Positions 1 through 34,166 of a stretch of DNA of 34,166 nt are shown here, piece after piece. The DNA lies in the IMG/VR virus record IMGVR_UViG_3300006030_000057, positions 1-34,166 of that record; one strand, given 5' to 3'. This stretch comes from a virus. A program made the position numbers and the translations under genes. Numbering within the stretch: position 1 is the first letter of the stretch; each line of letters begins with the position of its first letter. Below the pieces are notes generated by a model that was given only the letters and a program-made list of their open reading frames with translations, was not told the origin of the DNA and did no database searches.

Positions 1-141
1 TTTGTTGGAACCCACAAGCGGCGCTTATGGGGAAATAGCAGCAAACGCTGCCGTGACATACACCCAAATACGAGGGTGCACATACAGCACACAAACGTGC
101 GCTGACAGAAAGACAGCAGAACCCTGCTGCCCTCCTGTCAA

Positions 142-168
142 CGCACGGCCACACGAAGTGGCCGTGCG
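142..168. terminator. Perfect hairpin after the left operon
   Basis: Arms CGCACGGCCAC (142-152) and GTGGCCGTGCG (158-168) pair perfectly over 11 bp around the loop ACGAA. The hairpin lies just beyond the 3' end of the leftward gene 191-433, where a terminator is expected. No strong T-run follows on the minus strand, so it may be a weak or factor-assisted terminator or an RNA-stabilising stem. Confidence 0.55.
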
Positions 169-185
169 CTAACCACGCTGGTTAG
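169..185. promoter_or_regulatory. 17-bp inverted repeat CTAACC-N5-GGTTAG
   Basis: Arms CTAACC and GGTTAG flank the 5-nt spacer ACGCT. It directly abuts the hairpin at 142-168. Its length (17 bp), spacer (5 nt) and outer CTA/TAG match the CTATTC-N5-GAATAG palindromes at 191, 967 and 1640, so it may be a diverged fourth site. A purely structural stem is the alternative. Confidence 0.4.
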
Positions 186-190
186 GCGTG

Positions 191-207
191 CTATTCGTGG
201 CGAATAG
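191..207. promoter_or_regulatory. Palindrome CTATTC-N5-GAATAG, copy 1
   Basis: CTATTCGTGGCGAATAG is a perfect palindrome (7-bp arms, 3-nt centre). It overlaps the last codons and the TAG stop of the leftward gene 191-433. The same outer hexamers with a 5-nt spacer recur at 967-983 and 1640-1656, which suggests a protein-binding operator rather than chance. The binding protein is unknown; the HTH protein at 1115-1618 is a candidate by proximity only. Confidence 0.6.
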
Positions 208-433
208 AGCAGCGACCCTTGATCTGGTCGCCACGCTTGGCGATGTTCGCCAAATGCAGGCTGGCCTCCCGCATGAACCGCTCGACCTCCCGCATCTCGG
301 CAAGCCACCAGTCAGGGTCATCCTCGGACACCACGAACATGGCGTCCGCCACTTCCTTCCACCAGTAGTCCAGCGTCCGCTTCGACCTGGCCTGCAGGAA
401 CGTGACCTTGTGGCCGAGGCTCTCGAGACTCAT
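191..433 (-). CDS. Small phage protein, function unknown
   Basis: This is an 80-residue protein starting MSLESLGHKV. I do not recognise a family. It is rich in Trp and acidic residues, with WW at 'DYWWKEVADAMF' and again at 'DDPDWWLAEMREVERFMREA', and looks largely alpha-helical with no membrane segment. The ATG at 433 was chosen because it forms an ATGA overlap with the stop of the upstream gene (430-714), implying translational coupling. A longer in-frame extension to 484 would run deep into the neighbour. It is the last gene of a leftward cluster and its stop codon lies inside a 17-bp palindrome. By position it may be an accessory or early regulatory gene. Confidence 0.6.
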   Translation of the reverse strand: MSLESLGHKVTFLQARSKRTLDYWWKEVADAMFVVSEDDPDWWLAEMREVERFMREASLHLANIAKRGDQIKGRCSIRHE

Positions 434-714
434 CGCTCCACCCCCCCACGGATGATCTCCTTCAGCGCAGCCTGCGAACGGCACAACAAGTCCGCCAAGC
501 GACGAGCATTGAGCGCATCACACTGATAATGCAGCGCAGCACCACCACGCCCATCACGGGCAAACCTGCACGCGTCCCTGAGGCTCACCCTGTACAGACC
601 TTCGTACACCGACGCCCAATAGCGGACTTCCTCATATCGAGCGTGCAAACCGCCCGAGGTCGAGGTGGCACCAACCAGAGCCTCGACGCGGCCGTGAAAC
701 TCGGCAGCAGTCAC
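430..714 (-). CDS. Small phage protein, function unknown
   Basis: This protein of about 94 residues starts with GTG at 714 (VTAAEFHGRVEALVG) and has no recognised family. It is probably alpha-helical and soluble, with a basic C-terminus and two cysteines ('HYQCDALNARRLADLLCRS'). The GTG start makes a GTGA overlap with the upstream gene's stop and is preferred to a TTG at 729. It overlaps the next gene (191-433) by ATGA, so the three small genes 932-191 probably form one coupled message. Without a domain match no function can be assigned. Codon use resembles the rest of the window, so expression is likely. Confidence 0.55.
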   Translation of the reverse strand: MTAAEFHGRVEALVGATSTSGGLHARYEEVRYWASVYEGLYRVSLRDACRFARDGRGGAALHYQCDALNARRLADLLCRSQAALKEIIRGGVER

Positions 715-932
715 AGCGGCACCACCCAACCGCAGAACCCAGCCGTCAAAGCCGCATCCGTCAACGGAGCCTCCGAACGCAACTCCGCGTACTGACCGCT
801 CGGGTACCTGCCCTGCAACACATACAGAGCCTCCATCGAGCCAAACCCGTAGTCCATCAAACGGGAATGCACCTCGTGCAGCACCGCCTGCGCCACGGTC
901 AACTCGACCGAACCATCACGAAACTCACGCAT
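711..932 (-). CDS. Small phage protein, function unknown
   Basis: This protein of about 73 residues begins MREFRDGSVELTVAQAVLHEV and has no family I recognise. ATG 932 is preferred because AGGTGGTG lies six or so bases upstream. An in-frame ATG at 956 would add eight residues and remains possible. The palindrome copy at 967-983 lies 11 bp beyond that upstream ATG, within the likely promoter or leader. It is the first gene of the coupled three-gene cluster reading to 191, and a GTGA overlap joins it to the next gene. Confidence 0.55.
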   Translation of the reverse strand: MREFRDGSVELTVAQAVLHEVHSRLMDYGFGSMEALYVLQGRYPSGQYAELRSEAPLTDAALTAGFCGWVVPL

Positions 933-966
933 CGTGACACCACCTATCTTTCTCATGTCAACGCCC

Positions 967-983
967 CTATTCCCTGCGAATAG
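967..983. promoter_or_regulatory. Palindrome CTATTC-N5-GAATAG, copy 2
   Basis: CTATTCCCTGCGAATAG has 6-bp perfect arms and the spacer CCTGC. It lies immediately upstream of the leftward gene 711-932/956, a position suited to an operator controlling that cluster. It shares both hexamers and the spacing with the copies at 191 and 1640. Confidence 0.65.
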
Positions 984-1061
984 AAACGGACGGCCTCACC
1001 GAGACCGCCCACCAACACACCGACACACGCCGATGTGCTCGTGGGCAGCATCAATGCGCCA

Positions 1062-1111
1062 ACACGGGAAGGGGACGTGCGGACACTGCCGCACGCCCCC
1101 CGAACCCGTGT
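1062..1111. terminator. Long interrupted hairpin after the HTH gene
   Basis: The outer arms ACACGGG (1062-1068) and CCCGTGT (1105-1111) enclose an inner stem CGTGCGG (1076-1082) / CCGCACG (1089-1095) and an intermediate GGGG/CCCC pairing, with small bulges. That gives about 18 paired bases and the loop ACACTG. It begins four bases beyond the stop of the leftward gene 1115-1618. It may terminate that message, or form a stable 3' end or small RNA. No T-run follows on the minus strand. Confidence 0.55.
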
Positions 1112-1114
1112 CAG

Positions 1115-1618
1115 TCACTTCATGGCGAGCAGAAGCGCCACCAACTCCAGACGCTGCGCCTTGGACAGCGCCTTCGCCTCGGCAGCCAAGTGCTTCACCG
1201 ACGGCTTCGCAGCCGTCTTGCCCTTGCCAGTGCCCTTGCGGTTCGACGACTTCGACACCAGCGACGAAACCCACGCCGTGAACACGCCATCGAAGGCCTT
1301 GTACGCAGCCACAGCCTGAGCAGGCGACGCAAACGACGCCACCAGCGTCATCGAACGCGAGATCGTCGACTGCGAGATACCCGACGCCTTCGCAATCGCC
1401 GACTGGCTGCCCAACAGCACGCGCTCACCGTCGATGCCGACCGTGAAACGCTCCAGCACCTTCTCGTCACCCTTCGCCTTCGCATCGGCCACCTTGTTCA
1501 GGATGTCCGTCGCCATGCGGCCCACCGTGAAGTAGTGCGGCATCGCCGCATACTCGGTGCGGTCAATCTCGACCGCCGCAGCATTCATCTCCAGCAGCAT
1601 CGCAATGATGTCAGCCAT
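1115..1618 (-). CDS. HTH DNA-binding protein, candidate regulator
   Basis: A 167-residue soluble protein. Residues about 70-95 ('LGSQSAIAKASGISQSTISR') have the pattern of a helix-turn-helix, with the recognition helix at ISQSTISR. A Lys/Gly/Ser-rich linker (about 123-140) is followed by a short helical, Leu-rich C-terminus. The family is not identified; the HTH resembles those of ParB/KorB-like and other phage regulators. It stands alone: a purine-rich leader (GAGAGGGAGAGAGAC) precedes the ATG at 1618, and a palindrome at 1640-1656 lies 22 bp upstream. That suggests autoregulation and possibly control of the divergent rightward block. It is the only candidate repressor near the control region, but it could equally be a partition or modulator protein. 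Confidence 0.7.
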   Translation of the reverse strand: MADIIAMLLEMNAAAVEIDRTEYAAMPHYFTVGRMATDILNKVADAKAKGDEKVLERFTVGIDGERVLLGSQSAIAKASGISQSTISRSMTLVASFASPAQAVAAYKAFDGVFTAWVSSLVSKSSNRKGTGKGKTAAKPSVKHLAAEAKALSKAQRLELVALLLAMK

Positions 1619-1639
1619 GATGTCTCTCTCCCTCTCTCC

Positions 1640-1656
1640 CTATTCCAGCGGAATAG
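1640..1656. promoter_or_regulatory. Palindrome CTATTC-N5-GAATAG, copy 3
   Basis: CTATTCCAGCGGAATAG is a perfect palindrome (7-bp arms, 3-nt centre). It sits 22 bp upstream of the HTH gene's ATG at 1618, in the expected operator zone. It shares the hexamers and spacing with the copies at 191 and 967. Confidence 0.65.
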
Positions 1657-1736
1657 CGTTGACCCCAACAGCCGCTCTGACCGCTGAGGGAGACTGTCTG
1701 TCTCACCCTGAGAAAGGGTCGAATAACTCGACATCA

Positions 1737-1752
1737 TGTAAGGCCCCTTACA
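1737..1752. promoter_or_regulatory. 16-bp palindrome TGTAAGGCCCCTTACA
   Basis: Perfect 7-bp arms around a CC centre. It lies in the divergent intergenic region just after a second palindrome, GTCGAATAACTCGAC (1718-1732). The symmetry and position fit a repressor operator distinct from the CTATTC family. No protein can be assigned. Confidence 0.45.
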
Positions 1753-1862
1753 GGCTCTCAGCAGGCCTGATGTCGCTGCGAAGGGCGAGGGGCGCATGAT
1801 GGGGGCCGCCACCACCCAAACAAGGGACTCGTCCGAGCGAGGGCCGTGTGGGTCGTGTTTTT

Positions 1863-1884
1863 GGGGTTGGGGTTGGGGGTTGGG
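1863..1884 (+). repeat. Telomere-like G-run, G-quadruplex-capable
   Basis: Four G-runs of 4, 4, 5 and 3 are separated by TT on the plus strand, giving a short TTGGGG-type array. This meets the usual pattern for an intramolecular G-quadruplex. It lies in the non-coding control region. Confidence 0.6.
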
Positions 1885-1995
1885 ATAGGTGTTTGGGTGT
1901 TGTTGTGCGACGTCAGCTTGTGGGCTGTCGTCGCTTGTGTTTGTGCTGTTGGGGATAGGTGTTCCCTCACTGGTGTTCGGGAACTGTCGTCGCTT
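1882..1995 (+). repeat. Duplicated 12-mers GGGATAGGTGTT and CTGTCGTCGCTT
   Basis: GGGATAGGTGTT occurs at 1882-1893 and 1952-1963. CTGTCGTCGCTT occurs at 1925-1936 and 1984-1995. The order is the same in both units but the spacing differs (43 versus 32 bases), so this is either an old tandem duplication or paired binding sites. Iteron-like or operator roles are possible. Confidence 0.5.
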
Positions 1996-1996
1996 A

Positions 1997-2026
1997 CCCG
2001 ACACTCACCTGTGGGTGTGTGTCGGG
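1997..2026 (+). terminator. Stem-loop followed by a short T-run
   Basis: CCCGACAC-T-CACC pairs with GGTG-T-GTGTCGGG (12 base pairs, one T-T mismatch) around the loop TGTG. It is followed after five bases by TTTT on the plus strand. It could attenuate rightward transcription ahead of the terminase or act as a binding site. Its CCGACAC/GTGTCGG core recurs in the inverted repeat at 33455-33490. Confidence 0.45.
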
Positions 2027-2038
2027 TGCTGGTTTTGT

Positions 2039-2065
2039 CCCCCTCCCCCCTTACCCCCCTCCCCC
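2039..2065 (-). repeat. 27-nt C-rich tract, G-quadruplex on the minus strand
   Basis: Runs of 5, 6, 6 and 5 C are separated by T, TTA and T. The minus strand therefore has four runs of five or more G. A tract of the same length and design lies at 33593-33619 in the other control region. Confidence 0.6.
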
Positions 2066-2071
2066 GTTACA

Positions 2072-2083
2072 TTGCGTGCGCAA
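2072..2083. promoter_or_regulatory. Palindrome TTGCGTGCGCAA upstream of the terminase
   Basis: 5-bp arms TTGCG/CGCAA around TG, 43 bp upstream of the likely GTG start of the first late gene. It is small and could be chance, but it is placed like an operator. Confidence 0.3.
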
Positions 2084-2125
2084 CTATTTCGGGTGGGGAC
2101 TCCTGTAACGGTTTTTGGTGGTGGT

Positions 2126-2584
2126 GTGGCTGACGATGTGGTGTTGACGACGCGGCAGGAGTCCTATTTGGACTGGTTGTGTACTGCTCCTGCGGAGCGT
2201 GAGCCGTCTTCGAAGCGGCGGTATGCGGATGCGCATGGGACGACGACGCAGACGTTGCGGAACTGGGAGAAGAACCAGGTGTTTCGTGATGAGTGGCGTC
2301 GGCGGGTGGATTTGGTGCAGGGGTCGCCTGAGAAGACGCATTCGTTGTTGGAGTCGTTGTATGCGAAGGCGATGGATGGGGATATGAAGGCGGCGGATTT
2401 GTATTTGCGGGCGACGAATCGGATGTCGCCTCAGCCGATCAAGGTGGAGACGTCGAGGGCTGTGGCGGAGTTGTCGGATGAGGAGTTGGCGGGGTTGGTG
2501 GCGTTGCGGGCGGAGGCGGAGCTGCGGGCGCGTGCGGATGTAACGGTGGGGGGTCTTGTTGATGAGCATCTCGAACTACGCTGA
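2126..2584 (+). CDS. terS: Terminase small subunit-like HTH protein
   Basis: From the GTG at 2126 the product is about 152 residues (VADDVVLTTRQESYLDWL). Its first 60 residues carry a phBC6A51/homeodomain-like HTH: 'AEREPSSKRRYADAHGTT' then 'TQTLRNWEKNQVFRDEW'. This is the arrangement of many phage small terminases that bind the packaging site. The C-terminus is acidic and helical. The frame is open back to 1889, but that extension is Cys/Pro-rich low-complexity sequence typical of non-coding DNA, so the later GTG is preferred. The ribosome site is weak. It opens the rightward late block and overlaps the next gene by about 20 bp. Identity rests on the fold pattern and position; the large subunit is 2.2 kb downstream. 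Confidence 0.72.
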   Translation: MADDVVLTTRQESYLDWLCTAPAEREPSSKRRYADAHGTTTQTLRNWEKNQVFRDEWRRRVDLVQGSPEKTHSLLESLYAKAMDGDMKAADLYLRATNRMSPQPIKVETSRAVAELSDEELAGLVALRAEAELRARADVTVGGLVDEHLELR

Positions 2585-2927
2585 GAACAAGATCCTTGAC
2601 CATGTGGGTGGTACTGCGTGGACTGCTCCGTCGACGGTGTACGTGAAGTTGCATACGGCTGATCCTGGTGAGGATGGGACGTTGAATGCGGCTGCGAATA
2701 CGACTCGCCAGTCGGTGGCGTGGTCGGCTGCTGCTTCTGGGTCGAAGTCGACGTCTGCGACGGTGTCGTGGACGTCGGTTCCTTCGACGGAGACGTACAG
2801 TCACTGGTCGTTGTGGGATGCGTCGACAGCTGGGAACTGTCTGTGGACGGGCGCGTTTGCGTCGTCTGCGGCTGTGACGGCGGGTGACACGTTCCAGATG
2901 ACGTCGTTGACGTTGTCGCTGGACTGA
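2562..2927 (+). CDS. Small fibre-like structural protein
   Basis: 121 residues from ATG 2562, behind a G-rich ribosome site. The sequence (YAENKILDHVGG...VYVKLHTADPGEDG...) matches the pattern of a small phage fibre or decoration family widespread in phages: an N-terminal NxxEN(A)xLxxxxG segment, then 'KLHTADPG', then a Ser/Thr-rich beta domain ending in 'GDTFQMTSLTLSLD'. It probably forms part of the virion surface or a fibre base. Its stop overlaps the next start (TGATG), linking it to the collagen-like fibre. A TTG at 2556 is an alternative start. The family resemblance is from memory, not a search. Confidence 0.72.
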   Translation: MSISNYAENKILDHVGGTAWTAPSTVYVKLHTADPGEDGTLNAAANTTRQSVAWSAAASGSKSTSATVSWTSVPSTETYSHWSLWDASTAGNCLWTGAFASSAAVTAGDTFQMTSLTLSLD

Positions 2928-4165
2928 TGTCCTCGAAGATCACTGGTCTCGGGTCGCTGACGGGTGCGTCAGCGGCGAACGATGATCTGGTGCCTGTTGT
3001 CGATGTGTCGGATACGTCGATGGCTGCGACAGGTACGAACAAGAAGATGACGATGTCGGAGCTGTCAACGAAGTTGGCGGCGGTCGGCCCGACGGGGCCA
3101 GCGGCGACGGTTGCTGTCGGTACGGTGACAACGGGTGCTGTTGGTTCTTCGGCGACGGTGACAAACTCTGGTACGTCTTCGGCGGCGGTGTTCGATTTCT
3201 CCATCCCTCGAGGCGCGACGGGTGCGACGGGTGCGAAAGGTAACCGTCAGTACCCGATCTGGCAGTACAACAGTTCCACCACGATGGCTGATCCTGGTTC
3301 TGGCATCTTCAGGTTGAACAACGCTTCTGCTCCCACTGCGATCGCGATTTCCAAGTCGGATTCCACTACTGCTGATCGCACGTCGTACATCTTGTCGTGG
3401 GATGATTCGACGCATAGCACGGTGAAGGGCTATTTGGCGTTGCGTGGCAGCAACAACGGTTTGCTGTTGTATGCGGTGACGGGTGCGATCACGAACAACA
3501 CGACTTGGTTTGAGGTGCCTGTTTCGGTGGTGTCGACGTACACCAGTGGTGATGATGGCACTTGGGCGTTCGATTTTTCTCGTAACGGCGACACTGGTGC
3601 GACTGGCCCGACGGGGCCTGCTGGTGCGACGGGTGCCGATGGAGCGACTGGAGCGACGGGTGCGACAGGCGCCCAAGGAGCACAGGTCTATGCGAACGGT
3701 ACTTACAGCATCGCGAACACGCTGACGCCAACAAACGTGTTCTCAACCACCCTGCCTGCCAACCCTGCGACAGGTGAGATTTACAAGATCACGATCACGG
3801 GAAGGTATTTGAACAACTCGGGTTCCAACAAGACTTTGTCTGTGAACTTCATCTTCGATTCAGTTGCCGTTGGTGGAACTACAGCGAACTTGGCTACATC
3901 TGCCAATGTTCGTCCGTTCAAGTTTGAGTTCTTGATCGACGTGAACGGTATTGCTTCCCAAGAGATTTCAGGCTGGGGTGCGATTACTGCTACCCCAACT
4001 ACGTCTGGTGTGTGGACTACAGCAAACCCGATGTTTGTTGGCGGCACTGCTGCAACGGTGAATATGTCTACTGGCAAGTCGTTGTCAGTCACTTTGGCGC
4101 ATTCGTTTGCCGCTACAACGGTGTCGGTGGACGGTTCATATCGCATTGAGCGAGTCCTGCCGTAA
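2927..4165 (+). CDS. Collagen-like tail fibre protein
   Basis: 412 residues. It contains two Gly-X-Y collagen-like stretches (about 96-105 'GATGATGAKG' and 221-252, with GPTGPAGATGADG) separated by a beta-rich globular part. A C-terminal domain (about 255-412) has a jelly-roll-like pattern ('YKITITGRYLNNSG', 'VSVDGSYRIERVLP'). The segment 'AAVFDFSIPRGATG' is the common lead-in to collagen triplets in phage fibres. It is probably a trimeric receptor-binding fibre. It follows the small fibre gene with a TGATG overlap. The C-terminal half uses more varied, lower-GC codons than the N-terminus, which suggests the receptor-binding tip was exchanged separately. Confidence 0.82.
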   Translation: MSSKITGLGSLTGASAANDDLVPVVDVSDTSMAATGTNKKMTMSELSTKLAAVGPTGPAATVAVGTVTTGAVGSSATVTNSGTSSAAVFDFSIPRGATGATGAKGNRQYPIWQYNSSTTMADPGSGIFRLNNASAPTAIAISKSDSTTADRTSYILSWDDSTHSTVKGYLALRGSNNGLLLYAVTGAITNNTTWFEVPVSVVSTYTSGDDGTWAFDFSRNGDTGATGPTGPAGATGADGATGATGATGAQGAQVYANGTYSIANTLTPTNVFSTTLPANPATGEIYKITITGRYLNNSGSNKTLSVNFIFDSVAVGGTTANLATSANVRPFKFEFLIDVNGIASQEISGWGAITATPTTSGVWTTANPMFVGGTAATVNMSTGKSLSVTLAHSFAATTVSVDGSYRIERVLP

Positions 4166-4194
4166 TGGACGCTGCGTCCCTGGAGGGGTGACAG

Positions 4195-4785
4195 ATGGCG
4201 TCTACATTGCTGCTTGAGGATGGCAGTGATCTGCTGCTCGAGGACGGGGCAGCGTTCCTTCTTGAAGATTCCTCTTTGTCGCCAGTTGTTTCGGCAGCAG
4301 GTTTTGGATCTGGCCTCGGTTCGGCCAGCGCCCTGTCTGCCGCTGTCCGTTTTCGTTCTGGCAGCGATTCAGGCGCGTCGTCACAGACCGCTGCTTGCGT
4401 GCGGGCAGCTTTGCGGTCAGGTTCTGGATCTGGCCTTGGTTCGGGGTCATCCAGTCGTGTGTGTGTTCGCGTCCGTGCCGCATCTAGCAGTGGCGTTGGT
4501 TTTAGTTCGGCCCTGTGGGTTTTTCTGCGAGGCCGTTCTGCGACTGGCTTTGGTGTCGGGTCTGGTTTCGGGTCTGGTGTTCGGGAACCAGTAACGGTGA
4601 CGCGTCTGGCATCCGATGAGAGGTTCGGGTGGGGTATCGGATTTGGCGAACCGAAGTTCACCCGCCCGATCGGTGACGAGCCGCTAACGGAACGCCGCAG
4701 GATTCGCCATACCCGTATGCAGCCTGTGGCTCGCACGACGGTGCGGCGTCCTCCGCCGCTTCGTCGGCCTCGCATGGGCCTGTAG
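4195..4785 (+). CDS. Repetitive Ser/Gly-rich structural protein with LLLEDG start
   Basis: 196 residues after a GGAGGGG ribosome site. The N-terminus repeats 'LLLEDGS', 'LLLEDGA', 'FLLEDSS', a signature of phage structural proteins of unknown fold. The middle has about 40-residue repeats, each opening with G(F/S)GSGLGS. The DNA units at 4301 and 4421 are nearly identical over about 25 bases, and a third, diverged unit starts near 4546. The C-terminus is Arg/Pro-rich. All three forward frames are open for much of the repeat region. I chose this frame because it holds the LLLEDG motif, the ribosome site and the Gly/Ser repeat. It is probably a virion or fibre accessory protein; the role is unknown. 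Confidence 0.68.
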   Translation: MASTLLLEDGSDLLLEDGAAFLLEDSSLSPVVSAAGFGSGLGSASALSAAVRFRSGSDSGASSQTAACVRAALRSGSGSGLGSGSSSRVCVRVRAASSSGVGFSSALWVFLRGRSATGFGVGSGFGSGVREPVTVTRLASDERFGWGIGFGEPKFTRPIGDEPLTERRRIRHTRMQPVARTTVRRPPPLRRPRMGL

Positions 4786-4793
4786 GAGAGATC

Positions 4794-6386
4794 ATGGATC
4801 TTCAAGAACTGCTGAACGAGCAGGAGTGGCGGCGTTGTCGTGGCCCTGTGGACGCTGGAGTGAACGAGAAGCTGGACGCTTTCGTCTACTTCTGCACTAC
4901 GTACTGGTCGATCAAGCATCCAGAGCAGGGGCGCATCATGTTCGAGCTGCGTGAGGCGCAGATCGAGACCGTTCGCTCATGGTTGACAAACAGGTATTCG
5001 GTGGTGTTAAAGGCACGCCAGATCGGGTTCTCGACGCTGGCTGCTGCCTACGCGTTCTGGCTGGCGTTCTTCTGGAGTGACCGTTTCATCGTCATGCTGT
5101 CCAAGACGGAGCGTGAAGCAGCGAAACTGCTGTCGAAGTCGAAGTACGGGTTCAAGTTCCTGCCGTCGTGGATGCGCAAGCGTGGACCTCAGGTGGTGTC
5201 GGACAACCAGTTGAAGATGGTGTTCGACAACGACTCGGCTATCGAGTCGCTGCCGTCGAACAACGATCCTGCCCGTGGCGAGTCGGTGTATCTGGTGATT
5301 GTTGACGAGATGGCGTTCCTTCCGAATCCTGATGAGGCGTGGGCGTCGATCGAGCCGATCGCTGACGTCGGTGGTCGGGTGATCTGCCTGTCCACCGCAA
5401 ACGGTGCTGGCAACTTCTTCCACCAGTTGTGGATCGGGTCACAGACGAACACCAACAACTTCAAGGGCATCTTCTGGCCGTGGTCTGCTGGTGACCGCGA
5501 CGACGACTGGTACGAGTCGAAGGTGAAGAACATGCCTGCATGGCAGCTTCATCAGGAGTATCCGAGGAATCCTGATGAGGCGTTCATCATGTCGGGTAAC
5601 CCTGTGTTCGACGTGTCGAAGTTGACGGCGTTGCAGACCGAGGATCCTGTTCGTGGCTACATGAAGTTCACATCTCGCCGTCAGGCCGAGTTCGTCGAGG
5701 CTGTTGACGGCGAGTTGATGGTGTGGGATTTCCCTGCAGAGGGTGGCGTGTACACGATTGGGGCTGACGTCGCCGAAGGCTTGGGCCACGGCGACTACTC
5801 GTCAGCCCACATTGTTGACGCTCGAACTTTGACGGTTGTCGCAGCCTGGCATGGGCATATCGACCCCGATGTGTTCGGCGAGGTGCTGTGCGAGTTGGGC
5901 TGGTGGTACAACGGCTGCCTGATCGGCGTCGAAAACAACGGTCACGGTTTGACCACGTTGAAGTCGATGCAGCGATACGGGTACAAGAACATCTACCGCC
6001 AGCGAAGGCTGGCACAGCGGGTACAGGCTGAGACAGAGATACTCGGCTGGCGCACCACGGCGGCATCGAAGCCGCTGATGGTGGACGAGCTGGCTGGTGC
6101 GCTCCGTGACGAGGAGATCCTGCTGCTCGACATCTACACGATCAATGAGCTGAAGACGTTTGTGCGAGACACGAACGGCAAGATGCACGGCTCGCCGCAT
6201 GATGACCGTGTGATTTCGCTGGCTATCGCATGGCAGATGTTGAAGTTCGTGTGGCTGCCCGACTACGTGTCCGAGGCTCCCCCTCCTCGGTTCTCTCTGT
6301 CGTGGTTCGAGAAGTTCCAGCAGAACAACGATTTGCCGTTCAAACGGGTGCCAATCGGCGCATACAACACCGCAAAGAAGGTGTAA
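4794..6386 (+). CDS. terL: Terminase large subunit
   Basis: 530 residues, a typical length. The ATPase domain has an adenine/Walker A segment 'KARQIGFST' (73-81), Walker B 'LVIVDE' (167-172) and the coupling motif 'STANG' (200-204). The C-terminal RNase H-like nuclease has its acidic residues at D325 ('TIGADVAEGLGHGDYS'), E380 ('IGVENNGHG') and D470/D471 ('HDDRVISLAIAW'). It cuts concatemeric DNA and drives it into the prohead through the portal encoded at 7058. It starts nine bases after the previous gene. All catalytic motifs are intact, so it should be active. Confidence 0.96.
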   Translation: MDLQELLNEQEWRRCRGPVDAGVNEKLDAFVYFCTTYWSIKHPEQGRIMFELREAQIETVRSWLTNRYSVVLKARQIGFSTLAAAYAFWLAFFWSDRFIVMLSKTEREAAKLLSKSKYGFKFLPSWMRKRGPQVVSDNQLKMVFDNDSAIESLPSNNDPARGESVYLVIVDEMAFLPNPDEAWASIEPIADVGGRVICLSTANGAGNFFHQLWIGSQTNTNNFKGIFWPWSAGDRDDDWYESKVKNMPAWQLHQEYPRNPDEAFIMSGNPVFDVSKLTALQTEDPVRGYMKFTSRRQAEFVEAVDGELMVWDFPAEGGVYTIGADVAEGLGHGDYSSAHIVDARTLTVVAAWHGHIDPDVFGEVLCELGWWYNGCLIGVENNGHGLTTLKSMQRYGYKNIYRQRRLAQRVQAETEILGWRTTAASKPLMVDELAGALRDEEILLLDIYTINELKTFVRDTNGKMHGSPHDDRVISLAIAWQMLKFVWLPDYVSEAPPPRFSLSWFEKFQQNNDLPFKRVPIGAYNTAKKV

Positions 6387-6404
6387 CGGCACCCGCTTGT
6401 GGTG

Positions 6405-6635
6405 ATGGGTTCCGTTTCGTGCACTGAATGCGGGCAGACGTTCTCGTTCGATGTTCTTCCTCGACGAGGTGCTGTCTGTTTCCGCTGTCACATCAAGTCA
6501 ATCCGTCTCGGGTTCGTAGAAACCAAGGAGGTGTTCCACGGGCCGACGCACGCTGAACGGCGGGCGGAAATCGAGCGTGACGCCAAGACGAACGGTATCG
6601 AGATCGAGCGACTGCCATCCAAGGTGTGGGTGTGA
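6405..6635 (+). CDS. Small zinc-ribbon protein
   Basis: 76 residues from ATG 6405; two GTG codons immediately upstream are alternative starts. Four cysteines form two knuckles, C6-x2-C9 ('CTEC') and C25-x2-C28 ('CFRC'), about 15 residues apart, a classic zinc ribbon. The rest is charged and helical. Small Zn-ribbon proteins are common between terminase and portal in related phages; their function is not established. The stop at 6635 almost touches the next start. Confidence 0.75.
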   Translation: MGSVSCTECGQTFSFDVLPRRGAVCFRCHIKSIRLGFVETKEVFHGPTHAERRAEIERDAKTNGIEIERLPSKVWV

Positions 6636-6636
6636 C

Positions 6637-6882
6637 GTGGGCTGGCTGGAAGCCGCGACAGCGGTCGCTGTCGCGTTGATCGGTGGCCCGCTGATCCTGC
6701 TGTTGAAGCGGATTGATCGTCGGAACACCACACAGCATGCAGCAGCTCAGGCGGAGCGGATCTCGTCGAGGAACGAGATGCGGGATCACATGAACCGCAT
6801 CGAGGAGAAAGTGGATGGTGTGACTGGTTTGGTGGCTGATCACCTGGCTTTTCACGCCCACAACAAGGAGGGGTCGGAATGA
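6637..6882 (+). CDS. Membrane-anchored coiled-coil protein, holin-associated
   Basis: 81 residues from GTG 6637. One transmembrane helix (about 4-24, 'AATAVAVALIGGPLILLL') is followed by Lys/Arg and a helical, probably coiled-coil tail ('NRIEEKVDGVTGLVADHL'). An in-frame ATG further upstream (6577) would overlap the Zn-ribbon gene and add a Cys/Arg-rich segment, so the GTG was chosen. It overlaps the next small membrane gene by ATGA. By context it may be a second holin or antiholin-like partner. An attachment or virion role is possible. Confidence 0.7.
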   Translation: MGWLEAATAVAVALIGGPLILLLKRIDRRNTTQHAAAQAERISSRNEMRDHMNRIEEKVDGVTGLVADHLAFHAHNKEGSE

Positions 6883-7058
6883 CGTACAAAGAGGCTTTTC
6901 GGCGGGCGGTGGCAACCTTCATCGCTGGCGCTACTGCCGCGCCGTTGACCGCTGCAGCGTTCAACGTGTCGTTCTTCAAGGCTGCTGGTGTCGCAGGCCT
7001 GATCGCAGTCTGGAACTTCGCTGGCCGCGCAGTCCAGGCGTGGAACATCGGTGACTGA
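6879..7058 (+). CDS. r1t-type small holin
   Basis: 59 residues starting MTYKEAFRRAVATFIAGATA. The pattern of a basic amphipathic start, a hydrophobic Ala-rich segment, a short polar turn ('AFNVSFFKAAGVAGLIAVWNF') and a second hydrophobic segment resembles r1t-like holins of actinophages. It would form pores in the cytoplasmic membrane to time lysis. GGAGGGGTCGGA precedes the ATG. The start overlaps the previous stop (ATGA) and its TGA overlaps the portal ATG (TGATG). It is unusually far from the endolysin at 26156. Confidence 0.7.
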   Translation: MTYKEAFRRAVATFIAGATAAPLTAAAFNVSFFKAAGVAGLIAVWNFAGRAVQAWNIGD

Positions 7059-8842
7059 TGGCGCGTCCTTCGAACGCTGAGATCCTTCAGCGATACCAGA
7101 CGAAGATCAAGAAGTCCCGCAAGTGGCGGGACGACGAGGATTACGACGACACGTGGCGTCGTCTGATCCGCCTGTACCGAGGGCGGCACTACGAGTACTT
7201 CTCGGAGGAAGACAGGCTGCTGGTCAACATCTGCTTCTCGACGGTCAACGTGATCGCCCCGTCGGTTGCGGTGAACCATCCGAAGATCACTGTCGGTGCC
7301 GTCAAACCCGACGATGCCCCGAAGGCGATCATCACTGAAGCGGTGGTGAACTACTGGTGGCGTCACTACAAGGTGAAGCCCCAGTTCAGGCGTGCAGTCA
7401 AGGACTTCCTGATCGTCGGGCACGGTTGGTTGAAGTGCGGCTACCGCTACATCGAGGAGCAAGATGTCGCAGACGGGGACGAGTACTCGGATCCCGCCGC
7501 AAAGGGAAACGAGGTCACCCCAACGATCACGGTTGTCGAGGACAGGCCATTCGTTGAGCGTGTCTCCCCGTTCGACGTGTTCGTTGACCCTGATGCCACG
7601 TCGATGGATGACATCGGCTGGATCGCTCAGCGAATCCGCCGATCGTTGAAGGAAGTGAAGGCAGATCAGCGGTACTCGAAGAAGGCCCGCGAGGTGGCAT
7701 CGCCAACCTCGTGGCGCAAGACCGTGTACGACGGCTCCACCACTGACGTGTATGACACCGATGAGGGGTATGTCGAGGTGTGGGAGTTCTACGACATCAA
7801 GAAGAAGACGGTGTCGTCGTTCCTTGATTCGTCGGAGCATTTCCTGATTGCTCCACGTCCGATGCCGTACGCCTTTGGTCATCCGTTCGTGATGATCCGC
7901 AACTACGACGTCCCTGACGAGTTCTACCCGATCGGTGACCTAGAGGCGATCGAACCGTTGCAGCGTGAGCTGAACGAGACCCGTTCGCAGATGATGAACC
8001 ACCGTAAGCGGTATGCGCGCAAGTACCTGTACCGCGAGTCGTCGTTCGACGGCGACGGGCGTGCCGCCCTCGAGTCGGACGTCGACAACGAGATGGTGCC
8101 CGTGAAGGGCGATGGCCCGCTGTCTGAGGCTGTGGTGCCGATGCCTGCAGTGATCACTCCGCCCGAGTTCTACAACCAGTCGTCGATGATCAAGGACGAT
8201 GTGATCTCGACGACGGGTGTGTCCGAGTACATGCAGGGTCAGATGCCTGAGATCCGCCGTACGGCGACAGAAGCGGGCATCATCGCTGACGCCTCGAACG
8301 CCCGTGCTGCAGACAAGTTGGCGATCATCGAGCAGTCAATCTCGGATGTGGCCTACAGGATGGTGGCTCTCGCCCAGCAGTTTATGACTGGTGAGCAGGT
8401 GGCCCGTATCACTGGACGAGATGGTGAGCCGCTGTGGGTGACGTTCGATCCTGACTACATCGCTGGCGAGTTCGACTTTGAGGTCGAGGGCGGTTCAACG
8501 CAGCCGAACAACGAGTCATTTCGTCGCCAGTCTGCTCTGCAGATGGTCGACGCAATGGCACCGTTCATCCAGATGGGTGTCGTGGATCCACGTCAGCTCG
8601 TCACCCATGTGCTGCAGTTCGGTTTCGGGGTGAAGAACCCTGACAGCTTCCTCGCTCAGCAGCCGATGGCACCCGACCAGCAGGTGCCGCCCGACCAGCA
8701 GGCGCTGCCACCTGGTGCACCGATGCCCCCCGACCAGCAGATGCCGCCGCAGGATCCTGCTGCGGCAGGTATTCCGCCAGAGTTGATGCAGATGCTCATG
8801 GCTGGCGGAGGTCAGGGTGTAACGGGCATTCCTTCCATGTAG
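7058..8842 (+). CDS. Portal protein
   Basis: 594 residues. The N-terminal half has the portal-type lead ('WRRLIRLYRGRHYEYF', 'LLVNICFSTVNVIAPSVAV'), a wing segment with 'VERVSPFDVFVDPDATSMDD', and the long helical region near 'PLQRELNETRSQMMNHRKRY'. Beyond about residue 535 the sequence is a Pro/Gln tail with repeated PPDQQ units. Twelve copies form the DNA channel at the capsid vertex and dock the terminase. Its length and its place between terminase and scaffold fit. The Gln/Pro tail may contact the adaptor or DNA and could vary in copy number between relatives. Confidence 0.92.
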   Translation: MARPSNAEILQRYQTKIKKSRKWRDDEDYDDTWRRLIRLYRGRHYEYFSEEDRLLVNICFSTVNVIAPSVAVNHPKITVGAVKPDDAPKAIITEAVVNYWWRHYKVKPQFRRAVKDFLIVGHGWLKCGYRYIEEQDVADGDEYSDPAAKGNEVTPTITVVEDRPFVERVSPFDVFVDPDATSMDDIGWIAQRIRRSLKEVKADQRYSKKAREVASPTSWRKTVYDGSTTDVYDTDEGYVEVWEFYDIKKKTVSSFLDSSEHFLIAPRPMPYAFGHPFVMIRNYDVPDEFYPIGDLEAIEPLQRELNETRSQMMNHRKRYARKYLYRESSFDGDGRAALESDVDNEMVPVKGDGPLSEAVVPMPAVITPPEFYNQSSMIKDDVISTTGVSEYMQGQMPEIRRTATEAGIIADASNARAADKLAIIEQSISDVAYRMVALAQQFMTGEQVARITGRDGEPLWVTFDPDYIAGEFDFEVEGGSTQPNNESFRRQSALQMVDAMAPFIQMGVVDPRQLVTHVLQFGFGVKNPDSFLAQQPMAPDQQVPPDQQALPPGAPMPPDQQMPPQDPAAAGIPPELMQMLMAGGGQGVTGIPSM

Positions 8843-8870
8843 AGCAACCCGCGAGGACTCTAGGAGAAGA

Positions 8871-9692
8871 ATGAGCGACGAATACGTCGATGTTGATGTC
8901 CAAACCGAAGCCCCCGACTTGGGACAAGCAGACGTGTCGGACGGTGCCGAGACAGCGGATGTACCCATCCTCGAACTCGACCAGTACAGGGACTACCGAG
9001 TGCCTGTCAAGATCGAGGGGCAGGAAGACTACGTTCCGTTGACCGAGGCGGTCGCTGGCTACCAGCGTCAAGCGGACTACACCCGCAAGACACAGGAGCT
9101 GGCACAGCAGCGGAACGATCTCGGCTGGGCAAGTGCCATCAAGGCAGCTCTCGAGCAAGATCCCGAAGGAACCCTCCATCTCCTGTCGGCGCACTACGGG
9201 GTCAACCCGCAGCCCGCACCGCAGCAGGCGCAGAAGCCAGCCAGCGACCCGTTCGATGACTGGATGAGCGATGATCCGTGGGATTCCCCGAAGCAGAGTC
9301 AGCAGCAAGTGGATCCTCGTTATGAGGAGATCGCGACACGGCTGGCTCGGATCGAGCAGGAGCGTGCGGATGCGACCTTGCGCAGCGAGGTAGCGAGGCT
9401 GCAGGCAACTTATGCCGACTTCAATCCGCAGGAAGTGGTGGCTCATGCGCTTCGCATGAACACCACGGATCTGGAAACCGCATACAAGCAGATCGCGTTC
9501 GACAAGGTGTTTGCCGAGAGGCAGCAGTTGGCCGAACAGGTGCGCCAAGCGCAGGCGCAGCGCACCGCCAAGCAGGAAGCGTCAATCATCTCGGGCGGGT
9601 CGACCGTTCAGGGTGGCGGTTTGGACGGAGTCGGTGAAGTCCGTTCCATCGCAGAAGCTTGGGCTGCCGCAAAGCGACAGCTCAGCAAGTAA
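8871..9692 (+). CDS. Capsid scaffolding protein
   Basis: 273 residues, acidic at the N-terminus and highly helical, with coiled-coil-prone Gln/Glu/Ala-rich stretches ('RQADYTRKTQELAQQRND', 'RLARIEQERADATL', 'FAERQQLAEQVRQAQAQR'). The motif 'YVPLTEAVAGYQRQADYTRKTQEL' is typical of actinophage scaffolds. It would template prohead assembly and then exit. TAGGAG lies just before the ATG. It is located between portal and capsid, as in most tailed phages. No protease motif is seen. Confidence 0.88.
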   Translation: MSDEYVDVDVQTEAPDLGQADVSDGAETADVPILELDQYRDYRVPVKIEGQEDYVPLTEAVAGYQRQADYTRKTQELAQQRNDLGWASAIKAALEQDPEGTLHLLSAHYGVNPQPAPQQAQKPASDPFDDWMSDDPWDSPKQSQQQVDPRYEEIATRLARIEQERADATLRSEVARLQATYADFNPQEVVAHALRMNTTDLETAYKQIAFDKVFAERQQLAEQVRQAQAQRTAKQEASIISGGSTVQGGGLDGVGEVRSIAEAWAAAKRQLSK

Positions 9693-9710
9693 CCCAACAA
9701 GGAGGCCCCC

Positions 9711-10643
9711 GTGGCTGGAAACCCGAACTTCGACGCCCTGCTGTCGACGACACTTCAGAACTACCAGAAGCGACTCACCGACAACGTCTTCACCGACCGA
9801 GTGCTCACCTGGTACCTCACCGACAAGAACCGCGTCCGTAAGGAGAGCGGTGGCACCAAGATCATCGAGCCGCTCATCTACGCTCAGAACTCGACGGTCG
9901 GCTCGTACTCGGGCTACGACACGATCAGCCTGACGCCGCAGGACGGCATGTCGGCTGCCGAGTTCGACTGGAAGCAGATCGCCGTGTCGATCGCCATCTC
10001 GGGCATCGAGGAAGCGAAGAACAACGGCGAGCAGGCTGTCCTGAACCTCCTCGAGGCGAAGGTGATGCAGGCCGAGGAGTCGCTGAAGCAGAAGTTCAAC
10101 ACCATGTTCTTCGCCGATGGCACTGGCAACAGCGCCAAGGACTGGAACGGTCTTGGCAACCTGATCGAGAGCGGCAACACGGTCGGCGGCATCGACGGCT
10201 CGACCAACGCCTTCTGGAACTCCTACGAGGAGAACACGGCTGGCGCTCTGACCGAGGCCTATCTGCGCACTGGCTACAACAGTGTGTCGGTTGGCAACGA
10301 TCAGCCCGACATGATCCTGACCACTCGTGCCCTGTTCGAGAAGTACGAGGCTCTGCTCACCCCGCAGGTGCGCTACTCGGACGTCAAGATGGCGAACCTC
10401 GGGTTCCAGAACCTGATGTTCAAGGGCGCTCCCGTGGTGTTCGATGTGGACTGCACCGCTGGTGTTGTGTACTTCCTGAACAGCAAGTACATCTCGCTGG
10501 TCGGCCACTCGGACAAGTGGTTCACGCAGACCCAGTTCGTGCGTCCCGAGAACATGGATGCCCGCTACGCGCTGATCTTGGCGTACGGCAACCTGACGGT
10601 TCGGAACCGCAAGAAGCTGGGCAAGCTGACTGCCAAGACCTGA
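9711..10643 (+). CDS. Major capsid protein, HK97-like fold
   Basis: 310 residues from a GTG preceded by AAGGAGG, the strongest ribosome site in the block, as expected for the most abundant virion protein. The sequence has the outline of HK97-fold capsids that lack a processed N-terminal delta domain: an N-arm ('TDNVFTDRVLTWYLTDKNRV'), E-loop region ('IIEPLIYAQNSTVGSYSGYD'), long spine helix ('EEAKNNGEQAVLNLLEAKVMQAEESLKQKF') and A-domain. The family was recognised by pattern and context. It directly follows the scaffold and is followed by a strong hairpin. Confidence 0.93.
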   Translation: MAGNPNFDALLSTTLQNYQKRLTDNVFTDRVLTWYLTDKNRVRKESGGTKIIEPLIYAQNSTVGSYSGYDTISLTPQDGMSAAEFDWKQIAVSIAISGIEEAKNNGEQAVLNLLEAKVMQAEESLKQKFNTMFFADGTGNSAKDWNGLGNLIESGNTVGGIDGSTNAFWNSYEENTAGALTEAYLRTGYNSVSVGNDQPDMILTTRALFEKYEALLTPQVRYSDVKMANLGFQNLMFKGAPVVFDVDCTAGVVYFLNSKYISLVGHSDKWFTQTQFVRPENMDARYALILAYGNLTVRNRKKLGKLTAKT

Positions 10644-10655
10644 CAGGTGGGCTAG

Positions 10656-10678
10656 GGGTGGGGGCTAGTCCCCCACCC
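10656..10678 (+). terminator. Strong GC hairpin after the capsid gene
   Basis: GGGTGGGGG (10656-10664) and CCCCCACCC (10670-10678) form a perfect 9-bp stem around CTAGT, 13 bases after the capsid stop. No T-run follows. It could partly terminate or protect the abundant capsid message while allowing read-through to the adaptor genes. Confidence 0.6.
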
Positions 10679-10700
10679 TGCTGCCCGTAGAGGGGACGTA

Positions 10701-10976
10701 ATGGTCATCAAACGGGGTAACGAAACTTTCGCTGGCTACAACAAGCCGAAGCGCACTCCTGGTCATCCGACGAAGTCTCATGCGGTGTTGGCTAAGAGCG
10801 GTTCTGAGGTGAAGTTGATCAGGTTCGGCCAGCAGGGTGTTTCTGGTTCTCCGAAGAAGGCTGGCGAGTCTGCTGCTTATCGTGAGCGGCGTGAGTCCTT
10901 CAAGGCTCGTCATGCGAAGAACATCAGTAAGGGCAACATGTCAGCGGCCTATTGGGCAGACAAGGTGAAGTGGTGA
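10701..10976 (+). CDS. Small basic conserved phage protein (FGQQG / YWADKVKW type)
   Basis: 91 residues, strongly basic. Landmarks are 'FAGYNKPKRTPGHPTKSHAVLAK', 'IRFGQQGVSGSPKKAGESAAYRERRESFKARHAKNI' and the ending 'MSAAYWADKVKW'. This arrangement is widespread in aquatic phages, usually near portal or capsid genes, with no experimentally known function that I can name. The charge suggests DNA or RNA binding, possibly inside the head. Its stop overlaps a possible GTG start of the next gene. Confidence 0.8.
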   Translation: MVIKRGNETFAGYNKPKRTPGHPTKSHAVLAKSGSEVKLIRFGQQGVSGSPKKAGESAAYRERRESFKARHAKNISKGNMSAAYWADKVKW

Positions 10977-10978
10977 TC

Positions 10979-11593
10979 ATGGCAGTCAAGTGGTCTTCAG
11001 GAACTCGCATGGGTGAAGCGGCCCGCAACGGTCGCGGTAAGGCTCCGACCCCCCGTATGGGGGAGGGTGCTCGGAGCGGTACGGGTCGTGCACCTTCCCG
11101 TCAGGGCGAGAGTGCTCGAAGCGGCAGCGGCAAGGCACCCACCACCCGCATGGGTGAGGGCGCACGTTCTGGTGGCAGCCGCATCACTCCTCCCCCGCCG
11201 CGCGGTGAAGCAGCCCGCAACGGGACTGGCCGTGCAGGTCAGACCCGTCAGGGTGAAAGCGCACGTGGCGGTTCTGGCCGCGCGCCGTCGACCCGTATGG
11301 GAGAGGGTGCCCGTGGCGGCAGCGGCAAGGCACCCACCACCCGCATGGGTGAGGGTGCCCGTGGCGGCGGCGGTACGACGATCCGCAAGCCAGCAACTGC
11401 TCCCGCCCGTAAGTACCCCGAGGGGCCGAGTACTCGAGCGCAGAACCTGCAAGCACTTGAGCGTGCTGGTCGCTCAGCACTTGCTGCAAAGGGCATCTCG
11501 CCTACCAATCCGAACTACAACGCGGCGCGCCAACGTCAGAATGCTGCACTGGTGGCATTGGCTCAGTCACGTAAGAGTGGTCGGTCGCGCTGA
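10979..11593 (+). CDS. Arg/Gly repeat protein with eight 16-residue repeats
   Basis: About 204 residues from ATG 10979; a GTG at 10973 that overlaps the previous stop is an alternative. Residues about 9-140 are eight tandem units of roughly 15-17 residues with the consensus TRMGEGARGGSGKAP. Variants include 'SRQGESARSGSGKAP' and 'PPPRGEAARNGTGRAG'. The unit is about 48 bp in DNA. A Pro-rich linker and a helical tail ('SALAAKGISPTNPNYNAARQ') follow. It is basic and almost certainly disordered in the repeats. I recognise no family. By position (after capsid, before adaptor) it may be a DNA-compacting head protein or a capsid accessory. Confidence 0.78.
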   Translation: MAVKWSSGTRMGEAARNGRGKAPTPRMGEGARSGTGRAPSRQGESARSGSGKAPTTRMGEGARSGGSRITPPPPRGEAARNGTGRAGQTRQGESARGGSGRAPSTRMGEGARGGSGKAPTTRMGEGARGGGGTTIRKPATAPARKYPEGPSTRAQNLQALERAGRSALAAKGISPTNPNYNAARQRQNAALVALAQSRKSGRSR

Positions 11594-11619
11594 TTGCGTA
11601 ACGCTCACGCCTACAGGTG

Positions 11620-11862
11620 ATGAGCAGAGAAGTAGCCCCCGCCATGTCCCTCTACGGTGTCGCCTACGCTCAGGTCGGTCGTGCCGCATCCGAGTACGCA
11701 GGCCGAGAGGTGCAGCGTGCTTGGCACAGCGGTATCGAGTTCACTGGGCACACCGCCTGCCGTGCGAACAACGAAACCTGCACTGCTCCTCGAGCGAAGG
11801 GTACCGACTACTGCATCGGCCATCTGCGTGCTGCAGCAAAGCAGCAGGCGGATGAGAAGTGA
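11620..11862 (+). CDS. Small Cys/His zinc-binding protein
   Basis: 80 residues from ATG 11620; GTG 11617 and ATG 11644 are alternatives. C47, C54, C65 and H68 lie in 'ACRANNETCTAPRAKGTDYCIGHLR', the C-x6-C-x10-C-x2-H layout of a small putative zinc-binding family seen in phages and bacterial accessory DNA (similar to DUF5763-type motifs, by memory). The N-terminal half is helical. Its TGA overlaps the GTG of the adaptor gene. Role unknown; it may be structural. Confidence 0.65.
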   Translation: MSREVAPAMSLYGVAYAQVGRAASEYAGREVQRAWHSGIEFTGHTACRANNETCTAPRAKGTDYCIGHLRAAAKQQADEK

Positions 11863-12518
11863 ACCGTCTCGATGTTCGTGCCAAGGCTCGAGCGATCACT
11901 GAACTGACCGTTGATGACGTGTCGGATGAGATCATCGACATGTACGCCCGTGACGGGTATGAGCGCATCATCAACATGGAACGCCGTTGGCCGTTCTTCG
12001 AAACCACGGTGACGTTCAGTGCATCAATCGGCGACGACGAGTATCCGATGTCGGCAATCTCGGATCTTCGTGAGATCACGTCGATTGTCGATGCTCAGAG
12101 CGGCAATCGTCTCGATCTGATCGGGTACGAGCAAGGCGAGGATGTGTGGGCGAACGCCAGCAGTGGACGTCCACAGCATTGGTCGCTGTGGGCGTACTCG
12201 GTGAAGTTGTGGCCTTCTCCCGATTCGGCGTACTCGTACAGGGTTCGTGGCTATCGGAAGGCTGCCGATTGGTGGGAGTCGGATGGCACCGAGATTGATG
12301 CCGACGAGCGGCTGCATGCCGCTGTCGTCTACTACGTGCTGTCGCGCCTCTACCAGCTGCAGGAAGACATCGAGATGTCGAACTTCTATGCGGCGACGTT
12401 TGCCGAGTCGGCAAAGTCTGCGCATGCGGACATCATGCGTGCCCCGAACCAGCGTCCGCTGGTGCTGAATCAGGGTGTCCCGTTTGGGCCGAACTCGTTT
12501 GCGCGCTATCTGGCCTGA
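11859..12518 (+). CDS. Head-tail adaptor protein
   Basis: 219 residues from GTG 11859 (GTGA overlap). The helical N-terminus 'YARDGYERIINMERRWPFFE' and later 'RLHAAVVYYVLSRLYQLQED' match podovirus connector/adaptor proteins that extend the portal channel (gp4/tubular-A-like by pattern). It is followed by the nozzle-like protein with a one-base TGATG overlap, the normal adaptor-nozzle pairing. It joins the portal to the short tail. Confidence 0.75.
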   Translation: MNRLDVRAKARAITELTVDDVSDEIIDMYARDGYERIINMERRWPFFETTVTFSASIGDDEYPMSAISDLREITSIVDAQSGNRLDLIGYEQGEDVWANASSGRPQHWSLWAYSVKLWPSPDSAYSYRVRGYRKAADWWESDGTEIDADERLHAAVVYYVLSRLYQLQEDIEMSNFYAATFAESAKSAHADIMRAPNQRPLVLNQGVPFGPNSFARYLA

Positions 12519-14146
12519 TGTCTCGCCTGGCTCTGCTTCGTACCGACGACTTCACGGGCGGTTTGAACCTGCGGGCTGACCCGTTTCAGCTTGCTGACAA
12601 CGAGTCGCCCGACATGCTGAACGTCGATGTCGACCCTCGAGGCGGGTTCTCGTCGCGTGGCGGATGGCAGGTGGTGAACACCACGGCGATCTCTGGTGCT
12701 GGTACTCCAACGATGAAGGGCATCATGTCGTGGGATACGGCGACACCGCAGGTGTTGGTGTCTGCTGGTACGGGTGTCTGGTATTCGTCGACGTTGGCGA
12801 CGTTCACGGATACGACGATCACCACTTCGGCGATGGATGGTGCGTCGTTTGCTCCGTGGACTGGTGCGTCACGGTTCGTGTACATGGCGACTGGTGGTTC
12901 GACGCAGGGGGCGAAGTGGTCTGGTAGTGCAAAGACGTTGCTGACTGCTTCTGGCACATCGGCGTGGCAGGAGTCGTTTGCTTCTCCGACTGGCACGCAC
13001 ATGCCGAAAGCTGAGCATGCTGCGGTTCATAGTGGGCGGCTGTGGGTTGCGAACACGACCGAGGATTCGACGAACTATCCCGACAGGGTTCGGTTCTCTC
13101 ATCCGAACTTCCCTGAGTCGTGGAGATCCGCCGACTACATCGACGTGGTCGGTGGTGGTGTTGGCATCACGGCTCTGATCCCGTTCGGCGGGTCGCTGAT
13201 GGTGTTCAAGAAGCATTCGATTTGGATCATCACTGGGTACAGCACTGACACGTTCCAACTGGTGGAGATCACTCAGAAGGTTGGTGTGACGTCTCGCCGC
13301 CACATCGCCCTGGCTGAAGGCGCTGTGTTCTTTCTGTCGTGGCCTGATGGTCTGTTGATGTTCGATGGCAGCCAGATCAACTACATGTTCGAACGTCTAC
13401 GTCCGCTGCTAACGGATGGGTCGATCAACGGTGCGACGATTGGTCGTGCCGCTGTGGCGTTCATCAATCGTCGAGTGTGGGTGTCGCTTCCCGAGGTTGG
13501 CTACACGAATCCGTCCGTGACGTACGTGCTGGATCCGACGTTGAACTCTGGTGGCAGCTGGGTTCGCTACCGAGGCGGCACCACGTCGCTGGGGGCTGGC
13601 GTCGGGTGTGACCATGTGTTGTCTGATGGGTCGGTGTATTCGATCATGATGCCGTACGGGTTGGATGCGATCGTTCGCATCGACAACCCGACCCGCAGTA
13701 CCGACTATTTGACGATTGGTGCAGGCGGGCCAGAGGTGTCGTACCAGTCGTACTATGTGACCCGTTGGCATGATGCTGGCAGCGTGTCGCAGCGGAAGAT
13801 GTGGCGACGGCCCGACATGATTGTGTCGGAGCCGTCGGTGGCTACCACGTTGACGGTGACCGCATTCCACGACTGGCGTGAAGGTCTGGTGAAACGCTCC
13901 TCGCAGGTGGCGATCCCGTCTGCTGTTACTGGGATGTCGTGGGCTGCGACGGCGACCGAACCTGATGCGAATGCTGGCTGGGGGGAAGCGGTGTGGGGTG
14001 CTTCGGCGACAGGTGATTTGTATGAGCGGGGCGCAAACATCGGTTTGGCCCGCTCAATCCAGTTGAAGATCGTTGGTGAGGCTGGGAAGCGCTGGGGCGT
14101 CTCGTCGATCACCTACAAGTACAACCCTCGAAAGGTGCGTGCCTGA
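12518..14146 (+). CDS. Tail nozzle / beta-propeller-like tail protein
   Basis: 542 residues, beta-rich. The start 'LLRTDDFTGGLNLRADPFQLADNESPDMLNVDVDPRGGFSSRGGW' is the hallmark of podoviral tail proteins that form the nozzle or stabilisation ring below the adaptor (GGLN...NE...NVD...G...RGG). Repeated beta-blade-like segments follow ('GRLWVANTTEDSTNYPDRVRFSHPNFPESW', 'HSIWIITGYSTDTFQLVEI'). Its length is usual for the group. It overlaps both neighbours by TGATG. It supports the short-tailed interpretation. Confidence 0.8.
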   Translation: MSRLALLRTDDFTGGLNLRADPFQLADNESPDMLNVDVDPRGGFSSRGGWQVVNTTAISGAGTPTMKGIMSWDTATPQVLVSAGTGVWYSSTLATFTDTTITTSAMDGASFAPWTGASRFVYMATGGSTQGAKWSGSAKTLLTASGTSAWQESFASPTGTHMPKAEHAAVHSGRLWVANTTEDSTNYPDRVRFSHPNFPESWRSADYIDVVGGGVGITALIPFGGSLMVFKKHSIWIITGYSTDTFQLVEITQKVGVTSRRHIALAEGAVFFLSWPDGLLMFDGSQINYMFERLRPLLTDGSINGATIGRAAVAFINRRVWVSLPEVGYTNPSVTYVLDPTLNSGGSWVRYRGGTTSLGAGVGCDHVLSDGSVYSIMMPYGLDAIVRIDNPTRSTDYLTIGAGGPEVSYQSYYVTRWHDAGSVSQRKMWRRPDMIVSEPSVATTLTVTAFHDWREGLVKRSSQVAIPSAVTGMSWAATATEPDANAGWGEAVWGASATGDLYERGANIGLARSIQLKIVGEAGKRWGVSSITYKYNPRKVRA

Positions 14147-15093
14147 TGGCTACTGCTTCTGTCTCCTACGCGTTCTCGAATGGAACGAATGCTGATGCAA
14201 CACAGGTGAACTCGAACTTCTCGAGCCTTGTGGCGTTCCTGAATGCGAACGTGATCCACAAGGATGGCTCGGTGTCGATGACGGGCCAGTTGAATCTGGT
14301 TGGCGATCCGACGCTGCCAGCTCATGCTGCTCGCAAGGCGTACGTGGATGCGCTGTTCCCGATTGCGACTGCCGCCATTGCTGATGGTGCTGTCACGACG
14401 GCGAAGATCGCTGCGACTGGCGTGACTACTGCCAAGTTGGCTGATGCTGCGGTGACTGCCATCAAGGTTGATCCTGCTGTTGCTGGTAGTGGTCTGTCGC
14501 ACTCGACGACGACGGGTCTGGCTGTGAACGTCGATGCGTCGACGATCGAGGTGAATGCTGACACGTTGCGGGTGAAGGATTCGGGCATCACGAATGCCAA
14601 GTTGGCGAACGCCACCTACTCCAACATCAAAGGCATCGCGCTCGCCGATCTGTGCGGCAAGGCGACAGCGGCAGCGGTGCAGGCGATCACGACTGGCACC
14701 GACACGACGGTGACGTTCGGTGCCGAGTCGTACGACTACTCGAGCATGCATTCCACCTCAACGAACACGGGTCGTGTCACGATCGCTACCGCTGGCGTCT
14801 ACCACTTTGCGGCGACTGTCCCGTGGGAGGGATCGCAGACGGGTTACCGACGGCATCGCCTCATCCGTTACAACTCGAGCAACGTGCTGCAAGAGTTCGT
14901 AGCTGACTTCACTTGGGACGCTGGTGACAGCAGCGCGTCTGAGTGGGCCGCAAACGTGTCTGGTTCCACGCTGTGCGCAGCGGGCGACTACATCGTGCTG
15001 GTGGTCAACCAGTCTTCGGGCGGGTCGTTGAACATTCTCAACGGGTTGGGTATCACTGCTTCGCTCGCCTGGCATTGCGTCAGGTTGACGTAA
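14146..15093 (+). CDS. Tail fibre/spike protein with C1q-like C-terminus
   Basis: 315 residues. The N-terminal part has the fibre motif 'MTGQLNLVGDPTLPAHAARKAYVDALF' followed by Ala/Thr-rich repeats ('ADGAVTTAKIAATGVTTAKLADAAVTAIKVD'), a shaft of near-pentad repeats. Residues about 180-315 look like a C1q/TNF-type jelly roll: 'FGAESYDYSSMHSTSTNTGRVTIATAGVYHFAATV...LAWHCVRLT'. Such trimeric heads bind receptors. It ends with a TAATG overlap into the next fibre gene. Confidence 0.8.
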   Translation: MATASVSYAFSNGTNADATQVNSNFSSLVAFLNANVIHKDGSVSMTGQLNLVGDPTLPAHAARKAYVDALFPIATAAIADGAVTTAKIAATGVTTAKLADAAVTAIKVDPAVAGSGLSHSTTTGLAVNVDASTIEVNADTLRVKDSGITNAKLANATYSNIKGIALADLCGKATAAAVQAITTGTDTTVTFGAESYDYSSMHSTSTNTGRVTIATAGVYHFAATVPWEGSQTGYRRHRLIRYNSSNVLQEFVADFTWDAGDSSASEWAANVSGSTLCAAGDYIVLVVNQSSGGSLNILNGLGITASLAWHCVRLT

Positions 15094-15758
15094 TGGTGTG
15101 GGTCGCCCCGCAGCAGGGGTCGATGGGACGTGACGTTCGTGTTGTCATGGATTCGCTGTCCAAGGAACTGTCTCGGGTCGCTGGCACCGTCCTGACCGAT
15201 CACGGCACCTTGGGTGGCTTGGCCGACGACGACCACCCGCAGTATGCGCTATCCGCTGGTGACACCTACACCAACACCCACACGTTCTCGGGGACGCTGG
15301 TTGGGTCAGGAACAGCCACGATGTCGGGCACGTTGAACGCGTCAGGGGTGTTGCAACGCAACGGGTCGACAGCCCGAATGCTGGTTGACGCTCAGTCGGT
15401 GCGCGCCACGGCAAACATCACCACCACGACGACTCCCACGTTGGTGACAGGTGCGACCGTCACTCTGTCGTTGACGTCGGGCGATCTTGTCACGGTGACT
15501 GGTGTGCTCGATATTGGGGCGAACGGGGCGGGCACCTGTACTGGCGATCTGTACATCGGTGGCGTCGCTCAGACTGGTTCGGTGGTTTTCACGACTGCAG
15601 CAACTGGGTACAGGTCGACGGTGGCGCAAACGTGGGTGTACTCGGCGGGGTCAACTGGCTCTGTCACGTTCGAGCTACGGGCGTCGCACTCGGCTGGTTC
15701 TACCGCCTTCACTGTCCGAGCTAATCACACGTCGCTGCTGGTCAGCGTGTACAGGTAA
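15093..15758 (+). CDS. Second fibre protein with jelly-roll-like C-terminus
   Basis: 221 residues from ATG 15093, which overlaps the previous stop; the open frame upstream of it lies inside the previous gene. The motif 'DHGTLGGLADDDHPQYAL' (about 37-53) is the well-known linker found in many phage fibres. The C-terminal half (about 100-221) is Thr/Val/Gly-rich beta structure ('TLVTGATVTLSLTSGDLVTVTGVLDIG', 'RANHTSLLVSVYR'), probably a jelly-roll receptor-binding or baseplate domain. It is probably part of the tail fibre complex with the preceding protein. Confidence 0.78.
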   Translation: MVWVAPQQGSMGRDVRVVMDSLSKELSRVAGTVLTDHGTLGGLADDDHPQYALSAGDTYTNTHTFSGTLVGSGTATMSGTLNASGVLQRNGSTARMLVDAQSVRATANITTTTTPTLVTGATVTLSLTSGDLVTVTGVLDIGANGAGTCTGDLYIGGVAQTGSVVFTTAATGYRSTVAQTWVYSAGSTGSVTFELRASHSAGSTAFTVRANHTSLLVSVYR

Positions 15759-15776
15759 CGGCTGGGGGTATTAGCG

Positions 15777-16307
15777 ATGGCCTATGTGGATGCCTCTCTT
15801 GTGCAGGGGATTCCGAAAGTGAAGTCGAGTCGACGCCGACGAACCGCCGATAGCGGTTCCGTCGCTCCGACGACCCCTTCTCCGACCGCGCCCGTCAACG
15901 GGTTCGGCGCGTACGACGCTGCAGCTGGCTGGCAGCGTGATTCGACGCTGGCGCAGAATGCCTACTCGAGGTTCCTGGCCCAGCAGCGTGGCACTCGGGA
16001 GCTTGGGAATATCGACATCGGGCAGACTCGAGGCCTCGAGGGCTTGGGTGCTGGGATGGCGCAGCGGGGGTTGACGAACAGCGGCATCTATCAGACTGCG
16101 CAGAATGACTATGCGCAAGGCTGGATGGGGCAGCGTCAAGATGCGCTTGACCGCCTGTATCAGAGCCTTCGTGACACGGCGTACAGCGACACGAATGCGT
16201 GGGCGTCGTTCAACAACTCTGTTGCTGACAAGGAGGCGGAGAAGGCTCAGCAGATCCTTCAGACCGCCGCCCAGTTGTCTTCGCTCAAACCGTTCATTGG
16301 AGGTTGA
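15777..16307 (+). CDS. Internal virion-type protein
   Basis: 176 residues. A basic, Pro/Thr-rich N-terminus ('KVKSSRRRRTADSGS') leads to a long helical region ('RGLEGLGAGMAQRGLTNSGIYQTAQNDYAQGWMGQRQDALDRLYQSLRDT'). The 'RGL..SGI...' helical pattern is common in phage ejection or internal proteins of podovirus relatives. It is the first of four consecutive helical proteins behind the fibres. Its stop lies within the start region of the next gene. Function is inferred from composition and position only. Confidence 0.65.
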   Translation: MAYVDASLVQGIPKVKSSRRRRTADSGSVAPTTPSPTAPVNGFGAYDAAAGWQRDSTLAQNAYSRFLAQQRGTRELGNIDIGQTRGLEGLGAGMAQRGLTNSGIYQTAQNDYAQGWMGQRQDALDRLYQSLRDTAYSDTNAWASFNNSVADKEAEKAQQILQTAAQLSSLKPFIGG

Positions 16308-16309
16308 CC

Positions 16310-17161
16310 GTGGGTCTTCAGATTCCCCAGCAGAAGCCCGACGGCGGCTTCATCTACAACAAGGCCCCCCAGCAACGTCGCCAGACGTCGCAGGCACCAC
16401 TTGGCGCGTACTACACGACGAATCAAGAGCGTGACGCCTGGAACATGGACTCGGTGCTGAACCAGTCGCTTCAGGCGTTGAACGATCAGGGGATCGACCC
16501 GAACAGCCAGTACGGCAGGGGTGCGATCACCACCATGTATCAAACCCTGAAGCAGAACGGTGGCCAGCAGCCGATGCCGATGCCGACACCGCAGCGTGGT
16601 CGGAGCGGCGGTGGCGGTTCTCCGCAGCAGCGTGCGTTGCAGGCGATGTACAGCATGTGGGCACGTCCGCAGGACAACACGCTGATCGACGCAATCACCC
16701 GTTTGACGGGTGATGCGCGCACCCAAGGACAGGATGCGTTGTCGAAGCTGACTGCTGGCTTGCAGGCCCAGCAGAACCCGTACGCATCGGCTCAGATGCC
16801 GATGCCGCAGGTGACTGGCAATCCGATGGCCCAGTACATGCAGGCGAATGGTGCGTCGACAGGCCAGGCGGATGCGTTGCAGGCACTGTTGGGTTCCACG
16901 GCGCAGCAGACGCAGGCTGCGGATCAGGCGTACTTGTCGCAGATGCAGGCCGCTTGGAATGCGCAGCAGCAGGCTCGTATGGCCGATGCGGCGCAGTCGG
17001 GGCAGATGTTCGATCAGTCGTTGTCGAACACGTCGCTTGGTTTGCAGTACCAGGAACGTCAGCGTCAGCAGCAGGCGAAGGATGCGTTGATGATGCAGAT
17101 GTTGCAGGCGGCGATGAGCAATGGTCTTGATCTGAGCAAGTTCGGAGGGTTGTTCAAGTGA
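16310..17161 (+). CDS. Gln/Met/Ala-rich internal virion protein
   Basis: 283 residues from GTG 16310, chosen because GGAGG ends six bases upstream; a TTG at 16304 overlaps the previous stop but would have no spacing. It is very rich in Gln, Met and Ala ('AQQTQAADQAYLSQMQAAWN', 'QYQERQRQQQAKDALMMQML'), with helical C-terminal repeats and a Pro/Met linker. This is typical of ejection proteins that leave the capsid with DNA. It overlaps the next gene by GTGA. No enzymatic motif is seen. Confidence 0.68.
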   Translation: MGLQIPQQKPDGGFIYNKAPQQRRQTSQAPLGAYYTTNQERDAWNMDSVLNQSLQALNDQGIDPNSQYGRGAITTMYQTLKQNGGQQPMPMPTPQRGRSGGGGSPQQRALQAMYSMWARPQDNTLIDAITRLTGDARTQGQDALSKLTAGLQAQQNPYASAQMPMPQVTGNPMAQYMQANGASTGQADALQALLGSTAQQTQAADQAYLSQMQAAWNAQQQARMADAAQSGQMFDQSLSNTSLGLQYQERQRQQQAKDALMMQMLQAAMSNGLDLSKFGGLFK

Positions 17162-18450
17162 GCGACATGTGGGGTGGTTACGGGACTGGGTTCGACCAGA
17201 ACACGATGGCGCAACTTCTTCCTCTGATCTTGGGGTCGATGTCGGATCAGAAAAGCGCGTTCGGGGTTCAGCAGAGTGGCCTGAACAACATGCAGGACAT
17301 CATCAAGCTGCTGTTCGATCCTCAGTACGCAATGATGACGGGCACGTACGATCCGATGTTGTCGGTGGATCAGCAGGGCATGCAGCAGGGGTTGAGCCTG
17401 CCGACGCCTCTGCTGGATGGGGCGGCACGTTCTGGTGATCCGACGATTGCGATGGTGGCGTCGATGGTCAAGAGCGGTGAGATCGCTGATTCTGCTGTGG
17501 CGTACAAGACGTTGTTCGACAAGGCGACCGATCCTTCGAGCGCGTTGTACGGGTACACGCCTGAGCAGATCAAGTCGACGGTCGATGACTGGTTTGGTGA
17601 GCTTGCTGATCAGCAGATCACTTTGGCTCGTACCCAGTACGACGCCTCGTCTGGTGGTTCTGGTGGTTCGTCGAAGCCGAAGGATGTGTGGGCTGCTGCT
17701 GGTATCCCGAATCCAACCGAGCAGTACTACGGTTCGTACGATCCGACTACTGGCATGTTGGACACGAATGCGCCGTTGTCGGCGGACGTTTCGGCACGGG
17801 TGAAGAAGACCCGTGACGGCTTGTCGGCTGCACAGCAGGCGTATCGGGATTTCCTGCTGAAGAACCCCGACTACCGCAGCCCGTCAGTGCGATCGGAATC
17901 TCAGAGGGATTACCCGAAACTGCAGCAGGCAACCAAGGATGCAATGGGGGATCCTGCGAACGAGCTTTCGGGCCAGGAAGCATTGGATTATTCAAAGTTG
18001 CTGGTCGACAACTACAGCACAAAGGTGAACGCCCTTGGCTTCGACCCGAAGCTGATTGATTCCGCAATGCTGGATGGCAAGTTGACTCGGCAAGAGGTTG
18101 CCGATCTGTGGCCAAACGCAGACAACCAAGGAGATCACATCAAGCGGGTGTCTACATCGTCCCTTGACGGGTTCGACCGTCTGATGTCGGGTCGTCGGAC
18201 TGGTTCTAAGACGGCTGCCGAATGGTCGGGCCGCGGAGCAATCGAGGCGAAACGGAACTCTGGCAGCCAGGCGCAGAGCGGTCTGGGTGACAGCGTGTGG
18301 CGCAGCATGCGCCAAGCTCAGGATGCGAACGACTACACCAACGGTTCTGCCGTTGGTGAGGCGCTCGCTATGCAGATGCTGGGCAGAACCCCTGCTCAGG
18401 ACAACATCCAGCGGCGTCTGGCCATGTTCAGGGCGGCTGGGCTGCTCTAG
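17158..18450 (+). CDS. Internal virion protein, function unknown
   Basis: 430 residues from GTG 17158 with a GTGA overlap and GGAGGG upstream. It is mostly helical and Gln/Asp/Ser-rich. The N-terminus ('TMAQLLPLILGSMSDQKSAF') and a Ser/Gly linker ('DASSGGSGGSSKPKDVW') divide a helical head from a charged C-terminal half ending 'RRLAMFRAAGLL'. No known enzyme motif is seen. Lying between two internal-protein-like genes and the giant virion protein, it probably belongs to the ejection apparatus. Confidence 0.68.
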   Translation: MSDMWGGYGTGFDQNTMAQLLPLILGSMSDQKSAFGVQQSGLNNMQDIIKLLFDPQYAMMTGTYDPMLSVDQQGMQQGLSLPTPLLDGAARSGDPTIAMVASMVKSGEIADSAVAYKTLFDKATDPSSALYGYTPEQIKSTVDDWFGELADQQITLARTQYDASSGGSGGSSKPKDVWAAAGIPNPTEQYYGSYDPTTGMLDTNAPLSADVSARVKKTRDGLSAAQQAYRDFLLKNPDYRSPSVRSESQRDYPKLQQATKDAMGDPANELSGQEALDYSKLLVDNYSTKVNALGFDPKLIDSAMLDGKLTRQEVADLWPNADNQGDHIKRVSTSSLDGFDRLMSGRRTGSKTAAEWSGRGAIEAKRNSGSQAQSGLGDSVWRSMRQAQDANDYTNGSAVGEALAMQMLGRTPAQDNIQRRLAMFRAAGLL

Positions 18451-18476
18451 TTCTGTAACAGTTTCGGCCATAGTTG

Positions 18477-21400
18477 ATGGCCGTCATTGATCCCCGCCTC
18501 GAGATGGCGCGGCGCGCTCGCGCTGCAGCCGTTTCTACCCCGAATGTCGTCACGCTGAAGCAGACGCTGCAGCGGGGTATCGCTGCTCCGACATCGGGGC
18601 AGAGTCCTGATGCTGTGCGCCTGCTGTCGAAGGCGTTGTCGATGCAGGATGTCCAGAACCGAATGAAGGCTGTGGACATTGCTCAGGGCAGGACTGCGAA
18701 CGCTGACGAGGGTTTGTTGGCGAAGATCGTTGACAATCCGATCGCCAAGACGATCTTGAAGCCGCTGGAGGTGCTTGACGTTCCTCGACGTCTGATCATC
18801 TCTGGCATCCACGAGGTCTCTGATGCCATTGGCTCTGGTGATGCTTCGTGGTCGGATTTCATCAACCAGGCGAAAGACCCGACTTACGGCGTCGGTAGGT
18901 ACGTCGACACTGGCAACAAGTGGACTGACCGCATTCTCGGCTTCATCGGGGATGTCGCCCTCGACCCGATGACGTATGTCACCTTCGGTGGTTCAAAGTT
19001 CGCTGGTGCTTCTGGTCGCCTCGCTCTCGCTGAGAAGGTGGCGTTGAAGACTGGTGACGATGTTTTGGCGTCGTCGGTGGCACGCTTCGGTCGTGCAGCG
19101 TTGACTGCCCAACAGATCGCTGATCTGGACATCAAGGGGTTGAAGCAGGCTGGCATCTACTTCATGGGCAAGAAGGTGGGTCGTGACGGTCTGATCGGTC
19201 GCGGCAGCGAGGTGTTGGGTTCGATGGGTGAGCGGTCGCTGAACCGTTTGCGATTCGTTGCGTCCGACTCGAAGCTCGTCAAGTTCGCACAGAACGCCTT
19301 TACTACGGACGTCAACCGTGAGGCACGTCTGATGCTGTTGCGTGGTGAGGCACCGCAGGGCATGGCTGCCGATCTGCTTCACGTTGTCAACTCTCGCAAT
19401 GTCCAGCGCAGCGCGCAGGGCATTGCGTTCTCCGAAGCCCAAGTGGCGATCGCCAAGATGGCCAAGGAGACTGGCGCGGCTGACAACGCTGCGCTTGGGA
19501 ATCGAATCCGCCAGGTGCTCGAGGGTGCAGGCGCACCTGCCACCGAGGTCGAGCAGGCTGCTGCAGCGAAGTGGCGTGCTTGGTTCGATGCGTCGTTGGA
19601 TCAGGTGAATGCTGCGATGCAGAAGGCTGATCCGACCGCTGCGTTCGGCAAGATCAACAACTACGTGCCGTTGATGTACACCGAGTTGGCTCGCGAGGAG
19701 CTGCGGAATCCGACGTCACGGTTCGCTTCGTTCATCAAGAAGGGCATGGACGACGGTGATCCGCTGTCGGTGTTCGAGCCTCGCTACCTGTTCAAGAAGA
19801 TCCGTGAGGATGGTTCGGTCGACTGGTTCGGCACGAAGCTCACGGCGGACATGTTGCCGTCGCCGCAGACGCTGGCGGACGGCACCGCGTTGACGATCGA
19901 CACGTTGAACAAGATTGCCCGTGACGCTGGTTTCGCTGGTGACGTGTTCGAGACCGACATTCTGACGATCGCAAACAAGTACTCGTATCAGCATTCTGCG
20001 CAGATGGGTCTTGCCGCCAAGTATGAGGAGTTGGTGTCGAAGGGCACGATCTTCCGTCGTGAGGCGGTGTATGAGCAGTCGGACGAACTGTTCGACCCCG
20101 AAGCGACGAAGGCTGCTGCCGACTGGATCGCTAAGCATGTTGCGGAGACGGAGGCTGCTCATGGGGCGCTTGTCGATGCGATCAAGAACGTGCGTGGTGC
20201 TCTCAGGGACGGCGGGAAGATGGTTGAGGAGCGTCTGTCTCGCGCCGTCGGTTTGACGGCGGAGCAGACGGTTGCGGCGCAGCGGCATGAGGTGATCTCG
20301 ATGATCCAGTCGTTGACCGATCCGATCATGCAGCACCTCGAGAAGTTGGGTGCTTCGTCGGCAAAGGTGTTCGATTCGACGGTCGAGTGGGCGATCACTT
20401 CGGACATGTTGGATGCCGAGTTGAAGCGTGTCGCTGACGATGCGCAGCGTCTGTCTGCTGAGATGATGGATGCGGCGGTGACCCGTTACGGCACTCTGTC
20501 GAATGCTGTTGAGGCTCAGCAGTTGTTCAACGAGTACAGCGGTCAGCTTGCCCAGTTGGAGGCAAGGGCGGCGAAGGCTCAGCAGCAGTTTGCGACTGCT
20601 GTGGAGATGGCTCCGATCATTCAGGCTCGTTGGGATGACATTGTGGCGGGCCGTCAGTTTGCTGCGTCGTCGACGTTGACGAAGGAGCAGGCTTCCCGTC
20701 TGAATGCTCTGTCGAAGGCGGCTGGCTATCGGGGTACGCCGACATCGACGTACGCGATCGAGGGTGCGTTCCGTGACTGGGTGAAGGCGTCTGATGGTAT
20801 GCAGACGTTGGACTGGTGGAAGCGTGTCAACGGTGTTGTCGACGTTGCTCTGTCGACGTCTGAAGTCGCCGACATCGCTGCGAAGGATGTGCCGCAGATG
20901 TTGCGGAACATCACTGGTAGCAGTCTCGAGTCGGTGCATCAGATGCGTGTTGCTGGTTCGTGGTTGCTGGCGCATGACTCGGCTGTGTTCGGTGAGGTGA
21001 TGCCGAACGCCGAGTTGGCTGCTGCCCGTCAGGAGTTGGTGGATGCGCTGTCTGAGGCTGCGGATTCGCAGTTGCGTGCTGCTCAGATCGGCAAGATCGT
21101 CACTTCGAACCGTAACGATGCGAAGGCGTTGAAGGTTGGTTCGGAGGCTGTTGGTCAGGTTCAGGCGATTGAGCGGTCGTTCAAGGAGTACATCAAGCAG
21201 AGCGCTGTTGCCGCTGGTTGGCGTGACGGTATTTGGAATGAGGATGCTGCTCGCAAGATTCTCGTCAAGACGCTCGATCAGTGGGAGCCGAACCTCGAGC
21301 TTCTTGATTCGCTGACCGAGCAGGTGTACAGGGCTGGTTTGGGTCGTGACGGGCAGACTTCTGATCAGATCCTTGCGATCGTCGACAACGCAAAGTTGAA

Positions 21401-24400
21401 GAAGAAGCAGCTCCTGAAGAAGGAGCATGCCATCTACCATCCTGACGGTTGGAAGCAAAGCGGCACTTTGCAGGACTACGTTGACTCGTATGGCAGGTTG
21501 ACGGTCAACTCGAAGGAACTGGCTGACTCTGGTTACGGCGAGGTGGCTGCCCAGTCGACTGCTGCACGTCAGGCGGTGGCGACTCCTCGTGAGGCTGCTG
21601 ACAGGGCTGCGATGGCGATTGAGCGGTACAAGCTGCAGTCTGATTTCACGCACCGTCTGATTCAGGCGACGGAGTCGATGATCCAGTTCGGTGTAGTGCC
21701 GACTGAGAGCATGACTCGCCAGTTGTTCAATGCTGCTGCGCAGGATGGTTTGGAGCGTTGGACGTTGCATTCTCGCAACGTGAACGCTGCTGCTGAGGCG
21801 GTGACGCAGATCCGTGCACGGTTTGCTTCGATCATCACGACGCCTGGCTGGGATGGGTCTCGTGGTGTGGCGTTGCAGCAGGCGTGGCGTGAGATTTCGG
21901 ACATGCTTCCGCCCGATGTTGCGTCCTACCTTGACCGTACGGTTCTGCAGTTCGGTGATCCGAGCGTGATGCTCGACAAGATGCGGGAGAAGTACTGGCT
22001 TGGCGATGTGTTGGGTATCGAAGGGAAGTTCGATACCCCGATTCGTGGTGTGCGTCCGAAGGAGACTGCACAAGAGTTCTACGAGGCGGTTGGCAAGGAT
22101 CGTGGGTTGCCTACGCCGAACGCTGGCGAGTCCGCAACCGCATATCGCAAGCGTGGTCTTGAGAAGATCAAGTACAACCCGAAGAAGACTCGTCGAGATT
22201 TCGTCGAGGAGTACTACCAGTCGACGGTGAAGCCGTGGTATCAGCAGAACTACCCTGGTCGTGCTGGTAAGGAGAAGGCGGTTCAGGCGCTGAAGGAACG
22301 GGCTATTGCCGCTCAGGCGAAAAGCCCGTTCCGTCCTGATGTTGCCAACTGGGAGATCGAGGAGTTCTTCTCTCTGCTTGTCGGCGGTGAGGTTCGTGGC
22401 GGTCGTACTGGGATGGCGGTCACTCGTAACCGCTACATGCAGCAGTCTGAACGCACCCGTGCAATCGGCTCTTTGCAGACGGTGCGTGGAGCGATGCAGG
22501 AGGATCGTCGTCTTGCATCTCAGGTGAGTGCTGCGCTTCGCCTTGCGGCTGATCGCAACGTCGACATCGACAAGTTCATGGCTGACTTTGCTGTCGGTGC
22601 TCGGGCCGCGGTTCGTGGTCAGAGGACTCCGACGATGTTTGCTGACACGATGCGGTGGTTGGCGGACTCGATCGAGGGTCTGGACGTCAAGATTGCTGGC
22701 GCGTATGACGAGACGATCAAGGCTGCTGAGAGGGTGAAGCGGACTCAGGCAGAGTTGTCTCGGGCGCAAGCGTTCGAGGATGCTGTGTCGACTGCTCCCC
22801 CGTGGTCGCCGTCGGAAACCGTGGATGGTTTGCCGAAGGGCATTGATCCGAAGAAGGCTGCAGAGTTCCGTGGGGCACGGTTCCGTCTTCGTCGCCTTCA
22901 GGCGACTGAAGACTATGCGCTTGCGTTGAAGGAGCAGCAGCGTGTCGATCTGCTTCGCCGTCTTTCTGGCGTCGACGGATGGAAGGCCCGTGTAGAAACG
23001 TATGTCGATGGCCCCGCTGTTGAGGGCTGGGCCGTTTCACGTGGTGGCGGAGCGGGAGCAAGCATCGTCAAGGACGGCAATGGCAATGCTCTCACGTTCT
23101 CACAAGCCGAATGGGAGGCGTTGTTCATCGACGACAGGACGGCAGCATCTGAGGCTGCCCGTCTTCGTGGCGATGTTGGCAGGGCTGCGGATCACCACAA
23201 GGTGATCGAGGCTCGTATCGAGCTGCTGCGTACCGAGCTGACCGACAACGCTGGTTCGCTGTCGGCGAACAAGGCGCGCACGATGCGTCGTGAGATCCGA
23301 CAGTTGGAGCGTCGGTCGAAGGTGGTGGCTGACTACCTTGAACATTCACGCATGATGTTGAGTTCGATGTCGCCTTCGGTGCGGAAGACTGCGCACGAGA
23401 AGTTTGATGCTCTTGCTGCGTTGGGTGATTCCGTGTTTGGTGAGTTGCCGATGCGCCAGAGTTTCATGGGTGGGCCTGGCTATCACGCTGGTTCGTTCTC
23501 GCTGGGTGATTCGGTGCTGCCGAACGCTGAGGAGCGTCTTGCCCGCCTTGAGGGGTCGTGGGCTGGTTCTCGTAGTGGCACGCTGATTGCCGAGGTTGCT
23601 TCGCTCAACGAGCAGGTGTCGAACCTTGGTTTCGACTCGATGTTGTCGAAGGCTGAGCAGCGGGCTGCTGCCGCTGAGGAGTTGCGTCGTGCTGCTCAGG
23701 TGTCGTATCAGAACAAGTTGTTCAAGATTGAGGCTGAAGGCACGGTGGTGGCCGAGAAGGCTCCAGCGTTGGCCGCGTATCAGGCAACGCATGGGCCTGA
23801 CGGCTTCACAACCAAGTTGGATTCGGCACGTCGCGCGCTGGAGACTGCGCCTACTGTCACCGCTCCTGGCGCTGATCCTGCCGAGTTGGCTCGTCAGATG
23901 GATGCTGCCACCCGCCAGCTCGAGGCTGGTATCAAGGTTGGTGAGATGCGACAGGCGGCTGGTGGGCCGAACTATCCGAGTCGTATGGATACGACGCCGA
24001 CACGGCTGCGTAAGGCAGCCGTTGCGGCTGATCAGATTGGTGTGACTCCTGGCCAGTTGGCCGACGTTTCACCGAACGTCGCTGCTGATGCCGTGTCGTC
24101 GACTGCTGATGCGTTCACGGCTGCGTTCCAGACTCGTGGTGCGGATGCTGTGGCTCGTGAGGCGCAGGCCGCTGCAGCCGATGCTGAGCGCGCGCTGCTG
24201 GAGGTGACTGCTCGGGCGAAGGCTGCTGGTAATGAGCAGCAGGTGTTGGATTCGCTGTTGAACGGTGACGGTCTTGGCAAGCTGCGGGTGAAGACGGGTA
24301 CGTCTGGTCGTACGAAGACGATCAAGCAGGTGTATGGGGTGTCGAGCATGCGTGATGCGCAGGTGATGTTCGACAGCGTTCAGACGTTCAGTGCGTCTGC

Positions 24401-26144
24401 CGATCTGGTTCGTTCGGAGATCATTCCGTCGATCGAACGTCAGGCCGAGGCGATCAAGACGTTTGTTGGCAGTGTTCCGAAGCAGATCAAGCCTGACGAT
24501 GTGAAGGAAGCGCGTGCGTTGTACGCGGCGTCGAAGGAGTTTGCTGCGGCGATGTCGGATGCTGCTGGCATCGACATCAATCGGGTGGAGGCTTTGGCGA
24601 AGTTGGCTGCCGATTCTGCTGATCCGATGTTGCAGTCGTTGGTGGGTGTGCTTCGTAAGGGCACGGTGTCTGCTGATGATCCTGTGATGAAGGCTGTGGC
24701 GTCGGTGTTGGAGACGTCGAATGCGTTTCTGATGAGCGTCGACAAGCAGCGGTTGGCGCAGGCGTTGCTTGATTCGCCTGAGACGACGTTTGCTCGGGTG
24801 GCGAAGGATGTGAGTTACAAGACGACCAAGGGGTTTGAGGACTTGGCGTCGCTTGGGCTTCCTGGCATGCAGGCGTCGCCTGAGATCAAGAAGATGTTGT
24901 CGAACATGCAGCAGCTTGAGGATCCGCAGTTCGCTCGTCTTGTGGGCGGGTTCTTGGGGAACTACACCAAGTTCTTCAAGGGGTATGCGACGTTGTCTCC
25001 TGGCTTCCATGTCCGCAACGCGTTGTCCAACACGTTCATGTTGTTGGCTTCGGGTTCGGATGTTCGGAACTTGAAGAAGGGTTTGCGTCTGTACAGGTCG
25101 CTGATGGATCACATGGAGTCGGGTGCTTCGTTTGCGTCGTGGGCGGAGTCGGCTGTGTTGAAGGAGTTGTCGGCGCAGGAACGTGAGTCGGCGATGCTGG
25201 CTGCCCGCACCATGTTTGGCGCGGGTGGTGGCAACACGTCGGAGCAGTTGCGTGGCATGTTGCGTGACGGCCAGTCGTGGATCATGGACAACTGGGCTTT
25301 GCGTAAATCGTCGTCGGTCGGTCAGAAGGTTGAGGGTTCGGCTCGGTTCATGTTGGCGTTCGATTCGGCCCAGCAGGGCCTCGATCTGAACGCCTCGATG
25401 GCTCGGGTAAAGCGGTTCCTGTTCGACTATCAGGATGTGTCGGTCGCTGACAAGAACATGCGGTCTGTGGTGCCGTTCTGGCTGTGGATGTCTCGGAACC
25501 TTCCGTTGCAGATCATGAACCAGTGGTCGAACCCGCGCATGTATGCGATCTACAACTCTTTCGCACGGAACATCGGTCAGCCCGCTACGGAGTCGGACAT
25601 GACACCGTCGTGGATGACGGAGCAGGGTGCGATCAAGGTTGGTCAGGATGCGTTCCTGACCCCCGATCTCGGGTTCAACCGTGTGCAGCAGCAGCTGGCT
25701 GAGATGGGTGACATCCCGCGGATGGCGTCCTATCTGAACCCTGGCCTGCGTGTCCCTGTCGAACTGTTGGGTAACCGCCAGTTGTACAACGATGTGCCGT
25801 TCTCGTCGACGCAGCAGGCTCCTGCGGCTGGGCCGTTGACTCCTGCGGTGCAGGCGTTGGCGTCGACGCTTGGGTTGACGGATACGAATGCTCAGGGCCA
25901 GCAGGTGTGGGATCCTCGCTGGAACTATGCGCTGCGGAACCTGCTGCCGCCTGTTGGCCAGTTGGAGCGTCTGATGCCGTCGAACGAGTACGGCCAGCAG
26001 AAGGCTGGCAACTCGTTGCGTGGCTACTTTGGTATCCCGTTCACCGAGGTGACGGACGGGATGAAGCAGGGTGAGATCGCACGCCGTCAGCGTGAGATCC
26101 AGCAGCTGGCGTCAGCGGCCCGTTCGCTGGGGTTCAACCCGTAA
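18477..26144 (+). CDS. Giant internal virion (ejection/polyvalent-type) protein
   Basis: About 2,555 residues from ATG 18477, a fifth of the window; a TTG at 18474 is an alternative and the ribosome site is weak. The N-terminus contains hydrophobic and amphipathic stretches ('TDRILGFIGDVALDPMTYVTFGGSKFAGA'). The centre is helical and coiled-coil-rich. The C-terminus (about 2160-2420, 'FKGYATLSPGFHVRNALSNTF', 'DYQDVSVADKNMRSVVPFWLWMSRNLPLQ') resembles the C-terminal domain of very large phage polyvalent proteins (LPD38-like, by memory). I see no lytic transglycosylase or RNA polymerase motif. It is probably packaged and injected, forming a channel or protecting incoming DNA. The long reverse-strand open frames inside it are shadows. 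Confidence 0.8.
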   Translation: MAVIDPRLEMARRARAAAVSTPNVVTLKQTLQRGIAAPTSGQSPDAVRLLSKALSMQDVQNRMKAVDIAQGRTANADEGLLAKIVDNPIAKTILKPLEVLDVPRRLIISGIHEVSDAIGSGDASWSDFINQAKDPTYGVGRYVDTGNKWTDRILGFIGDVALDPMTYVTFGGSKFAGASGRLALAEKVALKTGDDVLASSVARFGRAALTAQQIADLDIKGLKQAGIYFMGKKVGRDGLIGRGSEVLGSMGERSLNRLRFVASDSKLVKFAQNAFTTDVNREARLMLLRGEAPQGMAADLLHVVNSRNVQRSAQGIAFSEAQVAIAKMAKETGAADNAALGNRIRQVLEGAGAPATEVEQAAAAKWRAWFDASLDQVNAAMQKADPTAAFGKINNYVPLMYTELAREELRNPTSRFASFIKKGMDDGDPLSVFEPRYLFKKIREDGSVDWFGTKLTADMLPSPQTLADGTALTIDTLNKIARDAGFAGDVFETDILTIANKYSYQHSAQMGLAAKYEELVSKGTIFRREAVYEQSDELFDPEATKAAADWIAKHVAETEAAHGALVDAIKNVRGALRDGGKMVEERLSRAVGLTAEQTVAAQRHEVISMIQSLTDPIMQHLEKLGASSAKVFDSTVEWAITSDMLDAELKRVADDAQRLSAEMMDAAVTRYGTLSNAVEAQQLFNEYSGQLAQLEARAAKAQQQFATAVEMAPIIQARWDDIVAGRQFAASSTLTKEQASRLNALSKAAGYRGTPTSTYAIEGAFRDWVKASDGMQTLDWWKRVNGVVDVALSTSEVADIAAKDVPQMLRNITGSSLESVHQMRVAGSWLLAHDSAVFGEVMPNAELAAARQELVDALSEAADSQLRAAQIGKIVTSNRNDAKALKVGSEAVGQVQAIERSFKEYIKQSAVAAGWRDGIWNEDAARKILVKTLDQWEPNLELLDSLTEQVYRAGLGRDGQTSDQILAIVDNAKLKKKQLLKKEHAIYHPDGWKQSGTLQDYVDSYGRLTVNSKELADSGYGEVAAQSTAARQAVATPREAADRAAMAIERYKLQSDFTHRLIQATESMIQFGVVPTESMTRQLFNAAAQDGLERWTLHSRNVNAAAEAVTQIRARFASIITTPGWDGSRGVALQQAWREISDMLPPDVASYLDRTVLQFGDPSVMLDKMREKYWLGDVLGIEGKFDTPIRGVRPKETAQEFYEAVGKDRGLPTPNAGESATAYRKRGLEKIKYNPKKTRRDFVEEYYQSTVKPWYQQNYPGRAGKEKAVQALKERAIAAQAKSPFRPDVANWEIEEFFSLLVGGEVRGGRTGMAVTRNRYMQQSERTRAIGSLQTVRGAMQEDRRLASQVSAALRLAADRNVDIDKFMADFAVGARAAVRGQRTPTMFADTMRWLADSIEGLDVKIAGAYDETIKAAERVKRTQAELSRAQAFEDAVSTAPPWSPSETVDGLPKGIDPKKAAEFRGARFRLRRLQATEDYALALKEQQRVDLLRRLSGVDGWKARVETYVDGPAVEGWAVSRGGGAGASIVKDGNGNALTFSQAEWEALFIDDRTAASEAARLRGDVGRAADHHKVIEARIELLRTELTDNAGSLSANKARTMRREIRQLERRSKVVADYLEHSRMMLSSMSPSVRKTAHEKFDALAALGDSVFGELPMRQSFMGGPGYHAGSFSLGDSVLPNAEERLARLEGSWAGSRSGTLIAEVASLNEQVSNLGFDSMLSKAEQRAAAAEELRRAAQVSYQNKLFKIEAEGTVVAEKAPALAAYQATHGPDGFTTKLDSARRALETAPTVTAPGADPAELARQMDAATRQLEAGIKVGEMRQAAGGPNYPSRMDTTPTRLRKAAVAADQIGVTPGQLADVSPNVAADAVSSTADAFTAAFQTRGADAVAREAQAAAADAERALLEVTARAKAAGNEQQVLDSLLNGDGLGKLRVKTGTSGRTKTIKQVYGVSSMRDAQVMFDSVQTFSASADLVRSEIIPSIERQAEAIKTFVGSVPKQIKPDDVKEARALYAASKEFAAAMSDAAGIDINRVEALAKLAADSADPMLQSLVGVLRKGTVSADDPVMKAVASVLETSNAFLMSVDKQRLAQALLDSPETTFARVAKDVSYKTTKGFEDLASLGLPGMQASPEIKKMLSNMQQLEDPQFARLVGGFLGNYTKFFKGYATLSPGFHVRNALSNTFMLLASGSDVRNLKKGLRLYRSLMDHMESGASFASWAESAVLKELSAQERESAMLAARTMFGAGGGNTSEQLRGMLRDGQSWIMDNWALRKSSSVGQKVEGSARFMLAFDSAQQGLDLNASMARVKRFLFDYQDVSVADKNMRSVVPFWLWMSRNLPLQIMNQWSNPRMYAIYNSFARNIGQPATESDMTPSWMTEQGAIKVGQDAFLTPDLGFNRVQQQLAEMGDIPRMASYLNPGLRVPVELLGNRQLYNDVPFSSTQQAPAAGPLTPAVQALASTLGLTDTNAQGQQVWDPRWNYALRNLLPPVGQLERLMPSNEYGQQKAGNSLRGYFGIPFTEVTDGMKQGEIARRQREIQQLASAARSLGFNP

Positions 26145-26160
26145 CGCTGCGCGTTATGGG
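26138..26160 (+). promoter_or_regulatory. Hairpin burying the lysin start codon
   Basis: CCCGTAACGC (26138-26147) pairs with GCGTTATGGG (26151-26160) around TGC, with one G-T wobble. It includes the TAA of the giant gene and the ATG of the lysin. No ribosome site precedes that ATG, so translation may depend on ribosomes arriving from the upstream gene and opening the stem. Confidence 0.5.
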
Positions 26161-26761
26161 TGTGGCGATCGAGTTCATCCCTGTTGTCCGACCGTTCGAT
26201 CTTGTAGGCGTCCAGAACGGTCGTCTTGGGCCGTGCCTGCTGAAGTCGGTGTACTTCGCAGGCATCGGTCATCTGTCGTTGCATCCGAAGGCTGCTCGGT
26301 CGTGGGATGCGATGGCTGCGGCGTGTGCGGCGGAGACAGGCGAGAAACTGTCTTGTCAGGGGGCGTACCGCCCGTATGAGGCGCAGGAGAAGGTGTTTCT
26401 GCAGCGGTACACGTCGTCGTACCTGCCTGTGCGGAATGTGCTGACCAGTCAGCGGCAGTGGCAGGGCAAGACGTGGTATCTGCGCCGTGGGAACGCCCCT
26501 GTGGCGACTCCTGGCATGTCGAACCATGGCATCGGCTTGGCGGTCGACGTGTCGGTGTTCAAGGGTGGTGTGCAGCGGTCGGTGACTTCGGTGCCTGCTG
26601 TGTGGGACTGGCTGGTGGCGAACGCTGTGTCGTTCGGGTTCTCGTGGGAGGGCGCACGGCCAGGTCAGGCTGGCTGGGAGCCGTGGCATCTGCGGCTGGT
26701 GACGGGTGACGAGATCCCGAATCGGGTGCTCGATTTCGAGGAGCTTCTGGGCCAAAAATGA
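26156..26761 (+). CDS. Endolysin, VanY-type D,D/L,D-carboxypeptidase fold
   Basis: 201 residues, no signal peptide, so it would need the holin to reach peptidoglycan. The zinc site is clear: 'SNHGIGLAVDVS' gives H124 and D131, and 'WEPWHLRL' gives E175 and H178. 'YRPY' near 71-74 supplies the usual substrate-binding Arg. It would cut peptide stems of the host wall at lysis. It is the last gene of the rightward block, directly before the terminator. ATG 26156 overlaps a hairpin. GTG 26162 is an alternative start. In a phage it is an endolysin rather than a vancomycin-resistance gene. Confidence 0.9.
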   Translation: MGVAIEFIPVVRPFDLVGVQNGRLGPCLLKSVYFAGIGHLSLHPKAARSWDAMAAACAAETGEKLSCQGAYRPYEAQEKVFLQRYTSSYLPVRNVLTSQRQWQGKTWYLRRGNAPVATPGMSNHGIGLAVDVSVFKGGVQRSVTSVPAVWDWLVANAVSFGFSWEGARPGQAGWEPWHLRLVTGDEIPNRVLDFEELLGQK

Positions 26762-26764
26762 CAA

Positions 26765-26784
26765 CAGCCCCCGTTGGGGGGCTG
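26765..26784. terminator. Convergent terminator
   Basis: CAGCCCCC and GGGGGCTG form an 8-bp stem around GTTG. It lies between the rightward lysin stop and the last leftward gene. On the minus strand it is followed by TTGTCATTTTT, a U-rich tail, so it best terminates the leftward operon. The same stem may block rightward transcripts. Confidence 0.75.
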
Positions 26785-26800
26785 GTGTCGGGGTGTTCGG

Positions 26801-26896
26801 CTATTCGGGTTTGCTGTCGTCTTCGTCTTCGTCTTCGGGGATTCCGAGGAGTTCGGCGAGTTCGAGAGCGTCGTCCCACAGTTCTTCGTCAGTCAT
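26801..26896 (-). CDS. 31-residue acidic mini-protein
   Basis: MTDEELWDDALELAELLGIP followed by an acidic tail (EDEDEDDSKPE). GGAGGTC lies four bases upstream of the ATG, a near-perfect ribosome site, and the start overlaps the end of the upstream gene by eight bases. The size and acidity suggest a DNA-mimic or a small regulator, but this is speculation. It is the last gene of the leftward operon. Confidence 0.6.
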   Translation of the reverse strand: MTDEELWDDALELAELLGIPEDEDEDDSKPE

Positions 26897-27155
26897 TGCG
26901 ACCTCCAAGCTTGTCTTGCACCACGGCTGCAAGGTACTGGCAGAAGGATAGCAGTTGGTGCGCTGAGTAGGGTTGGTACGGTGCTCGGCGGACGGTGGCG
27001 ATGAAGTCGGCGGCTTTGCTTCGGGTGAAGTTCAGTTCGACGTGGATCGGCTCACCGACTGCGGACAGCACCTTGCTGAAACGATGTCGGAGTTCTTCGA
27101 TGTCTGCTGACGTGATCCAGTCATCTGGCCAGTCGGAACTATCTGTCTCGTTCAT
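26889..27155 (-). CDS. Small phage protein, function unknown
   Basis: 88 residues, acidic N-terminus ('MNETDSSDWPDDWITSADIEEL') and a helical middle and C-terminus ('SAHQLLSFCQYLAAVVQDKLGG'). No family is recognised. ATGA overlap with the upstream gene fixes the start at 27155, and its end overlaps the mini-protein. It is part of a chain of four very small genes ending the early operon, a usual position for host-modulating proteins. Confidence 0.6.
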   Translation of the reverse strand: MNETDSSDWPDDWITSADIEELRHRFSKVLSAVGEPIHVELNFTRSKAADFIATVRRAPYQPYSAHQLLSFCQYLAAVVQDKLGGRND

Positions 27156-27370
27156 TTCTTGACGCTCCGTGCGTAGCGGATCGGTTCCTTCATGTCGGTG
27201 ATTCGGGCCAGCACGGCTTTGGGTGCGCCGTGTCGTCCGAGGTGAAACCTGAGATCGTCGAGGAGCGACTCGAGGAGGTCGATGTCGCTGCGTGGCATCG
27301 AGGGTGGTTCGGTGGCGACCTTCTTGATGTCTTGCGGTGGCTGCTCTTGCGTCTTGTCAGCCTTCGGCAT
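27152..27370 (-). CDS. Small phage protein, function unknown
   Basis: 72 residues (MPKADKTQEQPPQDIKKVAT). A Lys/Pro/Gln-rich disordered N-terminus is followed by one helical segment ('SDIDLLESLLDDLRFHLGRHG') and a basic end ('ARSVKK'). No family is recognised. It overlaps both neighbours by short ATG/stop overlaps, so it is translated with the operon. The protein may be a small binding or adaptor protein. Confidence 0.6.
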   Translation of the reverse strand: MPKADKTQEQPPQDIKKVATEPPSMPRSDIDLLESLLDDLRFHLGRHGAPKAVLARITDMKEPIRYARSVKK

Positions 27371-27602
27371 CGGTGTCGCTTTCGGGTTCGGTGATTTCGT
27401 ACAGGGTTGCTCCGAACCGTTCGGCGTAGAAGTCGGCGAGTGCTGCGATGTCTTGGAGCGCGTACGGGTCGAGCATGCCGAGGTAGTGGACGACGGCCAT
27501 CGACAGTGCGATGGCGTCGGCCACGGTGGCGTTGGCGTTCAACTCCTTGGCGAGGTCGTCGAGCTTGTCGCTTGTGACTTTGATGGTGGGGCGCTCAGCC
27601 AT
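27357..27602 (-). CDS. Small phage protein, function unknown
   Basis: 81 residues from ATG 27602 (MAERPTIKVTSDKLDDLAKE). It is Ala/Leu-rich, two or three helices with an acidic tail ('ITEPESDTDAEG'). A longer frame to 27953 is open, but it would lie inside the DUF1599 gene and is Arg/Thr-rich shadow sequence. The start overlaps the previous stop by eight bases. No known motif. Confidence 0.6.
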   Translation of the reverse strand: MAERPTIKVTSDKLDDLAKELNANATVADAIALSMAVVHYLGMLDPYALQDIAALADFYAERFGATLYEITEPESDTDAEG

Positions 27603-28080
27603 TGGTGTTCTCCAGTTCGAGGTTGAAGGTGTTGTCTGCGAGCATTTCGCCGATGACGGAGTAGCCGACGAGGTCGCGCCACGTGTCAAGGACGGATTCG
27701 TTCTTTGGGGAGGTGTTCTTGCGGTACAGGTTTGCGAGGCGTGCAACCTTGTCGCTGATGCGGACGATGAGTCCGACCATGCCGAAGCGGTTGATGTTGT
27801 CGTGGCCGTAGTCGGCCTGCTTGCCGACGAGCAGCGACACCATCTCGTTGATGTCCCATGCGTCGATCGCTTTGAGATGGCCGCAGGCTTCACGTCCGAT
27901 GGCGTGCAACAGAACTTCAGGCGTGAACGTGTCAGCCCAGTCCTTCGATGCAACCCACGGACGCAATCTGCTCACGATGTTCTCGAGCGCGTCAGGGCTG
28001 CTGGGGATGGCGGCGGTGGTTCTGCCGAGCAGTTCCACGATGGATGCTGCTGCTTCGTTCCATGTGTTCGGTCTGGTCAC
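27595..28080 (-). CDS. DUF1599 / nucleotide-modification-associated protein
   Basis: 161 residues. The block 'GKQADYGHDNINRFGMVGLIVRISDKVARLANLY' (about 86-119) and 'NESVLDTWRDLVGYSVIGEM' (127-146) match the DUF1599 (Nmad1) pattern KxxDYG...RISDK...ES..DT..DL, related to all-alpha NTP pyrophosphatase-like folds. Such proteins are associated with phage nucleotide metabolism or base modification. The exact reaction is unproven. It lies between the sigma-like regulator and a small gene. All signature residues are present. Confidence 0.82.
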   Translation of the reverse strand: MTRPNTWNEAAASIVELLGRTTAAIPSSPDALENIVSRLRPWVASKDWADTFTPEVLLHAIGREACGHLKAIDAWDINEMVSLLVGKQADYGHDNINRFGMVGLIVRISDKVARLANLYRKNTSPKNESVLDTWRDLVGYSVIGEMLADNTFNLELENTNG

Positions 28081-28373
28081 AGTTTGTACCTTTCACTTAG
28101 TACGGGATCTGATACGAGGCGCTTCTCGAGTTTGCTGATGATTCGTTGCACCTTGCGCCATGCGTTCACCTTGTTGCTGTCGAGCCGTTTGCCGAGTTGC
28201 TCGTAGGTAGCTCGTTCGTAGAAGTACGCTTCGACGAGCGCACGTTCTTCTTCGGTGAGTTCGAGGATGGCTTCGAGCACGGCGTCGTTGTGACTGGTGG
28301 ATTGGTCGGGGCTATCACCTGGCATCATCAGCCATTCGGTTTCCGATGACGGTGTCGCCTTGTGCTCACGCAT
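28077..28373 (-). CDS. Sigma-70 region 4-like HTH protein
   Basis: 98 residues from ATG 28373 (MREHKATPSSETEWL), chosen because it overlaps the upstream stop by eight bases; a longer frame to 28490 overlaps the neighbour in shadow sequence. Residues 37-86 ('LELTEEERALVEAYFYERATYEQLGKRL...WRKVQRIISKLEKRL') have the L-T-EER-hL-hxxY-hxxxTYxxIAxxL pattern of sigma-70 region 4. It has no region 2, so it is not a full sigma factor. It could recruit or redirect host RNA polymerase to late promoters. Confidence 0.72.
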   Translation of the reverse strand: MREHKATPSSETEWLMMPGDSPDQSTSHNDAVLEAILELTEEERALVEAYFYERATYEQLGKRLDSNKVNAWRKVQRIISKLEKRLVSDPVLSERYKL

Positions 28374-28815
28374 GACATTCGACGGGGAACGCTGTCGGTT
28401 CGAGTTCCCAGTAGGCGCGGTTGTTGTCGTCGAAGTGTTTGCGTTCACCGTTCTGGTAGCAGGCGGTCGCCCATCGGTCGATGGGTGCACACCACACCCT
28501 GTCGGTTGACGAGTCGCGCACCCACAGGAAGGTGGGGATCACGATCGACCAGTCACGCAGGGCGTCGATCTTCTCGCACTTCAGTTTGAGGACGTTGTTG
28601 CCTCGGGAGGCGAACCCCATCACTTCGTACGCCCCGTCTTCCCGAAGGAAGTCGGGCGTGTAGCGGAGACGGGCGGGCATCGTCTTCATGTTCAGGGCAG
28701 TTCGGTCGAGGCCAAGGCGGTGTGCGTTTGGGTAGCGGTCGAGGAACGCTGCTTCTGCTTTGTCCCCCATCTGCGACCATCGGGCATGGAACGGCTGTTG
28801 GTGAAACGCGGTCAT
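28366..28815 (-). CDS. PD-(D/E)XK-like nuclease fold protein, possibly degenerate
   Basis: 149 residues from ATG 28815, fixed by ATGA overlap with the RusA gene. 'RLRYTPDFLREDGAYEVMGF' has the restriction-endonuclease-like arrangement P-D-x(n)-E-V-x-G. The Lys that normally follows (E-V-K) is Met here, while Lys residues come later ('NVLKLKCEKIDALRDW'). It may be a nuclease with a shifted lysine or an inactive relative. The N-terminus is basic ('HARWSQMGDKAEAAFLDRYP'). The gene lies directly downstream of RusA, so a role in DNA processing is likely. Confidence 0.6.
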   Translation of the reverse strand: MTAFHQQPFHARWSQMGDKAEAAFLDRYPNAHRLGLDRTALNMKTMPARLRYTPDFLREDGAYEVMGFASRGNNVLKLKCEKIDALRDWSIVIPTFLWVRDSSTDRVWCAPIDRWATACYQNGERKHFDDNNRAYWELEPTAFPVECHA

Positions 28816-29234
28816 GCTTTCACCGCTTCGACTTTCACCACCTGTGTGTCGTCCTCCCATGCGACTCCGTTGAGTCCATCGAGAACGGTCTTGATGAGAT
28901 TGTCGATGTCGGAACGCAGCACGATCTTGACGTCGTTGCTGACGGGGGTGACGATGACGGCCGAGCCGTCTTCGTCGAATGCGAGGTAGACGTGAAGTTG
29001 GGTGCCCTTCGGGTAGAGCGGCCCACCAGAGGTCTTCCACGTGTCGGCGATGCGGCTTTCCGCCCGCTGTGTCTTGTGCGGCGTGTAGATGACGCCTGAT
29101 GCACGGTTGATGCGGGGTCGCTCCTTGGGTTGGGGGCGTCCATCTATGAAGATGGAGTGTTCCCGTAGACCCGCTGGACGAGCTTTACGATCTCCGTTTC
29201 GCCGCGTAGTCCGCGCTTCATGTACTTCCCCCAT
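28812..29234 (-). CDS. rusA: RusA-type Holliday junction resolvase
   Basis: 140 residues. RusA motifs: 'FIDGRPQPKERPR' (29-41), 'YTPHKTQRAE' (50-59), then 'RSDIDNLIKTVLDGLNGVAWEDDTQV' (107-132). The acidic residues D109, D111 and D128/D129 and the conserved K115 fit the active site. It would resolve branched DNA before packaging. ATG 29234 has AGGAGG ten bases upstream; no usable start exists between there and the conserved core, so it really overlaps the primase gene by 91 bp. Confidence 0.9.
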   Translation of the reverse strand: MGEVHEARTTRRNGDRKARPAGLREHSIFIDGRPQPKERPRINRASGVIYTPHKTQRAESRIADTWKTSGGPLYPKGTQLHVYLAFDEDGSAVIVTPVSNDVKIVLRSDIDNLIKTVLDGLNGVAWEDDTQVVKVEAVKA

Positions 29235-30046
29235 CGCCAGTCGGCCTCCTCAAGAACGAGCAGGGCATCACTGGGGGTGATGCCTGCTTTGACACATTCG
29301 TATGCGAGATGCGTGATCGTCGTTGAGCGGTCACGGCCCTCTAGCGGGCCTTCCCTGTAGATGACCTTGCCCAGCGGTGTCAGCATTGACGCTGCTGTCT
29401 GCACGTCGCCTGACTGCCTGCGAAGGTCGATCGTCGGAGGCGGTGGTGGCGTGTAGAAGGCGGCGACTCCCGCTATCTCGTCGGGTGTCGCTCGCTGTTC
29501 GAGCGCCCTAGAGATGAAGTCATCTAGCGACAATGGTACCGAAGCACCCTTCACACCCGTGTCGATGATGCGGCGTTCGCTGACACCACCTGGGTATGGG
29601 AGGCGGACGTAGTTACCGACGCCGTTGCCGAGTTGTGTCTGTTTCGGGTTGACCTCTTTCGGTGGGACTTGGATGACTTGATGGGCTGCGAGGAACATGT
29701 TGCGCATGTCTTCGGCGGCGACAAGCTCGGTGGCGAATACCCACACGTGCCAGCCTTTGCGTGTCCGTTCGAGCCACGGGGTGATGCCGATCTGTCGGAG
29801 GGCTTCGTGGAGCGAGTAGGCGTCTTCGGGTTCGGGGTAGTCGATGTCAGAGCATCCCCACACGCAGCGTGCGACACCGTTGACGGTGACGCACGGGTAC
29901 ACGCCGATGTGTGGGCCTTCCTCGAGGTGTGCTCGGAACTGGTTGATGGTGAGCGGCTGCTTGACGCATCCGCCTTCCCACGACCCGTAGCAGTCGCCTC
30001 GACCGCGGAACAGGGTGACGTAGTCGTTGACGATGCTGTCGTTCAT
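29144..30046 (-). CDS. AEP-type (TOTE/primpol-like) DNA primase
   Basis: 300 residues from ATG 30046 (MNDSIVNDYVTLFRGRGDCYG); the frame is open to 30424 but the extension is shadow. Archaeo-eukaryotic primase signs: 'GCSDIDYPEP' (D67, D69 metal ligands), 'RKGWHVWVF' (96-104, the conserved His at 100), and 'GNGVGNYVRLPYPGG' (140-154). A C-terminal helical domain (about 225-300, 'GRDRSTTITHLAYECVKAGI') looks like a PriCT domain. It primes, and perhaps extends, phage DNA beside the DnaB-type helicase. No DNA polymerase is seen nearby. Assignment is by motif pattern. Confidence 0.8.
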   Translation of the reverse strand: MNDSIVNDYVTLFRGRGDCYGSWEGGCVKQPLTINQFRAHLEEGPHIGVYPCVTVNGVARCVWGCSDIDYPEPEDAYSLHEALRQIGITPWLERTRKGWHVWVFATELVAAEDMRNMFLAAHQVIQVPPKEVNPKQTQLGNGVGNYVRLPYPGGVSERRIIDTGVKGASVPLSLDDFISRALEQRATPDEIAGVAAFYTPPPPPTIDLRRQSGDVQTAASMLTPLGKVIYREGPLEGRDRSTTITHLAYECVKAGITPSDALLVLEEADWRWGKYMKRGLRGETEIVKLVQRVYGNTPSS

Positions 30047-30303
30047 TGCAGTCTCCGTGTGGAGCGCACCATCTCGTTCGGGATGTGTAGTACCGAGTCG
30101 ACGAGGCCGTCGCTGATTGCTTCGGACTGGGCGATGGAGATGTGTCCTGCTTTGGCGTTCTGCAGCAGTGTTCCGACGGTGCGGACGAGGTACGGGTCGT
30201 CGTTGATTTCGGAGCGGTCGAACCATGTGTTGCCGCTGACGGGTTCGGTGTGGGCGTCGGCCCACACGACTTCGTACAGTTCGGGGGTTTCGGGGTTCAC
30301 CAT
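30043..30303 (-). CDS. Small protein between helicase and primase
   Basis: 86 residues (MVNPETPELYEVVWADAHTE). I recognise no domain. It is acidic at the start and helical at the C-terminus ('ISIAQSEAISDGLVDSVLHIP'). It overlaps the helicase end by seven bases and the primase start by ATGA, so its expression is tied to both. It could be a helicase loader or primase accessory, but the size is small and no motif supports this. Confidence 0.65.
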   Translation of the reverse strand: MVNPETPELYEVVWADAHTEPVSGNTWFDRSEINDDPYLVRTVGTLLQNAKAGHISIAQSEAISDGLVDSVLHIPNEMVRSTRRLQ

Positions 30304-31349
30304 GCCATCCTGTGTTGCTCGGGGAGTTCGCCACGGAGCGGTGACAGCCGTCCTGTTCCGTGTTCGATCTCGAAGTCGATGCCGTCTTCGATGAGTTCGC
30401 TACCAACCCGCTTGCACTTGACAAGGTTGAGTGTGACGGTGTGCTTGTGGATGTGTTCGTCGTGGACGAGCGATGCTCGTTCTTCCATCAGTCTCTCTGC
30501 TGATGCTTGACGACCTGACGACGCCAGACGTTCGTCGATGTCACGAATGCGGCTGCGGATCTCAGCCAGTTTGCGACGGACACCGATGATGTGGGTCGCC
30601 TGCTGTTCGCCACCGAAAGCGCCTGACGAGATCGTGATCTGCCTGCCTTCCGCACCTGACGTTCGTGACGTTTGGTGCAGAACCAGCAGTGGGACGTCAC
30701 GACGCCGCCCCCATGCTTTGACGGTGTTCGCCTTCGATGCCACATCCTCTCCGCCTCCTTGGAGCAGTTCGAGGTAGTCGAGAACTACGAGGTCTTCTTT
30801 CGCTCCCCAGTGGGTTGCGATCTCGTCGGTGGCCTTCTCCATGTCGACCACGCTGATCGGGTCGTCGATGACCGCTAGGTGCGGGAACCGTGTCTCGGCG
30901 GTTTCGCGCAGCAGCTCGATGGCGTCACGGTCATCGGCAGCGATGCGGTTCTCCAACTCGAGTGCGTTCATGTTGTGGATGAGGCAGGTGAGTTTGATGA
31001 GCGTCAACGTCCTCGGCTCGTCGGGGCAGTAGTAGATGACTCGACGATTGGCGTTGTGGCGCAGCATTTCCATGAGTGCAAGCGTCTTGCCGCTGTGGCT
31101 GTAGCCGACAACCATGCACACTTCGCCAGGTGCGATGCCTCGCATCTGGCGGTCGATGTCAGCGAACCCTGTGTACACCTGTTCGTGTGGTGACTGTGCC
31201 CAGCGGACGAACTCGTCGGCTGCGTCAGCGAGCGGCTTGTAGTAGCGGAACTCTGCTGGTTCGGTGGGAACAAGAAGGGGAGCCGGCCGTTCGGCCAGCT
31301 CCCCCTTCTTTGCCAACTCCCACCGTTCGGTGATGGTGGCTGCGTCCAT
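30297..31349 (-). CDS. DnaB-like replicative helicase (RecA-fold ATPase)
   Basis: 350 residues. Walker A 'GYSHSGKT' (82-89), the catalytic Glu in 'YCPDEP' (about 111), Walker B 'LVVLDYLELL' (187-196), sensor-like 'LVLHQTSRT' (222-230), then 'GAFGGEQQATHIIGV' (243-257), the DnaB-type 'xxxEQxA' motif. A long helical insert ('RSRIRDIDERLASSGRQ') follows. There is no DnaB N-terminal domain, so it is a short phage helicase of the RepA/DnaB C-domain class. It would unwind DNA with the AEP primase two genes downstream. ATG 31349 follows the previous stop closely. Confidence 0.88.
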   Translation of the reverse strand: MDAATITERWELAKKGELAERPAPLLVPTEPAEFRYYKPLADAADEFVRWAQSPHEQVYTGFADIDRQMRGIAPGEVCMVVGYSHSGKTLALMEMLRHNANRRVIYYCPDEPRTLTLIKLTCLIHNMNALELENRIAADDRDAIELLRETAETRFPHLAVIDDPISVVDMEKATDEIATHWGAKEDLVVLDYLELLQGGGEDVASKANTVKAWGRRRDVPLLVLHQTSRTSGAEGRQITISSGAFGGEQQATHIIGVRRKLAEIRSRIRDIDERLASSGRQASAERLMEERASLVHDEHIHKHTVTLNLVKCKRVGSELIEDGIDFEIEHGTGRLSPLRGELPEQHRMAW

Positions 31350-31350
31350 G

Positions 31351-31797
31351 TCACCGACCCTTGGGGGGCCAGAAGGCAGGGGCGTCCTTGCCCGAGGTTC
31401 CTCGGAAGTGGGGGCGCTTCGGGTTGCCTGCGAGTTGGTCGCGGTTGTCGTACACCTCGCTCACACCTGCCTTGGCTGCCTCTGCGAACAGCCAGTCGGG
31501 CAGCGGGCCGTGCTGGACACCCTTGACGCTGAGTCCGTCGTTGCTGACGGGGGTTGCGCCGAAGGTGTCGGTCAGGGCGGCGGTGGCCTGCTCGATGGTG
31601 TAGGTGCGCTGGGCGGGGGCCGCGGCCTCGACGTTGCTGTCGAAGCCGTGGACGCGGAACAGTTCGTCCATCACGAAGTGGAAGGCGATGCTCCAGTCCG
31701 ACAGGCGGGTCTCGAGGTCACTGTTGCCGTCGACGAGGTCGGCACCGATCTTGGCGGCGACCTGAGCGACGATGGAGCGGTCCTTGTCCATGCTCAC
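31351..31797 (-). CDS. Conserved phage protein near helicase, function unknown
   Basis: 148 residues from GTG 31797, preferred because GAGGAGG lies seven bases upstream; ATG 31791 is possible. The C-terminus 'GPLPDWLFAEAAKAGVSEVYDNRD...NPKRPHFRGTSG...FWPPKGR' resembles a segment I have seen in replication-region proteins of actinophages, but I cannot name the family. It may bind single-stranded DNA. The stop is next to the helicase start. It follows the 45-residue ORF with a GTGA overlap. Confidence 0.6.
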   Translation of the reverse strand: MSMDKDRSIVAQVAAKIGADLVDGNSDLETRLSDWSIAFHFVMDELFRVHGFDSNVEAAAPAQRTYTIEQATAALTDTFGATPVSNDGLSVKGVQHGPLPDWLFAEAAKAGVSEVYDNRDQLAGNPKRPHFRGTSGKDAPAFWPPKGR

Positions 31798-31931
31798 TTG
31801 CCGTCCTCCTCAGTGGTGGCGGCGGGGGCCTCGACTCCCCACTGGGGGTCGTCGATCGGCTGGTTGTAGATCGGGCTGCCGTCGGGGTTCATGCCCACGA
31901 TGCGCAGACCAGTGGTGTCGGGATTCTGCAT
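31794..31931 (-). CDS. 45-residue small protein
   Basis: MQNPDTTGLRIVGMNPDGSP, then an acidic Pro/Ala-rich tail ending EEDGK. The segment GAGCACC precedes the ATG. The stop forms a GTGA overlap with the following gene, and its last codons carry that gene's GAGGAGG ribosome site. No known motif; it is mostly disordered. It may be a leader peptide coupling the next gene's translation. Confidence 0.5.
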   Translation of the reverse strand: MQNPDTTGLRIVGMNPDGSPIYNQPIDDPQWGVEAPAATTEEDGK

Positions 31932-31963
31932 TGGTGCTCCTTGGTAGAGGAAGAAGGATTGTT

Positions 31964-32146
31964 TCATGTCGTTTCTTGACCCGTGTCAGTGCTCGGGTTG
32001 CGCCAGCAGAGGGTGGCGTAACCGCCGCACAGGTCACCGCCCCATGCGGTGACCATGTGCTCGAACCATGCAGCACGGTCGGTGTCGGTCATCAGTCCCC
32101 AGCGGGTGAAGGCGGTGCCGTACTCGGGTGTGCTACCGATTGCCAC
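31964..32146 (-). CDS. Possible small protein after the Cas4-like nuclease
   Basis: 60 residues from GTG 32146 (VAIGSTPEYGTAFTRWGLMT). An ATG at 32092 would give 42 residues. It starts nine bases after the nuclease stop with a weak AAGG site. The sequence is Trp/Thr-rich with two Cys ('GGDLCGGYATLCWRN'). I do not recognise it. It is supported mainly by context, so it could be non-coding. Confidence 0.4.
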   Translation of the reverse strand: MAIGSTPEYGTAFTRWGLMTDTDRAAWFEHMVTAWGGDLCGGYATLCWRNPSTDTGQETT

Positions 32147-32154
32147 CGCGGGCC

Positions 32155-32967
32155 TTACTGCGCATGGCAGCCACGGCACACCGACCAGAACGGGCACCAC
32201 GTTTCCGAACACAGGAACCCTGTGTCGTTCATCGGCCACTCCTGCTCGACGCCGAGGGCGAGGTTGAGTGCGACCAGTGGGCGGATGCTGCGACGCAGCC
32301 ACTCGAAGTGGCTGGCGTCTCGAGTGACGGGGACGATCTGACTGCCGCCGTCACGCACCACCACACCGAAGTTGAACTCGACAGGCCACGACAGCCAGCC
32401 GTTGGCGATCGCCGCACCCGCGTACATGGTGCTCTGGATGTCCTGCTTCTGTTTCTCGGCGGGTCGGTATCGGCGAGATGCTGTCTTCCAGTCCCACAGC
32501 TGCTTGTCGGTCACCAAGTCAATGGTGCCTTCGCCATACACCTTGACGATCTCGCCGCTCGCAGTTGTGAACGCGTCCATCGGGTATGTGAACCTCTGCT
32601 CGACTCCGATGACGTCTCCAACGATTGTGGGTCGGATGTCGGTGTCCCAGTTGGTGATTGCCTTGGCAACGAGTTCGGGGATCTCGTGGCGTTGCAGCCG
32701 AACCCATCGCATTGTTCCGCTGTCGGCGATCGTGGCAAACTCGTCGATCGCACGCTCGTTCATCTCGGCGATGCTGGCTTCGGGGCTGGTGATCTTGTGT
32801 TCGATCGCAGCGTGGACTGCGGTGCCGAACGCGGTCAGTTCGTTCGGTGTGTTCCAGTCGGGCATCGTCATCGCTCGACGGCCACGTTCGGCGCACATCG
32901 TGGCGTCCTTGAGCCAGGACTGTCGGACGTACACGTTGATGCTGTTCTCGGTGTGTTCAACCCTCAC
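32155..32967 (-). CDS. Cas4/RecB-like Fe-S nuclease
   Basis: 270 residues. PD-(D/E)XK nuclease motifs: 'GTAVHAAIEHK' (48-58, motif I His), 'GEGTIDLVTDKQLWDWKT' (D150, D159-x-K161), 'KQDIQSTMYAG' (Gln and Tyr of motif QxxxY). An Fe-S cluster is likely: C25 near the N-terminus and C253, C258, C264, C267 at the C-terminus ('CSETWCPFWSVCRGC'). This is the Cas4/AddB-type layout. It would trim DNA ends for recombination with RusA. It overlaps the previous gene by ATGA. It is not linked to any CRISPR array. Confidence 0.87.
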   Translation of the reverse strand: MRVEHTENSINVYVRQSWLKDATMCAERGRRAMTMPDWNTPNELTAFGTAVHAAIEHKITSPEASIAEMNERAIDEFATIADSGTMRWVRLQRHEIPELVAKAITNWDTDIRPTIVGDVIGVEQRFTYPMDAFTTASGEIVKVYGEGTIDLVTDKQLWDWKTASRRYRPAEKQKQDIQSTMYAGAAIANGWLSWPVEFNFGVVVRDGGSQIVPVTRDASHFEWLRRSIRPLVALNLALGVEQEWPMNDTGFLCSETWCPFWSVCRGCHAQ

Positions 32968-33395
32968 AGATTCACCGCCTTCACACGGCGACGCAGGTGC
33001 GCCATGTACGACGCCGAGATGTCGACGTCGTACGTTGCTTTCACTTCGGCCCTGATCTCGGGTGACGGTCGACCTTCGCTGACGAGCGTGGCGATCAGCG
33101 CACGCACCTCAGGGGTGATCGTCTTCGACACGGCAGCGCCGACAAGCGGCTGCACGTACGGTGCACGCTTGCCGTCGACGACAACACGCACCGTGTTGTC
33201 GGTCAGGTCATGCACCGTGTCGTACGCCTGCAGCAGGTGCTCGAAGAACGTGGCCCACTCATCGCCCGTCTCGGGGTGGCGAACTTCACCGAACAGGTAC
33301 GTCGCCAACTCTCGGCCCATCCAGCCGTCCATGATCGGATCGACAAACGGTGTGCCTTTCGGTGTACCAGTCTGGATTGACGTCAGGTTGCCCAT
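32964..33395 (-). CDS. HTH-containing protein, first gene of the replication operon
   Basis: 143 residues (MGNLTSIQTGTPKGTPFVDP). The C-terminal 45 residues ('ITPEVRALIATLVSEGRPSPEIRAEVKATYDVDISASYMAHLRRR') have the layout of a recombinase-like helix-turn-helix. The N-terminal part ('DPIMDGWMGRELATYLFGEVRHP') is unrecognised. The TTGCC-ACATG-GGCAA inverted repeat surrounds its start codon and might affect translation. An upstream inverted repeat at 33455-33490 could be its operator. It may regulate the operon or help initiate replication. Confidence 0.6.
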   Translation of the reverse strand: MGNLTSIQTGTPKGTPFVDPIMDGWMGRELATYLFGEVRHPETGDEWATFFEHLLQAYDTVHDLTDNTVRVVVDGKRAPYVQPLVGAAVSKTITPEVRALIATLVSEGRPSPEIRAEVKATYDVDISASYMAHLRRRVKAVNL

Positions 33396-33454
33396 GTGGC
33401 AATCTGCCTTTCTCCCGCCTAGCGGGGGTCTGCTTCTTTGGTAGAGGAGTCAGA

Positions 33455-33490
33455 GAACGGTGTCGGTGATTCCAGTTGCCGACACCGTTC
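33455..33490 (+). terminator. Perfect 12-bp inverted repeat with T-tail
   Basis: GAACGGTGTCGG (33455-33466) and CCGACACCGTTC (33479-33490) are perfect complements separated by 12 bases, followed on the plus strand by ATATTTTTTG. It has the form of a rightward Rho-independent terminator. However, no rightward gene ends here, so it may block antisense transcription or be an operator for the leftward operon 60 bp downstream. Confidence 0.6.
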
Positions 33491-33554
33491 ATATTTTTTG
33501 TGGACTGTGTGTGGGGGACGGTCGGCTACCGCCTCCTGTCGTTGCTGTTCCCTC

Positions 33555-33578
33555 CGTCCGCCCCTCTAAGGGCGGACG
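33555..33578. terminator. Hairpin after the integrase gene
   Basis: CGTCCGCCC (33555-33563) and GGGCGGACG (33570-33578) form a perfect 9-bp stem with the loop CTCTAA. It lies 70 bp beyond the integrase stop (reading leftward). No clear T-run follows, so it may be a weak terminator or an RNA stem. Confidence 0.45.
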
Positions 33579-33592
33579 ATGGGAACCCTGTG

Positions 33593-33619
33593 CCCCCACC
33601 CCCTTTATCCCCCTCCCCC
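33593..33619 (-). repeat. 27-nt C-rich tract, matching 2039-2065
   Basis: Runs of 5, 5, 5 and 5 C separated by A, TTTAT and T. The minus strand can form a G-quadruplex. Its length and layout match the tract at 2039-2065, and both lie in the phage's two control regions. Confidence 0.6.
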
Positions 33620-33647
33620 ACGGTAGGAAAGGGATCGGGAACCCGTG

Positions 33648-34166
33648 TCAATCCGTGTTGATTGCCGACAAGCGCGTACGCCAATCAGCCAACCGTCCAG
33701 CGGACTTTACGTACCGCCGAGTTGTGTCGATGTCCGAGTGTCCCACGACGTCCGATACGACCTCGATGGGCACCCCGCAACGCAGCAGGTTGGTGACACA
33801 GGTGTGCCGCAAGGCGTGCGGAGAGAACGCCCGCTCAGGCAGGCCCGCATCCTTCAGCAACTTGGCCAGACGCTTGTTGATGACACCTGGGTCGGGCAGG
33901 TTCGGGTCGGTGAATGACGAACGCACCAGCGTCGTCGCTGACGCAGGCTTGTCCATCGTGATGAGGCACCTTTCACTCGCTCGGTACTTCGCTTGGGCGA
34001 TCACCATGTCTGCCCATTCGCGATGATTGGGAAGCACGTTCGGCAGGCCAGCGGACAGGATCCGTGCCATCTCCACGAACTCGACCGCATCTTCATCGCC
34101 GCCCTTTCGCTCGAGGTACAGCAGAAGGCCGCGATCACCATCCACTTGATGGGGGGCGATCGAAAC
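33648..34166 (-). CDS. int: Tyrosine integrase, C-terminal part (cut by window edge)
   Basis: At least 172 residues; the frame stays open to the window end, so the N-terminus and the first catalytic Arg are missing. Visible catalytic elements: the beta-hairpin Lys ('LERKGGDEDAVEF'), box II 'HALRHTCVTNLL' (His and Arg), 'VGHSDIDTTRRY' with the His and the nucleophilic Tyr, then 'VKSAGRLADW'. It would catalyse site-specific integration and excision at attP/attB. A GTG at 34145 is only an internal codon. The enzyme implies a temperate phage. The intergenic region downstream (33396-33647) is a possible attP site. Confidence 0.92.
   Translation of the reverse strand, partial: VSIAPHQVDGDRGLLLYLERKGGDEDAVEFVEMARILSAGLPNVLPNHREWADMVIAQAKYRASERCLITMDKPASATTLVRSSFTDPNLPDPGVINKRLAKLLKDAGLPERAFSPHALRHTCVTNLLRCGVPIEVVSDVVGHSDIDTTRRYVKSAGRLADWRTRLSAINTD

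Follow-up and report, generated by a model that had tools for sequence, protein, structure and literature searches.

Two matched 27-nt tracts in the genome of an uncultured phage (an IMG/VR virus record of 34,166 bases, analysed whole and called the window below) are best explained, tentatively and from sequence comparison, as the G elements of two copies of one cis-regulatory module, which would act as a promoter-proximal G-quadruplex, H-DNA or R-loop switch on both early operons. We hold this reading about as readily as we doubt it. One copy (M1, with tract 2) would be placed at the replication operon, in its promoter and leader, and the other (M2, with tract 1) correspondingly at a second leftward operon, which is divergent from the terminase; the label 'early' is inferred from gene content. 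Regulation by G-quadruplexes or triplexes has often been proposed from sequence alone, but here comparative evidence bears on it, as the same element is found at two operons in many diverged phages and matched changes in run length distinguish a fold-back structure from an ordinary G-rich tract. The pair is a small natural system for testing whether bacterial viruses time early transcription via DNA structure and supercoiling, and it supplies a sequence rule for recognising such elements.

The two modules in the window

The tract coordinates and letters given in the earlier note match the window exactly, the plus strand reading CCCCCTCCCCCCTTACCCCCCTCCCCC at 2039-2065 and CCCCCACCCCCTTTATCCCCCTCCCCC at 33593-33619. 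A strict four-run pattern has two matches in the window and none in 300 first-order Markov simulations of it; both 27-nt tracts are genuine and exact, and chance does not account for them. Read on the minus strand, each tract stands as a G-rich stretch at the front of a leftward block of genes, whose non-template strand carries the G runs. The tracts and the hairpins that follow them are:

2039..2065, minus strand: tract 1, the M2 G element, reading GGGGGAGGGGGG-TAA-GGGGGGAGGGGG; relatives have an element at this place too, beside TerS and facing leftward
1996..2027, minus strand: M2 leader hairpin, ACCCGACAC-A-CACC-CACA-GGTG-A-GTGTCGGGT; -24.4 kcal/mol, z = -4.9
33593..33619, minus strand: tract 2, the M1 G element, reading GGGGGAGGGGG-ATAAA-GGGGGTGGGGG; relatives have a homologous element at the same place
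33547..33586, minus strand: M1 leader hairpin, GTTCCC-ATC-GTCCGCCC-TTAGAG-GGGCGGAC-GGA-GGGAAC; -33.8 kcal/mol, z = -7.1; relatives also have a hairpin at this place

Reading leftward, the order at tract 1 is ATGTAAC, the tract itself (G5AG6-TAA-G6AG5), ACAAAACCAGC, hairpin 1996-2027 and gene 1115-1618, and at tract 2 it is TACCGT, the tract itself (G5AG5-ATAAA-G5TG5), hairpin 33547-33586 and the HTH-like and replication genes. Both tracts conform to the G-quadruplex motif (four G runs of at least 3, loops of 1-7 nt), with runs of 5-6 and loops of 1-5-1 and 1-3-1. By sequence they also qualify as H-DNA-type purine mirrors: tract 1 is a perfect purine mirror apart from its TAA centre, and tract 2 sets one A opposite T, a pairing that the purine-motif triplex tolerates. 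The genes concerned are as follows:

32964..33395, minus strand: first gene of the M1 operon, an HTH-like protein of 143 aa with a homologue of 27% identity in relative G024
32155..32967, minus strand: PD-(D/E)XK exonuclease (PF12705, E = 2.4e-12; phrog_69)
30297..31349, minus strand: DnaB-like helicase of the M1 operon (PF03796, E = 1.4e-12)
29144..30424, minus strand: AEP-type primase of the M1 operon (PF22548, E = 1.9e-13)
1115..1618, minus strand: first leftward gene downstream of M2, an open reading frame for an HTH-like protein of 167 aa, with a leader of ~420 nt
4794-6386: TerL
7058-8842: portal
33648-34145, minus strand: tyrosine integrase, cut by the right end of the window

Profile searches with the proteins of 32964..33395 and 1115..1618 gave no Pfam or PHROG match for either.

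The hairpins look like RNA elements, because over 64 modules the mean hairpin z was -3.4 downstream of the G element versus -0.6 upstream, and because compensatory changes were seen in a set of five (3 cells altered on both sides, a modest signal given that 10 of 500 shuffles scored as high). The earlier note's stem at 1997-2026 is real, with exact limits of 1996-2027. The stem at 33455-33490, which it had placed beside tract 2, exists but is not the structural partner of that tract and was rejected as such; it resembles a rightward terminator, T run included, and opposes the leftward operon, and the hairpin adjoining tract 2 is that at 33547-33586. Also rejected was the GTGTCGG/CCGACAC core as a shared signal, since the 7-mer is common in the window (17 occurrences, and six of its complement). 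A search of Rfam at the gathering score matched no known RNA family, and each module has a single main hairpin rather than the two stem-loops of a put-type antitermination RNA.

Conservation and turnover among relatives

Relatives were obtained by way of TerL, by a pattern scan of viral contigs and by exonuclease alignment (80 loci), the last being the clean test, as these loci were chosen without regard to G runs. Wherever a G element was present upstream of the gene in the 80 exonuclease-fetched loci, it was on the sense strand. The classes seen there were G4-6 A G5 N6 G5 T G4-6, G4AG6ATAAAG6TG4, G7AAAG7 and G6N10G6; over all relatives the designs drift, with G7-ACTATA-G7, G7AAAG7, G4AG6..G6TG4 and G7AG3TAG3AG7 as examples. 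Among the TerL relatives, which were likewise picked regardless of G runs, the design of tract 2 recurs in L024, L026, L041 and L044, where it lies 8-9 kb upstream of TerL. In complete or long relatives a second element stands just outside TerS and points leftward, most often as G7-ACTATA-G7 with a hairpin after it.

The earlier note had proposed looking for both tracts in relatives; of 40 records tabulated, 17 carry a G element at each of the two places. Nine of the 40 have the G element only beside TerS and six only at the replication operon (in three of these the TerS side may be outside the contig), and the counts include elements in records that wrap round the ends or have no TerL. The remaining 8 records have it at neither place, among them G001 and G002, whose TerL is 73% identical; a still closer partial contig covers neither place. 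The G elements are thus gained and lost from lineage to lineage, and the eight records with neither, G001 and G002 included, make them dispensable or replaceable. The four-run design and the equal 27-nt length hold in this genome, but in relatives the lengths at the two places usually differ, and the equality is particular to this genome. The earlier note would have given up its claim on finding a single tract or sequence drift in relatives. Both do occur, but the drift keeps the mirror-symmetric G runs, the orientation and the hairpin, and thus refines the claim of a paired element rather than refuting it. The suggestion of a shared regulator, or of co-ordinated early or replication control, fits the paired arrangement of the 17 records.

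Scans of GTDB genomes with the exonuclease and TerL found no close relative and no host. The nearest annotated phage by TerL is MW202803.1, at 51% identity, which is without a G element at its exonuclease. A literature search, with most subscription journals outside its coverage, found no description of such phage elements.

Three G-free exonuclease-operon leaders (L120, L122 and L127) have a GCGAGC-N3-GCGAGC repeat or similar at the place of the G element, with the hairpin kept. A 47.6 kb contig (L101) carries, near its end at 204-340, two tandem units of G element and hairpin with runs of 4-5-5-4 and 4-4-4-4, both mirror-symmetric.

Mirror symmetry of the G runs

Of 63 distinct elements in a promoter-like context, 61 had outer G runs of equal length versus 19.6 by shuffling, a statistic inflated by relatedness among the sequences; in all 32 four-run elements the two outer runs matched each other, as did the two inner runs. 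Six run-length types were found (4-5-5-4, 4-6-6-4, 5-5-5-5, 5-6-6-5, 6-5-5-6 and 7-3-3-7). At the first interruption the base is always A, and at the second it is T or A; the pattern of the DNA scan preset the A and T interruptions as well as part of the inner runs, and here the protein-fetched loci therefore carry the weight. On an exonuclease tree of 19 rows, at least 3 changes in outer-run length are forced, each occurring on both sides. Three matches to the pattern (L091, L106 and L115) were discounted as chance occurrences, having asymmetric outer runs and neither promoter-like nor hairpin context; with them included, a permutation test gave 33 of 36 versus 15.8.

A fold-back purine triplex, in which the 3' arm serves as third strand, needs mirror symmetry, and a quadruplex does not. 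By established triplex rules, the symmetry of run lengths together with an A and then a T or A as interruptions is what a purine-motif triplex with a 3' third strand would require. We therefore considered a more specific form of the switch, a conserved paired H-DNA promoter element, in which a purine mirror repeat whose arms change length together would form a triplex at both early operon starts under negative supercoiling. We regard it as doubtful; if true, it would be a natural triplex switch backed by arm-to-arm covariation. The phage elements share with H-DNA, reportedly described by Mirkin in 1987, and with purine-motif (H-r) mirror repeats the purine-rich mirror and the interruptions (A, then A or T), but many phage copies also fit the quadruplex rules, and their arms are short. 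The ITxF intrastrand triplex motifs are likewise triplex-capable motifs of bacteria, but they are single-strand triplex repeats with many genomic copies, in contrast to one element per promoter here (PMC4666352).

Promoter context and competing explanations

Promoter-like sequences adjoin both G elements:

33620..33625, minus strand: -10-like TACCGT of a putative promoter, directly abutting the M1 G element
33646..33651, minus strand: TTGACA in sequence, 20 bp from the -10-like TACCGT and overlapping the integrase stop codon
2066..2072, minus strand: ATGTAAC, a shared promoter-side motif immediately before the M2 G element; relatives have GTAACG, GTTACG or GTTACA there

Among 40 M1-type elements, 36 are preceded by a TANNNT ending 0-16 nt before the G element, versus 7.9 by shuffling; at M2 of the window there is no TANNNT before the element. 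The gap between the -10-like hexamer and the G element is variable, from 0 to 15 nt: the hexamer abuts the element in tract 2 of the window and in the G7AAAG7 class, and mostly lies 8-15 nt upstream in class I elements. Spacers between TTGACA and TANNNT are 19-20 bp in many relatives and 9-10 bp in others, mostly not the usual 17, and a simple sigma-70-type promoter scan (a -10-like hexamer ~17 bp from a -35-like one) gave no hits. The long 19-20 bp spacer could mark a twist-sensitive or activator-dependent promoter. Spacers of 19-20 bp are also seen in G-free leaders such as L122.

From these sequences we infer the promoter assignments, with RNA polymerase starting at or just before the G element. 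Transcription starts ~7 nt after a -10 hexamer, so that with an abutting hexamer the RNA would begin inside the first G run, and an RNA quadruplex cannot then be the common denominator of the classes. Because the predicted start falls inside the first G run in several classes, the G part probably acts as DNA. Negative supercoiling, which would be strongest between divergent operons and is expected at M2 because M2 lies between them, would together with promoter opening expose the G-rich non-template strand. Once exposed, this strand could adopt a quadruplex or a purine-motif triplex, with the C-rich template paired to the nascent RNA in an R-loop, and the folded structure would throttle or time new initiation at the two early promoters jointly. 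The hairpin would act in the transcript, for instance by protecting the 5' end or shaping the leader.

Precedent comes from engineered plasmids transcribed in vitro by T7 polymerase, on which a non-template quadruplex-forming sequence near the start suppresses transcription via a G4/R-loop when the DNA is supercoiled but not when it is linear, with the strongest effect at 10-20 bp from the start (PMC11982182). The phage elements resemble these in having non-template G runs within tens of bp of the start, with supercoiling-dependence as the proposed mechanism, but they occur naturally, as a pair conserved at two operons of a phage, and each has matched run lengths and a hairpin after it. We favour the supercoiling-dependent DNA-structure switch because of this precedent and the position of M2 between divergent operons.

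Its main rival is an element acting in the leader RNA, where a 5' G-quadruplex and hairpin would stabilise the mRNA, block translation or modify RNA polymerase, like HK022 put. This is possible, if on the weak side: the G runs are on the sense strand beside a strong, conserved leader hairpin, and most class I hexamers lie far enough upstream (8-15 nt) for the whole G element to be transcribed, but an abutting hexamer would yield RNA without the full set of G runs, and an RNA quadruplex has no need of mirror-symmetric run lengths. The HK022 putL/putR pair establishes two similar promoter-proximal elements on two early operons as a known phage strategy, and the modules of the window share with it this arrangement of two copies and the leader stem-loops, but put consists of two stem-loops without G runs, and each module here shows G runs and one main hairpin (PMC9378689).

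It is unlikely that the G element is a duplex DNA operator at which a phage or host protein represses or activates both promoters. Two similar sites over the expected start of two promoters would suit such a role, as would their replacement by other sequence in some relatives (e.g. the GCGAGC repeats), in the manner of immunity specificities. However, the symmetry is mirror and not dyad, protein recognition leaves the shift of run lengths in matched pairs unexplained, and relatives offer a separate dyad candidate, TGAGAATSATTCTCA, upstream of M2. This dyad stands just before the GTAACG/GTTACG motif in L044, L026 and L212, and is a candidate operator.

R-loop-primed DNA synthesis is known from the R-loop origins of T4 and from mitochondrial CSBII. 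The tracts might by analogy be replication origins, at which G-rich RNA from the promoter would form a persistent R-loop on the C-rich template and prime synthesis, and this we consider quite unlikely. Tract 2 heads the exonuclease/helicase/primase operon and non-template G runs favour R-loops, but with the element at the extreme 5' end little primer would be left, genomes with one or neither element exist, and no skew signature was resolved. CSBII has a GGGGGAGGGGGG-type run just downstream of its promoter as well, but further downstream than here, and it terminates transcription to prime replication.

In Bacillus subtilis pyrG, slippage in a G run at the start of transcription senses nucleotide levels. 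That polymerase stutters in the same way here, giving G-extended RNA as a sensor, seems very improbable; G runs directly follow TACAAT, TATCGT or TACCGT in one class, with a C-containing hairpin next, but the second half of the element and its mirror symmetry would go unexplained, and class I starts are expected ahead of the G runs. A packaging (cos/pac) or integration (attP) site, as the earlier note had suggested, we reject: tract 2 is just past the integrase stop codon and tract 1 near TerS, but the module stays where an Rpf-like transglycosylase or other gene replaces the integrase upstream, the elements face away from TerS, the TerS-side element is absent in some records (6 replication-only, 8 with neither), and a tRNA search of the window found none.

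Other sequence features lie near M2. A further G-rich run, GGGGTTGGGGTTGGGGGTTGGG, is found on the plus strand at 1863-1884 of the window, near a AAGGGACTC motif at 1822-1830; relatives have GGGGGGCATGGGGGGG-type elements on the same relative strand as this run, and a AAGGGACTC/GAGTCCCTT motif 0.8-1.9 kb from M2. A perfect palindrome, TTGCGTGCGCAA, occupies 2072-2083 of the window, between the promoter side of M2 and TerS.
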